Positions 1 to 64,000 of a stretch of DNA of 64,000 nt are shown here, piece after piece. The translations under genes and the position numbers were made by a program. The stretch covers positions 744,001-808,000 of the forward strand of contig NZ_CP035730.1 in NCBI RefSeq assembly GCF_012222305.1. The letters are read 5' to 3'. The notes beneath the pieces were generated by a model. That model saw only the letters and a list, made by a program, of their open reading frames with translations, searched no databases and was not told the DNA's origin. Source of the stretch: Sulfolobus sp. S-194 (lineage in GTDB: Archaea > Thermoproteota > Thermoprotei_A > Sulfolobales > Sulfolobaceae). The stretch's first letter is position 1. Each line of letters opens with the position of its first letter.

Positions 1-747
1 GGAGGAGGATTCTATGATGAATATGACGAAGTTGGGCATGTTGCCTTAAACCTTAGAAATTTATCAATAGTGGAAAAAATGGGATATAATAAAATGATTA
101 CTCCTTGTAGTGTTTGTCTTCATAGTCATAGGTTAGCTACATATAAGTTTAAGGAAAATAAAGATATAAGGAAAAAAGTTGAGGAAAGAATTAAGGGTAC
201 TTCAATTAACTATTCTGGAAAAGCTAATGCTGAACATATAGTATGGGTTCTTGTTAGAGATGTAGGAATTCAGAAAATCAAGGAAAAAGTAAAAAGACCA
301 TTAACTGGATTAAGAGTTGCAGCATATTATGGATGTCAAATGTTAAGACCAGAGGAAATAATGGGTTTTGAACCAGCATTTAATCCTCATAGTATGGAAG
401 ATTTGATTTCGGTTACTGGTGCAACTCCAGTAACGTTTCCTAGTGCTAGGTCATGTTGCGGTTTTCCTTTGATGGGTAGTAATCCAAACGTGGGAATAAA
501 AATGGCATATAGTATATTAAAAAGTGCAAAAGATCAGGAAGCAGATCTATTAGTTCATCCTTGTAGCTTGTGTCATTTACAGTTAGACTCACTACAACTT
601 AAAATAAAGGCTGAGTTTAATACTAATTGGACTCTCCCTGCTATATATATAACTCAATTGCTAGGTTTAGCGTTCGGTTTTTCGCCCGATGAATTAGGTC
701 TAAGTAATTTGGCTAAACAAGTTCTAATCTCAAAAGGTGTAGTTTAA
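1..747 (+). CDS. hdrB: Heterodisulfide reductase subunit B-like protein (5' end outside window)
   Basis: The reading frame is open from base 1, so the gene starts upstream and only the C-terminal 248 residues are seen. Residues resemble the end of one CCG domain (PCSVCLHSH) and a complete second one: a Cys in YYGCQM, then SCCGFPLMG, then HPCSLCHLQ. This is the CX(n)CCX(n)CXXC pattern that binds the noncubane 4Fe-4S cluster in HdrB. In Sulfolobales, HdrB belongs to an Hdr-like complex linked to sulfur oxidation in the cytoplasm; that role is family knowledge, not shown here. An ATG at 70 lies inside the domain and is not the true start. The stop overlaps the next start by one base, so the two are probably one operon. 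Confidence 0.88.
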
Positions 748-1097
748 TGTCGTATGAGGACAAGATTATTGATACGTTAACAAAAATAGGAGCCATTGTA
801 ACAAGAGGCTGGTATACAGTAAGTGAGAGACCAGAGAGACCTCCTTTCGGAAAAGAATTAGAATATAAAGTTGAAGAACTATTCTGGGGTAAAATTCATC
901 TAAGAAACGAAGGAGACCTGTATGTCTTAGTAATGTCTAAGGATATATTTAATTGGAAAGATAAGATTTCGCAGTTAAAAGTTAAAGGCGAGATTGAAGA
1001 TGCTGCTGGTGGATTATTATGGTTAAAAGAGAATTTGGATAACTTAGAAGAAGATATGAAATACCTTAAGGAATACCTTTCATCTCTTAAAAAATAA
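747..1097 (+). CDS. Hypothetical protein downstream of hdrB
   Basis: This 116-residue protein is not recognised. It is soluble, has no cysteines and no membrane segment, and ends in a Leu/Lys/Glu-rich helical region (about residues 85-116) that could be a short coiled coil. The ATG shares its first base with the last base of the hdrB stop (TAATG), a translational-coupling arrangement, so it is probably made with HdrB and may be an accessory of that cluster. A T-rich tract directly after the stop (1099-1110) is a likely transcription end for the operon. Confidence 0.7.
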   Translation: MSYEDKIIDTLTKIGAIVTRGWYTVSERPERPPFGKELEYKVEELFWGKIHLRNEGDLYVLVMSKDIFNWKDKISQLKVKGEIEDAAGGLLWLKENLDNLEEDMKYLKEYLSSLKK

Positions 1098-1128
1098 TTT
1101 TTTATTTTATGGAAGTATATAATTAAAT

Positions 1129-1182
1129 GGCCATGCCCAGCTGACGCCCAAGTATGGATGGAATGAGGCTGGGTCCTCCTCC
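1129..1182 (+). ncRNA. GC-rich structured element, candidate small RNA
   Basis: Counting by hand, 35 of these 54 bases are G or C, in a region that is otherwise about one third G+C. Arms GCCCAGC (1135-1141) and GCTGGGT (1168-1174) can form a 7-bp stem closed by a 26-nt loop. High G+C islands in AT-rich hyperthermophile genomes usually mark structured RNA. TATA-like sequence TTTATTTTA lies about 25 bases upstream (1101-1109), favouring the plus strand. No convincing C/D boxes or H/ACA box were found, and no RNA family is recognised. It could also be the shared 3' end of the two convergent operons. Confidence 0.4.
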
Positions 1183-1183
1183 T

Positions 1184-2545
1184 TTATGCTTCTACTACCT
1201 TCAAAAGGTCTTCATGATCTAATTTATATACTACTAAATATTGATCTGAAACTCTTCTTAAATCAGCATTATCTCCTCTTATCATTACGCTAATTAATGT
1301 AGAATTAGCCTCTTTTAATGATCTTCTCACAGTAGTTTCTGCAATTTTATCTTCTCCATCTGTTAATAATATTATTTCACTTACCCCTTTAACATGACCT
1401 TCCTTTATGTCTTCGCAAGCAGATATTATTGATCTGCTTATATCTGTACCACCTCCTCCTCTAATTTTCCCTATATACTCTATCATTTTTATGACGTCTT
1501 TGCTCTTGGCATTCTTCTGAACTTTAATTAATGGATACGGAATATTGTCGAAGAATCTGAGGTAGAAATCTCTATTTTCTCTTTTTGCTCTACTGTATAA
1601 TGCTAGTGCTACAGCTTTGGCCCATAATATTTTCTCTCCATCCATACTTCCCGATTTATCAAATAATAAATAAATAGGTCCTAATACTTCTTTTATTCTC
1701 TTTTGATATAATAGCAATTGAGATTCTGCAAGTTTTATGTAGAATAGTTCTTCTGGCAAAGCTAATTCAGAAGATACAATTCTCTCTAGATCTGAGCCTT
1801 CCTCGTATCCATAAAGTTCTCCTCTAGAAAATCTAGTAGTTCTTTTCTTTGTAAAACTTCCTAATCTGGGCATTCCACTCAAAAATTCGAGAATTTTCTT
1901 TATTTCTGTATTTCTAGCTAATCTAAGAACTTCATGAATTTCCCCCTCAAAATTAAGTATTGAGCCTGTACCTGCACCATTTCCACCTATTATTTTCTGT
2001 AGATTTCTAACTGATTCCGAATCTTCTATTGCTTTGCTTAGTGCTTTATCATTAACTTGTTTCATTAGTTTTTCCATTTGTTGTGTATCTTGTTGTTGCT
2101 GTTGTTTTTGCCCTTGCTTTCCTCCACTACCTTTCATTAGACCGTTAAGTATTTGCTCAGCCATTTGCCTTTCTTCTTGTGACTGTGAAGTTCTCTTTAT
2201 TCTTTCCAGTTCTTCGATTAGATTTTGAACATAACTAACAGATAATGCCATACTAACAGCTGAATTAACCATAGAGTAGTTTCTATTCTCTTCAACTAAA
2301 GGTGAATTTAGCATCATATCTATGAATCTATACATTATTTCTTTTCCTTTAGGAACATCCTCCTTTGTTACAGGTATAGGCATAGGTAAGTAATGTATGT
2401 AATATGTATCTATCAAAAAATTTTCATCTAATTGTAAATCTCTACCACTAAGTTTTTTCAATGTATAACTTATTCTTTCACCACGATAACGAACTAAAGG
2501 ATCTTCATAATCAATGCCTCTTAAAAAACCTTCTTCTTCACTCAT
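1184..2545 (-). CDS. VWA domain protein, partner of MoxR ATPase
   Basis: The 453-residue protein has a helical N-terminal half, a Gln-rich linker (about residues 143-155) and a C-terminal von Willebrand A domain. The metal-ion site is complete: DKSGS at 296-300, Thr at about 367 in a GGGGTD context, and Asp at about 396 in LLTDGED. It overlaps the upstream MoxR-type ATPase by four bases (2542-2545). MoxR/VWA pairs such as RavA/ViaA act as chaperones in maturation or remodelling of metal enzymes and other complexes. The client is unknown here; the neighbouring Hdr operon on the other strand is one candidate by position only. Confidence 0.85.
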
Positions 2546-3705
2546 GTATAAATCCCCAGCTTTCTAGCTACTTTTTCTAATAATACATCAATTTCTTTAA
2601 CAACTTCTTTTGAAAACTCTTCCACTTTTTCATCTCCACTCTCCTTTCCTAAAGCCATCACTCTGTCCCTAGTAGCCCTTAAACTTCTAATTAGCTCAAT
2701 TAATCTAGGATCAGACTCATTAGCTGCATCTACATATTTACTCGCTTCTTTTATATTTGAGTAGATCTCATTCAGCTCTTTCATATACTTAATAGGAGTC
2801 TTTAGCTCTTCTGATAATAGTGCAGAGACTTTCTCAAAGTCATCTATTTCTTTTGGGGCTATATACTTTAGTACTATTAAATCCTCTTCAATAGCTTTTA
2901 ATCTTCCATTAAGTATAGCATGAGCAGACACTATTTTCAATACTTTACCTTTTCTTCTATCTGTTAGATGAATTCCTTTTTCTTCTAGCATTGCATATAG
3001 CTTTAATAGTTTACTTTTTACTGGGGATAAATCAACTTGGGGAATTAAACTATATAAATCATCCAATTGTTTTATATTCATAATTGGCTCTTTTACTACC
3101 CATTTATTGGAGAACTCATAATCCCATGCAGAATTTATCAAATCTTTCCATAGATCTTCACTAACGGGTCTAGCGTAATGTCTTAGTAAAAGTCTATCAT
3201 ATAAAGCATCTAATTCTGGCTCATCTGGAACTCTATTACTCGCTGATATTAGGGTTCGTAATGGTACTTTTATTACGTTATAACCATCGTATATTACTCT
3301 TTCGTTTAACAAGGACAATAAAGCATTTAATATAGCGGAATTAGCATTAAATATTTCATCTAAGAATGCTATCTCACTTTCTGGTAATCTATCTTTGGTA
3401 ATTCTTTTATATATACCTTGTTTTAGTGCGTTTATATCTAAAGCTCCAAATAATTCAGCTGGTTCGGTATATTTAGTTAATAAATACATAAAGAACTTAG
3501 CATTTAGTAATTCAGCAGCTCTTCTTGCTAATGCAGACTTTGCTGTACCTGGTTCTCCAATTAAAATTACATGCTCTTTAGAGAGTAGGGCTAGTGTTAT
3601 AACTTTAGCCTCTTCCTCCCTTCCTATGAATGGTGCTGAGAGTAATTCAACAAACTTTTTAGGATATTCTAATAATTGTTGATTACTACTCACATTTATT
3701 CCCAA
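2542..3705 (-). CDS. MoxR family AAA+ ATPase
   Basis: 387 residues. Walker A is GEPGTAKS at 50-57, Walker B IAFLDEIF at 112-119, sensor 1 SASN at about 154-157, and an arginine-finger region [10 protein letters not shown] follows at about 166-175. The layout and the alpha-helical C-terminal third match MoxR/RavA proteins. It is the first gene of a two-gene operon with the VWA protein, and the ATG of that gene overlaps the stop. The ATPase presumably drives the metal-dependent VWA adaptor on an unknown client protein. Confidence 0.9.
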
Positions 3706-3851
3706 AGATAATTATAGCTGTATAGCTTAAAAAGAAATCTTAACAATATTGGATGATTGGTTTAAAACATACAAAATAATATGGAACAAAAAATCAGCTT
3801 CTTTTAAACTTAATCTGGTTACTCGATACCTTATTCACGATATGACAAGAA

Positions 3852-3881
3852 TTTTTATACTATGGCGGTAAGTATATTTTA
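3852..3881 (+). promoter_or_regulatory. Candidate promoter region of ssb
   Basis: Two TATA-like boxes sit before ssb: TTTTTATAC at 3852-3860 and AGTATATTTTA at 3871-3881. The second lies about 25 bases before the ATG at 3905, so a leaderless or very short-leader transcript is possible. The bases between (around 3888-3902) include a weak CTCG/CGAG inverted pair. The remainder of the 200-base gap between moxR and ssb shows nothing else I can support. Confidence 0.5.
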
Positions 3882-3904
3882 ACAAATCTCGTGAGTCGAG
3901 TCGA

Positions 3905-4342
3905 ATGGGAGAAGAGAAAATAAATAATCTAAAACCAGGAATGGAAAACGTAAATGTAACTGTAAGAGTTTTAGAAGCAACAGAAGCGAAAGTTATACAA
4001 ACAAAAAATGGTGCTAGGACGATAAGTGAGGCTATAGTCGGTGACGATACTGGTAGGGTAAAATTAACATTATGGGGTAAATTAGCTGGTTCTATAAAAG
4101 AAGGAATGGTAGTAAAGATAGATAATGCATGGACTACTGCTTATAAGGGTAAGGTTCAGTTAAATGCTGGTAGTAAATCACAAATTTCAGAAGTAAATGA
4201 CGAATCTTTTCCGCAAGCAGACCAAATTCCAGATACTACTCCATCAGCAGGTGAATATAGGAGACCTTTTAGAGGAGGAAGAAGACAAGGCAGAGGAGGA
4301 AGAAGACCAAGATTCGAAGAAGAAAGTGGTGAAGAAGAATGA
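3905..4342 (+). CDS. ssb: Crenarchaeal single-stranded DNA-binding protein SSB
   Basis: 145 residues: one OB fold (about 1-115) followed by an Arg/Gly-rich spacer and an acidic tail (EEESGEEE). The fold carries the aromatic residues used for stacking on DNA in the Sulfolobus protein ([24 protein letters not shown]). This matches the short, bacterial-SSB-like architecture of Sulfolobus SSB, with the acidic tail as the likely partner-recruiting end. It is the first gene of a short operon, since its stop overlaps the next start (ATGA at 4339-4342). Confidence 0.95.
4271..4307 (+). repeat. Two 16-bp direct repeats encoding the SSB Arg/Gly linker
   Basis: AGAGGAGGAAGAAGAC occurs at 4271-4286 and again at 4292-4307. 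The 21-base period equals seven codons, so it encodes a repeated R-G-G-R-R unit in the SSB spacer. It probably arose by in-frame duplication and could vary in copy number between strains. Confidence 0.85.
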
Positions 4343-4620
4343 ATTTTGATGAGGTAAAGAATTTAAAACCACAAAAAATAGGAGAATTCCTAGATAAAAG
4401 TGAAGATGGAGAAGGATATATAGTCAAAGTTTCAGAAGATAAGGTTTACGAATTAGCACCTATAGCTTATTACGTTTGGGACTTGTGTGATGGAGAAAAA
4501 ACTGTAGATCAAATCGTAACTCAAATTAGTCAAGAGGCAAATTTATCTGTTGAACAAGTTCGTGACCCTATATTAATGGTACTAGACGAGTTGAAAAAAG
4601 CCTCACTCATAAGTATGTAA
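4339..4620 (+). CDS. PqqD-like (RRE fold) small protein
   Basis: 93 residues with the PqqD-type pattern: an N-terminal beta hairpin, a conserved [19 protein letters not shown] segment (about 42-60), then a helix with [10 protein letters not shown]. In RiPP and PQQ pathways, PqqD-like proteins bind the precursor peptide. No precursor, radical SAM maturase or other peptide-modification gene is visible nearby. Instead it is translationally coupled to ssb by a four-base overlap. The role is therefore unknown; a wHTH-like adaptor tied to SSB or to the downstream Mo-cofactor gene are both open. Confidence 0.75.
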
Positions 4621-4650
4621 AGTTATAAGTTTTGTTTTTTATTTTCTTTT

Positions 4651-6288
4651 ATGCGAGCCATATTAGATGATAGGAACTTACTTTCAGCTGAAGATGCATT
4701 AAGAGTTTTCATTAATGAAACTTCTCCTAAGCCCATTGGAGTGGAGGAGGTTGACATACTAGATTCATTAAATAGGATTTCTGCTGAATATGTTTTTTCC
4801 CCAATTAACTTACCTCCATTTTCAAGATCCACTGTTGATGGTTATGCTATAATTGACTCAGAAACTCCAGGAGAATTTACTATAATTGATAAGATTAGTA
4901 TAGGAGAATATAAGGAGATTGAAATAAAAGATAAAGAAGCCGTAGAGGTTGATACAGGCTCTATAATTCCAGAAAACGCTACAGCTGTAATTAAGGTCGA
5001 AGAAACTGAAAGGAAAGGAGATAAAATCTTTATAAATAGAAAAGTGAAATTTGGGGAAAATATTGGATTTATAGGAAGCGATATTCCTAAAGGGTTTGAA
5101 ATTTTAAGGCCAGGAGAAATCATTAAAGCTGAAAAAATAGCTCTTTTAGCTTCTGTTGGAATAAACAGAGTAAAAATATTTAAAAGACCTAAAATTTATA
5201 TAATAACTACTGGAGATGAACTAACAGAACCAGGAAAGCCTTTACAGAAAGGAAAGATTTATGAATCTAATTCATTTTATCTTTATGCTAAACTAAAATC
5301 AGAAGGATACGAAATTATTGGATATACTCATGTAAGGGATGATAAGGAATTAATTAAAGAAGAGTTACTTAAAGGTTTAGATTTGGCCGATGTTGTGATA
5401 TTGACTGGAGGTACAAGTGCTGGTGAGAAGGATTTTGTTCATCAAGTAATCAAAGAATTAGGTAAAATTATTGTTCATGGATTAAAGTTTAAACCAGGGA
5501 AACCAACAATTTTAGCTACCGTAAAAGGGAAAGCAGTGATAGGTCTTCCTGGCAATATTGTTTCAACAATAATGATAACTGAAAGGGTAATAAATAAATA
5601 TCTCTCAATAATGGCTGGAAAAGAATTAACAGACGAAATTAAAGTTAAAGCAATATTGCTAAACGATGTAAAAGCTGATAAGAACCGTTATACTTATCTT
5701 CCAGTATATTTGTTTAAAAAAGATGAAAAGTACTTTGCTTTAAGTATACCCTTTGATAGTTATATGATAGGAACTTTTTCAATGGCTGATGGTTACATAG
5801 GTCTTGAGCCGGCTGAAGAGCATAAAGAGGGAGAAGAAGTTTATGTACATTTAAAGAGATTAGATTTAAGACCTACCTATATAGGAGAAGAGGAACCTAC
5901 ATTACTTAAATTATTTTCAGAATTTAGAAAAATTCCCTTAGGTTCTTACCCAGCATTAAAAGCTCTTAAATACGGAATCGGTGACGTTATCGTAATTAGT
6001 AGTCTTTACGATAGCTCAATAGCTGGGGAATATATGTATAGGAGAAAAATATTACAGAACGGTGAGGGAGAAAAAATTGTGGGATATTATGATTGGATTG
6101 GATTAAGCAGAATAGTCCAAAATTCTTCTATAAAATTACGCTATCCATCTTTATCTTCTAATTTTGTTGGTAAAGCTACAGTAATAGCACCAAACACTAT
6201 TATCAACGAGGGTAAAGAAATTGGTGAAGAAAAGCTGATCATTGTTTGTAAAGATGAATATAAATCAAAACTTAAAACTCTATCTTAA
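4651..6288 (+). CDS. moeA: Molybdopterin molybdotransferase MoeA with C-terminal substrate-binding-like domain
   Basis: 545 residues. The MoeA core (about 1-400) has the PPFSRSTVDGYA motif (55-66), TTGDEL (186-191) and the MPT-binding TGGTSAGEKD (252-261), ending in the domain IV beta barrel. MoeA inserts molybdate or tungstate into adenylylated molybdopterin. From about residue 405 a second domain follows that resembles the periplasmic-binding-protein-like tail found in archaeal MoeA fusions. It is only about 140 residues, which looks shorter than usual. The start is the ATG after a T-rich, TATA-like tract. The organism needs this for its Mo hydroxylase (subunits at 54317-55680). Confidence 0.9.
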   Translation: MRAILDDRNLLSAEDALRVFINETSPKPIGVEEVDILDSLNRISAEYVFSPINLPPFSRSTVDGYAIIDSETPGEFTIIDKISIGEYKEIEIKDKEAVEVDTGSIIPENATAVIKVEETERKGDKIFINRKVKFGENIGFIGSDIPKGFEILRPGEIIKAEKIALLASVGINRVKIFKRPKIYIITTGDELTEPGKPLQKGKIYESNSFYLYAKLKSEGYEIIGYTHVRDDKELIKEELLKGLDLADVVILTGGTSAGEKDFVHQVIKELGKIIVHGLKFKPGKPTILATVKGKAVIGLPGNIVSTIMITERVINKYLSIMAGKELTDEIKVKAILLNDVKADKNRYTYLPVYLFKKDEKYFALSIPFDSYMIGTFSMADGYIGLEPAEEHKEGEEVYVHLKRLDLRPTYIGEEEPTLLKLFSEFRKIPLGSYPALKALKYGIGDVIVISSLYDSSIAGEYMYRRKILQNGEGEKIVGYYDWIGLSRIVQNSSIKLRYPSLSSNFVGKATVIAPNTIINEGKEIGEEKLIIVCKDEYKSKLKTLS

Positions 6289-6299
6289 TATTATCGTTT

Positions 6300-7220
6300 A
6301 TGATTGTAAAAGCTTTCTCGTCATCGGCAAACTTAGGTGCAGGTTATGATATACTAGCACTAGCACATGATGCTTTTGAAGATACAATTGAAATTTATGC
6401 TCAAAATTCTAGTGAATTAGATATAAAAGTAGAAGGAAACGGTGTGCCACTATCAGTAGAAAAGAATTCAGCTAGTTTTGCTTTGCTTGAATTGCTAAGG
6501 TCATATGACATTAAAGCAAAGGTTAGGTTAAAGATTATAAAAGGGATTCCAGCTGGTTTAGGCTTAGGTAGTAGTGGTGCTTCTGCTGCAGCAGCAGTTT
6601 ATGCAGCTAATGAGATTTTTAAACTTGGTTTAAGCCGACAAGAGTTAGCTAATTTTGCTATGAAAGGGGAAATAGCATCATCTGGTTCTCCACATCCAGA
6701 TAATGTAGCGGCAAGTCTGGTTGGTGGTCTAGTAAGTGTGTTAAATTCTAATCCCGTTAAGATCGAGCAAGTACCTCTAAATCTTGAGTTTCAAATAATA
6801 CTTATTATACCATTTGTTAGAATAGAAGCAAAGACTAAAAAAGCAAGAGAGATGGTTCCAAAACAAATTGATACATCTAAATATGTTACTAATGCTAGAT
6901 ACCTCTCATCTCTTTTACTAGGCTTTATTAAGGGTGACAGAGAATTAGTAAGGTTAGGCTTAAATGATGAAATTATTGAGAAAGCTAGAGAACCCTTATT
7001 CCCTTACTATCCTAAAATAAAGGAAATTTCGCTATTATATAATGCTATCGGTGCATGTGTCAGTGGTGCAGGTCCAACAATTGCTATTTTCGTTGATTCA
7101 AAGTCAGTTAAAAATAAAATTCTTGGGGAATCACTTAATGTTTGTAAAGCTTATGGATATGAATGCACATATAAAATAGCTAAAGTTTCAGGAGGTGCAT
7201 GGGTTGAGAGAAGGGACTAA
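6300..7220 (+). CDS. thrB: Homoserine kinase (GHMP family)
   Basis: 306 residues. The N-terminal strand KAFSSSANLGAGYD, the ATP loop PAGLGLGSSGASAAAA (84-99) and the C-terminal GACVSGAGPTIAIF (251-264) are the three GHMP motifs in the form typical of ThrB. It phosphorylates homoserine to O-phosphohomoserine on the way to threonine. It follows moeA by 11 bases, and its 3' end overlaps the start of a trans-sulfuration enzyme, which suggests the phosphorylated product may also feed methionine synthesis. Confidence 0.92.
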   Translation: MIVKAFSSSANLGAGYDILALAHDAFEDTIEIYAQNSSELDIKVEGNGVPLSVEKNSASFALLELLRSYDIKAKVRLKIIKGIPAGLGLGSSGASAAAAVYAANEIFKLGLSRQELANFAMKGEIASSGSPHPDNVAASLVGGLVSVLNSNPVKIEQVPLNLEFQIILIIPFVRIEAKTKKAREMVPKQIDTSKYVTNARYLSSLLLGFIKGDRELVRLGLNDEIIEKAREPLFPYYPKIKEISLLYNAIGACVSGAGPTIAIFVDSKSVKNKILGESLNVCKAYGYECTYKIAKVSGGAWVERRD

Positions 7221-8328
7221 AGTTACTACGGAAGGATATGATGAAGAGACTGGTGCTATAACTACTCCTATATATCAGACTACTTCTTATATTTATCCTA
7301 TAGGTGAGAAATATAGGTATAGCCGAGAAGTTAATCCGACTGTACTTAAACTTGCCGAAAAGATATCTGAACTTGAAGAGGCTGAGATGGGAGTAGCTTT
7401 TTCATCTGGAATGGGTGCTATTTCATCTACCTTACTTACACTAGCTAAACCTGGGAGCAAAATACTAATACATAGAGATATGTTTGGAAGGACTTACAGA
7501 TTCTTCACGGACTTCATGCGTAATCTGGGAATAAAAGTAGATGTTGCAAATCCAGGAGAAATTTTAGAAATGGCAAAAGCTAAAAAATACGACATTGTTT
7601 ATGTTGAAACTATCTCAAATCCATTATTAAGAGTTATAGATATTCCAGCTCTTTCAAAAATATGCAAAGAGAACGGAAGCCTATTAATTACTGACGCTAC
7701 TTTTTCGACGCCAATTAACCAGAAACCGTTAGTTCAGGGTGCAGATATCGTTTTACATAGTGCTTCAAAATTTATAGCGGGACACAATGATGTTATTGCC
7801 GGTTTAGGTGCCGGGTCTAAAGAATTGATGACCAAAGTAGATTTAATGAGAAGAACTTTGGGCACATCTTTAGATCCTCATGCGGCATATCTTGTAATAA
7901 GAGGAATAAAAACTCTTAAAATTAGAATGGATGTAATTAATTCAAATGCACAGAAAATAGCTGAATATTTACAAGAACATAATAAAATAAAATCAGTGTA
8001 TTATCCGGGGCTAAAGTCACACTCAGATTACGAAACTGCTAGGCGAATACTAAAAGGATATGGTGGTGTAGTTACATTTGAAATTAAAGGTAGTATGAAT
8101 GATGCACTTAATTTAATAACAAAATTCAAAGTTATTTTACCTGCACAGACTTTGGGTGGAGTAAATTCCACAATTTCACATCCTGCAACAATGACTCATA
8201 GAACTCTAACTCCAGAAGAAAGGAAAATCATCGGTATTTCGGATTCCATGTTAAGACTTTCTGTTGGGATAGAGGACGTTAACGATTTAATAGAGGATTT
8301 AGACAAAGCACTAACTTCACTTAATTAA
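7204..8328 (+). CDS. metB: Cystathionine gamma-synthase/lyase-type PLP enzyme
   Basis: Cys/Met-metabolism PLP family, 374-377 residues. PLP lysine is in HSASKFIAGH, with the phosphate-binding SSGMGAISST, the ETISNPLL loop, and YSREVNPT in place of the usual YSRxxNPT. The GTG at 7195 would also open the frame, but an AGGAGGTG ribosome-binding site at 7190-7197 covers it and is correctly spaced for the TTG at 7204, so I prefer 7204. The gene begins inside thrB. Coupling to homoserine kinase suggests a gamma-synthase using O-phosphohomoserine, but lyase or O-acylhomoserine activity cannot be excluded. Confidence 0.85.
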   Translation: MREGTKVTTEGYDEETGAITTPIYQTTSYIYPIGEKYRYSREVNPTVLKLAEKISELEEAEMGVAFSSGMGAISSTLLTLAKPGSKILIHRDMFGRTYRFFTDFMRNLGIKVDVANPGEILEMAKAKKYDIVYVETISNPLLRVIDIPALSKICKENGSLLITDATFSTPINQKPLVQGADIVLHSASKFIAGHNDVIAGLGAGSKELMTKVDLMRRTLGTSLDPHAAYLVIRGIKTLKIRMDVINSNAQKIAEYLQEHNKIKSVYYPGLKSHSDYETARRILKGYGGVVTFEIKGSMNDALNLITKFKVILPAQTLGGVNSTISHPATMTHRTLTPEERKIIGISDSMLRLSVGIEDVNDLIEDLDKALTSLN

Positions 8329-8651
8329 ATTATCGCCCTTATTTCGTTTTTAAGCTCTTCTTCTAACATAGTCTTTATTTCATTTCTATGCAGTCTTATT
8401 AAATGCAAATATAATCCTCTTTTTGTAAATGGTCCTTTACCACAAAGCTTGCAATAAAGTAGGGAATTCCTTGATTCTGTTAACCAAAAAGCTACTTTTT
8501 CAACAGATTTTTTTGCCAAATTAAATGAAGATATACCAACTGCTTTTTCAATTTCTCTATCCTCTACTTTTATTTTACTAGCCACTCTAGCAGTTACATC
8601 CACCAATTTTTCTGCAGTTATTGATATTCCACTATCCATTTTGGGTCCCAT
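8325..8651 (-). CDS. Small C2H2-type zinc-finger protein
   Basis: 108 residues. The C-terminal half has Cys-X2-Cys (CKLCGKGPF) followed about 12 residues on by His-X4-His (LHLIRLH), the layout of a classical C2H2 finger. The N-terminal half is helical and includes a likely helix-turn-helix-sized segment. A DNA- or RNA-binding function is likely but not shown. It overlaps the upstream gene by 30 bases in another frame, so the two are likely co-translated, and its end touches the convergent metB gene. Confidence 0.75.
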   Translation of the reverse strand: MGPKMDSGISITAEKLVDVTARVASKIKVEDREIEKAVGISSFNLAKKSVEKVAFWLTESRNSLLYCKLCGKGPFTKRGLYLHLIRLHRNEIKTMLEEELKNEIRAII

Positions 8652-9139
8652 ATAGCTGAAATTCCTATGGCTATAGCTAAAATTGATACTAATCTTGTTA
8701 GTCTTTTATATAAGTCTACATCTAAAAATATTTTTATATCATTAAGATCAATTCCTAAAATTCTTAAAACTTTCTCAGTTCTAACTTCAAATTCTTTATA
8801 AAAAGCAGGTATTTCATTATTGTCTAAGGATTTTTTCATATCGATAGTTATTTCTAATGTTTCAGCTAATTCTTCTTCTGTTATTTCTGGGAATATTTGT
8901 GTTATCTTCTTATTTACCTTATTACCTATTATCTCAGCCATACCTGGAATATATTCAATAGGAACTAAATACGAAATCCAAGCATCAACATATCTTCTGA
9001 CAGTATCGTTTACTTCAGGCAAATTACCCTCTAATTCTTCTACAATAGAGGCGGCAGCTATTATATGTGCTGTGGCTTCACCGATTCTTAGGTTTTCAAA
9101 TTCAAATTGTGAGTTTGAATAATCTATTATATCGCTCAT
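8618..9139 (-). CDS. Conserved-looking hypothetical protein
   Basis: 173 residues, not recognised. It is acidic and mostly helical, with a possible hydrophobic helix near the C terminus (VSILAIAIGISAIW, about 148-161) which may be buried or membrane-associated. The ATG at 9139 is preferred to the TTG one codon upstream. Its 3' end overlaps the zinc-finger gene, suggesting a common role. It shares its upstream region with the divergent DUF1152 gene. Confidence 0.7.
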   Translation of the reverse strand: MSDIIDYSNSQFEFENLRIGEATAHIIAAASIVEELEGNLPEVNDTVRRYVDAWISYLVPIEYIPGMAEIIGNKVNKKITQIFPEITEEELAETLEITIDMKKSLDNNEIPAFYKEFEVRTEKVLRILGIDLNDIKIFLDVDLYKRLTRLVSILAIAIGISAIWDPKWIVEYQ

Positions 9140-9196
9140 CAAGTAACACTATATATTTTCTAAGTAGTCTCATGTTTAAAGATAAGAATCAGATAA

Positions 9197-9243
9197 TACG
9201 TTAACTTGGAGAGTATAATTTAACGTAACTTAGTATTTAAATC
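9197..9243. promoter_or_regulatory. Divergent intergenic region with inverted repeat and TATA box
   Basis: TACGTTA (9197-9203) and TAACGTA (9221-9227) form a 7-bp inverted repeat 17 bases apart. A TATA-like TAGTATTTAAATC follows at 9231-9243, ending about 13 bases before the ATG at 9257. The repeat sits where an operator or activator site could act on either divergent gene. Functional meaning is inferred only. Confidence 0.4.
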
Positions 9244-9256
9244 TTGAAAGTACAAA

Positions 9257-10282
9257 ATGAGTAAAAGGTTAAATATGAATGCATTCGTCTTTGGGCTAGG
9301 TGGAGGGGGAGACGTAGCATCTACTTATATTGCAATGAAGTATCTCTATTTAAAAAATATTTCAAGTATAATAGGAGCTGTAACATGGGAAAGATATGTA
9401 GAAGATCCTTTACCCGGTCCGATATGCAAAGAAGATATGAAAAATGTTGTTGTAATTAATGATATAATAGCTGAAGTTAACCAATCTTCATACGCAATTA
9501 GGAATGGTTTAACTGTAGTACCTCAAATAGTTCGTTTCTTGAAAGCTATGAAGATAGACAAGGGTTACTCCATCTGTATAAAATATGGTCCTAAAAGTAT
9601 TGCAGAAGGAATTGCAGATTTAGCGTCAAGGTTAAATACTAATTTTATTATTGGAGTAGATGCAGGCGGTGACGTATTAGCAAAAGGTTGTGAAGAAACT
9701 CTTGGAAGTCCATTAATTGATTTCCTCATGTTAGCGTCTTTAGTTGAGCTAGAAAATATGGGTTTTAATGTTCTTTTAGCAACAATAGGTACAGGTAGTG
9801 ACGGAGAATTGGAACAAGAGTATATTCTAAAACGAATTTCTGAAATTGCCAGAAATGAGGGATTAATAGATATTAAGGGTATTGATAAAGACATGGAAAG
9901 AGATTTAGAAATAATATTATCAAATGTTAATACTGAAGCTTCTAGAATCCCACTTGAAGCATTTAAGGGGCTTTATGGTGAAATCCCAATAAGGAATGGA
10001 ACCAGAAGAGTGAAAGTCTCTCCAATATCTTCAATAATGTTTTTCCTTGATCCTAAAAAAGTGGCTTATACATCACCCCTATATGACATAGTTAAAAATA
10101 GTAGTTCGCTAGAGGACGCAAATAGAAAACTTAATGAATTTGGTGTTTATACAGAATATAATTTTGAACTAGATTTGTATGCTAAGTTCGGGCTAGAGGC
10201 AAGGAATGCTGATTCAGAAAAAATATTACAAATACGAAATGAAGGGAGAAGGAAATTAGGTGGACTTAAGATAAATTGTTAA
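9257..10282 (+). CDS. DUF1152 family protein
   Basis: 341 residues. The Gly-rich N terminus (FGLGGGGDVAST), the segment around GVDAGGDVLAKGCE and ATIGTGSDGELE match the DUF1152 family, an archaea-rich group without an assigned reaction. The glycine loops look like a nucleotide- or phosphate-binding site. It stands alone with its own promoter, followed by a separately promoted gene. The assignment to the family is fairly safe, the function is not known. Confidence 0.8.
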   Translation: MSKRLNMNAFVFGLGGGGDVASTYIAMKYLYLKNISSIIGAVTWERYVEDPLPGPICKEDMKNVVVINDIIAEVNQSSYAIRNGLTVVPQIVRFLKAMKIDKGYSICIKYGPKSIAEGIADLASRLNTNFIIGVDAGGDVLAKGCEETLGSPLIDFLMLASLVELENMGFNVLLATIGTGSDGELEQEYILKRISEIARNEGLIDIKGIDKDMERDLEIILSNVNTEASRIPLEAFKGLYGEIPIRNGTRRVKVSPISSIMFFLDPKKVAYTSPLYDIVKNSSSLEDANRKLNEFGVYTEYNFELDLYAKFGLEARNADSEKILQIRNEGRRKLGGLKINC

Positions 10283-10346
10283 TTTTCTATATTATTTCTT
10301 AAAACACGTAAAATAATTTATAACCTTTGATGTAATTATATAAGCT

Positions 10347-10883
10347 GTGGATATACTTGATGAGTTAAAAAATACTTATGGTCTTTCTGATGAAGATATT
10401 GAGTATGCATTACAGAAGGCTAAAGGTATACTGCTAGGCTTTGCAATGGAATATAAGGCAATTAGAGTTCTAGAGAACATGGATTTCAAAAATGTAAGAT
10501 ATGTTGATTTACCAACTCACGATTTAGAAGCAGAGAAATGTGGAAAGAAATATTATATTGAAGTTAAAGCTTCTAGTAAATCGCCTACAAAAGAATATAC
10601 TGCACATAAATTGGCTATGATAGCCATGTTAGACGGAGTTCATCTTACACTTGTCATGAAACCATCTCCACACTTATTCAGTACTGAAGAGATATTAAGT
10701 ATGCCAAAAAAAGTACTATTAAACTTCTTTAGGTATGCATACAAAGGAGAGATAGAAAATCTTAAAATGCTTCTTAATAATTCTAGAACTAGAGAAATTT
10801 TGTTAAGCTATGAGAGAATAATAAAGACATATACTAGCAGATACAGCGAAGAAAGCTTAAGTATTATCGAGTCCCTCTTTTAA
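10347..10883 (+). CDS. Possible PD-(D/E)XK nuclease-fold protein
   Basis: 178 residues, GTG start about 30 bases after a TATA-like AATTTATAA, so probably leaderless. Residues Glu35 (GFAMEYKA), Asp59 (THDLEAE) and the EVK at 72-74 (YYIEVKAS) give the E-D-ExK arrangement of Hjc/Mrr-type nucleases, with the expected strands around them. The second half is helical and unrecognised. The nuclease assignment rests on this motif alone. The last 27 bases overlap the convergent KH-domain gene. Confidence 0.6.
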   Translation: MDILDELKNTYGLSDEDIEYALQKAKGILLGFAMEYKAIRVLENMDFKNVRYVDLPTHDLEAEKCGKKYYIEVKASSKSPTKEYTAHKLAMIAMLDGVHLTLVMKPSPHLFSTEEILSMPKKVLLNFFRYAYKGEIENLKMLLNNSRTREILLSYERIIKTYTSRYSEESLSIIESLF

Positions 10884-11402
10884 AGCTCTGTTAACATTAA
10901 ATAGCGATAATTCTCTTTCAGCCTTGTCTAAGTATTTATATACTGTAGAATGCTCTTTTCCTTTAATTAGCATCTCTATGGCTCTTTTTGCTATATCTGT
11001 CTGTTCAATTGTACCTAGTATTCCAACATAGTGATCAGTAATAATTATATTCACTCCAGTATATTCTTGAATTATTTTCTTAGTTTTTCCCTTTTCACCA
11101 ATTATTCTTCCCTTAATTCTCTTCATATCTTCTGGTCCATTAGTAGAATCTTTCAAATCAATAATATCTAGAACATAATCATCTCTCATAAGTTTCATAG
11201 CATCATTAATATCAAAACCGATGCCAATAGCTTTTATAACTGAGATAACTTTCATAGCCTCATAGGCATTATTATCTTTTGGAACTACTCTTATAGATTT
11301 AGTTTTTTCATCAAATTCTATCTTAGTATTACTGATCTCTTCTAGTCTTCCTAGTATTGATTTTACTAAATTGATTTTCTCATCTGGTACAGTAATATAC
11401 AT
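10857..11402 (-). CDS. KH-domain protein, Pno1/Dim2 (Krr1-like)
   Basis: 181 residues with two KH-like modules. The second contains KRIKGRIIGEKGKTKKIIQE, the GxxG nucleic-acid loop of the Pno1/Dim2 family, and the C terminus (SLFNVNRALKEGL) is helical. Dim2 proteins bind the 3' end of small-subunit rRNA during maturation and cooperate with RIO kinases. The ATG at 11402 overlaps the RIO1 stop, which supports the pairing. The TTG one codon earlier is less likely. Confidence 0.88.
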   Translation of the reverse strand: MYITVPDEKINLVKSILGRLEEISNTKIEFDEKTKSIRVVPKDNNAYEAMKVISVIKAIGIGFDINDAMKLMRDDYVLDIIDLKDSTNGPEDMKRIKGRIIGEKGKTKKIIQEYTGVNIIITDHYVGILGTIEQTDIAKRAIEMLIKGKEHSTVYKYLDKAERELSLFNVNRALKEGLDNT

Positions 11403-12172
11403 CAATTTTGGTCCTCATTTTCATATATCTTAAATCTCCTTAATATTTCCTCAGTCTCAATAATCTCAATTCCCTTACTTTCAAAGAATGTATTTATATT
11501 CTCTATATCTCTCCTTAATAATTCTAGTGAATTAGGATGATCTATATCTACTGCTTGGCTTACATCTATAATATAATTTTTTCCATCTTTAACCATGATA
11601 TTATATTCACTTAAATCTCCGTGTACTAATTCAGCTTTATTAACCATTTTATCTAACTGATCTATAATATCTTTGTATAATTCCTCACTTATTTCGTCAT
11701 CCGGAAGTTCTTTTAAAAGAGGTGCTCTGATTCCGTCTTCTCCAATAAATTGCATAACTAAAATATTCTCGAGAACATAAATTGGCTCTGGTACTCTCAC
11801 GTCATTTTTGAAAAGACGGCTTAAATTCTTAAACTCTTTTCTTGCCCATACACTTATTAATTGTCTTGTATTAGATACTTTTATACCTTCAAACCTAGGA
11901 TCACCAAATGTATATTTTTCTAATGCTCTTTTACTTGCAGCGGTAGATACATAATATATTTTTAATGCGTACCACTTTCCATCTTCTGTTATTGCTGGAT
12001 AAACTTTGGCTTCTTTTCCAGATGATATAGAACCATATATATTTTTTAAGTTTAATTTTCTAGATAATTGATAAAGAAGATAGTAAGTTCGTGTATCTAA
12101 TGTTGAATCTACTACTTTAAAAAGATCTTCATCTTTCCTTCGTTTCTCCTCCTTTTTCCCTTTTCTCTCCAA
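11402..12172 (-). CDS. rio1: RIO1-type serine protein kinase
   Basis: 256 residues. The glycine-poor ATP loop GSISSGKEAKVY (47-58), Lys71 in YALKIYY, the catalytic HGDLSEYN (184-191) and metal-binding IIDVSQAV (201-208) are diagnostic for RIO1. Absence of an N-terminal wHTH separates it from RIO2. RIO1 acts in late 30S maturation. It lies between aIF1A (four bases upstream) and the KH protein, a ribosome-biogenesis operon arrangement seen across archaea. Confidence 0.93.
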   Translation of the reverse strand: MERKGKKEEKRRKDEDLFKVVDSTLDTRTYYLLYQLSRKLNLKNIYGSISSGKEAKVYPAITEDGKWYALKIYYVSTAASKRALEKYTFGDPRFEGIKVSNTRQLISVWARKEFKNLSRLFKNDVRVPEPIYVLENILVMQFIGEDGIRAPLLKELPDDEISEELYKDIIDQLDKMVNKAELVHGDLSEYNIMVKDGKNYIIDVSQAVDIDHPNSLELLRRDIENINTFFESKGIEIIETEEILRRFKIYENEDQN

Positions 12173-12176
12173 AAAA

Positions 12177-12503
12177 TCATCCTCTTAATTGCTCTATTAT
12201 ATCTGCGGAAATCACTTGCTCTTCCTCTAATCTTCTAACCTCACTTTCGCTATATTTATATACAATATCACATTTATTTGGTTGAAAGTCCCAAGGTGCT
12301 GCTAATACTACATCTCCTTCTTTTACCCACATCTTTTTCTTCATTTTCCCTGGTATTCTTCCTAATCTTTCTTTTCCATCTAAACAAATGACTTGTACAT
12401 GCTCAGCTCCTAGCATTTTCTTTACTACACAAATAACTTCTCCTTCTGCTGGTTTAGGTACTTCTTTTACAGAAGGTTGCTCATTTGTTTTCTTTTTAGC
12501 CAA
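12177..12503 (-). CDS. Translation initiation factor aIF1A
   Basis: 108 residues, an S1/OB-fold protein: [12 protein letters not shown], then [22 protein letters not shown] and [21 protein letters not shown] segments typical of a/eIF1A. It binds the A site of the small subunit at initiation. The start appears to be TTG (12501-12503 on the plus strand read caa). A GGTGG just upstream may serve as ribosome-binding site. It heads the operon with rio1 and the KH gene. Confidence 0.93.
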
Positions 12504-12546
12504 TCAGTTAGCCACCATTTTCATATTGTTTTTTAAACCTAAAAAG

Positions 12547-13731
<1,185 letters not shown>

Positions 13732-13785
13732 ATTAATCACTTTGTTTAAACTATTTTAAATTTTTATGCATTTGAATTTATCTCA

Positions 13786-15042
13786 TTATTGAATAAATTT
13801 TCCTCTTAAATCAAAAAACGATGCCTCAGTAATTTTTACGTTAATCCAATCACCTAATTTATCATAATCCTTAACTACAACTGGGATATAATTAATAGTT
13901 CTTCCTATTATTGAGCCTTTTCTACCTAATTCAGTAGTTAAAACTAAAGCATTTGAACCTAAATATTCAGAGTGAACAGAATATGCTACCTCTTCATAAA
14001 CTTCATTAGCAATTTTCATTCGTTCTTTCTTTATCGGATCTGGTACTTGAGGCATTGAGGCACTTCGTGTATTAGGGCGTATTGAATACATTGCTAAGTG
14101 TATTCTTTCGAATTTTATTTCTTTAATAAGATTTATTGTATTCAGAAAAGCTTCCTCATCTTCTCCTGGATGGCCAATTATAATATCCGTAGTTATATTA
14201 ACTAAAGGTATTTTGTTTCTTATTTCCTTAACTAACTCTCTATATTCATCAACGGTATATTTTCTATTCATTAATTTTAAAACCTTATTATCTCCGCTTT
14301 GTACGGGTAAATGCAAGAATTTATATACTCTCTTATCTTTCATTATTTCTAGTATCTTATCAATTTGTTTAATAGCTAATTCTGGAGTCATCATACCTAT
14401 TCTTATCATATAATTCCCTTCTATTTCTAATATTTCCTTCAGTAATTCTACTAAATTGTAGTTTATATCCAATCCGTAAGCTGCAGTATCTTGTGCTGTA
14501 AGTTCTATTTCCACAGCACCTTTCTGAATGGCTTCTTTAACAGCATTTACTATATTTCTTGGAGGATAGCTTCTTAGTTTCTTTCTAGCTAATTTAGTTA
14601 TACAAAAGTTACAATCTCCAGCACAGCCATCAGCAATTGGTATTATCGAAATTTTACCTTCAAATATTCTAGGCGTGATTAATTCTTTACTTTCTTCAAG
14701 AAATATCTCTCTCTTGTTACTTTCCACTGCTTCAACTATTTTATCTATACTTTGTGCTCCAACAATGCTACTTTCTGGTGCTAGACTCATTACTAATGCT
14801 GGTTGAGAGCTAACCAAACATCCAGCTATTATCAGTTTTTTTCCAATTTTTTTCAATTCTTTTATCCTTTGCTTCATTCTTTCTTCCGTTTCTAATCTAA
14901 CAGCGCAAGTATTCAGAACTATTACATCAGCTTGATTATAACTGCCAACTATATCATGACCTCTATCTTTCAATAAAGTCATCATTATATACGAATCTCC
15001 TTTATTAAGTGCACAACCATATGTTTCAATATAAACCTTCAC
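13786..15042 (-). CDS. tRNA methylthiotransferase, MtaB/CDKAL1 type
   Basis: 418 residues. An N-terminal UPF0004 domain carries three cluster cysteines (ETYGCAL, LNTCAV, IAGCLV), then a radical SAM domain with CAGDCNFC, then a C-terminal TRAM RNA-binding segment. The archaeal/eukaryotic members convert t6A37 of tRNA to ms2t6A using two 4Fe-4S clusters. The phrase CAGDCNFCITKLAR, with three residues between the first two cysteines, is standard. The gene is single and divergent from the aIF2-beta operon. Confidence 0.9.
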   Translation of the reverse strand: MKVYIETYGCALNKGDSYIMMTLLKDRGHDIVGSYNQADVIVLNTCAVRLETEERMKQRIKELKKIGKKLIIAGCLVSSQPALVMSLAPESSIVGAQSIDKIVEAVESNKREIFLEESKELITPRIFEGKISIIPIADGCAGDCNFCITKLARKKLRSYPPRNIVNAVKEAIQKGAVEIELTAQDTAAYGLDINYNLVELLKEILEIEGNYMIRIGMMTPELAIKQIDKILEIMKDKRVYKFLHLPVQSGDNKVLKLMNRKYTVDEYRELVKEIRNKIPLVNITTDIIIGHPGEDEEAFLNTINLIKEIKFERIHLAMYSIRPNTRSASMPQVPDPIKKERMKIANEVYEEVAYSVHSEYLGSNALVLTTELGRKGSIIGRTINYIPVVVKDYDKLGDWINVKITEASFFDLRGKFIQ

Positions 15043-15055
15043 AACTAATCATAAG

Positions 15056-15064
15056 TAATTTATA
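15056..15064 (+). promoter_or_regulatory. TATA box of the aIF2-beta operon
   Basis: TAATTTATA lies about 25 bases before the GTG at 15087, the usual spacing for a leaderless transcript. This decides the start of aIF2-beta against longer in-frame versions that begin at 15009, upstream of the promoter and inside the divergent methylthiotransferase gene. Confidence 0.7.
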
Positions 15065-15086
15065 CTTCAACCTCTTAAGATTACTT

Positions 15087-15506
15087 GTGTCTACAGAAGA
15101 AGAGTACATTAAACTATTAGACAGATTGTATTCAAAACTGCCTGAAAGAGTTCAAAAGGTCAGTGGTCAATCACTACCAAATCTGATTATATTATCAATA
15201 GGAAATAATACAATAATAAAGAATTTTAGTGAATATTGTGATAGGATAAGAAGAGAAGATAAGCTATGTGCAAAATTCATCTTAAAGGAATTAGCAGCTC
15301 CAGGAAATGTTGATGAAAATGGACAATTAGTCATTCAAGGGAAGTTCTCTTCAGCTTCTATAAATAAAATTATGGAAAGATTTATAAAAACTTACGTTCA
15401 ATGTAGTACATGTAAAAGTCTTGATACTGTTCTAATAAAAGAGAAAAAAGCATGGTATATTTCATGTTTAGCTTGTGGTGCTAAAACACCAGTTAAACCG
15501 TTGTGA
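15087..15506 (+). CDS. Translation initiation factor 2 subunit beta
   Basis: 139 residues from the GTG start. The N-terminal helix, the alpha-beta core (LPNLIILSIGNNTIIKNF) and a C-terminal zinc ribbon (CSTCKS ... CLACGA) match aIF2-beta. It is part of the heterotrimer that delivers initiator tRNA. An upstream extension of 26 codons is in frame but lies before the TATA box and does not resemble the family. The stop overlaps the next gene region, opening a five-gene operon. Confidence 0.94.
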   Translation: MSTEEEYIKLLDRLYSKLPERVQKVSGQSLPNLIILSIGNNTIIKNFSEYCDRIRREDKLCAKFILKELAAPGNVDENGQLVIQGKFSSASINKIMERFIKTYVQCSTCKSLDTVLIKEKKAWYISCLACGAKTPVKPL

Positions 15507-15511
15507 GTAAA

Positions 15512-15808
15512 ATGAAAGTTAGCCTAAATATTATAAGAAGAGAAGGCTATGTTTTTGTTAACATTTGTGAGCTTGAACTTATAGGTAAGACTTTTAAAGA
15601 AGGTGAAGTAAATCTAGTAGTAAATAAGGAATTTTACGAAGGGCAAGAAGTTTCTCTTGATTACGCTTTTTCATTTCTAGATGAGGCAAACGTTGTCAGT
15701 ATAGTAGGAAATAAGATAGTAGAAGAAGCATTAAAAAGAGGTTTTTTAAAAGAAGAAGGAATAATTTCTGTGCAAGGAGTCAAGTTTGCACAAATATATA
15801 ATATGTGA
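15512..15808 (+). CDS. DUF424 family protein
   Basis: 98 residues from the ATG, or 101 from a GTG overlapping the aIF2-beta stop. The pattern VNICELELIGKTFKEG and the C-terminal KFAQIYNM fit DUF424, a small archaeal family of unknown function that commonly sits between aIF2-beta and NMD3 genes. Context suggests a role in translation. No catalytic motif is evident. Confidence 0.8.
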   Translation: MKVSLNIIRREGYVFVNICELELIGKTFKEGEVNLVVNKEFYEGQEVSLDYAFSFLDEANVVSIVGNKIVEEALKRGFLKEEGIISVQGVKFAQIYNM

Positions 15809-15813
15809 GAATT

Positions 15814-16524
15814 ATGGCACGAAAATTTTGCGTTTTATGTGGTAGAGAGGAAGGGGAATTTATTGGCTCTTTATGCATTGATTGTTACATAAAAACTAAA
15901 GAAATCGTAAGTTTACCAGAGAGTATAAAAGGTAAGTATTGTAAATTATGTGGAGCTGAATGGGTAAACGGTAAGTGGATACGAAGTAAGGATAGAACTC
16001 TAACACCAGTGGAATCTATAATATATAGAGAAATTGGGAAAAAGATAGAAGTGGATCCTAATGTAGAAGAGATAAGTTATCAGATTGAAAATATCTGGAA
16101 AGACGTTAATGGTCATACGTTTGTAACACTTAATATTGAAGGCAAAATAAGAGGAAAACCTTTCACTTTAACTAAAGTTACTGATTTAAACATAGAAAGA
16201 ACTCTATGTACATTTTGTATAAGGAAAAAATCAAGATATTATGAGGCCATTATACAACTAAGATTTAAAGAGGGAAAATTTGACGCTAAAAAACGAACAG
16301 TCTTTGAGTCCTTCTTTACTGATGATATTATAGATAGCTTATCTGATGTGGTTGAGGGGAAAGAAGGAGTAGATTATTATTTCATAAATAAAACAGTAGC
16401 AAAAAGGCTAGTTTCTAATTTTACTTCAATGGTTAAAGACGTAAAAATTATGGAAAGTTATCAAGATGAGACAATTAGAAACGGTAAAAAATTTGCTAAA
16501 TTAGTTATATCAGTTAGAGTATGA
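15814..16524 (+). CDS. nmd3: NMD3-like protein
   Basis: 236 residues. The N terminus has paired zinc-ribbon cysteines: CVLCGREEG ... CIDC and CKLCGAEW, then CTFCIRKKS, followed by the NMD3 core (RYYEAIIQLRF). The eukaryotic homologue is the 60S export adaptor; in archaea the protein is shorter and probably acts on the large subunit. A GTG at 15805 overlaps the preceding stop, but ATG 15814 better fits the family start. The stop overlaps the rnhB ATG. Confidence 0.87.
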   Translation: MARKFCVLCGREEGEFIGSLCIDCYIKTKEIVSLPESIKGKYCKLCGAEWVNGKWIRSKDRTLTPVESIIYREIGKKIEVDPNVEEISYQIENIWKDVNGHTFVTLNIEGKIRGKPFTLTKVTDLNIERTLCTFCIRKKSRYYEAIIQLRFKEGKFDAKKRTVFESFFTDDIIDSLSDVVEGKEGVDYYFINKTVAKRLVSNFTSMVKDVKIMESYQDETIRNGKKFAKLVISVRV

Positions 16525-17147
16525 TAGTAGTTGGAATTGATGAAGCCGGTAGAGGATCATTAATTGGTCCAATGATTGTTGCTGGAGTTGCGCTTAAGAA
16601 TGATAGGTTAAAACTTTTAAAGAATATGGGTGTGAAAGATAGCAAGCAATTAACGAGAAATAGAAGAGAAAAATTGTTTGATCTTATATCTTCTTATTCT
16701 GAAGGATTTACAATAGTAAAAGTTTTACCAGAAGAGATTGATAGTCAAAATCTAAATGAGTTAACATATAAAGCTATGATAAAAATAATCTATTCATTAG
16801 TAGAATTTAAACCTATTAGAGTTACTGTAGATAAGGTTGGAAATGCGAAAGTTGTTGAACAAGAAATTATAAAACTTGGAATAGAACCTAACATTGTAAC
16901 TAATGCAGATGTTTATTTTGTAGAGGCAAGTGCTGCAAGTATTATTGCTAAGGTTATAAGAGATAATATAATTGACACACTTAAGTTGAAATATGGGGAT
17001 TTTGGTAGTGGTTATCCCTCAGATCCTAAAACAGTAAATTGGGTTAAAAACATTTACAAGGAATATTTAACTCCACCTCCTATCATAAGAAGGAGTTGGA
17101 AAATTTTACAAGAGATAGCTCCTAATTATTATATTAGAAAATGGTAA
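16521..17147 (+). CDS. rnhB: Ribonuclease HII
   Basis: 208 residues. GIDEAGRGSLIGPM provides the first Asp-Glu pair, with further acidic residues in VTVDKVGN and the DVYFVEASAASIIAKVIRD block that types it as RNase HII. It removes ribonucleotides from DNA and RNA primers, a key enzyme for a lineage that has no HI. Coupled start (ATGA at 16521-16524) with nmd3 and 7-base overlap with the next gene. Confidence 0.94.
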   Translation: MIVVGIDEAGRGSLIGPMIVAGVALKNDRLKLLKNMGVKDSKQLTRNRREKLFDLISSYSEGFTIVKVLPEEIDSQNLNELTYKAMIKIIYSLVEFKPIRVTVDKVGNAKVVEQEIIKLGIEPNIVTNADVYFVEASAASIIAKVIRDNIIDTLKLKYGDFGSGYPSDPKTVNWVKNIYKEYLTPPPIIRRSWKILQEIAPNYYIRKW

Positions 17148-18220
17148 CTAACTTACCGGCTGAGGCTAAGGCAAAATGGTTAAAATATATGGATGCTAAA
17201 ACTACAGAGGAGAAAATCAAAGCTCTTCAAGAATTTTTAAGTGCTGTTCCTAAACATAAAGGTACTGAAAATTTAGTATATTGGGCTAAGAGAAGGCTAG
17301 CAGAATTAAAAGAAGAAGCTCAACTAGAGAAAAAGAAATCTTCTTCACTAGGTAAGGGGCTACAATTTTTCATAGAAAAAGAAGGTGCAGGACAAGTTGT
17401 ACTCCTAGGTAACAATGAATTAAGGAACAAATTAATGAAAATTCTGACAAATGTAAAAAATGACCCTAAAGAGTTACCTGTACCTGGGATGATGGAATAT
17501 CAAGATATCAAAATTCAATTGATTAATCCTCCTCCATTAATTTTTGAGGCTAGAGCTTTAGTAGGAAAAGTACTTGGTTTAGTAAAGAATGCTGACTCGT
17601 TATTAATAGTTGTTAAGGATAGGGAGGAGTTCTTTAATATTCGTGACTTCTTAGAAAATAACGGAATATATCTTAAAAAACCTAAGGGGAAAGTAATAAT
17701 AGATAGAAGTAGATATGGTAACAGTGGCATAAGGATAGTACTCTTAGGAAAACTAATAGGTACCAATGAGTCTGAAGTGAAGAATTATTTAGAAAGTTTC
17801 GGAATTAAAAATGCATTAGTTAAAATATTAGGAGAAGTTACTTTAGATGATATAGAGAAAGAAGTATTTGAAACAGCATTTTATAAACAAGCTATAATAG
17901 CTACTCAAGAGCCTTTTTCGTTATCAGATATTGTTGTAGTGAGTCTATTTGATATTGATAAATTAAAGGAAGCTATTTTCAGATCATTAGATATTATTAG
18001 AGTTTATACGAAAGAGCCTGGAGAGAAACCTACATCTGAGCCTTTAACCTTAAAACGTGGCTCTACTGTTATCGATGTAGCAAGAAAATTACATAATGAC
18101 TTGGCTGAGAATTTTAAATATGCTAGAGTGTGGGGAAAGTCTGTAAAATTCCAAGGTCAAAAAGTTGGTGCTGATTATGTATTAGAAGATGGTGATGTAG
18201 TAGAGATACATGTTAAATAA
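17141..18220 (+). CDS. DRG/OBG-related protein with degenerate P-loop and TGS domain
   Basis: 359 residues. Layout follows DRG GTPases: helical N-terminal region (1-70), a G-domain-like middle and a C-terminal TGS domain (about 290-359, ending in VLEDGDVVEIHVK). The place of the P-loop reads VVLLGNNELRNKLM, without the GxxxxGK(S/T) lysine, so GTP binding is probably lost or altered. TGS domains bind ribosome-associated partners. The position at the end of a translation-factor operon supports a ribosome-linked role. Confidence 0.75.
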   Translation: MVTNLPAEAKAKWLKYMDAKTTEEKIKALQEFLSAVPKHKGTENLVYWAKRRLAELKEEAQLEKKKSSSLGKGLQFFIEKEGAGQVVLLGNNELRNKLMKILTNVKNDPKELPVPGMMEYQDIKIQLINPPPLIFEARALVGKVLGLVKNADSLLIVVKDREEFFNIRDFLENNGIYLKKPKGKVIIDRSRYGNSGIRIVLLGKLIGTNESEVKNYLESFGIKNALVKILGEVTLDDIEKEVFETAFYKQAIIATQEPFSLSDIVVVSLFDIDKLKEAIFRSLDIIRVYTKEPGEKPTSEPLTLKRGSTVIDVARKLHNDLAENFKYARVWGKSVKFQGQKVGADYVLEDGDVVEIHVK

Positions 18221-18230
18221 AAGCTTATAT
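18219..18230 (+). promoter_or_regulatory. Promoter of the FlaJ-like gene
   Basis: AAAAGCTTATAT lies about 25 bases before the ATG at 18253. The same 12 bases recur at 20132-20143 before the partner ATPase gene. The box overlaps the alternative upstream ATG at 18229, so translation from 18253 is the better choice. Confidence 0.65.
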
Positions 18231-18252
18231 GTATAATGTTGAAATATATTAT

Positions 18253-20133
18253 ATGGCAGTTATTTCTAGTGGGAAGAAAAAACCATCAGATGAAAAGATT
18301 AATATATCGCAAATAGACTTGCTATTTTATAAAACATCACTAGTAGAACCTCTTGCTAAATCCTTAGATAAAAAGCTTAAACAAGCTGGTTTATCAGATG
18401 ATCCAAGAATTTATGCCTCAAGGTTATTTTTCTTCTTGATTATAGGTATAATTATTGGAGTTATGTTATTATTTGCAGGTTTTATATTTTTAAGAGAATT
18501 TGAATTAACTAAGCTATCTAAATTTGCTGTGGCCGGAATTATGTTCATATTGTTTGGTGTGATTATTCCGGTAATAACATATTTAGTGTTAATTTCTAAC
18601 GTATCACAGAAAGTAGAAAGTAGGAGAATTGGCGTTGAGGCTGAAACCCCAGCATTTTCAGCTTTATTTTTAGTATTCCTTAGAAGCGGACTTTCTCCCA
18701 GATTACTCTTTGAAAATCTCTCAAAAACCAAAGCCTTTAATTATATGAATAATATAGCGAAATATATTGTAAAAAGAATTAATTTTCTAGGAGAATCAGT
18801 AGAAAAAGCGATAGATGAATCAACTAAAATAGTTCCTTCTAAATTATATAATGATCTAATGGTAACATATATTACAGCAATTAGAACTGGCGCTCCAGTT
18901 TTTGAGACAATGCAATCTAAAATTAAGGATATCCTAAAAAATATGGAATTGCAAGCATCAAAAGCTGCGGATAATTTATCGGGTGTTGGAGAAGGTTACG
19001 TTACATGGTTAGCTTCAGGCTTTATTAGCTTTTTCTTAATATTAATTCTAGAAGCTGTTTTCCCACAATTGCATGTATTACCGATTGGGGTATTAGGGGC
19101 TTTTGCTGTCCTAGGAATTCCAATTGTAAATATTTTGTTTGTGTGGGTGGTAGATCAAACACAGTATAAATTCCCAGAAAAACAATTGAAAGCTGACAAG
19201 ATTTTCTTAATACTATTCCCAGTAGGAATTATTCTTGGCATAATTTTAATGATAGTTCTAGAGCCTATAATAGCTAAGATCATGCATCAAATTCCCGTAG
19301 CTCCTAAATACATGTTACTAGGTTTATTTACACTTTCTGGAAATTTAAATTATATTCCAGCTACTGTAATAGGATTAACAATAGGTCTTATAATATCACT
19401 TATTCCTCCGTATATTATAGTAAAAAGAGAATTAAATGAGGGTAGCGGATATGATATTTATGTGGCTAGATTCCTCAGAGCTATTGGCGAAGGTTCTAGG
19501 GCAGGATTATCTCCAGAAGCTGTAATTAAAAATCTTAAAGATTCTAAAGAATTAGGTAAATTACAAAACATATTAAGAAGAGTATATGCATATATTAATC
19601 TGGGTATACCGATTAAGGACGCTTTTAGAAAGGCTTCAGATATAATCATTGATTTCTCCACAAAAATTGCATTTACATCGTTAGCTGATATGATAGAAAT
19701 AGGGAGTCTAACACCAGAATCAGTAGAAACTCTAGCAGATCAATTAGATGCACAAATAAGAATTAGACGTGAATATTATGCTAAAATAAAGATACTACTT
19801 TATATGCCTTACATAGGTTCTATTTTAGCTCTAATTGCAACAATTATATTGTCATCAGCTATAATATCCTTATTAAGCTCTAGTAGTTTTATTACAAGTT
19901 ATGGTCCACTAGCTGCTGCACAAGTTTTAGTTCCTAAAGCAGTATATATAGCGTCATTATCATCTGTGTTTAATGCATATACAGCTGGTTTATTGGTTGG
20001 TAAATTAGCTAGTGGAAGAATAGCAAACGGATATTTACATGCTATAATTCTATTGATAATTACAATGATTCTAGTATTATTAACACTAAGTATAAAATTC
20101 TCATTTACATCTCCAGTAGCTCCCACTCTATAA
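18253..20133 (+). CDS. Type IV pilus-like inner-membrane platform protein (FlaJ/TadC family)
   Basis: 626 residues. Several hydrophobic stretches (around 50-75, 90-115, 255-310, 320-345, 365-395 and two near the C terminus) separate two cytoplasmic T2SSF-like helical domains, a layout known for archaeal ArlJ/UpsF-type platform proteins. These recruit the assembly ATPase and pull pilins from the membrane. No pilin, prepilin peptidase or accessory gene is visible next to it, unlike arl, ups or aap clusters, so which filament or secretion process it serves is unknown. Confidence 0.85.
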   Translation: MAVISSGKKKPSDEKINISQIDLLFYKTSLVEPLAKSLDKKLKQAGLSDDPRIYASRLFFFLIIGIIIGVMLLFAGFIFLREFELTKLSKFAVAGIMFILFGVIIPVITYLVLISNVSQKVESRRIGVEAETPAFSALFLVFLRSGLSPRLLFENLSKTKAFNYMNNIAKYIVKRINFLGESVEKAIDESTKIVPSKLYNDLMVTYITAIRTGAPVFETMQSKIKDILKNMELQASKAADNLSGVGEGYVTWLASGFISFFLILILEAVFPQLHVLPIGVLGAFAVLGIPIVNILFVWVVDQTQYKFPEKQLKADKIFLILFPVGIILGIILMIVLEPIIAKIMHQIPVAPKYMLLGLFTLSGNLNYIPATVIGLTIGLIISLIPPYIIVKRELNEGSGYDIYVARFLRAIGEGSRAGLSPEAVIKNLKDSKELGKLQNILRRVYAYINLGIPIKDAFRKASDIIIDFSTKIAFTSLADMIEIGSLTPESVETLADQLDAQIRIRREYYAKIKILLYMPYIGSILALIATIILSSAIISLLSSSSFITSYGPLAAAQVLVPKAVYIASLSSVFNAYTAGLLVGKLASGRIANGYLHAIILLIITMILVLLTLSIKFSFTSPVAPTL

Positions 20134-20143
20134 AAGCTTATAT
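20132..20143 (+). promoter_or_regulatory. Promoter of the secretion ATPase gene
   Basis: AAAAGCTTATAT, identical to the box before the membrane-protein gene at 18219-18230. It overlaps the end of that gene. AAGGTGAT at 20162-20169 gives this gene a ribosome-binding site just before the double ATG at 20172/20175. Confidence 0.6.
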
Positions 20144-20171
20144 AGAAGAAAAATATAATAAAAGGTGATAT

Positions 20172-21902
20172 ATGATGAACTTAAAATCTAACATATTTGG
20201 GAAAAACAATATTAATAAAAAAAATGATAAAGAATTAATAGACTTAGATTTACCGTATTCACTTTATCCATTATTTGTAACTTCAGCCTCATTCGAAGGA
20301 GAAGTCCAATCTGATTATGATATAGATTTAAGTCAAATTATTCCAGAATATATAGCAAAAGATTTTGATGTACATAGAATTGAATTATCAATAGCAAAAC
20401 CCCATGTATTTATTACTTACGATGAAGAAAAAGGTATCTATAAGTATAATTTAGTAGAACCTCCTCTTGATCTTAATACATTTAAAAATTATGTTATACT
20501 AATCTCGGAAATTGAGAGGAATCTCCTTTCAAATGCTGAATATGTTGAGCTAGGTAAAATATTGGAAGAATTAAGTATAAAGAGGAAAGATCTCAATGTT
20601 TTCCAAGGTAAAATAGGAGAGTATAAGCAATTATCTACTCCATTTAAGGTTGCCCTATACTATGTGTTAAGGAATATGTTCGGTTACAACATCATAACTC
20701 CACTCTTATTAGATAATAAAGTAGAAGATATATCTGTTAGCGGTATAAACTTACCCGTTTACGTATATCATAGAGAATTCGAATATACTCCTACAAATAT
20801 TATATTTACTAAAAATATGAAAATGTTTAGTATAAATATTGACGGAGAGGAAATAATTGATGAATTAGTTTTAAGACTAATCTCCTTATCGAATAAAACT
20901 ATTTCTGTTGCAAATCCTATAATGGATGGTATTTTACCTAAAGGAGATAGAATTGCTGCAACTTTTAGAAGAGAAGTTTCTGCTAATGGTTCCTCTTTTG
21001 TAATTAGAAGATTCTCAGAAAGCCCTATAACTATATTAGATCTTATAAATTCAAAAGTATTATCTCCACAAGCTGCTGCCTACTTATGGTATGCTATAGA
21101 TATGAAATTATCTTTTATGGTTATAGGAGTTACTGGAGCTGGAAAGACAACAGTTTTAGGTTCTATACTTAATTTAGTGAAAGAGTCAATGAAAATATTA
21201 ACTATAGAAGATATTCCAGAATTGAGACTAGCTCAAGATAATTGGGTTCAATTATACGCAAGGCCAGCTTATGGAGGAATGGGTAAAGAAATAACTTTAA
21301 TGGATTTGTTAAAACTTGCATTAAGATATAGACCGGATATAATAGTTGTAGGTGAGATAAGAGGGCAAGAGGCTTACGTATTATTCCAAGCGATATCAAC
21401 TGGACATGGAGGTGCTACGACATTCCACGCGTATAATACCGACTCTGCAATAAAGAGGCTCATGAATGAGCCCCTAAATATTCCACAAGAATGGATCCCT
21501 ATGATGAATATTATAGTTACAGTTAGAAGATTACCAGTATATGTTGGAGATAAAATATTATTAAGGAGAAGAGCTGTAGCAATAGACGAGATTGTATCTT
21601 ATAATGATTTAAGGAGAACAGTTAGGTGGGATCCAACAACTGATACTCATATTGTAGACTATGAGGCAATGCAAGTTTTAAGAGCAAGAACTGAAGAGGC
21701 TGGGAAGAACTGGGATGAGGTTAAGGCTGAGATAGAGAGAAGGGCTGAATATCTTAAGTTATTAGCCTCTGCCAGACCTATAGTTCAAAGTAAAGAGAGT
21801 TACAAGTTATTGAAGAAGTACATAATTAAATACAGCTTAAGACCTGTAGAAGCTATGAGAGAAGTTCAAGCTATGGTAGGGATCAAACAACAGACTCCAT
21901 AA
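20172..21902 (+). CDS. Type II/IV secretion system ATPase (GspE/VirB11/ArlI family)
   Basis: 576 residues. N-terminal domain of about 150 residues, then the ATPase core: Walker A GVTGAGKTT (319-327), an Asp box (TIEDIPELRL), Walker B DIIVVGEIRG (389-398) and a His box (TGHGGATTFHAY). These features are complete. ArlI-like ATPases drive filament assembly or rotation. It follows the matching membrane protein directly, each with its own identical promoter box. The 3' end overlaps the convergent glycosyltransferase gene by 20 bases. Confidence 0.9.
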   Translation: MMNLKSNIFGKNNINKKNDKELIDLDLPYSLYPLFVTSASFEGEVQSDYDIDLSQIIPEYIAKDFDVHRIELSIAKPHVFITYDEEKGIYKYNLVEPPLDLNTFKNYVILISEIERNLLSNAEYVELGKILEELSIKRKDLNVFQGKIGEYKQLSTPFKVALYYVLRNMFGYNIITPLLLDNKVEDISVSGINLPVYVYHREFEYTPTNIIFTKNMKMFSINIDGEEIIDELVLRLISLSNKTISVANPIMDGILPKGDRIAATFRREVSANGSSFVIRRFSESPITILDLINSKVLSPQAAAYLWYAIDMKLSFMVIGVTGAGKTTVLGSILNLVKESMKILTIEDIPELRLAQDNWVQLYARPAYGGMGKEITLMDLLKLALRYRPDIIVVGEIRGQEAYVLFQAISTGHGGATTFHAYNTDSAIKRLMNEPLNIPQEWIPMMNIIVTVRRLPVYVGDKILLRRRAVAIDEIVSYNDLRRTVRWDPTTDTHIVDYEAMQVLRARTEEAGKNWDEVKAEIERRAEYLKLLASARPIVQSKESYKLLKKYIIKYSLRPVEAMREVQAMVGIKQQTP

Positions 21903-23142
21903 TACTAAAAAACAATAATATAATTGATGGTAAGATATTTCCTAATATTATATTTAAAAATGAAAATAAAAGAGGAATAGTTATCCAAATTTTTATTTTT
22001 TCTTTCTTACCTCCTTTTTCCATTTCTTTTGGCGTGATTGTCCATTTAAAAGGGAGTCTAATTAGGCCTTTAAAATACCCTGCTAGTGAGGCATTTAATA
22101 TTACTAAAGGCAACTTGTAATCATTAACTCTTTGTTTATATACTAGTGCATATATGGAAACGGAAGTTCCATAGACTACAATAGACAATACAAATATTAA
22201 AACAGGGATTTTTAAGATAAAATTAAGTGAAGAGAGTAAAATTAGCATGAAAATAAATAATCCGTAAATACCCCATTGTTGAGTGTAAAGTATTCCTTCA
22301 ATTCCTCTAATGCCCTTTTTAAATAACTTAATGGATTGCAGCAGTAATTGGGCTGAACCATAAGACCATCTCTCTATTTGTTTATAAAGATCATCTAAGG
22401 TAAATGGAGCTAAAGAGTAAACTATTATGTCATCAAAGTATTTGATTTTGTAATTATGTAGGAATAACCTAATCCCTAATTCTAAGTCCTCTGTTATGAT
22501 ATTTTCTTTCCATCCACCTACTTTTATTAAAATATCTTTTCTGATGCAAAACGCTGAGCCATTTGGAAAAATGGGTAATCCTAGATAATATCTCACCTTA
22601 AAAAGAGAATCCATAACTTTTTCAGTGAACTCTTTATAGTATCTTTGAACATCTGTTTCAGCGTTATAAATCCTTAATCTATAAGAAGCTACACTGAAAT
22701 CGTGGAATGCTAGTCTACTTAAGAAATCCTTGTCTACTCGTGCATCAGAATCAAGAAATACAAGATATTCGTACTTTGCATACCTCACACCATAATTAAG
22801 AGCTCCAGCTTTTCCTCCATCTGGATTACTTCTATTAAGGATCTTTAATTTTTCTATGTTCATATATTCATGATATTTTTCTTTGAATTTTTCTTTAGGA
22901 TCATCGGAAATAATTATAATTTCGTACTTCTCGTAATTAATACCTAGTAGATTATGTATTAAACCTTCTATAGTTTTTTTACTTTCATTCTTTTCAGCTA
23001 CAATTATACTAAACCCCTTTTGAGATTTATTTTGTGGTTCGTAAACGTTAATTTGGTGTTTCGAGTAGTAATAAGATTGCAAAAGATTCCAAATAGATGG
23101 TAATATGGCAGATAAAATTAGTAATAAAGAAAAAATATTCAT
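21883..23142 (-). CDS. Membrane glycosyltransferase family 2 (processive type)
   Basis: 419 residues. One N-terminal hydrophobic helix, then a GT2 domain with SIIVAEKNE, the metal-binding [15 protein letters not shown] and QIERW, that is the D, DXD, D and QxxRW signature of cellulose-synthase/hyaluronan-synthase-like enzymes. Three or four more membrane helices follow (about 285-345 and 385-415). It probably makes a surface or storage polysaccharide. The stretch next to the pyrophosphatase gene overlaps it by 4 bases, suggesting a joint transcript; removal of PPi would favour polymer synthesis, which is inference. Confidence 0.85.
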
Positions 23143-23657
23143 TTTGAATGTGCCCTTTTTATGGCTTCATTAATTCTAGTTTTCGCCTCCGAAACTCCTC
23201 CCCAACCAGATATCTTAACCCATTTACCTGGCTCAAGTTCTTTATAGTGTTCGAAGAAGTGGTTTATCTTGTCTTTAATAGCTTGGGGTAAATCAATTAT
23301 ATCCTTTATGTTTGAAAATGTAGGGTCTACTTTCTCTTTTGGTACTGCAATAATTTTTGCGTCTTCTCCTTCTTCGTCTCTCATATAAAGTATTCCTATA
23401 GGTCTAACCTCTATTGCTGTTCCTGGCATTAATGGATAATTACTAATAACTAATACATCTAAGGGGTCTCCATCTTCCTCTAATGTACCTGGTATAAAGC
23501 CGTAATTAAATGGATAAACCATTGAGGTGTAAAGGATTCTATCTACTTTCACTACTTCTTCTTCCTCATCGTACTCGTATTTTATATTTGATCCTAAAGG
23601 TATCTCTATTAGAACATTTACTTCATCTGGTGCCTTTTTACCTGGACTTAATTTCAT
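23139..23657 (-). CDS. ppa: Inorganic pyrophosphatase (family I)
   Basis: 172 residues. The family I signature [10 protein letters not shown] carries three metal-binding aspartates; [16 protein letters not shown] and the C-terminal [10 protein letters not shown] are also typical. It hydrolyses PPi from biosynthetic reactions. The size fits hexameric archaeal enzymes. Located upstream of the glycosyltransferase and overlapping it. Confidence 0.94.
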
Positions 23658-23680
23658 TTTTTACTCAAAAGATGATTTCA

Positions 23681-24220
23681 TTAGCCATTTATATTCTTTA
23701 TCAAGTTATTTATCTCATTAATAATCAAAGATAATTTCTCATCCTTCATGAGGCTTTCAATTTCCTTTTCGTAGGTTTTGGTTATTTCGCTGACATCATA
23801 ACCTAATTTAGCATATCTCTTTGCTTGCAAGTATGTAGATAATCTATCACATAACTTTGCAATCTTTCCTTCTAAGCTTTTCATCTCTTTATATTCTACA
23901 AATAATTCTACATCCAGACCTAGTTCTTTAATAGCCTCGAGTTCTATCTCCTCCTTTTCTTCTATTCTCTCAGAAGCCCATTTTGGTAAATCTCCTAGCA
24001 AACTTTCAGCAACGTCATGGAATAATGCTATCACTGATGCTCTTTCAGGATTAATCTTAACACCTTTTTCCTTAAGCTTACTAGCAAGGTAATATGCTAA
24101 AACAGCTGCCTCCCAACTATGTTGGGATACTGTCTCTCCCATTGATGGTGGTACTCCTCTTTGCATCCAGCCAGTTCTAACTAAATTTTTACATCCTATA
24201 ATAACTCTTTCTAAACTCAT
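23681..24220 (-). CDS. HD-domain phosphohydrolase (YfbR/HDDC2-like)
   Basis: 179 residues. His in SQHSWEAAVLAYYLA, the HD pair in VIALFHDVAESLLGDLP and a distal Asp in KLCDRLSTYLQA give the metal site of the HDDC2/YfbR group, which are 5'-deoxynucleotidases. The assigned substrate class is from the family; other phosphate monoesters are possible. A probable role in nucleotide turnover. It stands 20-odd bases from genes on both sides, in the same direction. Confidence 0.85.
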   Translation of the reverse strand: MSLERVIIGCKNLVRTGWMQRGVPPSMGETVSQHSWEAAVLAYYLASKLKEKGVKINPERASVIALFHDVAESLLGDLPKWASERIEEKEEIELEAIKELGLDVELFVEYKEMKSLEGKIAKLCDRLSTYLQAKRYAKLGYDVSEITKTYEKEIESLMKDEKLSLIINEINNLIKNING

Positions 24221-24240
24221 GGGAAAAGAATTTCAAAGCT

Positions 24241-25587
24241 TCAGCTTAAATTTTTACATATATAGTTTAGTGTATCAATCATCGTGGCAATATCTTCTGT
24301 CCAAATTCTTATCATTGCTTCCTTCCCTTTCATTCCCTTATCAAAGATCACATTGGGTATCTTTCCGTAATTTTTATATACAAAATCTATTATCCATTGC
24401 ATACTTTTTCCCTCTATTTCATATTCTGGCTCTTTTTCCCTCTCTATTTCTATAACTTCATATCCATATAAGCGTAGAAGTCTAATAATATTTTCATCAT
24501 ATCTAATATTAATAAGAACCGTAGCCCTTTCTCCTTTTCTTATTATTGCTAGAAGTAGTCTGGCAGTATGTGTGGGCTTTCCAAAAACTACTGGAAAGCC
24601 TACACTCACTTTATTATCCCAATTTCTTATTATCCTGTTTTTAAAAGTTGCTATATCATTAAGATCTTTAACATATGATGAAGGTATTGAATGGGCTAAA
24701 TTTGATTGAACTTCTGGTATTAACTTATAAAATGAAGGAGTAGATTCGACAAAATCAGCAAATTTATACATATTTTCTATAACTTTATATTTGTAAGCAT
24801 TCTTTTCTAAGTAAATAAGAGGATCTATTGGCCCAATTCCCTTTCCTATTTCAAGTCCATATTCAATAGAAGTTTGAAGTATATCCCTAGAAATTTTTAC
24901 CGCATCATATATTTTTTCTCCTTTAGCTAATTCTGCTGATATTACGGTTGAGAATACGCTACCAGTACCGTGTGTATTTTTTTGATTAATTCTTTCATAA
25001 CCAACTATAAAAAAGGAATCTTTTTTAGCATCATAGAGAACGTCAAAACTATATTTTGTAGTTATATGGCCACCTTTAACTATTACATATGGTATATTAT
25101 ATATATTAGAAATTATTTTACTACTTTTCTTCATATCCTCAATGGTCTTAATGTTAATACCAGAAAAATAAGAGGCTTCAACAGCATTAGGAGTGAGAAC
25201 TATAGTAATCGGTAGGATATATTTTTTATAATCCTCAATATCTTTAATTAGCTGAGTTCCATCTTTAGCGAATATCACTGGATCTGTTACAATAGTCTTT
25301 CCTTCCAAATATTCCTTTACAACTTCATATTGTTCCTTATTATAAATCATTCCTATCTTAACGCTATTTATATTGAAATCCTCTAGAACTGTTTCTAATT
25401 GTTTTTGAAGAAAATCTTTTTTTACGACAAGTATATCTTTTATACCTCTGGTGTTTTGAGCAGTTATAGCAGTAACGACTAACGTACCATGTACTCCTAA
25501 CATTTCGTAAACTTTTGTATCAGTTTCTGCTCCTGCACCATTGCCAGTATCTATCCCTGCTACACTAAGTGCTACTACCTTTTTCAT
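24241..25587 (-). CDS. thiDN: Bifunctional HMP(-P) kinase / thiamine-phosphate synthase ThiD-ThiN
   Basis: 448 residues. Residues 1-255 are a ribokinase-fold ThiD ([13 protein letters not shown] at the N terminus, VIVKGGH, and [20 protein letters not shown] with the catalytic Asp position occupied by Gly-Ser). Residues about 270-448 match ThiN, which couples HMP-PP with thiazole phosphate. The fusion is common in archaea that lack ThiE. In most ThiD proteins the anion-hole motif is GTGCTFS(A); here it is GTGSVFST. It overlaps the molybdopterin synthase gene by 23 bases. Confidence 0.9.
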
Positions 25588-26275
25588 TTCTCCTCACTCT
25601 AGTATTTCCAGCAACTACCCAAAATTCTCCATCATCTCTTATTTCTAATTTCCAAATACCCGTAGTATGTTTAACTAATTCTAGTGTTTCTTCTACCGCA
25701 TGTATAGCATCTTTTCTACCCTTTCCTAATGCCATGATTAATATTACATCCTCACCAGGTTTCATGTTATCTATTACATGGATAATTTGTATATCAATAA
25801 GATCATTATATTTTTTCTTAATCCCATCTATTATTTCCTTAAATCTTCTCCTTGTATATTCCTCGTAAGCTTCATATTTTAGCTCATAAACCTTATGGTT
25901 CTCAACTATTCCCTTTACAAAACCCAAATAAACTACTAACGACCCGGCTTCTGGTGGTGCTTTTTCTCTGAATTTTTTTATTTCCTCTAGAAGATCAAAT
26001 CTTTTTGAAATGTATAATTCTCCTCCAGAAGGTGGGGGTAAAAATGCTATTTCGTCCCCATCATTAATATTATTGACATTAGCCTTTCCATTAACTAAAA
26101 TACTAATTCTTACACTACCTAAACCATTTTTGATAACTTTTAAGAAATCTTCTCCATATAAAGAAGATAACTGTTCAAGTAAACATTCTACCGTTTTACA
26201 TTCTGTTTCGATTTCCTCAGAACTTTTATTTGTAAAGTCTTGGATAAATGAAAAATATCTTAAACGTATTTTCAT
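25565..26275 (-). CDS. Fused molybdopterin synthase MoaD-MoaE
   Basis: 236 residues. Residues 1-85 are a MoaD ubiquitin-like domain ending in FLPPPSGG, directly followed by a MoaE domain (about 88-236) with a lysine/arginine-rich active-site region ([13 protein letters not shown] and [14 protein letters not shown]). Free MoaD uses its C-terminal Gly-Gly as a thiocarboxylate; here the pair (residues 84-85) is internal. In mycobacterial MoaX a similar fusion is cleaved after the glycines. Cleavage may occur here too. Works upstream of MoeA in the cofactor pathway. Confidence 0.9.
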
Positions 26276-26309
26276 TCCTCTCTCCCTTTATATAATAACA
26301 AAATAAAAT

Positions 26310-26729
26310 ATGGATAAAGAATTATTAAATTTCCTATTAAACGGTGAGTCTCAAAGGATTTATAAAGATGATAAATACCTCGAAATATTAAATAAACTTA
26401 GTGAAATAGATGCTAAGCTTCAATTACTTCTTAAATCTAAACCAAATAAGTCACTATGTGAGCAAATACTTGATAAAACTTATGTAATAGTTCCAGCATC
26501 AGAAATAGATCCGAAGCTTCATCCCTCGTTATTTATATTGGATCTTGACGGAGAAAAAGTACTAGTCACATTTAAAGATACCATAGAATTATTAAAAATG
26601 CATTTTATAATATATAAAGATCAGGTAGAGACAAAGATATCAAGGAGGTTAACTCCACTTTTTGGTTTTCTAAAGAAGAATGGTTTAATATACTTAGATC
26701 ATGAAGATATGACTTATAAATTTGTTTAA
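26310..26729 (+). CDS. Hypothetical protein
   Basis: 139 residues, not recognised. A helical N terminus (ELLNFLLNGE ... LNKLSEIDAKLQLLLKS) precedes an alpha-beta C-terminal half that ends in a wHTH-like segment (LTPLFGFLKKNGLIYLDHEDMTYKF). That suggests a nucleic-acid-binding or SelB-like wing, weakly. The gene has a short divergent promoter region of 34 bases shared with moaDE and converges on the oxidoreductase gene with a 4-base overlap. Confidence 0.6.
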   Translation: MDKELLNFLLNGESQRIYKDDKYLEILNKLSEIDAKLQLLLKSKPNKSLCEQILDKTYVIVPASEIDPKLHPSLFILDLDGEKVLVTFKDTIELLKMHFIIYKDQVETKISRRLTPLFGFLKKNGLIYLDHEDMTYKFV

Positions 26730-29002
26730 GAATATATTATTTCCTTAAATACCCTTTCAATAAGCTTGGGTGTAATTGCTCTTTTTATTATTTCTTCAAT
26801 TGCTTTTATCATTTGATCGCTGTTTACTAGATCTTTTGCTGAATATTCAAGTTTACTTGAAGTAAGAATTTTTTCTCTCATTTCCATAATTAAACTAGAA
26901 TAATTTTGTCCCTTTAAATAATCTGAAATTAATGTAATCTTCTGATCTAGTATTATAGTGTCATTAACTATCTTTGAAATGTATTTAATTATCTCCTCCT
27001 TCCTTTCGTGCTCTTTTATTTTCTGCTCTAATATATTCTTAAACTTATTTAGGATAACTGGATATGTAACAAGGATAAAATATCCTTCTCCACCTAAGTT
27101 CCATAAACTAACTTTTTCAGCTATTTCATCTACTGACTCTATTAGGGCTCCTTTAATTGAGTCAATTGATAGATTTAGTAATAAATTATCTAAATCTTTT
27201 TCTCCAACAAGCTTTTCCATGTTCTCAGATCCTACATAAAATACGGAATATACGGATGAAGTACCATATTTCCAAGTAGAGAATGGACAAATTGTTAGTA
27301 CAGCTTTTCCCTTAGAAGGTAATGGATATCCCTTATATGTAGTGAAATTCAATCCAGCACATTCATCATCATTTCCTTTAATTCCTAGTTTTTTAGCCCA
27401 ACAACCAGAATGAATTTTTCTTTCTTTTAAATCACCTTTTACAACTTCATATGCTAATATACCCTTATCTCCAGATAGTAAATTGTAAACGTATAATGCT
27501 TCTGGGCATAGGAAATAAATACCTTGTGCATTTTTATTTTTCTTTAATTCCAAAATTTTACCTACCTTATCTTTAGCACCTTGAATATTTCCTCCAATAA
27601 AATCATCAAAACCGCAACAATTATTTACTAATTCTACTCTAGGAGAAAATTCTTGAGGCAAAGAGTTTCCTTTATCTAACAAGTATGTTAAAAATCCTCT
27701 AACACCATTTATATCATATTTAGATGCACACCCTACAAAAAGCAAATACAGAGGTCTATTTCTATAAGTATTTTGAAGTTTATTAGCTAGACTAGAAATA
27801 TCTGAAGGTAAATCCTGTATTTCTATTTTAATTTTTTCTGGGGAAATGATGTTTACTCCTTCAGTAGTTAATTTACTAATTGGTATATTTATTGGACATA
27901 CTTCTTCATCTTTTACGCATCCAAAACAAGTCTCAAAATTTTTTTCTTCCATTATAAGTCTACTGATTTTCCCAACTGGCGAATATAGAGGGTTATGAGT
28001 AATTTCGTATGCCTTACAAACATTAAGGCATAATCCACAATTAATGCATTTAATTGCTTCATTATAAATGCCAATTATGCTCTTATACTCTTTTGGTAAT
28101 TTAATCTTCTTTCCTACTTTGTTTAGAATCTCTAAATGTAATTTATCATACTCAGAAAGCGAGGGGAAGGGTAAGAATTCTCTATTTTTCTTTAGAAAAG
28201 AGAAAAGCTCATTTAAGTCATCAAACTTAATTCGTCCTAAAAATACGTAATACTTATCTGGTGAATTAAAATTTATTTTGTATCCTATAATTTTTTCAAA
28301 AAAATTTAATTGAGCTAACTTAGAATATGAATATTCTGGAAATCTTAGCATAAGCGGTATATAATCTCTCTTAAAGCTCTGTATAACAATTTTATTTATA
28401 TCATTAATTAAAGAGTAAGTATCAATACTACTCCCTGAAATACCTTCCAGTTTCGCATAATTAGAAGTTAAATAAAATCTTTCTTTGTTATCTAATATAA
28501 TTGCACTCCATGCAAACTTACTTTCTTTGTCGCTTTCAATTACCTCTGTATAATTTGCTGTCATAACTATTGCTTCATTATCTTTAAGACTGTGAACTTC
28601 TTTCTCTCCTCGTACAAAACCAAATTTGTAACTTCCAAATCCAGACCCATTAGTCGCTATAAATCCTCCAACACTTCCTTGCAGATATAATGGGAAAAGT
28701 ACTGGTACTTTTGAATATTTTTTTAACTCAGTTATAAGTTCTTCAAATGTGAGCCCTGGTGCTACTCTATATACGGAATAAATAGAAGAATCGAATTTGA
28801 TTTCTTCTATTATATTTCCTGAAGGTAATTTTGTAGGTGAAGGAATAATTTTAGGGTTAGAATATTTTATAAGGTCCCCATTCATAGAGGTGAGTCTTCC
28901 GATTACAACTTCTTTCTCTTCCTTAATAAGAAATTTTTCTATTTCTTTGATTTCAATAGTAGTCAAAGCCCTACTAAAGATTGATGCATCAGTAACTCTC
29001 AT
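26726..29002 (-). CDS. FAD-linked oxidase with Fe-S and CCG domains (GlcD-GlcF-type fusion)
   Basis: 758 residues. An N-terminal PCMH-type FAD domain (PLYLQGSVGGFIATNGSGFG), a 4Fe-4S region around residues 320-365 (CINCGLCLNVC, then CFGCVKDEEVCP, in which the last cysteine spacing is longer than usual) and two HdrB-like CCG blocks (NNCCGFDDF, and CWAKKL ... CAGLNF ... CPFS). The layout resembles D-lactate/glycolate dehydrogenases that pass electrons to a quinone or an Hdr-like partner. Substrate unknown. ATG 29002 preferred over a TTG two codons upstream. It stands alone on its strand. Confidence 0.82.
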   Translation of the reverse strand: MRVTDASIFSRALTTIEIKEIEKFLIKEEKEVVIGRLTSMNGDLIKYSNPKIIPSPTKLPSGNIIEEIKFDSSIYSVYRVAPGLTFEELITELKKYSKVPVLFPLYLQGSVGGFIATNGSGFGSYKFGFVRGEKEVHSLKDNEAIVMTANYTEVIESDKESKFAWSAIILDNKERFYLTSNYAKLEGISGSSIDTYSLINDINKIVIQSFKRDYIPLMLRFPEYSYSKLAQLNFFEKIIGYKINFNSPDKYYVFLGRIKFDDLNELFSFLKKNREFLPFPSLSEYDKLHLEILNKVGKKIKLPKEYKSIIGIYNEAIKCINCGLCLNVCKAYEITHNPLYSPVGKISRLIMEEKNFETCFGCVKDEEVCPINIPISKLTTEGVNIISPEKIKIEIQDLPSDISSLANKLQNTYRNRPLYLLFVGCASKYDINGVRGFLTYLLDKGNSLPQEFSPRVELVNNCCGFDDFIGGNIQGAKDKVGKILELKKNKNAQGIYFLCPEALYVYNLLSGDKGILAYEVVKGDLKERKIHSGCWAKKLGIKGNDDECAGLNFTTYKGYPLPSKGKAVLTICPFSTWKYGTSSVYSVFYVGSENMEKLVGEKDLDNLLLNLSIDSIKGALIESVDEIAEKVSLWNLGGEGYFILVTYPVILNKFKNILEQKIKEHERKEEIIKYISKIVNDTIILDQKITLISDYLKGQNYSSLIMEMREKILTSSKLEYSAKDLVNSDQMIKAIEEIIKRAITPKLIERVFKEIIYS

Positions 29003-29047
29003 CCACAATAATTAAAAATATAAAGTAATAAATGTTTTCCTAAATAG

Positions 29048-29797
29048 ATGACAGATATTGAAATTATTGTCCCTCTAAATGTTTCTGGGATTTGGTATCC
29101 AGTTTATACAGAAGATATAAGGTATACGGGCTCTATAGGCTTATCATTAGTATTAAATCCGCCAATAATTGTTTTTCCTAAAAAAGGTGAACCAGAAATT
29201 TATTTTAATAATCAACATGTGAATTTTCCAAATTTGAAGTATCTAAGTCTTTTAGCTAATGTAAAACTTGATATTCAGTCGGAAGTACCTTTAGGTTTTG
29301 GATATGGGCTTAGTGGTGCAATAAGTTTAGCTTATGCTTTAGCTTCTTATGAATTGTATAACGTAAAATTAGAAGATGCACTTATAATTGCTCATGAAAG
29401 CGAAATATTAACTAATAACGGGCTCGGTGATTTAATCTCTGAATATTATGGTGGAGGTTTAGTTTACAGAAAGAAGCCTGGAGCTCCAGGATATGGAGAA
29501 GTGGAAAAAATTATAGTTGAATGGGAGCCTATTTGTAGTAAACCTTTATCAAAAGAATCTACAGAGAAATTAATAAAAAACAAAAGTGATAATGCACTCG
29601 TATATATAAATCAGTTTTTACATAATCCTTCCTTATTAAAATTCTTTGAATTATCAAGAAAATTTACTAAAGAGCTCGGTTTTGTCTCACCTTTTCCAAA
29701 CTCCTTCAGAAAGAAAGGTTTAATACTTAGACTGAGAGAGTGTGAAGAAGGATGGATAAAACACACACCAGCAATCAGTGGAGCTTACGTTCATTAA
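29048..29797 (+). CDS. Pantoate kinase (archaeal, GHMP family)
   Basis: 249 residues. The GHMP ATP loop ([20 protein letters not shown]), the shortened N-terminal strand and the linkage with phosphopantothenate synthetase identify the archaeal PoK. It phosphorylates pantoate before ligation to beta-alanine, the order unique to archaea. Its end overlaps the next gene by 46 bases, a clear coupled pair. The start is the ATG after a short leader. Confidence 0.9.
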
Positions 29798-30552
29798 TCC
29801 CAGAAAATCATCCTAGAAAAGAATCTCTTATAATAAGAGAAAAGATAGTGGATGGCTTATTAGATGGCTATGTTGCACCCCAAGGATTAATTGCTCATGG
29901 AAGGGGAGAGTGTTTTGATTATCTTATTGGAGAAAAAACTCAAGAATTCGCTATTAAAGCTATAAAAGCTGGAGTTGCTTCGCTACTATTAGCTAAAAAT
30001 CCCGTAATATCAGTAAATGGTAATATGGCTGCACTAGTACCCAATGAAATAGTACAACTGGCGGAATTAACAAATGCAAAAATAGAAGTGAACTTGTTTT
30101 ATAGAACTATTGAAAGAGAGAGGAAGATTGCTGAGATACTAAAGAAGGCTGGTGCAAAAGAGGTTTTAGGTGTTGATGAAGATGCATCTGCTACTATTCC
30201 AGAACTTTTCAGTGAAAGAAGAAAAGTTAGTCCAAGAGGAATATATATCGCTGATGTAGTATTACTAGGATTAGAAGATGGGGACAGAACTGAAGCTTTA
30301 GTTAAAATGGGTAAGAAAGTTATTGCAATAGACTTAAACCCTATGTCAAGAACTTCTCAAAAAGCTAACATAACGATAGTAGATAATGTGATTAGAGCAT
30401 TTCCCAAAATGATTGATGTAGCTAAAGAACTAAGGGAAAAAAGTAAAGAGGAATTAGAACAAATAGTGAAAAATTATAATAACAAGGAAGTATTAGCCGA
30501 AAGTCTTAGATTTATAAGCAACTATCTTCTTCAGCTATCTCGGGATTTATAA
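29752..30552 (+). CDS. 4-phosphopantoate--beta-alanine ligase (phosphopantothenate synthetase)
   Basis: 266 residues. The archaeal PPS hallmarks are present: [37 protein letters not shown] and [12 protein letters not shown]. It forms phosphopantothenate from phosphopantoate and beta-alanine. The ATG at 29752 lies within pantoate kinase and is the only start that keeps the conserved N-terminal block; about 10 extra residues precede it. Its 3' end overlaps convergent panB, the preceding pathway enzyme, by 22 bases. Confidence 0.93.
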
Positions 30553-31334
30553 TGTTCTTTGCCGGGGAATTTCCCTTCTTTTACCTCTGAGATATAATCC
30601 TCTATTGCTCTTCTTATTAGTTCTCTTAAATCTATATATTTCTTTGCGAAATAAGGAGTAAAATCTGAAAGACCAAGTAAGTCATGAATAACTAAAATTT
30701 GTCCATCACAGTATGGTCCTGCTCCTATACATATAGTTGGAATACTGACGCTTTCAGTTATTTTTTTGGCAACATCTGAGTAAGTGTTTTCTATTACTAC
30801 TGAAAAAACCCCAGCTTCTTCTAGTGTTTTTGCATCTCTAATTAATTGTTCCTCTTCTTTTTCTCTTTTCCCTAAAATTCTATATCCACCGATTCTTAAG
30901 AATCTTTGTGGGGTCAAACCTATATGACCCATAACAGGAATTCCAGATCTCACTATAGCCTTAACTACATCTTTCATTTCCTCTCCACCTTCTAATTTTA
31001 CTGCGTCCGCACCATGTCTAGCAAATAAACCAGCATTTTTTACCGCATCTTTGGTTGACGTCTCATAGCTTAAGAATGGCATATCAGCAACTATTAACTG
31101 CGGAGGCTTAGCCCTTACTACTGCATCTAAATGAATTAACATGTCCCTCATAGTCACTTTAAGTGTGTTCTCTTTTCCTAGAACTACCATTCCGAGAGAG
31201 TCTCCAACTAAGATACCATCAAGACTCGTTTGAGATATTATCTTCGCTGAGGGATAATCGTATGCTGTTAACATTATTACTTTCTCTTTCTTTTCCTTCT
31301 TTTTCAAGAAATCCCTTACTGTAACCTTTTCCAT
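30531..31334 (-). CDS. panB: 3-methyl-2-oxobutanoate hydroxymethyltransferase
   Basis: 267 residues from the ATG at 31334 (a TTG at 31349 would add five). [41 protein letters not shown] and [13 protein letters not shown] are the PanB signature, and the Glu at the catalytic base position is in VFSVVIENT. It makes ketopantoate from ketoisovalerate and methylene-tetrahydropterin type donor. Together with the convergent pair it completes the pantothenate branch. Its N terminus overlaps the upstream gene by about 115 bases. Confidence 0.93.
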
Positions 31335-31905
31335 AAATTTTCCTAGCAATAATTGATGCTAAAGTTAATATTCTCTTTATTCTTTCAGCAATTGGCAATG
31401 TTTCCTCATATTGTGAAGCTTCATCATAAATTTCCGTTAATTTTGAAAGCTCATCAAATACCATTAACCTAAAAGTTTTCTTGTCTATTTCACTAATAAT
31501 GCTTTTCTTAGACATTAAATCCAGTTTTCTTTCTATTTTTTGCGGTTCAAGAGAGTAAAATTTTATTTTAATAAGCTCTATTTTGGGATCTCCTTCTTTG
31601 TTTTCGTTTAAGACAGTCTCTACTTGTTCCTTATCAATAAACTTCCACCAGTGCTGATTACTGCTTTTGTATGTGGTTTCTAATATACCGTAATCCTTTT
31701 CAAGAGCTCTTAAAATCATTTTAGGATCATAAGAATAACCTAGTTGTGAAAGCTTATCTACAACGTCCTTATAACTAAAATCTCCTAATTCTGGCTTGTT
31801 ATTTTCATATGAGCAATCTAAAGCTGCTTGAAGTATAATCCTTCCTTTATCTCCAAACTTCAGCAAGAACTCTAATGTTCTGTCACTAACGTTACCAGTT
31901 ACCAC
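31219..31905 (-). CDS. Hypothetical protein with winged-helix-like N terminus
   Basis: 228 residues, not recognised; GTG start. The N-terminal 90 residues ([12 protein letters not shown] ... [31 protein letters not shown]) look like a winged helix, followed by helices. The end, from about residue 190 on, is Lys/Glu/Ser-rich and read in the frame that overlaps panB. That overlap of about 115 bases with the ATG start is long for this genome. Either the true protein ends near residue 190 after a frameshift in this copy, or the long tail is real. Confidence 0.65.
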
Positions 31906-31959
31906 ATATAACTTACTTCGAATGATTTTTTATTCTAATATTTCGAAAAACATGGTATA

Positions 31960-32694
31960 ATGAATGAAGAAATTGCTGTCAGTGTTATCAATCTTAGGAA
32001 AAAGTTTGGTAATTTTTGGGCCTTAAAAGATGTTAACTTTACGGTGAAAAATGGGGAAGTATTTGGTTTAATTGGCCCTAATGGTTCTGGTAAAACTACT
32101 ACACTTAGAGTAATTGCGGGTATAATTAGGAGCTACGAAGGTATCGTAAAAGTATTTGGTTTAGACTCTGTAAAAGCTAAAAATAACGGATATATCTCTT
32201 ATATGCCAGAAGACGCCTTTCCTTATGAAAAACTTACTGGCATAGAAAATTTACAATTTTTCGCTGAACTTTACAGTCATGGTGATAAGAGGAAAACTCA
32301 AGAATTCGTTGAATTAGGCATAAAAATAGCTAATTTAGGGGATAAAATATACCAACCAACCTCAACATATAGTAGGGGCATGAAAAGAAGGCTTATTATA
32401 GCGAGGACGTTAATGGTGATGCCTAAATTAGCAATTCTTGACGAACCAACGTCAGCACTTGACGTTGACTCTGCTGTAAGGATAAGAAATACAATAGTTG
32501 AAATGTCAAAAAAATACGGAATTACAATCATTTTATCTTCTCACAATATGTTAGAAGTTCAATATATGTGCGATAATGTAGCTATGATAAATGATGGAAA
32601 GACAATTATTTCTGGTAGTCCGAATGATATCATTGAAAAGTTAAACGTTAAAAACCTTGAAGAAGCTTTCATGAAGGTGATTTCAAATGCTTAA
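31960..32694 (+). CDS. ABC transporter ATP-binding protein
   Basis: 244 residues. Walker A GPNGSGKTT, Q-loop region YMPEDAF, the signature YSRGMKRRL, Walker B LAILDEPTSALD and the switch His (SSHNM) are intact. Its closeness to ABC-2 exporters (drug, polysaccharide or lipid type) and the 8-base overlap with the permease gene make a two-gene exporter operon. The substrate is unknown. A typical A-T-rich promoter precedes it. Confidence 0.92.
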   Translation: MNEEIAVSVINLRKKFGNFWALKDVNFTVKNGEVFGLIGPNGSGKTTTLRVIAGIIRSYEGIVKVFGLDSVKAKNNGYISYMPEDAFPYEKLTGIENLQFFAELYSHGDKRKTQEFVELGIKIANLGDKIYQPTSTYSRGMKRRLIIARTLMVMPKLAILDEPTSALDVDSAVRIRNTIVEMSKKYGITIILSSHNMLEVQYMCDNVAMINDGKTIISGSPNDIIEKLNVKNLEEAFMKVISNA

Positions 32695-33862
32695 AACATT
32701 TATAAATAAAGAATTATTAGAAATTAGAAGAGACAAAAAGCTATTACTCTCTTCCATCTTATTACCCTTCATACTTTTACCTTTAATTGGCGTAATATTA
32801 TATGCATCAGTTTCTGCCCAACCTCCAGTTATAGCGGTTATAAACAATAACTCTGCAAACACTCCTTATGTTAATATAGTTACTAGTTACATTAAACACA
32901 ATGGCGGAATCGTGATAACAAATAGCACTCAAGATGCTGATGTAGTTATAGTTTTTCCAAATGAGTTTTATCAAAATATAAGTAACATATCTCGTCAAGC
33001 CTTTATTTACTTTTACGTGTTAATTTCATCAAATCAAAACGCTCTTAATATTGCAAATAATGCTTTATATACTTTATTACTTAATATATCAAATCAAAGA
33101 ATTGAGTATTTGAAAAACTTAGCTCACGTAAATGTCACTCCTTCTTCTATTAGGAATCCTATATATGTAGTTTTAGGTTATCGCTCAATAACTGGAAAAG
33201 TTGTTTCATCTGGAGTTAGTCAATTAGCTAGTTTTGCCAGAATTATTGCATTAGTATTATTTCCTAGTGCTACACCAGTAGTCTTCTATCTATTAGAAGG
33301 AATAACTGGGGAACGGGAAAGGAAGACATTAGAATCTTTACTTGCAACTCCACTCTCCATCAGGTCCTTTATCATTTCAAAATTATTTGTAGCAATAATT
33401 TTAGGAATCTTCTCTTCTTTAGGCGATATTGTAGGAACATTCTTCTTTATATCACTCTCATCTTATGCATTTAATATTTCAGTGTCTCTTACTTTCTCAT
33501 TTCTTATAATTATAGTGCTAGTCTATTTAATTTCTATTCTATTAACTGGGGCATTGAGTTTAATATTCTTATTTATACTAGGTGGTTCTACTAGAAATAT
33601 TCAAATTATTAATTTTATAATAATATCCTTTGGAATGATAGCTTCATTTGTATCACTTTTTATAAACCCAAGCCAATTAACATTTCCATTAACAGCAATA
33701 TATGGTATTCCTTATGTCCAATTAAGCCTTGGATTACTCCTATATGTATTCGGATCAATACAAGATTCCATATTCTCACTCTTGGCAACGTTAGTTGTAT
33801 CTGTATTTCTAATATTACTAGTATCCAGATACTTTAATTCTGAGAGGCTTCTCTTAAAATAA
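32687..33862 (+). CDS. ABC-2 type transporter permease
   Basis: 391 residues. An N-terminal helix (about 20-42) leads into a large outside loop (about 45-170, many Asn residues), followed by five membrane helices (about 180-205, 225-255, 265-295, 300-325, 360-385). The region GERERKTLESLLATPLS is the ABC-2 hallmark near the second helix. It exports an unknown substrate with the ATPase encoded just upstream. The ATG is inside the end of the ATPase gene. Confidence 0.9.
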   Translation: MLKTFINKELLEIRRDKKLLLSSILLPFILLPLIGVILYASVSAQPPVIAVINNNSANTPYVNIVTSYIKHNGGIVITNSTQDADVVIVFPNEFYQNISNISRQAFIYFYVLISSNQNALNIANNALYTLLLNISNQRIEYLKNLAHVNVTPSSIRNPIYVVLGYRSITGKVVSSGVSQLASFARIIALVLFPSATPVVFYLLEGITGERERKTLESLLATPLSIRSFIISKLFVAIILGIFSSLGDIVGTFFFISLSSYAFNISVSLTFSFLIIIVLVYLISILLTGALSLIFLFILGGSTRNIQIINFIIISFGMIASFVSLFINPSQLTFPLTAIYGIPYVQLSLGLLLYVFGSIQDSIFSLLATLVVSVFLILLVSRYFNSERLLLK

Positions 33863-33894
33863 AAAATATAAATTTGTATTGACAACTATAATAT

Positions 33895-34122
33895 ATGCCG
33901 GTAAAAGCGTATATATTAGTTGTAACTGCAGTGGGAAAAGAAACAGATGTGGCTAATTCAATAAAAAGAATAAATGGTGTAAAAGAAGCTAATCCAGTAT
34001 ATGGAGAATACGATGTAGTGGCGGAAATTGTTACAGATAGTTTAGATGAGCTAAATAAGGTAATTTCTCAAATTAGAAAAGATCCATCTATTTTAAGAAC
34101 TGTAACTCTAATTGTTATGTAA
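33895..34122 (+). CDS. Stand-alone Lrp/AsnC ligand-binding (RAM) domain
   Basis: 75 residues: only the alpha-beta sensing domain of Lrp family regulators ([32 protein letters not shown]), no DNA-binding helix. Such small proteins bind amino acids and assemble into dimers and octamers, often pairing with full-length Lrp proteins elsewhere. It sits 32 bases after the ABC permease and may be a separate transcript, since an A-T-rich box precedes it. Confidence 0.85.
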
Positions 34123-34123
34123 A

Positions 34124-34180
34124 TCAGAACGAGGAAATTTTTCCTCATTTTTTATATTCAGTACGTCCCTGCAACATCAT
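34124..34180 (-). ncRNA. C/D box guide RNA, 16S rRNA guide (candidate)
   Basis: Read on the minus strand the order is: box C ATGATGT (34180-34174, consensus RUGAUGA, one mismatch), a 12-nt guide (34173-34162), D' CTGA (34161-34158), a 9-nt spacer, C' ATGAGGA (34148-34142, one mismatch), a 14-nt second region and D CTGA (34127-34124). This is the size and layout of archaeal C/D sRNAs. The first guide reads TGCAGGGACGTA; by memory the archaeal 16S rRNA has UACGUCCCUGC just before the universal ACACACCGCCCG block, so 11 bases would pair. The fifth base from D' would point to the U in UACGU, about E. coli 1380. The terminal stem is weak. Confidence 0.6.
34131..34155 (+). terminator. Hairpin plus T tract after the Lrp-like gene
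   Basis: GAGGAAA and TTTCCTC (34131-34137 and 34140-34146) form a tight 7-bp inverted repeat with a two-base loop, followed by ATTTTTTAT. This looks like a plus-strand terminator for the Lrp-domain gene. It overlaps the second half of the minus-strand C/D candidate, so the hairpin may partly reflect that RNA. Confidence 0.5.
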
Positions 34181-34190
34181 AAATATAGAA

Positions 34191-34254
34191 GCAGGGGACC
34201 CACCTATGCTCATTTAGCTCTCGGGACACGAGAGCATAATCACATAGGCCCAAA
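34191..34254. other. Strong two-stem hairpin element
   Basis: Nested inverted repeats: GCTCTCG/CGAGAGC (34217-34223 and 34229-34235, five-base loop) inside CCTATG/CATAGG (34203-34208 and 34243-34248), inside GGG/CCC (34195-34197 and 34249-34251). Internal loops of 8 and 7 bases separate the first two stems. Either strand folds the same way. It could be a structured RNA, a processing signal for the guide RNA, or the 3' UTR of the ribbon-helix-helix gene at 34256. No known family is recognised. Confidence 0.55.
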
Positions 34255-34255
34255 T

Positions 34256-34561
34256 TTAACTTTTTTCATCTTTACTAATAACTTCAACCTCTTCTTCTTC
34301 ACTTTCTTTCTCTAACAATCTTTGAACTAGTTCTTCAACAAGAGCATCAAGTTGAGCAACTTTTGCTTCTAAGTAGGCTACACTTTCTTCTAATTTTTCA
34401 TACTTATCATCCTTCTCCTCCCTGTCTTCCTTATCCCTTTCTTCTAATCCTTGTCTAATATAGAACTTTACTAAGTCGGTAATCTGCACTCCAAGTTCCT
34501 CTGCTTTTCTTTTTAGTTCTTCATAAAGTGACTCTGGTAAAGATAAGTGTATAGTAGGCAA
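34256..34561 (-). CDS. Ribbon-helix-helix (CopG-like) protein with acidic coiled-coil tail
   Basis: 101 residues; TTG start, with GAGGAG about 10 bases upstream as ribosome-binding site. An N-terminal RHH of about 45 residues (PTIHLSLPESLYEELKRKAEELG ... VKFYIRQ split here) is followed by a coiled coil (about 55-88, heptads of Leu/Val) and a very acidic end. RHH dimers bind operator DNA. The long inverted repeat at 34576-34617 over its own promoter suggests autoregulation. Confidence 0.8.
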   Translation of the reverse strand: MPTIHLSLPESLYEELKRKAEELGVQITDLVKFYIRQGLEERDKEDREEKDDKYEKLEESVAYLEAKVAQLDALVEELVQRLLEKESEEEEVEVISKDEKS

Positions 34562-34575
34562 TGTATATACTCCTC

Positions 34576-34617
34576 ATGATAAAAATATATAAGTACAAAT
34601 ATTTATATCTTTATCAT
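34576..34617. promoter_or_regulatory. Long imperfect inverted repeat, candidate RHH operator
   Basis: ATGATAAAAATATAT (34576-34590) is matched by the reverse complement of 34603-34617, ATGATAAAGATATAA, at 13 of 15 positions; the arms are 12 bases apart. The block lies between the two divergent RHH genes and contains the TATA-like sequences of the minus-strand gene, so a bound protein would block it. RHH proteins usually bind such paired sites. Confidence 0.6.
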
Positions 34618-34706
34618 CATATACTCCTCTTGAAAGCACAAGATGGAAATACCGATCCAGAGAATACTTAAACCTTAGTATGAAGAATATTAATATCGGA
34701 TAAAAG

Positions 34707-34883
34707 ATGAGAGTTGTAACATTTAAAGTGGAAGAGGATTTGTTAGAACTATTAGATAGATATGCTATAAAATACGGTTTAAATAGATCTGAAGCTATCA
34801 GAAAAGCTATTGAAAGCCTGGTTAAAACAGAGATCGACAAAGAGACTGTACCTGTTGCAAAAGTTGAGAAGGTTAGACTTTAA
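34707..34883 (+). CDS. 58-residue ribbon-helix-helix protein
   Basis: A short ORF begins at the ATG at 34707 and ends at TAA 34881-34883. The start [20 protein letters not shown] gives the beta strand and first helix, and [12 protein letters not shown] the second helix of an RHH/CopG DNA-binding fold; a short charged tail ([12 protein letters not shown]) follows. Its RHH is complete despite the size. It points away from the second RHH gene and its 3' end overlaps the convergent hydrolase by 11 bases. A TATA-like TACTTAAACC lies at about 34667-34676, some 30 bases before the start. Confidence 0.85.
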
Positions 34884-35493
34884 AAATAAGAACTGACCCC
34901 TTTTCAATACTATTTTCGTCAACTTCTTTTTCTCTTGTTTCTATAATTTTTCTATTTACAACTTCTAGGAAATTATCTAAAGGATCTAATGGCATAAAAT
35001 GCCCTTTAACCCAGTAATGCATTGGAATTGTTATTTTAGGATTTAATTTGTCTATTATTTCTTTTGCTTCTAAAGCATTTATTGTTATAACTCCTCCTAC
35101 TGGGATCATCAATATGTCTGGATTCCTTATCTTCTCTAGGATTTGTTCATCTGGCATATGACCAATATCGCCCATATGAACAATCAGTTTTCCATTTGAG
35201 TTTATAATCTTATAAATAGCAGTTTCTCCTCTTCTTTTTCCTTTTTCCTTATCATGATATGCTTTTAATCCTTCAATCGTATATGAAGCATAATTAAATT
35301 CTCCATAATATTTAATTTTTACATCTTTATGAGGAATTATTTCATAAGCATTATGGTCATAATGATTATGAGTTATAAGAATTAAATCAGCTTTAGTTTC
35401 AGGTCTGGGTAAGCCTATACTTCCTCCATCATGGGGATCTAAAAGTATTTTATTATCTAGAAGAAAAGAAGAATGATAGAAAAACTTTATCAT
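34873..35493 (-). CDS. Metallo-beta-lactamase-fold hydrolase (UPF0173-like)
   Basis: 206 residues. [11 protein letters not shown] gives the HxHxDH motif; MGDIGH and PMHYWVKGH supply the further ligands. The short form, starting [21 protein letters not shown], resembles the UPF0173 group of metal-dependent hydrolases with unknown substrate. It overlaps leuA-like by four bases at its start, so it is second in a two-gene operon. Confidence 0.82.
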
Positions 35494-36650
35494 ACTTTAA
35501 TCTTTTTGCTACTAACTTTAATAGCTATCTCTTTAGCAACATCAACATTTACCTTTTGACCATTTTCAGCAAGTTTCTTTATTTCATTTAATACTTCTCT
35601 TAACTCTTGATCATCTAAGTAAATTCCTTGTTCCTCAAGAAGTTTTTTCAAACCATGTATACCACTATGTTTTCCTAATGCCAATCTTCTGAAGTTACCT
35701 ACTTCCTCAGGAGATATTGGTTCATAAGTTAATGGGTTCTCAATAACCCCATGTACATGGATACCAGCTTCATGGCCAAATGCATTTTCTCCTACTATTG
35801 CCTTAAAGTAAGGAACTGGGACGCCAGTTAGCTCTGATACAAGTCTGCTTGTTTCGTACAACTTATATGTTTTAATATTAACTTCATATCCCAAAAGCTT
35901 TTTCAGTGCCATCACTACTTCTTCTAATGATGCATTTCCAGCTCTTTCTCCAATTCCATTAATAGTTACATGAACTTGTCTAGCTCCAGCCATCACTCCA
36001 GCAATTGAGTTAGCTGTTGCTAAACCAAAATCATTATGGCAGTGTACACTTACAATTTTATCTTTAGTTACAGAAACAATATCTTTAATTAAATCATAAA
36101 ATTTGAAGGGATGCATAACTCCAACAGTATCTGGTATATTTATTCTATCAGCCCCAGCCTCAATAGCAGTACTTACAGCTTTTAATAAGAAATCTTTATC
36201 AGTTCTTGTGGCATCTTCTGGGGAATATTCAACTATTAAACCATGGTCTTTAGCGTATCTAACTGATTCGTAAATTTTATCTAGCACCTGCTCCCTCGTC
36301 ATTTTTAGTTTATATTTTAGATGTATATCAGAAGTAGCAATGAACACATGAATGCTTGATATACCAGTATCGATGGTCTTATCGATGTCTTGCTTATTTG
36401 CTCTTGATAACCCTATAACCTCAACCTGATCTCCAACTTCTTCTAGGATTTTCTTAGTAGCTATAAATTCTCCCTCAGCAGCTGCAGGAAAACCAGCTTC
36501 TATTACGTCAACTCCTAGTTCTGCCAGTTTTCTTGCTATCGTAACTTTTTGCTCTACTGTTAAATCTATACCAGGAGCTTGCTCACCGTCTCTTAACGTT
36601 GTATCAAATATTCTAACTTTTTTTGAATTAACCGAGAATTGACATCCCAA
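35490..36650 (-). CDS. leuA: 2-isopropylmalate synthase-type enzyme
   Basis: 386 residues. [16 protein letters not shown] at the N terminus, [13 protein letters not shown] (metal-binding His pair) and [15 protein letters not shown] are the HMGL/LeuA signature; the [10 protein letters not shown] motif follows. It ends after about 385 residues, with no LeuA allosteric dimer domain. Acetyl-CoA plus 2-ketoisovalerate to isopropylmalate is the best guess; citramalate and homocitrate synthases share the motifs and cannot be ruled out. A TTG start gives 10 residues before the family block. Confidence 0.8.
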
Positions 36651-36670
36651 AATATCTGTTACTTAAAAAA

Positions 36671-37216
36671 TTATAAATCTTTGCTTAAAACCTGTTCGAT
36701 TATCTGTTTAGCTATTTTTAGTTTGTTTCTTTTAATCCAGTTAGCTGGTAAATTCTGTTCATAATAAGGTTTTGAATATTTTCCTACATAACCAGAGTCA
36801 AAGTCCATTCCATAAAGCACAATTTCTTTAGCTTTGAAGAGTTTTGCTAAAATTACAGCTCTATCTCCATCAGTAAATCCACCGAATAAATGAATATTTC
36901 CAAAGGGGAAAACTTGTGCTGAACCTATGACAATTTTCATATTATCTACCTTGTATAATTTGCTAATATTATCACCATGTGCATGAACTACGTAAATTGA
37001 TTCTTTTGGAAATGAAGAAATTCCATCTAAATCAGTTACAATTATATCTGGAATGATCCCACGTTCATATAAGTAATTGGTTGCTCCATCTGCTGAAATA
37101 ACTAAATCTTCATTAATTTCATTTACAGATAATAGATTAGGACCGGCACCTACAACTGCTACTCTTTTATCTCTAATAATATTAAGTTTCTCTACGAAAT
37201 CGTTTTTTATTTTCAT
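36671..37216 (-). CDS. mptE: 6-hydroxymethylpterin diphosphokinase, MptE-like
   Basis: 181 residues. [13 protein letters not shown] at the N terminus, [25 protein letters not shown] and a metal-binding [14 protein letters not shown] match the MptE/DUF115 family, which activates 6-hydroxymethyl-dihydropterin with ATP in archaea lacking bacterial FolK. Pterin-locus neighbours (PTPS at 38857 and DHPS-related at 39626) support the role. The start at 37216 precedes the 75-base gap to the next gene. Confidence 0.85.
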
Positions 37217-37290
37217 GTTTAATAATAATGCGGAATAGTAATCATCTTTATAAGAATAGCCAAAATATGCTCTTATTCTTGAATAAAAAT

Positions 37291-37485
37291 TTAACCAGTA
37301 GTAAGGATCTTGAAATATACTACATCACCTTCATCTTTTATAATTTCAATTTTAAAGTTATTCTTAATATATTGAAAATAAGGATTATTTTTAGATATTT
37401 TATAGACAATATTTTCATTAGGAAAAAGTGCATCAATCACATTTGAACCGCAGATGTCTTTATCCAAATCAACTGTGAAACTCAT
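37291..37485 (-). CDS. Small hypothetical protein of the pterin/HEPN region
   Basis: 64 residues from the ATG at 37485, which overlaps the HEPN stop by 17 bases; a longer 72-residue version starts at 37509. Not recognised. Two or three strands and one helix are plausible. The segment [12 protein letters not shown] faintly recalls the KEOPS subunit Pcc1, too weak to call. It is the last gene of the operon that starts with the degenerate nucleotidyltransferase. Confidence 0.5.
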
Positions 37486-37879
37486 CAAATACATTATTGG
37501 CAAGTTCAAATATTTCTTCTAATTCCTTTATCAATCCTTTTGCTTCAAAATTTCTTATAATCACAGAATCCTTAAATGAAGATTCATCAAGCAAAGTTAA
37601 AGGATATAGTTTTTCCTCCATGAGTTGAAGCCTTCTAACTAAAGCTATTTCTTTTTCTTCTGTTAACTTTGAAAGAATTAAGTTAAGTTTCTGTGACGTA
37701 TGTTCTTCTAGTGAATAATAACCATAAAGTGCTAATAGTGCTTTACTTAGATTCTCTACAAAATTGTAAGAGTTATCTAAGGTACCTACTAGGTCTCCTT
37801 CTTCTAATGAAGTTTTAGCTTGTTTTAAATATCTAAAAGCGTTGCTTAGATATTCAGATGATAGTGCGCTATTATTCAT
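37469..37879 (-). CDS. HEPN-domain-like protein
   Basis: 136 residues, all helical. The run AFRYLKQAKTSLEEGD followed by NSYNFVENLSKALLALYGY and EEHTSQKLN matches the HEPN helix pattern. The Rx4-6H catalytic motif that toxin HEPN RNases use near the C terminus is not present. The start overlaps the stop of the nucleotidyltransferase-like gene (ATGA at 37876-37879), the standard arrangement for HEPN/MNT pairs. A non-catalytic, housekeeping or scaffold role is therefore more likely than a toxin. Confidence 0.65.
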   Translation of the reverse strand: MNNSALSSEYLSNAFRYLKQAKTSLEEGDLVGTLDNSYNFVENLSKALLALYGYYSLEEHTSQKLNLILSKLTEEKEIALVRRLQLMEEKLYPLTLLDESSFKDSVIIRNFEAKGLIKELEEIFELANNVFDEFHS

Positions 37880-38334
37880 AATTCAATCACCTCACCCTTA
37901 TTTATTTCGCCCATTTTTAAAACACGATTAATATTAACTATATTGATTTTTCTTGCTTCTTTTTCTATTAATTTTTCCTTATCAAATATAATCTTTCCAC
38001 TAGTTAATAAATATAAGACTATTGGGTTATGGAAAGATAGTTCTGAAGGATCAAGAATTATAAAATAAAGAAGAGGTCTTTGTCCGTATCTTTTTACGTA
38101 TTCGAAATAATTTTCTATTTGCTCAATCTTTTTTATGAAATACTCAGCTATTTCCTCTCTGGCATAAAATGAAATCTTATGGACTTTTTCTAAGATTAAT
38201 AAGATTAAAAGAGCTTTTTTCTCGTCCAAAGTATCTATAGCTTCTCCGCCTATTACTATGCCTTTCAACTTCTCTCCATAATGATCAAGTATTTTTTCAC
38301 TTAAACTCTGAATTAAATTAAGTAAGGACTTCAT
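37876..38334 (-). CDS. Degenerate minimal-nucleotidyltransferase-like protein
   Basis: 152 residues. The N-terminal KGIVIGGEAIDTLDEKKALLI sits where MNT antitoxins have GSxARGxxxxxSDxDL; the Ser and the DxD pair are missing, so catalysis is unlikely. The rest is alpha-beta (PLLYFIILDPSELSFHNPIVL). The assignment depends on its overlap with the HEPN-like gene. Its start is only 32 bases from the divergent gene at 38367, so both promoters overlap. Confidence 0.5.
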   Translation of the reverse strand: MKSLLNLIQSLSEKILDHYGEKLKGIVIGGEAIDTLDEKKALLILLILEKVHKISFYAREEIAEYFIKKIEQIENYFEYVKRYGQRPLLYFIILDPSELSFHNPIVLYLLTSGKIIFDKEKLIEKEARKINIVNINRVLKMGEINKGEVIEL

Positions 38335-38366
38335 GCTTATTATTTACAACTACAAAAATTAAGTTT

Positions 38367-38879
38367 GTGTATGAGTTGATATCTGAATATTTGAAGTATC
38401 CACCTTATGAAGTTTTACCCATACTAGAGTTGAGAATACCGTGTAGTACTCAATGCCTATCTAACTCTAGATATAAACAATTACTGGAAATAGAGGCATT
38501 TAAATCACAATTAGAGGTAATAGATAGTCTTAAAGATTTAATAAAATATAAAATTGAGAATCTTATTGACGAAGTCTCAGTTAGAATATCTAATAGGGAG
38601 AACGTAGATATTAGTTTACTGACTTATTCCGTGTATAAGATTATAGAATTTGGCGGCGATTATCAAATAGGATATGACAATATAGTTTTTGAAAATAAGA
38701 AAATATTTGCTGGTAGTTTCAATGAAATTATGAGATTAAATAAAGAGATAGAAAAAATTCTAACTGATAAGGACGTAAGATCATTATGTGATGAGATAAG
38801 ATATTTAAGTGAATCTACATGGGAACATTTTGACAAAAACATAAGGAGGTCTTTAAATGAAAGTCAAAGTAGGACTTGA
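38367..38879 (+). CDS. Hypothetical protein upstream of the PTPS-like gene
   Basis: 170 residues, GTG start (TTG and others possible). Not recognised. It is helical and charged, with two N-terminal cysteines (PCSTQC, about 25-30) that could bind a metal or Fe-S cluster with partners elsewhere. It overlaps the PTPS-like ORF by 23 bases, so it is likely a partner in the same pterin pathway. Mostly soluble. Confidence 0.6.
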
Positions 38880-39276
38880 AGGATTTTCTTTTGATTCCGC
38901 CCATTATACTTTATCCTCAGAAGGAAATCAACAGATTCATGGACATACATATAGGATTTCTATTGAAGTTGAAGGAGATTCAATAGATGAAAGTACTGGA
39001 TTTGTTATAGATTTTGATATTTTAAAGAAGATAATAAATGATATAGTAAAAGATTGGGATCATAAATTAATAATTCCTTCTGAAGATCTTAATCAAATAT
39101 ACTTTAAAGGTCCGTTTAAACTGGACATAAAAGTCATTCCATATAAATATCCTACAGCAGAATATATCGGATTAGAAATAGCTAAAAGTATATACGAAAA
39201 ATTACAGAAAAAGTATAAAATTACAATAAAAATATATGAAGGAGAAAACAATTATGCAATAATTGAGTATCCATGA
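38857..39276 (+). CDS. 6-pyruvoyl-tetrahydropterin synthase/QueD-like, without the catalytic Cys
   Basis: 139 residues, tunnelling-fold PTPS family. Zinc histidines are in FDSAHYT and IHGHTY. The usual C-x3-HGH motif reads N-Q-Q-I-HGH, so the catalytic Cys position is Asn. The substrate glutamate probably lies in the C-terminal [10 protein letters not shown]. Archaeal variants of this kind have been linked to pterin rather than preQ0 synthesis. With MptE-like and DHPS-related genes near, I read it as a pterin (sulfopterin/folate-type) enzyme. An AAGGAGGT ribosome-binding site precedes the ATG. Confidence 0.8.
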
Positions 39277-39675
39277 CTATTTTATTATAAATCGAAGGCC
39301 AATATTGTCAATAGTTTTACAATTCTCGTCCTTTACTTTTGAAAAACAGATTTTACCATTATCAAAAGAAAAGCATCCGTAAGGATTTTTTAGAAACTTA
39401 TCCAGCTCAAATTCTTCCCCCTTATCACTTACTTTAAAGCAACCTTCTAACTCAACTCTTTCCAAGATAGAGTTAATACTTATAATAACTCCACCATAAA
39501 GAAGGGCAAAGCATTCAGCAAGACTAAAGTCTTTACACGATTCCTCAATATTAAAGGTCTTCTTTAGTCTTTCAAGGAATTCACTTCTTGTTATAAGAGG
39601 GTAAGTTGATATTAGTATACTTATGTTATTTTTTCTTAGTCGTACTATTGTTGGAGTCGATGATATTATATCCAC
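39277..39675 (-). CDS. Hypothetical protein downstream of DHPS-related gene
   Basis: 132-134 residues depending on start (GTG 39675 or TTG 39681). Not recognised. Six cysteines are scattered along it, in ESCKDF, LAECFAL, EGCFKV, YGCFSF, KICFSK and ENCKTI, more than usual for its length. Its start lies inside the DHPS-related gene and its end is one base from the end of the convergent PTPS gene. Possibly a small subunit or an uncharacterised pterin enzyme. Confidence 0.55.
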   Translation of the reverse strand: MDIISSTPTIVRLRKNNISILISTYPLITRSEFLERLKKTFNIEESCKDFSLAECFALLYGGVIISINSILERVELEGCFKVSDKGEEFELDKFLKNPYGCFSFDNGKICFSKVKDENCKTIDNIGLRFIIK

Positions 39676-41143
39676 GCACAAATAAAGGTTCGTCTTGTAT
39701 ATAATTTTTATCTAACTTAAACGCTAATTCAGCCTTAGCTAGCTCATATCCTATATACAAACTATGCTCATTATTAATATCCTTCTTCAGTTCTATTAAT
39801 TTTCTACCTATACTAAGCCCATTTGTTCCAGATATCTTAATATTTTCGTTTCCCTTCCATTCAAGATAGATTTTATCAGCCACTTTTATGATTACAAATC
39901 CTTTATCCATGTTTTTAGGTTCTATATGTTCATTAATAAACAAATAATCTTCTGGGTTTCCAATTTTTTCTTTTATCCTCTTTTTATCTTTTAATATTAG
40001 AAGATCTAAACCTAAATCTTTTGGCAAACTTTTTCTATGTAGGGATACACTAATCATTTTGGTAGCTATGTTTACTTCATAAGAACTCCAACGAGTCTTA
40101 CCGTGTTCCATTATCAGTAAGTTTCCAATTTTAAGCTCGCCAGCTATTGCTGTTAATAATGCATTAACACCTATACTATCTACATCTATTAGCTCAGTAA
40201 CATTAAGTATTCCCATTAGCATAGGAGCATCTGTAAGGTCTCTTATTTTTTTGTATTCAAAAATACTATCAACCAGTCCAACCATTGGTGGCGAGAGGAT
40301 AGGGTCTAATATCAGTTTCTCAAATCCTATCTCCTTTGCTTTCCTATATAGATTAAAAGTAACATTAGCTCTATTTTCAATAGAAAGAGGTGCAACTACG
40401 AATGCTTTATCTTTTATTACGGCGAGTTCATTTATATTATCCTCATTAAGATTAAATATAAAATCTGCACCAGCTTTTGCTCCCTCAATAAGCTCTTTAG
40501 TTGAGGCTGAATCAATACCAACAATGTATCCTTCATCTATGAATTTAGTAACTTTCTTTCTTACTTCATCTAAATCCTCATGGCCATTAGGAAATCCTAA
40601 TACGATTACATTAACGTAATTTGATACCCTTTTAGCTTCTTCTAGCAGAAACTCTATATCTTTGCTTGCATCAACTTCTATAAATATTCTAAAGGGAGGA
40701 GGATATCTCGGTATTTTTAATCCATCTATCTCAAATGCAAAATCGCCTTTTTCCTCTAATTCCCTTAAGATCTTTTCTATGTCATCCTCTTTCTTTTTCT
40801 TCAGTATAGTATCAGCTGGATAAATCGTAGATAAAGTTTCACCTTTTGAAAGAGCTTCTATTACTCTAGGAATATCCCTGTAGTCTTCGCTACCCTTATA
40901 CGTTTTAACCTTTGTTACTTCTTGTATTTTTTGTGCATCACCACTAGCTAAACCAGGAATAATAATGTAATCGTAATCCTTAAGTGATATGTTCTTTAAG
41001 TTTTCTGCTATATAATCTACTGTCATTAATGAAGCAATGGGGTAATTAAGTGCAATAACATCAGCCTTTACATCTTTCAATTGGTTTGCAATTTCTTTTA
41101 CGCTCTCGTATGCTAATTTTCCGGTTACTAGTAACACTTTCAC
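39626..41143 (-). CDS. Dihydropteroate synthase-related protein
   Basis: 505 residues. N-terminal 150 residues form a separate domain of unknown function; the middle carries a TIM-barrel similar to DHPS (FVAPLSIENRAN, LILDPILSPPM, and MGILNVTELIDVDSIG, the last echoing the MGxxNvTPDSF motif with LIDVDS in place of PDSF). This architecture is the archaeal DHPS-related family. It probably condenses a pterin diphosphate with an aromatic amine or another ring, but the altered motif could mean a different substrate. The C terminus is unrecognised. Confidence 0.78.
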   Translation of the reverse strand: MKVLLVTGKLAYESVKEIANQLKDVKADVIALNYPIASLMTVDYIAENLKNISLKDYDYIIIPGLASGDAQKIQEVTKVKTYKGSEDYRDIPRVIEALSKGETLSTIYPADTILKKKKEDDIEKILRELEEKGDFAFEIDGLKIPRYPPPFRIFIEVDASKDIEFLLEEAKRVSNYVNVIVLGFPNGHEDLDEVRKKVTKFIDEGYIVGIDSASTKELIEGAKAGADFIFNLNEDNINELAVIKDKAFVVAPLSIENRANVTFNLYRKAKEIGFEKLILDPILSPPMVGLVDSIFEYKKIRDLTDAPMLMGILNVTELIDVDSIGVNALLTAIAGELKIGNLLIMEHGKTRWSSYEVNIATKMISVSLHRKSLPKDLGLDLLILKDKKRIKEKIGNPEDYLFINEHIEPKNMDKGFVIIKVADKIYLEWKGNENIKISGTNGLSIGRKLIELKKDINNEHSLYIGYELAKAELAFKLDKNYIQDEPLFVRGYNIIDSNNSTTKKK

Positions 41144-41222
41144 ATATTATCTTTACTTAATTTAGGATTAAAAATACCGTTATTAGAAACTCTTTTATTT
41201 ACTTTAACACATAATATTAGTG

Positions 41223-42194
41223 ATGAGTCTTTTACCTAGAGCATTTGATGTAAAGCCAGGAGAGAAGTTTGATGTGGTTATAATTGGTATGGGTCCTGCG
41301 GCATATAGTGCAGCATTATACAGTGCAAGGTTTATGCTAAAGACTTTAATGATAGGTGAAACACCTGGAGGTCAATTAACAGAAGCGGGTGAAGTTGATG
41401 ATTATTTGGGGTTAATTGGAATTCAAGCTGCTGATATGATAAAACTATTCAATAAACACATAGAAAAATATAACGTCCCTGCAATTATGGATAGTGTGGA
41501 ATACTTTAGAAAAGAAAATAATGAATTTATAGTTAAAACTAAAAGAAGAGGAGAGTTCAGAGCTGATGCGATAATAGTTGCAGTAGGTGTAAAGAGGAGA
41601 AAACTAAATGTGCCTGGAGAAGCCGAATTTACTGGTAAAGGCGTTTCTTATTGTTCAGTCTGTGATGCACCTCTATTTAAGAACAGAGTCGTTGCGGTTA
41701 TTGGAGGAGGAGATTCTGCCTTAGAAGGAGCTGAAATTCTTTCTCGCTATGCAACTAAAGTATATCTTGTGCATAGAAGAGACGAATTTAAAGCACAACC
41801 AATTTATGTAGAGAGTGTCAAGCAAAAGCCAAATGTTGAGTTTATTTTAAATTCGGCAGTTAAAGAAATTAAAGGTGATAAAATAGTTAGAAAAGTTATT
41901 GTTCAAAATCTAAAGACTAATGAAATTAGAGAGCTTGATGTTAATGGAGTATTTGTTGAAATCGGTTTCGATCCGCCAACAGATTTTGCAAGGCAGAACG
42001 GTTTAGAAGTAGATTCACATGGATACATTAAAGTAGACGAATGGATGAGAACTAATATAGAAGGTGTATATGCCGCTGGTGATTGTACTGGGATGTGGTT
42101 AGGTTTTAGGCAAATTATAACTTCAGCAGCACAAGGTGCAGTAGCTGCACATAGTGCTTTTAATTATTTAACAGAGAAAAAGAGGAAAAAGTGA
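41223..42194 (+). CDS. trxB: Thioredoxin reductase
   Basis: 323 residues. FAD loop [22 protein letters not shown] loop [13 protein letters not shown] with HRRDEF, redox pair CSVC (145 and 148, numbering from the GTG at 41220) and the C-terminal [13 protein letters not shown] after the loop favours NADPH. ATG 41223 is one codon after a GTG; TATA-like ACACATAATATT precedes. It overlaps the IMPase gene. Confidence 0.92.
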
Positions 42195-42988
42195 TGCGAG
42201 AGGTTTTAATAAAGATTACAAAGGAAATAATTTCTTTTCTATATGAAGAAAAAGATAAACAAGGTATTGATAAAATTATAGGAAAACATGGAAATGATGT
42301 TACTAGGGTTATTGACAAGAAATCAGAAGAATTAATCTTCGATAGACTTAATCACTCTGGATATAAATTTATGTTCGTTTCAGAGGAATCTGGTGTAGTT
42401 AATAAGGAAAACTATGAGTATATAGCTATTATTGATCCTTTAGATGGAAGTACAAATTATCTAAATGGAATTCCTTGGTCTTCAGTATCTATAGCAGTTT
42501 ATAAGAAAGGAGAAAAAGATATTTTGTCTTCTTTTACTGGTGTAGTAGGTAACATATTCACTAAGAAGATATATTCATATGACGAAAATTTTTCCTATGT
42601 AGATGACGAAAGAATTACTACTCTTAATCCACCAGACAAACTTCTAATCATAGCGTATTTTTCAAGGTCTAGGCTTTTATCTGTAAAGAACTTTCTTGAT
42701 TCATTAAATGTTGATTATAAAATAAGAAGTTTAGGGAGCGCATCATTAGATATGATTTTAGTATGTACTGGAAAAGCATCCATTTATTTTGATATTAGAG
42801 GAAAATTAAGAAATGTTGATGTAGCAGCTTCTTCTAACTTCTGTAAAAAGCTTGAAATAATTCCTAGGAACTCAAGATTAGAAGAAATAAGAGTAGGAAT
42901 AGAAAAAGTAGAACAAATACAGGAAATTATTCTTTCTTCAGATCAGAATTTATTGAGTTCACTTGCTCTTTCTTTACAGAAGGCTTAA
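42194..42988 (+). CDS. Inositol-1-monophosphatase / archaeal FBPase family
   Basis: 264 residues. VSEESG and [12 protein letters not shown] provide the metal-binding glutamate and aspartates of the FIG superfamily, and [13 protein letters not shown] the distal site. Archaeal members often dephosphorylate both inositol phosphate and fructose bisphosphate. A second Asp is present in the distal NVDVA motif, consistent with activity. Coupled to trxB; its 3' end overlaps the convergent AAA ATPase by 62 bases. Confidence 0.87.
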
Positions 42989-44744
42989 CTTTTGCAAGAG
43001 CTTCTAGCAAGTCTTCATAAGTTAATTTTCTTTCTTTGTTTCCTCTTATTATTTCCTTTAAAACTTTCATTTTTGCTTCTCTGGTTACTGCAGCTATATC
43101 AGCTCCACTATAACCCTCTGTAATGTCAGCCAATTTATCACAATTCACTTGTTCACATACATCTTTACCTAAGTACTTTTCAAATATATCTCTTCTTTCA
43201 TCCTTATTAGGTAATGGCATGTAAATTATTCTATCAAATCTACCTGGTCTTTTTAATGCTGGATCAATATCTTCTAATCTATTTGTAGTTCCTATTACAA
43301 CTACTTCCTTTAGGCTTCTTATTCCATCCATTTCAGTTAAAAGTTGGTTAACTATTTTTGAAGCCTCTGACTTTTGGTTTTCACGTTTAGGAGCAATAGC
43401 GTCAAGTTCATCTAATAATAGGATGGAAGGCTTATTCTCTCTAGCTCTGTTAAATACTTCTTTAACTGCTGAAACAGCACCTTCGTATCCCTTATAAAGA
43501 ATTTCTGCCCCGCTTAGCATGATTAATCTAACTCCTAAAGTTCTTGCTAATGCCTTAGCCATCATGGTCTTACCTACACCTGGTGGACCGTAGAGTAATA
43601 TTCCTCTAATTGATGGAATCTTCATTTGTTCCATTAAATTATAGTACTTGAATTGCATTTCTAGCAAGTCATATAATTCTTTCTTTATCTCTTCATATCC
43701 TCCTATATCATTTAAGGTTATTTTTTCAGCATCTTCTGATTCAGGCAACTCTGGTCCTCTAAACTTTCTCTCGTAATCTAGCCTAAACTTCTCGTATTCA
43801 TCAAGCATTTGTAAAGTTACACTCGGTTTATATCTCTTAATTACGTTTGCGAAATCTTGTAGTGTTATTTTTCTTTCTACTCCCTTTTCTAATGCTTCTA
43901 CAGCAGCAATTCTAGCAACTTCTTGGCATACATTTGCTATATCGGCTCCCGTGAATCTTTCTGTCATTTCGGCTAGTTTATCAAAGTCTACATCTTCACC
44001 TAAAGGCATATTCTTACAATGAATGAGAAATATCTCTTTTCTAGATTTTTTATCGGGTACACCAATATAAATTAATTTATCAAATCTACCAGCTCTTAAG
44101 AGTGCTTTATCTAAAAGATGAGGAACGTTAGTAGAACCGACAATAATAACCCCATCTTCGCTTTGTAAACCATCTATCTCTGAGAGCATTAGAGAAAGCA
44201 ATCTAGGTGTGACGGAATCACCAGTATGGCTTTCTCTTTTAACGCCTATTGTGTCTATTTCATCAAAAAATAATATGCATGGTGCATTTTTCCTAGCATT
44301 ATTAAATAACTCTCTCAGTCTAGCCTCACTTTCTCCATACCATTTACTCATAATATCGCTAACATTAACATAAATAAAGTTAATTTTTGCCTCATTTGCT
44401 AGGGCTCTCATCATTAAGCTCTTTCCACAGCCGGGTGGACCAAATAGTAAAATTCCTTTTGGAGGTCTTAATCCATATTTTTTAGCGATTTCCTTATATT
44501 TCAGTGGGATCTCTATATATTCTTTAATTTCTTTTTTTACATCATCATATCCACCAATCATATCCCATGTAATTTTTTCTTTAATTTCTTCTTTCTTTTT
44601 CTGAGACTTTTGTTGTATTTGTAGGGCTTTATCTGATAGTATGAACTTTTGAGTCTGTTTTCTGAATAAGAGAACCAAGAGGATTATTGTGACTCCAACA
44701 GCACCAAGAACCTCTATTAATGGAATAAATTGAGTAACTCCCAT
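42927..44744 (-). CDS. Membrane-anchored two-domain AAA+ ATPase (Cdc48-like)
   Basis: 605 residues from the ATG (TTG at 44750 gives two more). One N-terminal hydrophobic helix (about 8-27), then two AAA modules. First: [22 protein letters not shown] and an arginine pair. Second: [28 protein letters not shown]. Both look active. Unlike Cdc48 there is no N-domain before the first ring; instead a membrane helix anchors it. A role in membrane-protein extraction or quality control is inferred. Confidence 0.85.
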
Positions 44745-44785
44745 GTTCAAAAAACATTATGAATTTGCAAATATTTAAATTATAG

Positions 44786-46339
44786 TCAATGTTTTATGTC
44801 TTTCAAAATCTCCATAGCTGCGTTATATCCTGGTGATCCAGTAACTCCACCACCTGGATGAGTCCCAGATCCACAAAGATATAAATTTCTTATTGGAGTT
44901 CTATAATTAGAATATCCTATCAGAGGTCTAAAGAAGTATAATTGGTCTGGTGTCATATCAAGATGAAATATATTCCCTTCCCATATTCCAAATCTCCTTT
45001 CAATATCTAGGGGTGTTAATAGTTCGTATTTAATGGGCTTAAAGTTGGGTGCAAATTCTCTAACTTTTTCAATTGTGATTTCTGCTATTTTATCCTTAAT
45101 TTTATCGAGATCTTTATTATAAGGTACATATTGTCCAAAAATTGTGAAGACAAACTTTCCTTGAGGTGCTAATGTAGGATCTACAGTTGATGGGATATTA
45201 ATTGATAACCATGGTTCCCTAGAATAGCCCAAGTTTCTTGCATCTAAATATGCTTTTTCCACGTAATCTACAGAGGGTATAATTAGTTCTGAAGCTATAT
45301 GCTCTGGTCTTAATGAAGTTCCATTCCCAAAATCTGGGAGTTCCTCTATATATCCGTTTATTTTAAATGATACACCGATAGTCTTAAGTGCTTTTACTTT
45401 TTTAATGAATTCTTCATCTAATTCAGCATTTCTAAGCAATTTAAGAAATGTAGTTTTAGGATCAGCATTAGAGACAACTATTTTGCTCTCTATTGTTTTT
45501 CCATTCTTTAGTTTTATTCCTTTACTCTCGCCATTTTTAACGATTATCTCGTCAACTTCAGAATTAAGAAAAATTTCTGCACCATAGTACTCTGCAACTC
45601 TCCTAAGAGCATTGGATACATTTCCCATTCCTCCTTCTACATAACCCCAAGCTCCTTTAACTCCATTAACCTCTCCGAAGTTATGATGAAGCAATACATA
45701 TGCTGTCCCGGGAGTAGATGGAGAGGCGTATGTTCCAACAACAGAATCTTCTATTAGGGCTGATTTCACTTCTTCACTTTCGAAGAATTCATCTAGGAAT
45801 GATTTCCCATCCTGGAAAAACATCCTTGCAATAGTTAGTGCTGTGTTTTCGTCCACGTTTAAACCTTTGAATAATTTGAACAATTCCTCTGCTTCAGAGA
45901 AGTTTATTGGTTTATTTAATATTAAGAAATCTGCTATCTCTGAGAAAATTTCCAGAATTTTTACTAATTTTTCATAAGACTGGGCATCTTTTTTTGAAAA
46001 CTTCTCAATTTCTTTTATTGTTTTCTTAGTTGAAGTCCAAATAGTTATGCTCTTGTTCTTTCCAAAAGGGACAAAGAGACTAGGGTCTTTTAAATATACC
46101 TTCAGCCCGAAATCATATAGTCTTAAGTCGTCAATTATCTTTTTTCTAAATAAGCTAAAGACATATGATGCTGTAGAAACTTTAATTCCAGGCCATAGTT
46201 CTTCAGTTACTGCTGCCCCACCTATAACATTTCTTCTTTCAAATACTGCAACTTTTAAACCTTCTTTCGCTAAGTAAGATGCTGTAACTAAACCATTGTG
46301 ACCTCCGCCTACAATTATCACATCGTAAATTCTATTCAC
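44786..46339 (-). CDS. Phytoene-desaturase-like FAD oxidoreductase
   Basis: 517 residues. Rossmann loop VIIVGGGHNGLVTASYLA, the EELWPG region, and the C-terminal FAD-binding NLYLCGSGTHPGGGVTGSPGYNAA are typical of CrtI/PYROXD2-like enzymes. The substrate may be carotenoid or another polyprenyl; the related animal proteins show that carotenoid use is not certain. GTG start (46337-46339). The preceding 34-residue membrane ORF overlaps this start by 8 bases. Confidence 0.82.
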   Translation of the reverse strand: MNRIYDVIIVGGGHNGLVTASYLAKEGLKVAVFERRNVIGGAAVTEELWPGIKVSTASYVFSLFRKKIIDDLRLYDFGLKVYLKDPSLFVPFGKNKSITIWTSTKKTIKEIEKFSKKDAQSYEKLVKILEIFSEIADFLILNKPINFSEAEELFKLFKGLNVDENTALTIARMFFQDGKSFLDEFFESEEVKSALIEDSVVGTYASPSTPGTAYVLLHHNFGEVNGVKGAWGYVEGGMGNVSNALRRVAEYYGAEIFLNSEVDEIIVKNGESKGIKLKNGKTIESKIVVSNADPKTTFLKLLRNAELDEEFIKKVKALKTIGVSFKINGYIEELPDFGNGTSLRPEHIASELIIPSVDYVEKAYLDARNLGYSREPWLSINIPSTVDPTLAPQGKFVFTIFGQYVPYNKDLDKIKDKIAEITIEKVREFAPNFKPIKYELLTPLDIERRFGIWEGNIFHLDMTPDQLYFFRPLIGYSNYRTPIRNLYLCGSGTHPGGGVTGSPGYNAAMEILKDIKH

Positions 46340-46436
46340 CTCTTTTAATTCTAAATACTATTGCTAATATTGCACCCAATACAGATAAACCTAGTGCTGT
46401 ATACGCGAAAACCAATAACATTTCTGTTGGGTTCAT
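46332..46436 (-). CDS. 34-residue single-pass membrane ORF upstream of the desaturase
   Basis: ATG at 46436-46434, TAG at 46334-46332. The product starts MNPTEMLLVFAY, continues with one hydrophobic helix (about 6-27, TALGLSVLGAILAIVF) and ends in IKRGE. The stop overlaps the GTG of the desaturase by eight bases, and GAGGTGA inside its last codons serves as that gene's ribosome-binding site. This coupling supports real translation. The helix length fits one crossing; function unknown. Confidence 0.65.
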   Translation of the reverse strand: MNPTEMLLVFAYTALGLSVLGAILAIVFRIKRGE

Positions 46437-46475
46437 TTAGGATAACTTAATTAACTTAAATAAAACTTTAGTGGT

Positions 46476-47561
46476 ATGAGTTTCATTTACCCAGATTATA
46501 TGGGAAATAGCATTTATAATCTTGCTTGTGGTATAGCTGATTTTATTGGAGTAAAGAGGGAATGTAAAGGAAATAAGTTAAATATTTCTGGTAAAAAATT
46601 GGCATTAGTTCTTCTTGATGGCCTAGGTTACAACATGTTAAAATCTGTAGGTCTTGAGAGCGAAAAAAGGATAACTACTGTTTTTCCTTCAACTACATCA
46701 ACAGTATTAACCACATTATTTACGGCACAATTACCTGGTGAACATGGCATTTTAGGCTATAATACTTTGTCAAAGAGGCTAGGAGGAATAGCCAACGCTC
46801 TTAGATTCACTTATCCAGCAGTTGGGAATAGGGATACAGTAACTGAAAATATCAAATTTTCGAGCGCATTTCCAAATGTTAAAAGCTACTTAACTGAAGT
46901 AAAAGATAAAAAGACCGCAGAAGTCATACCTAAAGGTATTGATAATACTGAATTTACATTAGCAACCCATGGAAAAGTGTCTACAACAAAAACATATGTG
47001 ACATACTGGGATGCACTATATGAGTTTGCTAATATACTTCAAGATTACGATTTTGTCTATTTTTACATGCCAGATATAGATACTTTAGCTCATAAATATG
47101 GTCCTTCATCTTTACCAGTAAAGCAAGCTATAAAGGAAATTTTTGAAGGAGTTAAACAAATAGCTTCGCATCATAAAGATTATATATTCGTTATTACAGC
47201 TGATCATGGTCATGTTGAAGTATCTTCTCATATATTGTTAAACCAAGATACTGAACTTCTAGAGATGTTATATTTACCTCCGTATGGAGATTCAAGAGCT
47301 TTGTTTTTCTTAACAAAATTTGATTTAAAGACATATCTCTATCATAAGTACCCCGAATTAAAAGTTTTTGAAAAGACTGATTTTGAAAGACTTGTAGGTA
47401 CAGAGAATATAAATGCTGATTTTATAGCTGTACCCTCGGATAACAAAGCGTATATATACTCCTTTAAAGATCAAACAGATGACTACGCAAAATTAAAAGG
47501 TCATCATGGTGGTTTATCTGAAGACGAAATGTATGTTCCTCTGGTGATACTAAATGGTTGA
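46476..47561 (+). CDS. Alkaline-phosphatase-superfamily enzyme (type I phosphodiesterase-like)
   Basis: 361 residues. LVLLDGLGYNML carries the first metal-binding Asp, FPSTTSTVLTTLFT the nucleophile Thr, and the later motifs YMPDIDTLAHKYG and VITADHGHVE, plus LKGHHGG, the other ligands. It belongs to the nucleotide pyrophosphatase/phosphodiesterase group; substrate unknown. No signal peptide is seen, so it is cytosolic. Overlaps the following phosphoribosyltransferase by 8 bases. Confidence 0.86.
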   Translation: MSFIYPDYMGNSIYNLACGIADFIGVKRECKGNKLNISGKKLALVLLDGLGYNMLKSVGLESEKRITTVFPSTTSTVLTTLFTAQLPGEHGILGYNTLSKRLGGIANALRFTYPAVGNRDTVTENIKFSSAFPNVKSYLTEVKDKKTAEVIPKGIDNTEFTLATHGKVSTTKTYVTYWDALYEFANILQDYDFVYFYMPDIDTLAHKYGPSSLPVKQAIKEIFEGVKQIASHHKDYIFVITADHGHVEVSSHILLNQDTELLEMLYLPPYGDSRALFFLTKFDLKTYLYHKYPELKVFEKTDFERLVGTENINADFIAVPSDNKAYIYSFKDQTDDYAKLKGHHGGLSEDEMYVPLVILNG

Positions 47562-48084
47562 ATATTATGTACCTAAATGGGAAGAAATAGAAGAAGGGAT
47601 TTTAGATGTTGTAGAGAAAATGGTTAACGATGATTTTGTACCGGACGTTATTGTCGCTATCTTAACTGGTGGAGTAATACCAGCTAAATTAGTCGCAGAC
47701 GCATTAGGGATTAGAAATATAAAATATATAGACATAAAATTCTATAAAGGAGTTGAATCTAGAGAAAGAAAACCGGTAATAAAAGCCGTTTATGTAGATA
47801 ACTTAGAAAATAAGAAGGTTTTAATAATAGATGATGTAGCAGATACTGGTGAAACATTAGATGCTGTAGGTAACATCATAACTATGTATAACCCTTCTCT
47901 CATTAGATCAGCTACGGTATATGTAAAACCCTGGTCTAGAAAATATCCCGATTATTATTATAAAATATTAGATAAATGGATTATTTTCCCATGGGATAAA
48001 TGGGAAGTAGTAAGAGAAAACACAAATGCACCAATAGATAAAAAGGAAAAATATTTTGACATTTTGAGAAAACTTAGAAAATAG
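47554..48084 (+). CDS. Purine-type phosphoribosyltransferase
   Basis: 176 residues. The PRPP-binding motif VLIIDDVADTGETLD is complete, with a hood region and GGVIPAKL pyrophosphate loop. The C-terminal WIIFPWDKWE is typical of the Sulfolobus-type XPRT/GPT salvage enzymes. Base specificity (guanine, xanthine, hypoxanthine) is not decidable by eye. Coupled to the phosphodiesterase-like gene, so nucleotide salvage is a reasonable joint role. Converges with the mutase gene (11-base overlap). Confidence 0.88.
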   Translation: MVEYYVPKWEEIEEGILDVVEKMVNDDFVPDVIVAILTGGVIPAKLVADALGIRNIKYIDIKFYKGVESRERKPVIKAVYVDNLENKKVLIIDDVADTGETLDAVGNIITMYNPSLIRSATVYVKPWSRKYPDYYYKILDKWIIFPWDKWEVVRENTNAPIDKKEKYFDILRKLRK

Positions 48085-49762
48085 ATGGTTCCCTGTATTC
48101 ACCCCATATTTCTCTTAAAGTCCCACTAATTTCTCCTACTGTTGCACCAACTTTTATGGCATTTAAAATGTATGGGAACAGGTTTTCATTTTCTTTTTCT
48201 GCAGCTTTCCTTAACGCATTTAATGAGTCTCTCCACTTAATTTCATCTCTTTCACTTCTATATTTCTTCAATCTCTCAAGAACTCTATTCCTTACTTCTG
48301 GATTAACCCTAAATATTTCAGTTGTTCCAATCCATTCTGGTTCATAATACATATTAACGCCAACTTTAACCATTTCTCCACTTTCAATTTTCTTCTGAAT
48401 CCTATAAGCACTCTCAGCAATTTCTGCTTGTGGATAGCCTTTTTCGATAGCCTTCATCATGCCTCCCATACTTTCAATTTTTTCAATTATTTTCCATGCC
48501 CTCTCCTCTATTTCATCTGTTAGAGCTTCAATGTAGTAAGACCCAGCTAATGGGTCTATTGTATCAGCAGCGCCACTCTCATACGCAATAATTTGCTGAA
48601 CTCTTATAGCAATTTTAGCAGCTTTCTCACTTGGCAAAGCTAAGGCTTCGTCATAGGAGTTTACGTGTAGGCTTTGAGTTCCGCCCAATACGGCCGCTAA
48701 AGCTTGTAATGTAGTTCTTATGATGTTTATCTCTGGCTGTTGCGCGGTCAATTCAGCGCCACCTGTTTGAGTATGGAACCTTAACATCATTGACTCTGGT
48801 TTCTTAGCGTTGAATACTTCTTTCATTATTTTCGCCCACATTCTCCTAGCAGCTCTAAATTTAGCTACTTCTTCAAAAATATTAGTATATCCAGCGAAAA
48901 AGAATGAGAGCTTAGGTGCAAATTCATCTACTGGGATTCCTCTTTCCATCGTCTTTCGTACATACTCGATTCCATCAGCCAATGTGAAAGCTACCTCAAG
49001 TACTGCATCAGCACCAGCTTCTCTAATATGATATCCACTAATACTTATTGGATACCATTTTGGTATATTTTTAGAAGAATATTCTATTAAATCTATCGCA
49101 TATCTCATAGATGGTTCTGGCGGGTAGATAAAGTTTTTCCTCGCTATATATTCTTTTAGAATATCATTCTGAACTGTTCCATCTAAAACTTTCCTGTCAA
49201 TACCTCTTGCCTCAGCTGTAGCTACATACATTGAGAGTAATTCCATAGCGGTGGCATTTATAGTCATTGAAGTGGTAACTTTATCGAGCGGTATTCCGGA
49301 CATTACAATATCCATTTCCTTCCAATGGAACATCGATACTCCAACAACTCCAATCTCTGTATAAGCTAATTCATGATCTGGATCTAATCCCAATTGAGTA
49401 GGCAAATCAAAGGCCATACTTAAGCCAGTTTGCCCAGCTTCCAATAATTTCCTAAATCTAGAATTCGTCTCTTCTGCAGATCCAAATCCTGCATATTGTC
49501 TAATTGTCCAAATTCTTCCTCTATACATTGTAGGGTAAATTCCTCTGGTAAAGGGATATTCACCCGGAAAACCGAGTTTTTCAGTATAAGAGCCTTTAAG
49601 GTCTAATGGGGTATATAATCTCTTAACTTCAATTCCCGAGGGAGTAGAAAATGACTGTTTTCTTTCAGGTCTTTTGCTCAACCATAGCTTTAGAACTTTT
49701 TCCTCCCACTGTTGGTAACTTTCTTTAATTTTCTCCTCAGTATCCAAATCTAAATCCCGCAT
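48074..49762 (-). CDS. Methylmalonyl-CoA mutase, catalytic (alpha N-terminal) chain
   Basis: 562 residues, the TIM-barrel catalytic part without a cobalamin-binding domain, which archaea encode separately. Visible blocks: RQYAGFGSAEETN, AFDLPTQLGLDPDH, ISGYHIREAGADA, RFHTQTGGAELTAQQPE and VNSYDEALALPSEKAAKIA. It isomerises methylmalonyl-CoA to succinyl-CoA with B12. Divergent from its pathway partner epimerase, sharing a short promoter region, fits a step in the 3-hydroxypropionate/4-hydroxybutyrate cycle. Confidence 0.94.
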   Translation of the reverse strand: MRDLDLDTEEKIKESYQQWEEKVLKLWLSKRPERKQSFSTPSGIEVKRLYTPLDLKGSYTEKLGFPGEYPFTRGIYPTMYRGRIWTIRQYAGFGSAEETNSRFRKLLEAGQTGLSMAFDLPTQLGLDPDHELAYTEIGVVGVSMFHWKEMDIVMSGIPLDKVTTSMTINATAMELLSMYVATAEARGIDRKVLDGTVQNDILKEYIARKNFIYPPEPSMRYAIDLIEYSSKNIPKWYPISISGYHIREAGADAVLEVAFTLADGIEYVRKTMERGIPVDEFAPKLSFFFAGYTNIFEEVAKFRAARRMWAKIMKEVFNAKKPESMMLRFHTQTGGAELTAQQPEINIIRTTLQALAAVLGGTQSLHVNSYDEALALPSEKAAKIAIRVQQIIAYESGAADTIDPLAGSYYIEALTDEIEERAWKIIEKIESMGGMMKAIEKGYPQAEIAESAYRIQKKIESGEMVKVGVNMYYEPEWIGTTEIFRVNPEVRNRVLERLKKYRSERDEIKWRDSLNALRKAAEKENENLFPYILNAIKVGATVGEISGTLREIWGEYREPSIF

Positions 49763-49780
49763 TTATATATGTTTAAACAC

Positions 49781-49814
49781 TTAAAACTTTTGCTTTTTTA
49801 AACAAACTTTTAAG
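49781..49814. promoter_or_regulatory. Divergent promoters of mutase and epimerase
   Basis: Minus strand: AAAGTTTTAA (49790-49781) about 25 bases before the mutase ATG. Plus strand: CTTTTAAG (49807-49814) about 25 bases before the epimerase ATG. Both place transcription starts at or next to the start codons, so both transcripts are likely leaderless and the two genes may be controlled together. Confidence 0.6.
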
Positions 49815-49837
49815 TCAAAAATGTAAAAATATAATTG

Positions 49838-50260
49838 ATGGAGACACAAAATATAGATCACATAGGTATCGCTGTAGAAAATATAGAGGAAGCAATAAAA
49901 TTTTATACTGAAAAGCTAGGAATGAAAGTTGTACATAAAGAAATCTTGGAAGATAGAGGCTTAAAGGTCGCATTTTTAACTGGTAAGGAAGGCGAAACGG
50001 CAATAGAATTATTAGAACCTATCAATCATGAAGATATGAATAATACTGTGGCTAAATTCATTAAAAATAGGGGTCAAGGTTTACATCATTTAGCTATAAA
50101 AGTTGAAAACATAGAGTCTTCACTTAAGGAATTAGAATCTCAAGGAATTCAATTAGTTGATAAAAAGCCAAGGCCCGGTGCTAGAGGGCATTTAGTTGCA
50201 TTTGTTCACCCTAAGAGTGTGATGGGTGTTTTATTGGAGTTAGTTCAGCCGAGAGAATAA
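49838..50260 (+). CDS. mce: Methylmalonyl-CoA epimerase
   Basis: 141 residues (ATG at 49838; a TTG one codon before). A vicinal-oxygen-chelate fold: IDHIGIAVENIEEAIKFYTEK, HHLAIKVENI and the metal-binding glutamates (TAIELLEP, VLLELVQ). It interconverts (S)- and (R)-methylmalonyl-CoA for the mutase encoded divergently next door. The TATA box spacing supports this start. Confidence 0.92.
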   Translation: METQNIDHIGIAVENIEEAIKFYTEKLGMKVVHKEILEDRGLKVAFLTGKEGETAIELLEPINHEDMNNTVAKFIKNRGQGLHHLAIKVENIESSLKELESQGIQLVDKKPRPGARGHLVAFVHPKSVMGVLLELVQPRE

Positions 50261-50305
50261 ATGATTTTTTAACTTCAATTTCGGTATATATTATTGGGAT
50301 CAACA

Positions 50306-50818
50306 ATGTCAAAGAAATATAGAGATCCTTTCGATTTATTTGATGAACTTTTTAGAGAAATAGAGGAAGAGTTTGAGAGATTTGAAAGAGAGTTTATGAG
50401 ATTAGGTAGTGAAGAAGGTGCTAAAGTTTACGGTCCTTATGTTTATGGATTTAGAATAACTGTAGGACCGGATGGAAAACCAAAAATTGAAGAATTTGGA
50501 AACGTAAGGAACTTTAAAGGAAAACCTATAGTAAGTGAGGAAAGAGAACCATTAGTTGATGTTATAGAGAAAAACGATGAAATTAGAGTAATAGCTGAAG
50601 TACCTGGCGTGAATAAAGATCAGATTAAAGTAAAAATTTCTGGGAATAAGTTAATCATACAAGCACAAGGTGAAGATAGAAAGTACTATAAAGAGGTAGA
50701 ATTACCTACTGAGGTTGATGATAAAAGTGCTAAGGCTACGTATAATAACGGTGTCTTGCAAGTAATTTTAAAGAAGAAACAGCAGCAAGAATCTAGTACT
50801 GAGATCAAGGTTGAATAG
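50306..50818 (+). CDS. hsp20: Small heat-shock protein Hsp20
   Basis: 170 residues from the ATG at 50306 (a TTG at 50294 adds four). Acidic N-terminal arm (FDLFDELFREIEEEFERFE), then an alpha-crystallin domain from about 85 (PLVDVIEKNDEIRVIAEVPGV ... ATYNNGVLQVILKKK) and a C-terminal IKV which can act as the I-x-I/V anchor motif. It binds unfolded proteins in multimers. TATA-like TTTTTAAC upstream is consistent with separate control. Confidence 0.9.
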   Translation: MSKKYRDPFDLFDELFREIEEEFERFEREFMRLGSEEGAKVYGPYVYGFRITVGPDGKPKIEEFGNVRNFKGKPIVSEEREPLVDVIEKNDEIRVIAEVPGVNKDQIKVKISGNKLIIQAQGEDRKYYKEVELPTEVDDKSAKATYNNGVLQVILKKKQQQESSTEIKVE

Positions 50819-51317
50819 AATTATCTAATTTTTTTATAACTACTTTTTCGCTTTGAATAAAGCTTAATCCACTTGGATCTTCTATGATCAATGTAAAGGG
50901 TTTTTTACCCTCTTTTGCTTCAAATATATCTTTGCATGTATTTTCGTTACAGTCATTTATTTGATCTATAATGATCTCTAATATACCTTCCACGGTTGTT
51001 ATAATTCCTTGATAAGCAGATCCAGCTGTTATCTCAACACCTAATTCTGGGATTATTATGCTAGCAAACGCTGATCTATATACGAAAGTATTTAGATCGT
51101 TTTCTGTCTCGATTTTATATTCTAACTTTATAGGAGTTAGTGTTTCGAAAGGTTTTACATCTCTTACCCGGAATCCGCAATTTTCGCACTCCCAAACCGA
51201 TAATTCTAACTTGCCTACTTTAGGAGCTTCATAAATGTACTCTTTAATTACTAGAGTTTCTTTATGGCACACGGGGCAAATGTGTTTTCCTTCATAGAGT
51301 AATTTAGGCTCATTCAT
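50805..51317 (-). CDS. ZPR1-type zinc-finger protein
   Basis: 170 residues. Zinc ribbon HICPVCHKETL ... WECENCGFRVRDVK (two CxxC pairs) followed by the ZPR1 beta barrel (VEITAGSAYQGIITTVEGIL). Archaeal ZPR1 is a single copy of what eukaryotes have twice. Eukaryotic ZPR1 assists folding of EF1A; the adjacent GTPBP1-like translation-GTPase gene in divergent position makes that link notable. The gene overlaps hsp20 at its end. Confidence 0.87.
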   Translation of the reverse strand: MNEPKLLYEGKHICPVCHKETLVIKEYIYEAPKVGKLELSVWECENCGFRVRDVKPFETLTPIKLEYKIETENDLNTFVYRSAFASIIIPELGVEITAGSAYQGIITTVEGILEIIIDQINDCNENTCKDIFEAKEGKKPFTLIIEDPSGLSFIQSEKVVIKKLDNSIQP

Positions 51318-51377
51318 TTATCTTCAATTATAAAATTTAAACCCTAGTACAAATTATTTATTGATAAAAGTGGTGAG

Positions 51378-52955
51378 ATGAACTATCCTAGAGAAAGTGA
51401 AGATGGTAAGATTGAGTATAAACTTATTCTTACCAGTAAGGATGAAACTAGATTACAAGAGTTAGCATCTCAAATGAAATATAGATTAGAAGAAGGAGGA
51501 GGAGAAGCTTTCTATATAATTGGTGTGAGTGATAATGGTGAAGTATTAGGATTAACAGAGAATGAGTTAAACAAAAGCTTAGAGATTCTTTCAAAAATAT
51601 CATCTATCATTAATGCAAAGATAGTTCATGTAAGGAAAGTTGAAGCAAAAAAAGGAAAATATATTGCTGAAGTTTTAGTTAGGATTCACAGAGACAAAAT
51701 ACCAGTACAAGTAAATATTGCAATCATGGGTCATGTAAATGCTGGGAAGAGCACTTTAACTGGGGCTCTTATCTTTGGAAAATTAGACGATGGCAATGGT
51801 ACTTTGAGAGCAATGGTAGCTAAACATGTGCATGAGGTAATATCGGGTAGAACTTCTTCTATAACTCTAAGGGTCCTTGGCTTTAAAGATAATGGAGATG
51901 TAGTAAATTGGAACTTACGAGATCCATTAGACGAAGCAGATGTAACACTAAATAGTTCTAAAATTATACGTTTAGTAGATTTAGGTGGTCATGAGAGATA
52001 TCTAAGAACTACGCTTAAAGGTTTGTTGGGTTACGAGATCGATTATGTTATGCTCGTTGTAGGAGCTGATGACGGCTTATCAGCTATGGGGAAGGAACAT
52101 TTAGCAGTAGCATCTATATTGCATTTTCCAATTTTTATTGTTATAACTAAAATTGACAAATATCCAAAAGAAAGAATTAATGAGATAATAACCGATATAA
52201 GAAATGTTCTGAAAATCCCTGGAATAAATAGGCTTGTAATCGAGGTAGAGAGCGAAGAAGACTTGCTAAATGCAATTCTTGCTATGAGAACTGGAAGAGT
52301 AGTTCCAATATTTAAAGTCTCTAATGTAACCGGAGAAGGACTATCTCTACTCGTAAAGTTTCTAAATATGCTACCTCCTAAAAATAAAGTAGAAAAAGTA
52401 AGTATTTCACAGCCTCCCTTAGTTTATATTGATGAAATATATAACGTAACTGGTGTTGGAACCGTTATTTTGGGCTCTGTTATACGCGGAAGCGTAAATA
52501 CAAATGAGATTTATTATGTTGGCCCTACCAAGTTTGGTGAATTTAAGCCAGTCAAAGTAAAGTCTATACAGCTAAATAGAATTTTTGTTGATAGTGTTTA
52601 TTCTGGCAGTATTGCAACTTTTGCGATCCAAGGAGTTGAAAAAGATGCGTTAAGAAAGGGCATGGTCCTAGTCAAAAATGATCCTAAAGCTCATAGGAAA
52701 TTTAAGGCAAAGGTAATAGTACTTCATCATCCAACAACAATAAGAGAAGGTTACGTAGCAACATTACATCTTTACACTATAAGACAAGCAGTAAAATTTG
52801 AAAAAATAACTAAAAAATATTTACGTACTGGTGACTCCTCAGAAGTTGTTCTATCTTTTCTTTATAGACCGGAATACATAGAGAAAGATCAAATATTCGT
52901 ATTTAGAGAAGGAAGGACAAGAGGTTTAGGTATAATAACTGAATTACTGGATTAG
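51378..52955 (+). CDS. GTPBP1/GTPBP2-like translational GTPase
   Basis: 525 residues. N-terminal 115 residues unlike EF1A, then a G domain: GHVNAGKST (G1), DLGGHERYLR (G3) and TKIDKY (G4), then two beta-barrel domains. The DLGGHE spelling and arrangement fit the GTPBP1 family, relatives of EF1A/HBS1 involved in mRNA or stalled-ribosome handling. Its exact archaeal role is unsettled. It is divergent from the ZPR1-like gene and converges with coxG-like genes. Confidence 0.85.
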   Translation: MNYPRESEDGKIEYKLILTSKDETRLQELASQMKYRLEEGGGEAFYIIGVSDNGEVLGLTENELNKSLEILSKISSIINAKIVHVRKVEAKKGKYIAEVLVRIHRDKIPVQVNIAIMGHVNAGKSTLTGALIFGKLDDGNGTLRAMVAKHVHEVISGRTSSITLRVLGFKDNGDVVNWNLRDPLDEADVTLNSSKIIRLVDLGGHERYLRTTLKGLLGYEIDYVMLVVGADDGLSAMGKEHLAVASILHFPIFIVITKIDKYPKERINEIITDIRNVLKIPGINRLVIEVESEEDLLNAILAMRTGRVVPIFKVSNVTGEGLSLLVKFLNMLPPKNKVEKVSISQPPLVYIDEIYNVTGVGTVILGSVIRGSVNTNEIYYVGPTKFGEFKPVKVKSIQLNRIFVDSVYSGSIATFAIQGVEKDALRKGMVLVKNDPKAHRKFKAKVIVLHHPTTIREGYVATLHLYTIRQAVKFEKITKKYLRTGDSSEVVLSFLYRPEYIEKDQIFVFREGRTRGLGIITELLD

Positions 52956-53350
52956 CTTACTGCTTGTGCAGTACACTCTAAAATTTGTTTAGTTAATTGT
53001 GAGACATGTTTTTCAACAAAGTTTTTTAATGCAGGAATTTGAACATCAACTTCGTAATCAACATCATAAATTAATTCATGATTCTGAATTCTAACTAAAC
53101 TTCTTACTGTAGCTTTCACTCCAGCACCTAAAATTTCTATTACAGTTTCAGACCAATTATCCCCTTTGTTAAAAGCTTTGACTTCGCCATCAGTTTCAAT
53201 AGTTAAGAACCCTACTCTGCTTTTTGCTACAAATCTATTTTCCTCTATGTCTTCAATACCTGGAACACAACGCAATAAATTGTAATAACTAGAAATAAAA
53301 ATTTCAGCTTTCTTTATATCATTTATTTTTATTTTTCCTTGTAATTTCAT
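52952..53350 (-). CDS. CoxG/SRPBCC-like protein
   Basis: 132 residues, a START/SRPBCC fold of the CoxG type (LRCVPGIEDIEENRF, VKAFNKGDNWSETV, DYEVDVQIPALKNFVEKHV). The last helix is amphipathic. CoxG anchors CO-dehydrogenase-type enzymes at the membrane in bacteria; here two CoxG-like genes sit beside Mo-hydroxylase subunits, so a similar role is inferred. It overlaps the following homologue by four bases. Confidence 0.8.
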   Translation of the reverse strand: MKLQGKIKINDIKKAEIFISSYYNLLRCVPGIEDIEENRFVAKSRVGFLTIETDGEVKAFNKGDNWSETVIEILGAGVKATVRSLVRIQNHELIYDVDYEVDVQIPALKNFVEKHVSQLTKQILECTAQAVS

Positions 53351-53781
53351 TTATTACTCGCCTTTGTCTTAATACATTCAAATAAATCGTTTAAAATTTT
53401 ATTAACGGCTGAATCCATTAACCTAGCTCCTATTGACGCTAATATACCGCTTACTTTTACATCAGCAGAATACTTAAGCCTAGTAGGGTTATCTATTACG
53501 TTAATTAAAGCATTTATATCTACATTACTATTTAATCCGTTACCTTTCGCCACTAAAGTAACTATTTTATTTTCTTTATCTACTTGGACGAATTTAACGG
53601 AGGCTTTATAATCTCCTTTTATAAACCCGATACCAGTAGAGCCTACGACTTTGTATTCATCTCCTTCTTTGCTTAAACTTTTCAAACCAGGAAAACAAGA
53701 TGCTATTTTTTCTGGGTTTGTAACATATTCCCATAATTCTTGGGAAGAGATAGGAACTTGAACTTCCCCTTCAAATTTCAT
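53347..53781 (-). CDS. CoxG-like SRPBCC protein (second copy)
   Basis: 144 residues. MKFEGEVQVPISSQELWEYV and ASCFPGLKSLS are the CoxG signature; DYKASVKFV follows. It is paralogous to the next gene and clearly retains more of the family pattern, so the shorter sister probably arose by tandem duplication. A Mo-enzyme accessory role is suggested by position. Divergent from the MobA/MocA-like gene, which begins 28 bases away. Confidence 0.85.
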   Translation of the reverse strand: MKFEGEVQVPISSQELWEYVTNPEKIASCFPGLKSLSKEGDEYKVVGSTGIGFIKGDYKASVKFVQVDKENKIVTLVAKGNGLNSNVDINALINVIDNPTRLKYSADVKVSGILASIGARLMDSAVNKILNDLFECIKTKASNK

Positions 53782-53808
53782 AAACTATTATAACAAATAG
53801 TAGTATTT

Positions 53809-54366
53809 ATGAGAATTGGTGCTATTGTACTAGCTGCGGGTGAAGCTAAGCGATTTGGCAAAAATAAACTTATTCAGAATTTTATGGGAAAACCGATAAT
53901 AATAAGAGTTATAGAGTCAGTCAATTTTTTAGACAGAGTAATAATTGTTGGTAAATATATAGAAGAGTTGATACCACTTCTAAAGAATGAAATAGTTATT
54001 TATAATCCTAAATGGATGTTAGGTATAAGCGAATCAATTAAGCTTGGGGTTAGGTTTTTCCAAGATTATGATGGCGTCTTAATAGTCCTAGGAGATATGC
54101 CCCTACTAACTTCAGAGACTATAAGAAAAATCATTGCTAATTTCAAGGAAAATTGTTCGGCTATTGTTCCAGTGTATAATAATATTAGAGGAAATCCTGT
54201 TCTAATTTCAAGAAAATTATACGCTGAAGTTTTTTCATTATCTGGAGATATAGGAGCAAGAGAAATATTGAAAAAGAGAAATGATTTGTGTTTCGTTGAA
54301 TGCGGAAAAGAAGTTGTTACTGATGTTGATACGGAGTCTGATTTAACTTCTCTGCAGCAGCCTTAA
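53809..54366 (+). CDS. Molybdenum-cofactor nucleotidyltransferase, MobA/MocA-like
   Basis: 185 residues. N-terminal [20 protein letters not shown] gives the NTP-binding loop (GxxxRxGxxK type), with [13 protein letters not shown] as the metal-binding GDMP motif, and GNPVLISR. MocA adds CMP to the cofactor, MobA GMP; CO-dehydrogenase/XDH-type enzymes use the CMP form, so MocA-like activity is favoured by neighbours. The end overlaps the Fe-S subunit gene. Confidence 0.85.
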
Positions 54367-54832
54367 TAGCTTTTACAATATTTTGATATCCAGTGCATCT
54401 ACATAGGTTCCCAGATATTCCTTCTCTTATTTCTTCCTCTGTTGGATTAGGTTTTTCCCTAAGTAGCCAATAAGCTTCCATTATCATACCAGGAGTGCAA
54501 TATCCACATTGTAATGCATGATTTTCCCAGAAGGCTTCTTGTATTGGGTGAAGCTTTCCATCTTTAGCTAATCCTTCAACTGTAAGTATTTCTGCACCAT
54601 CTGCTTCTACTGCAAGTACTGTGCATGATTTTACTGATTTTCCGTTCATAATTACCGTACAAGCACCACAGTTTGAAGTATCACAACCAATGTGTACTCC
54701 AGTAAATCCTAGTTCTCTAAGTACATGAACTAATAATCTTCTAGGTTCAACTTCAGTCTCATGCTTTTCGCCATTTATCTTTAATGTAATTTTTACTTTT
54801 TGATCACTGTTGATTATTTTCATCTGTTTCAC
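54317..54832 (-). CDS. cutC: Aldehyde oxidoreductase/CO dehydrogenase-type [2Fe-2S] subunit
   Basis: 171 residues. N-terminal ferredoxin-type [2Fe-2S]: [22 protein letters not shown]-terminal helical [2Fe-2S]: [10 protein letters not shown] and [12 protein letters not shown]. The complete cysteine set (8) is present. It carries electrons between the Mo site and the FAD subunit of glyceraldehyde oxidoreductase-type enzymes. The Mo-binding large subunit is not in this window. Coupled to the FAD-subunit gene by an ATGA overlap. Confidence 0.92.
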
Positions 54833-55680
54833 CTCTTTAGTGCTGTAAGAATAGCTCTTTTGGTTAAAACTTTTACCATTTTTTTCTTGTATTCAGCAGA
54901 ACCTCTTAAATCTGAAGTGGGATTAGCACTCTCCATAGCTCTTGTTGACGCTTTTTCAATTATCTCCTCATTTAACTTTTTACCAAGTAACTCTTCTTCA
55001 GCACCTTTTGCTCTAACAGCTACATTATTTACTGCCGTTAATCCAATTCTAACATCTTCAACTACATCACCAGATAATTTTATAAGTAATGCTACGCCAA
55101 CTATAGCAAAATCACCGGCTCTTCTTTCTAGTTTTTGATAAGAGAATTTATAGCCTTCAAATGTTGGAACTTGAATTTCAGTAACAAGTTCACCTGGATT
55201 TAAATCTGGAGTGAACATGTCCTTTGCAAATGATTTAAAGTCAACCAGTCTCTCTCCTTTTCTGCTTGTAATTTTTACTTTTGCGTCCATTGCAATGAGA
55301 GCTGCTGGGTAATCTGCAGAAGGATCTAAATGAGAAATACTACCTCCTATTGTTCCCATATTTCTTACTTGTGGATCCCCAATGTTACTAGCTGTTTCAC
55401 TCAGTAGAGGTATCGATGATTTCGAGATGTTATAATGCGTAGTCAGTGCTCCGATTTTATACAAGTTTCCATCTTTAATAATATAGCTTAAATTATAGAG
55501 TCTTCTAATTTCTACTATGTACGAAGGTCTTATTAATCTCAATTTTAGCATTGGTATTAAACTATGACCACCAGCTAATGGTCTAGCGTCTTGATGTTCT
55601 TCTAAGAACTCTAAAGCTTCATTTAAATTATCTGGAATAACATATCCAAACTTTGGCGGATACACAAAATTAGGTAACAA
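54829..55680 (-). CDS. cutB: Aldehyde oxidoreductase/CO dehydrogenase-type FAD subunit
   Basis: 283 residues, PCMH-type FAD domain with [41 protein letters not shown] (split) and the CODH FAD C-terminal domain ([20 protein letters not shown]). It passes electrons from the Fe-S subunit to an acceptor. Start appears TTG at 55680; no ATG is near. A small YHS gene ends two bases upstream and likely forms the same transcript. Confidence 0.92.
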
Positions 55681-55682
55681 AC

Positions 55683-55826
55683 TTATTTAATATATTTTTC
55701 TGGTCTCTTTTTGAATTCAGCCATGCACATGGGGCTACAAAAATAATAGGTTTTTCCCTTATAGGCAAACTTATAAGGAGTGGAATCTTCTACATCCATT
55801 CCACAGACAGGGTCTTTAATTTTCAT
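55683..55826 (-). CDS. YHS-domain protein, 47 residues
   Basis: ATG at 55826-55824, TAA at 55685-55683. The sequence [12 protein letters not shown] and [16 protein letters not shown] is the YHS pattern, with cysteines 8, 30 and 34 able to bind metal. Such short YHS proteins are thought to handle copper or other metals, or are fused to P-type ATPases. Its stop lies two bases before the FAD-subunit start, so a role in Mo-enzyme assembly or metal handling is possible. Small but convincing. Confidence 0.85.
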
Positions 55827-55851
55827 ATTTTTAAATTCTCATATGATGTTT

Positions 55852-56571
55852 TTAAGTTAACTTCCAAAGTTTCTCTCTTAATTTCACAACATCTCCAACA
55901 ACAATTATTGCGGGAGATCTTATTTCATGTTCTATTACTAGTTTGGATAATTCTTTTAGTCTCCCCGTTATAACTCTTTGTTTTTCAGTCGTACCATTCT
56001 CTATGATAGCTACATATTCATCATAATCTCTTACTGATAGTAAAACTTTCTCTAGTTGCTCTATTACGTGAATCCCCATCAGAATTATTAGAGTTCCTTC
56101 TCTTGGAATATAACTTACATCAATAATTTTGTTGTCTGCCCTAGTTCCTGTAATTACTGTAAAGCTAGAAGAGTTTGTTAATCTACTTGTAACCGGAATG
56201 CCAGCATAGGCCGGGACTGCAATAGCACTACTTACTCCTGGAACTACTTCGCATTCGATTCCATGAGATAATACGTAAATACATTCTTCTTCTCCTCTTC
56301 CAAAGACATAAGGATCGCCCCCCTTTAATCTTACAACTATGCTATTTGTCTTTGCTTTTTCTACTAATAGTTCATTTATATAATCTTGAAGTTTTGAGTC
56401 CCCTACTTCTTTTCCTACATATATAAGTTCTGCTGTTATATTTTCTAACAGAGTCTTTGGAACTAATCTATCATAAATAATTACGTTAGCCTTTTTTATC
56501 AAGTTATAAGCCTTAAGTGTAATTAGTTCAGGATCTCCTGGACCTGCACCTACAATAAAAACCTTTCCCAT
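55852..56571 (-). CDS. cobA: Uroporphyrinogen-III C-methyltransferase
   Basis: 239 residues (ATG 56571 overlaps the upstream stop). [34 protein letters not shown], and the segment [19 protein letters not shown] are the SUMT hallmarks. It makes precorrin-2 for siroheme, heme or cobalamin synthesis; B12 is needed by the mutase at 48074. No CysG extra domain is fused. It follows a membrane protein in the same operon. Confidence 0.93.
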
Positions 56572-57206
56572 CAAATTGCCTTTACTTTTTTAATTATATA
56601 AACCCCAAATAATATTCCTTCAGGAAATTTTAGACCGAATACTAAAAGTAATATGTAATTTACAATTATAGTTTCTGGGAAACCAAACATATTGGCCGCA
56701 TCATACACTATAAAGAAATATAAAATATCAGCTAAAAAACCAAGACTATATATTATTATCTTTTCGATAAATTTAAACGACGATATAAAATAACCCATTA
56801 AAAATCCTGCAATAGCCATAGAAGTAAATGATCCAGCAAAAAGTATCTGATTTTCTTCTTCAATTCTAAACATATATGGTGTCAGCCAAGGGATTATAAT
56901 TGCTAAACTTAGTACAAAGACTATTATTGAGTATTTTCTTAATGCTATTGAAATTACTGGTATTCTCTCACCTTGATCATCTTCTACGTATTTATCCTTA
57001 CTAGATGAATTTAGTACATACCATCCTAGAATTCCACTGCCAAAAATAGGCCCTTGATAAGAGAGTAACTTTATTATTGGATCTCCAAATGCATAAACTA
57101 TAACTGAAACAAGAAGAATTACTAGACTACTATATTTCGCAAATGCAAGATAGTTCATAAGTATATAAATTAATTCAATTCTAAAATGCTTTTCTTGTTC
57201 AAACAA
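56571..57206 (-). CDS. Multi-pass membrane protein, unknown
   Basis: 211 residues from a TTG; an internal ATG at 57158 (195 residues) is an alternative. Five or six hydrophobic helices are evident (about 20-42, 52-65, 90-110, 123-145, 150-172, 178-200), with charged short loops. Not recognised. Its stop overlaps the SUMT start, so it may transport or bind a tetrapyrrole, cobalt or similar, which is guesswork from context. Follows the TusA-like gene after 41 bases. Confidence 0.65.
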
Positions 57207-57247
57207 ATTAACTCAGATTGTAAAAATTCTATTAAGACCTAAATGAT

Positions 57248-57487
57248 TTATGGAAGATATACCTTGTATACAATTTTATCCCCTTCATCAGATTTTGATA
57301 ATATTTTAACTCCTTTTTCCTTCATAGCTTCTGCCCACATTTCAACTTGATCCGCTTGTAATCCCTTTAACGCTATAATTTCAATCTCTTGATTCCCTCC
57401 TTCACTAAGCCAAAACCTCATTATACTTAGAGCAGGAGAGTTGCTTCCGCACTTAGTATCACTTTGTCTTAAATCTAGTACTTTCAT
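57248..57487 (-). CDS. TusA-like small protein
   Basis: 79 residues. The N-terminal VLDLRQSDTKCGSNSPALS resembles TusA LDLRGLxCPxP but the Cys is followed by Gly instead of Pro, and a helix-strand-helix-strand order follows (EIIALKGLQADQVEMWAEAM). Single Cys conserved. TusA proteins carry persulfide sulfur; sulfur transfer to siroheme- or sulfur-oxidation enzymes is possible, not shown. The ATG overlaps the SIS gene stop. Confidence 0.6.
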   Translation of the reverse strand: MKVLDLRQSDTKCGSNSPALSIMRFWLSEGGNQEIEIIALKGLQADQVEMWAEAMKEKGVKILSKSDEGDKIVYKVYLP

Positions 57488-58314
57488 CAATATATCATCT
57501 CAGAACTAATATTTAGGATCTTTTCATCTTCAAGGAAATAAATTCTATTCCAATTATCTCTTTTCATTTTATAAATTATTGATGATAAAATAACTCTAAT
57601 GTTACAAAACGCACCTACGCATCCAGTTTCTTCTGCCATTGTAAAATCAATCATTTTATATAGTTTATTTTCTCTCTCGCCACCAGAAGATAATATTATT
57701 ATATTTCTATTCCTCGAGGAAAATATAGGAGAATGAACAAATAATTCTAGTCTTTCGTAATTAGATGGTATACCAAAAACTTCAGCCATTTTTAAACTAC
57801 TGAAATAAGCCACACCGTAATTTTCCGATTTACCTATAAAGAAGGGGTTATTATCTAGGTTAATAACTTTATTTACTCTCTCTCTATCTTCTTCAAATCT
57901 AAACATAGAATAAAGAGCTGATAATGACATTAAGAAGGATAAAAAACCTGGAAGTTTAGCTTTGGGCTGATAAGGTAGTATAACGACGTCATTAACTTCT
58001 TTAGCAAGTGGCGATTCTGAATTTGCTGTAATTCCAATAACCTTAACACCCTTACTTTTTAACTTTTTAGCTAGAATTGTATTATACCTTGTTTTTCCAG
58101 AAACAGATACAATAACAGTTGGTTTGGTGATATTAACTTCTAATGCCTCATAAGGGTCTAAAACTGTTATTTTCTTCTTGCTTTTCCCTTCTATGACTAA
58201 ACCGCTAGCATAGGAATCTCCAGCCCCTACTATATAAGCCTCATCTAGTTGAATATGAGCATCTACTTGATAGTTAGTATTTAATTCCTCCTCGAGTAAC
58301 TTGATATAGTCCAT
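57487..58314 (-). CDS. SIS-domain protein (sugar isomerase type)
   Basis: 275 residues with one or two SIS folds. YIVGAGDSYASGLVIEG is the first phosphosugar-binding loop, VIVSVSGKTRYNTILAKKLKS and the VKVIGITANSESPLAKE stretch are typical SIS. It looks like an aldose-ketose isomerase or GlmS-like binding domain without glutaminase. Partner genes do not show the substrate. First gene of a four-gene operon ending in SUMT. Confidence 0.78.
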   Translation of the reverse strand: MDYIKLLEEELNTNYQVDAHIQLDEAYIVGAGDSYASGLVIEGKSKKKITVLDPYEALEVNITKPTVIVSVSGKTRYNTILAKKLKSKGVKVIGITANSESPLAKEVNDVVILPYQPKAKLPGFLSFLMSLSALYSMFRFEEDRERVNKVINLDNNPFFIGKSENYGVAYFSSLKMAEVFGIPSNYERLELFVHSPIFSSRNRNIIILSSGGERENKLYKMIDFTMAEETGCVGAFCNIRVILSSIIYKMKRDNWNRIYFLEDEKILNISSEMIY

Positions 58315-58339
58315 ATAATATTATTTAGGTGTTGTTCAA

Positions 58340-59506
58340 ATGAAAAGCATAATTAGAGCTGGAATAGCGTTAGGGGCCGATAATCCCTTAAAGAAAGTAT
58401 ACGTTGGCGTCGATGAAGGAAAAATAGAAGTTGTAAGTAATGAAGAGTTGACTGGTTATGAGGATGCTGAGTTAGATATAGGCGGATGGGATAGGCTTCT
58501 ATCACCTGGATTTATTTCTATCCATACTTTCATTACTTTATATCCTTTTAGATTTAGAATATTTTATGGAAAAATTAATGCTAATGATCTTCTTTCAGTT
58601 ATGAGCAATAATGATGTGTATCATTTAGCTCTTTTAGGTGCATATCATTTATTAAGATCTGGTGTTACCACTGTTGTATTTAGTGATAAACATCCAGACC
58701 CGGTAGCTAGAGCTGTAACTAATGTAGGTTTAAGACCGATTATTGCTATCCCAGTAGGATGTAATAACTCTCCAGATGATTGGGAAAAGGAGTTTAAGGC
58801 AATGTATAACAGATGGTCACATTCTGGAAGTAACAATGTTATTTTGAAACTATGTGACCAAAGCCTTAGTAAAGAGGTTTTTGACGTAGCAAAAAATACT
58901 AACATCGCCGTATTAGTTGAAAGAACTGTTAATTTATCAAGTTTTAGAAAAGATGAATTGCCAGAAAATGTAATAGCATTAGGTGGAGGATCAAGAAATG
59001 ATTTAGATTATATAAAGAAATATAAAATATATTTATCATTTACCCCTTCTCTAGAAATCTCTAGATTTCCATTAAGTGAATATAAACCATCTTTAGCGCT
59101 AGACCTTGTTCCTTCATTTGATATAAGACAAGAGATCGCCTTAGCTTCAACTAGGTTAATGTTAACACCTGAAGAAGCTTTTAGATCAATAACCATTTGG
59201 GGTCATCAACAACTTGGTTTAAACGCTGGCTATTTAGGTAATAATAGTGATGCTGACTTGATTATCTATGAATATAGAGAACCGCCAGCTTTTCCCTTAG
59301 ATTATAATTCTCCTTATGAATCTTTGATATATTCTGGTTATAATATAGAAACTGTATTTGTAGGTGGAGAAAGCGTATTAGATGGTGGTGTACCTCTAAA
59401 TGTGGGATTAAAGGATGTGGAAGAAGGATTAAGGAGGGTAGAGGAAATTGATAAAAGACTTGGTGAAAGAATTAGGTCTCTGGAAAAGAGTAGAGATAAT
59501 AGGTGA
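58340..59506 (+). CDS. Amidohydrolase-like protein with altered metal site
   Basis: 388 residues. Small N-terminal strand domain plus TIM barrel and a C-terminal block ([22 protein letters not shown]) typical of the amidohydrolase superfamily. The usual HxH in PGFIDxHxH reads [10 protein letters not shown], with Phe in place of the second His (position 64), and later conserved His/Asp positions are unclear. Catalysis by the standard binuclear site is doubtful. The 3' end overlaps a Trm5-like gene. Confidence 0.7.
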
Positions 59507-60215
59507 TATAGCAGTAGTAGGAATACCTTTTGATAAAACCCCAGAAGATGTTAGGCCATTTGCTGATGAATTACTTAGGAAGCTTCCATATATTAAGGCA
59601 GTTTGGGGAAGATATAGGGATACACATGGTGATTATAGATTATCTACGTTAGTTCATTTAGCTGGTGAAAAAAGGAGTGAGACTATATATAAAGAACATG
59701 GTTGTAAGTATTTTTTAGATATAACAAAGGTCTTTTTCTCTTCTAAATTGTCATATGAGCACCTAAGGATTGCTAAGGAAGTAAAAAGTGGTGAGATAAT
59801 TATAAATATGTTTGCCGGATACGGGCCTTTTTCTATCCTATCTTATATCATAGGAAAACCAAAGATTATCTATTCTATAGATATTAATCCTTTTGCATAT
59901 TATTATATGATAGTTAATATTGATCTTAATAAAGCATATGGTGTTATCCCAATATATGGTGACGCTTTCGAAAAAATAAATTATTTACCATTAGCTGATA
60001 GGATAATTTCTCCCTTGCCAGAGAAAGCTGAAGAAGCATTTAAAGTAGCGTGGGATCATGTGAAAAGTGGTGGAGTAGTTCATTTATTTACTGAAGTAGA
60101 AGGCGAAGATCCTTTAAACAGGGTAAAAGATATTTATCCAAACGTGATTTTTGCGAGGATTGTGAGAAGTGTAAAACCAAAAGTTTATCATGTAGTTGTA
60201 GATATAAAAAAATAA
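59448..60215 (+). CDS. Trm5-like class I methyltransferase
   Basis: 255 residues; TTG start overlapping the previous gene by 59 bases, with GGAGG about 12 bases upstream. A SAM loop [21 protein letters not shown] and the D2-like core ([20 protein letters not shown]) fit the archaeal Trm5 family that methylates G37 of tRNA. The usual N-L/P-P motif after strand 4 reads [15 protein letters not shown], with Ser for Asn. Either a tRNA guanine-37 methyltransferase or a Taw2-like wybutosine enzyme. Confidence 0.78.
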
Positions 60216-60436
60216 TGGATATTTACACAATAATGTTATTAGGTTATCAAGTTTCTCAGAGAAAGACTGTTAGTGCTGGTGTATATACGATTAAGTTTCA
60301 TAGGAGGAGGAAAAATAACACATACATGTACATAGTAGAACTAGAAGTTGAAGGGAAAGTAATAGAAAGGGGAGTTTTTAGCGAATATTCCAACGCGGTA
60401 ATATATGCTGGTGAGCTTTTTAGCCGTTTTCGTTAA
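60215..60436 (+). CDS. Small hypothetical protein
   Basis: 73 residues, basic with an Arg-Lys-rich loop (KFHRRRKNNT). Predicted mostly beta strand with a C-terminal helix (YSNAVIYAGELFSRF). Unrecognised; nucleic-acid binding is possible. Its ATG overlaps the Trm5-like stop by one base (TAATG), so it may be co-translated and a helper of the methyltransferase. Confidence 0.6.
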   Translation: MDIYTIMLLGYQVSQRKTVSAGVYTIKFHRRRKNNTYMYIVELEVEGKVIERGVFSEYSNAVIYAGELFSRFR

Positions 60437-60465
60437 TGCTTATAAATTGAATAAGTTAATTAGTT

Positions 60466-61755
60466 GTGAGAAAGTTGCTTAGAGATGAAGTCCTCGAAGT
60501 TCTAAAAAGTGGAAGGGTAGATTACGTTAGAGTAGTATTTGCTGACGTTTTAGGAAATAGTAGAGGAAGGTCTTTGAGAAGGATTGAGTTTGAGAAATCG
60601 TTAAATAAAGGCATAGAATACTCAGAAGCCCTCCTTTATCTCGACTATAAAGATACTCCAATAAAGCAAAGATATGGCGATATTTTTGCAGTTCCAGATA
60701 TAAGTACGTTCGTATTAATACCATATCTAGAGAGAACGGCTAGAGTATTATCTTTCTTAACTACGCAAGACAATTCTCCTCATCCCTTATGCACAAGATC
60801 GTTATTAACAAGGTCAATTGACAAACTTGCTGAACTTGGTTATAATATTAAAGTTGCTTTTGAACCTACTTTCTATCTAATAAATTTTAAAGATGGAAAA
60901 CCAGTTCCAGCAGATGAAGCGAGAGCGTTCTCATCTGAAGGACTTATGGAACAACAGAATTTTCTAAGAGACCTTATTAAATATTTAGAAAGCGTAAATA
61001 TTCAAGTTCAATATATAAATAAGCATTATGCACCAGGGCAATACGAAATAACTTTCAGTATGGGTGAGGCATTAGAAGAATCAGATTCCTTAATTACAGC
61101 TAGAGAAATTATTAGAGATACTGCGAGACTATACCATTTATATTCGACATTCATGCCAAAACCATTTAAAGAGTATCCAAGCAGTAGCATGGATATTTAC
61201 ATAAAACTGGTTGATACACAAAATAAGTCTGTGGGTGTTGATATTTCAGATCCTAGAGGATTGGGATTAAGCAAGATACTATATTCTTTTTTAGCGGGTA
61301 TATTAGAACATATTTCCTCGATACTTGCTATAGCTGCTCCAACCATAAATTCTTATAAGAGATATAGAGAAGTAGTTACGCCTAACGTTGCTGGTATAGG
61401 GAATGAAAGACATTTTATAATCAGAATACCATCTACATATAGAGATCTAGGTGTTTTCGAATTTAGATTAGCTGATCCTTTAGCTAATCCATACTTATTG
61501 CTTTCATCAATGATATTTGCTGGGATTGACGGAATAGAGAAAGGACTTGATGTTGATGTTAACTATGAAGTTAGCACTCTTCCGACAAATCTTAAGGAGG
61601 CTTTATATAAGCTCGATAGTGATACTAAATTAAAATATTATCTTGGAAAAGAATTAATAGACACTTTCATCGAATTGAAGAAGAAAGAAATTGAAGATTA
61701 TGAAAAAGAAATAACGGAGTGGGAAATTAATTCTTATCTCAAGTCTGGATGGTAA
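60466..61755 (+). CDS. Glutamine-synthetase-like protein (divergent active site)
   Basis: 429 residues, GTG start. The GS fold is visible from N-terminal [16 protein letters not shown] to the C-terminal [26 protein letters not shown]. Key metal positions are changed: where GS has GSGMHxH this has [10 protein letters not shown], and the EPTFYL and GQYEITFSM segments replace the E-x-E and GQxE-type motifs in altered form. Such proteins include gamma-glutamylpolyamine synthetases and non-glutamine ligases. True glutamine synthetase activity is unlikely. It lies just before an alcohol dehydrogenase gene. Confidence 0.78.
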
Positions 61756-61756
61756 T

Positions 61757-62758
61757 ATGAAAGCTGCTGTCTTTAGGGAAATAGGTAAACCATTAAGCAT
61801 AGAAGATGTTCCATTACCTCGTTTAGAGTCTAATAAGGAAGTATTATTAAAGGTTAGAGCTACTGGTGTTTGCCATGGAGACTTGCATCTAATAATGGGG
61901 GATTGGCAATATGAAATACCAGTCAACACCCCTATTATTTTAGGTCATGAAATAGTAGGTGAAGTAGTTGAAGGAGGAACAAAATTCCAAAAAGGGGATT
62001 TAGTTATGGTATATAATGCTTTTGGTTGTAAAGAATGCAAGCACTGCAAGGCTGGGTATTATCAATTTTGTGAAAGAGTAAAAGTATTGGGAGTTCATTT
62101 AAACGGTGGATTTGCAGAATATGTAAAAGTACCTGATGAAGATTTCCTTATGAGAGTTGAAGGTAACCCGATTCAATTAGCCCCTTTGGCAGATGCTGGA
62201 GTAACAGCATATAGTGCAACAAGAGGTATAAAAGAAGGTGATAAAGTTTTAGTTGTTGGGACTGGAGCTGTTGCACTTTTAGCAATACAAATTTTAAAAA
62301 GTCTTAAAGCTGAGGTAAGTGTAGTTAGTCGTAATCCAACAAGGTTGGCTAAAGCTGAAGAGCTTGGAGCTGATCATGTATATTATAGGAAGAAAACTTA
62401 TCCCTCATTATATACTTCTATAGTAGGAAAAAAATTTGATTATATTATAGATTTTGTTGGATCTAACGAAACTCTTGATGAAGTAGCGTGGCTTTTAGAT
62501 AGAAGAGGTGAACTTAGAATAGTAGGCGAATTTGGAGGACAAATATCCCTCCCAGAACAATTACTAGTATTAAGAGGACTTAAACTTCAAGGAGTTCTTT
62601 ATGGTACTATGGATGATATGAAAGGAGTAATTAATCTTTATAATTCTGGTAAGTTAAAAACTCTTGCAGTACCTTATTATTTAGATGAAATAAATGATGC
62701 CTTAAACGATTTAATGCAAGAGAGAATTTTGGGAAGGGCTGTTATAATTCCTTCTTAG
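61757..62758 (+). CDS. Zinc-dependent medium-chain alcohol dehydrogenase
   Basis: 333 residues. Catalytic zinc residues are in TGVCHGDLH and [12 protein letters not shown]; the structural zinc loop [15 protein letters not shown] carries four Cys; the NAD(P) loop [11 protein letters not shown] is standard. It oxidises or reduces an alcohol or aldehyde. Begins one base after the GS-like stop, so the two are co-transcribed and may share a pathway, as in polyamine or aldehyde metabolism. Overlaps rtcA by 17 bases. Confidence 0.92.
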
Positions 62759-63761
62759 CTCTAAAAATAAATGGTTTTTCACCAGAAATTTCAATATTCA
62801 CATTAAGAAACTTTCTAATAATTTCTGCATTAGTTCTTGCATGTGATGTGAGTTCAGAACCTATATACTCGCCAGAATATAATGAAGCATATAGCATTAG
62901 CATATCACTCATATGCTTATCAGCGGTAGCATTGCTCATAATTTCTTCATAAATAGATTTAGCTGCTTCTTCGCCTACTATTTCAGCTCTCTTTCCCCTT
63001 TCTCCTAAAGAGTCAGAACCAAGAAAAGTTTTTTCAAAAATTGCTGTTAATGCAATACCAGAGCCTTTACTTCTTTCATTCTCTCTGACATCAATTTCTA
63101 TTTCTATTGGGATTCTGATTTTTGAGAGGAGAAATTCTTTAGCTGACTTAGCTTGTCTTTCGGCAATATGTGAAGGTAAGGATGATACATGTGAAATTCC
63201 CTTGATCATTAATAACTCTCCTCTTTCTAACAAAGAGAATGAAGATGGGTTTCCTTTTACTTCTGTAATTTTAATTTCACCTCCTCCTTCTGGGTAATGT
63301 CCTCTACTAATAAGAATTAAATTTACTCTAATTCCGATTTTTTCTAATAAAGAGAGAAAAGTTAATCGTATATAATCTATTGGAGGAGATTTAGGAACAT
63401 CTGTACCTCCTTTAATAGTAACTCTTACATTTCTATTAATTAATAATGGTAGTATTGTTTGTAGAATTAAAGTTACGCTTCCCGCAGTTCCTACGTCAAA
63501 TTCAAAGTCTCCTTTTTCCACTATATCTTGAGGTTCAAAAACTAATTCGGTTGATCCTACAAAGTCTCCTTTTACTTTTGCATTAGTTAGTTTTTTTACT
63601 GCTTCAACGGCTGTAAGGTGTTGTCTTTGTAAACCAGGTTTTGGTCTATTTGCTCTAATTTTATATATTCTGAATGGTTTCTTAGTTACTGCTGAAAGTG
63701 TTAAAGATGTTCTTAAAATTTGTCCTCCCCCTTCACCAAATGAACCGTTTATTTCAATCAT
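62742..63761 (-). CDS. rtcA: RNA 3'-terminal phosphate cyclase
   Basis: 339 residues. N-terminal [34 protein letters not shown], and the C-terminal [14 protein letters not shown] (His at the nucleotidyl-acceptor position). It makes 2',3'-cyclic phosphate ends using ATP. Archaea have it as a housekeeping enzyme. It begins close to the divergent last gene; its ATG at 63761-63759 is 17 bases from the next ATG. Confidence 0.94.
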
Positions 63762-63778
63762 GACTGGTGAATATAGGA

Positions 63779-64000
63779 ATGCGTGTGAAAATAAATGCTA
63801 TTGCCAAGATTGTAGGTACAGAAGAGCTGATAATTATTCCAATTACCCGAAACGGTGATTTTATATTAGCATTAAATTTTTATGAAGATGTTGAAGGAGG
63901 AAGACTAGCTAGATTCGTTTTAGTTTATGACAAATATGGAGAAATTGATTATATGGAGACTATAATAAGGGGAGATAAGATTATTGTTACAGCTGAGGGA
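63779..64000 (+). CDS. Hypothetical protein (3' end outside window)
   Basis: The ATG at 63779 opens a frame that runs to the window edge, 74 residues, with strands such as [21 protein letters not shown] (split here) and a downstream [15 protein letters not shown]. Not recognised. A short leader with TAGGA overlapping the start region may be the ribosome-binding site. Divergent from rtcA with little promoter space. Confidence 0.55.

Follow-up and report, generated by a model that had tools for sequence, protein, structure and literature searches.

A cysteine-free PTPS-fold protein of Sulfolobaceae predicted to form 6-hydroxymethyl-7,8-dihydropterin

The 64,000-nucleotide stretch of Sulfolobus sp. 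S-194 DNA analysed here (the window) contains, at 38857-39276, a gene for a PTPS-type protein that lacks the cysteine of the active-site motif, which raises the question of what product such an enzyme would make and by what chemistry. The protein belongs to the COG0720/PF01242 superfamily, as it carries the three zinc histidines and the Asp-His pair and matches PF01242 with E = 1.1e-22 (80.7 bits against a cut-off of 22.4). A fold search with its AlphaFold model (pLDDT 95) retrieved solved PTPS proteins at Z 15-16, the top match being the Plasmodium PTPS (Z 16.2), which was best or tied-best within the tie range. No cysteine is present anywhere in the 139 residues, and only one of the 29 Sulfolobaceae orthologs has a single Cys, located in a helix. 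The Cys-free gene is under strong purifying selection, with a dN/dS of about 0.06-0.08 within the genus; since the motif Cys is moreover absent from 29/29 family members, the cysteine-less motif is not the result of chance or error.

An active site outside the PTPS signatures

The gene and the residues on which the argument turns are the following, all on the + strand:

38843..38850, +: AAGGAGGT, a ribosome-binding site 6 nt ahead of the PTPS ATG, read from the sequence
38857..39276, +: PTPS-fold protein (COG0720/PF01242) of 139 aa without Cys; predicted substrate dihydroneopterin triphosphate, predicted product 6-hydroxymethyl-7,8-dihydropterin
38902..38910, +: H16-Y17-T18, the first zinc His followed by YT
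38926..38946, +: N24-Q25-Q26-I27-H28-G29-H30, the variant signature [ND]xQ[IL]HGH in place of CxxxHGH
39058..39063, +: D68-H69, corresponding to the catalytic Asp-His pair of PTPS proteins; invariant in the 29 orthologs
39160..39162, +: E102 of a T-x-E motif, invariant
39238..39240, +: E128, invariant in the 29 orthologs

Up to the zinc-binding HGH the protein reads S20-S-E-G-N24-Q25-Q26-I27-H28-G29-H30. A preliminary description of this locus had noted N-Q-Q-I-HGH in place of the Cys motif and the retention of both zinc histidine sites. We confirmed both observations: in an alignment with related CMNLHGH/CENLHGH proteins N24 falls in the column of their Cys, and the zinc ligands H16, H28 and H30, present in the window protein, are invariant in the 29 orthologs. 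The same description had left to an alignment the question of whether the Asn is fixed, and it is not; position 24 is D in 16 orthologs and N in 13, implying that the constraint is 'Asp or Asn' and not Asn. Within the motif [ND]-x-Q-[IL]-HGHTY Q26 is invariant, and position 25 is variable (S, D, Q, N, A or E, with E in 2/29). The motif substitution is therefore old and stable in Sulfolobaceae. As for the remaining invariant residues, we take D68-H69 to have the catalytic role that this pair has in other PTPS proteins, and E128 occupies the position of the Glu that anchors the pterin in PTPS.

The loss of the textbook catalytic Cys could mean that the protein is a catalytically dead or non-enzymatic paralog. 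This idea is hardly credible: the protein is the only PTPS of its genome, its zinc ligands, D68-H69, E102 and E128 are all invariant, and the gene evolves at the low dN/dS given above (0.06-0.08). Two substitutes for the missing residue were also considered and rejected. Catalysis by a shifted Cys was ruled out for the window protein, as it has no Cys, and a nearby Glu of the Plasmodium type was ruled out by the variability of position 25.

Three signatures divide the family, C-x3-HGH for PTPS-I (QueD), C-x5-HGH for PTPS-II (classical PTPS) and E-x2-HGH for PTPS-III (PMC5041015), so that the C-x3-HGH previously cited as the family motif is correct for QueD but not for classical PTPS. None of the three occurs in the window protein. 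Where PTPS-I has CxxxHGH it reads NQQIHGH, and its score with the QueD model TIGR03367 (68 bits) falls below the cut-off of 89.25, as does its score with the NCBIfam PTPS/CTPS subfamily model with respect to the cut-off of that model. The residue at the Cys position of the PTPS-II signature, CxxxxxHGH, is E22 (P, Y or K in orthologs), and that at the Glu position of the strict PTPS-III signature, ExxHGH, is Q25. The context is nevertheless that expected of PTPS-III, namely a pterin pathway setting with MptD/FolB replaced. As the strict ExxHGH is lacking, we regard the protein as one that would work like PTPS-III, without filing it as a strict-signature member. Nor is it an MptD (COG2098), since it has a PTPS domain instead of PF04038.

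In a tree of 89 PTPS proteins the 29 from Sulfolobaceae grouped together (support 96/93), near Cys-bearing relatives, the deeper forks being weak. A contig profile search with a narrow PTPS alignment found seven named loci, mostly from Sulfolobales.

Pterin genes at the locus and across the order

The following genes surround the PTPS gene in the window:

36671..37216, -: MptE-like 6-hydroxymethylpterin diphosphokinase, the next pathway step (PF01973, 6.7e-25; synteny)
37469-37879, -: HEPN-domain protein, overlapped by a 152-residue partner at 37876-38334 (-)
38367..38879, +: ORF170, of a family without a name, with a 23-nt overlap with the PTPS start; upstream of PTPS in 29/29 Sulfolobaceae
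39626..41143, -: dihydropteroate synthase (DHPS)-like protein, the step after MptE (TIGR00284, 1.1e-148; synteny)

The pterin neighbours invoked in the preliminary description are real: the MptE-like and DHPS-like genes flank the PTPS gene, an arrangement shared by almost every Sulfolobaceae locus that was read far enough to show it. In the window's genome FolE is encoded elsewhere than PTPS, within a few kilobases of a beta-RFAP synthase gene; MptA and MptD are absent from this genome, in which no PF04038 was found, and there is a single PTPS copy. In a survey of 147 genomes of the order, 29 of them Sulfolobaceae, all 29 were found to have FolE and one PTPS each without the motif Cys, and to lack MptA and MptD. 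FolE and MptA co-occur in none of the 147 genomes. Pterin-type PTPS (74 genomes) and MptD (21 genomes) likewise share none of the 147 (Fisher 7.6e-8), a p-value that overstates the evidence because related genomes are not independent and shared ancestry inflates the exclusion counts. Furthermore, in nine genomes of two other families (f9 and f10) a related PTPS, carrying CxxxHGH, adjoins mptA with 24-126 bp between the profile matches, and in most of these genomes MptE is also nearby on the same strand. The HYT of the first zinc site was found in 8/9 MptE-adjacent PTPS outside Sulfolobaceae versus 0/15 QueE-adjacent ones (Fisher 1.2e-5, a value likewise overstated by the relatedness of the genomes).

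Together, the neighbours, the absence of MptD, the exclusion of MptD over the 147 genomes and the mptA/mptE operons of relatives support the cleavage product that had been predicted, 6-hydroxymethyl-dihydropterin, which is well supported by context. We therefore consider it highly probable that the window protein is the PTPS-type 6-hydroxymethyl-dihydropterin synthase of Sulfolobaceae, replacing MptD/FolB, with a substrate and a product that we infer. What counts against this pterin reading, by analogy, is the lack of the diagnostic PTPS-III Glu; the Plasmodium PTPS makes 6-hydroxymethyl-dihydropterin using Glu38, and its E38Q variant yields none (PMC2229834).

In the proposed pathway, FolE would convert GTP to 7,8-dihydroneopterin triphosphate, from whose side chain the zinc PTPS would cut the C2'-C3' part to leave 6-hydroxymethyl-7,8-dihydropterin; MptE would then pyrophosphorylate this compound and the DHPS-like enzyme would join the product to an arylamine. 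More tentatively, the proton transfers for which Cys or Glu would serve as base elsewhere might be carried out by the invariant D68-H69 together with hydroxyls of the side chain bound to zinc, and Q26 and N/D24 might shape the pocket. Zinc and D68-H69 are presumably the best candidates for a cleavage free of both Cys and Glu.

The predicted product thus finds support, but the reasoning that led to it, from an Asn in place of Cys to a new chemistry, does not. There are CxxxHGH relatives in a pterin operon and Cys-less PTPS in queE operons, and N and D interchange at position 24; the argument fails because Cys does not separate the pterin and queE roles in this order. The Cys could instead go with the cyclohydrolase: pterin-type PTPS with Cys are accompanied by MptA in 9/11 cases and those without it by FolE or neither in 57/59 (Fisher 4e-8), an association that is a lead only, because f11 and f6 contain exceptions and few lineages are involved. 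A further point against the pterin assignment is that 23 genomes, mostly of f6 (e.g. G005, G027, G051), have MptA but no MptD or usable PTPS, one of them (G135) having a weak sub-threshold PTPS match. This result implies that the order probably has yet another aldolase, which could in principle be present in the window's genome too.

Other genes of the cluster deserve mention. ORF170 stays with PTPS even where the remaining cluster is gone (L054), and its invariant residues are P25-C26-x3-C30 and C141. It gave no Pfam or NCBIfam match, and its confident model (pLDDT 94) no PDB fold match at E<=0.001. In most Sulfolobaceae the HEPN protein and its partner have been retained in the interval separating MptE from ORF170, and the genes at 37469-38334 resemble a HEPN pair that has become a stable part of a metabolic cluster.

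The archaeosine precursor and a possible second product

The window's genome also has QueE, QueC, GAT-QueC and TGT, and this complete archaeosine gene set suggests that its PTPS may well make carboxytetrahydropterin too. QueE is present in 29/29 Sulfolobaceae, each with only a Cys-free PTPS, and 51 of the 52 genomes with QueE have a PTPS. The QueE genomes without a motif-Cys PTPS number 37 (29 Sulfolobaceae, five of f2 and three of f7). A second PTPS acting as QueD was rejected, since none was found by PF01242 in 29/29 Sulfolobaceae, a very remote one aside. Either the single Cys-free PTPS also yields carboxytetrahydropterin, or another enzyme supplies it.

It could be argued that the window protein is nothing more than a QueD (6-carboxytetrahydropterin synthase) whose Cys has been lost, another enzyme being in charge of the pterin step. 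The genome does need a QueD, and QueD is the sole equivalog model approached, though below the cut-off (68 vs 89 bits). We nevertheless judge this quite improbable in view of the pterin gene neighbours, the lack of queE adjacency, the HYT signature, the mptA/mptE operons of relatives and the absence of MptD from the genome.

Far more plausible, although we would give it somewhat less than an even chance, is that one Cys-free Sulfolobaceae PTPS forms both 6-hydroxymethyl-dihydropterin and 6-carboxytetrahydropterin, feeding the tetrahydropterin coenzyme and archaeosine, in which case the active-site Cys would be dispensable for 6-carboxytetrahydropterin synthesis. Such bifunctionality extends our preferred assignment as a 6-hydroxymethyl-dihydropterin synthase and does not exclude it. 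The presence of the archaeosine genes with a single PTPS argues for it, and dual PTPS-I/III enzymes are known (PMC5041015), but these keep CExxHGH. In support of this idea, the two-PTPS genomes of the order (9/9) combine one Cys-type and one Cys-less copy with QueE present and no MptD, which suggests that such cells normally require two products. Moreover, the only PTPS of five f2 genomes is Cys-less and is encoded immediately next to queE; a strand-1 Cys might substitute in these enzymes, however, and the window PTPS has none. Also against bifunctionality, QueE lies far from PTPS in Sulfolobaceae, and preQ0 could be taken up or CPH4 be made by an unrelated synthase.

The single PTPS of L083, L084, L085, L086 and L026, in tight queE operons, has GVGRxxHGHD and a strand-1 Cys but no motif Cys. 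In the second PTPS copies of f8 (L060, L062, L064, L068, L069, L098) Leu replaces the first zinc His, e.g. AALRV for AAHR, with HGH kept. L071 (G111) contains, at 4967-5959, a 331-residue open frame beside queE and queC whose C-terminal PTPS-like part reads KCRATHAH.

The CxxxHGH/ExxHGH signatures for COG0720 annotation fail in this archaeal order, because the QueD Cys can occur in genes adjacent to mptA/mptE and be missing from those adjacent to queE. The origin of the archaeosine precursor constitutes a gap in Sulfolobaceae with their single cysteine-free PTPS; should this enzyme be bifunctional, the part ascribed to Cys in QueD catalysis would have to be reconsidered.

Comparison with known enzymes

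The core finding is already known, since Phillips et al. 2012 (ACS Chem Biol 7:197) reportedly found PTPS-III with variant signature sequences in Sulfolobus and are said to have assigned them to 6-hydroxymethyl-dihydropterin formation; these proteins reportedly share lineage, fold and a variant HGH signature with the window PTPS. PTPS-III enzymes of archaea function in the pathway to tetrahydromethanopterin (PMC5041015).

The solved sequences closest to the family profile are Pyrococcus horikoshii PH0634 and the Plasmodium PTPS. The Plasmodium PTPS-III (1Y13, 2A0S) is the best single-sequence match, but it has Glu38 in ExxHGH where the window PTPS has Q25. PH0634 (2DJ6, 2DTT) is the best family-profile match among solved sequences (5e-21); unlike the window PTPS, it has E at -3 (WEDVHGH), which is the PTPS-III signature, and it is shorter, without the stretch around the GPF motif. 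QueD/PTPS-I (E. coli 4NTK) has the fold, the zinc ligands and the Asp-His pair in common with the window PTPS, whereas its CxxxHGH and queE context are not shared. Finally, MptD (COG2098/PF04038) and FolB are not homologous to the window PTPS at the sequence level; the window PTPS has no PF04038 match, and the product predicted for it is the same as theirs.
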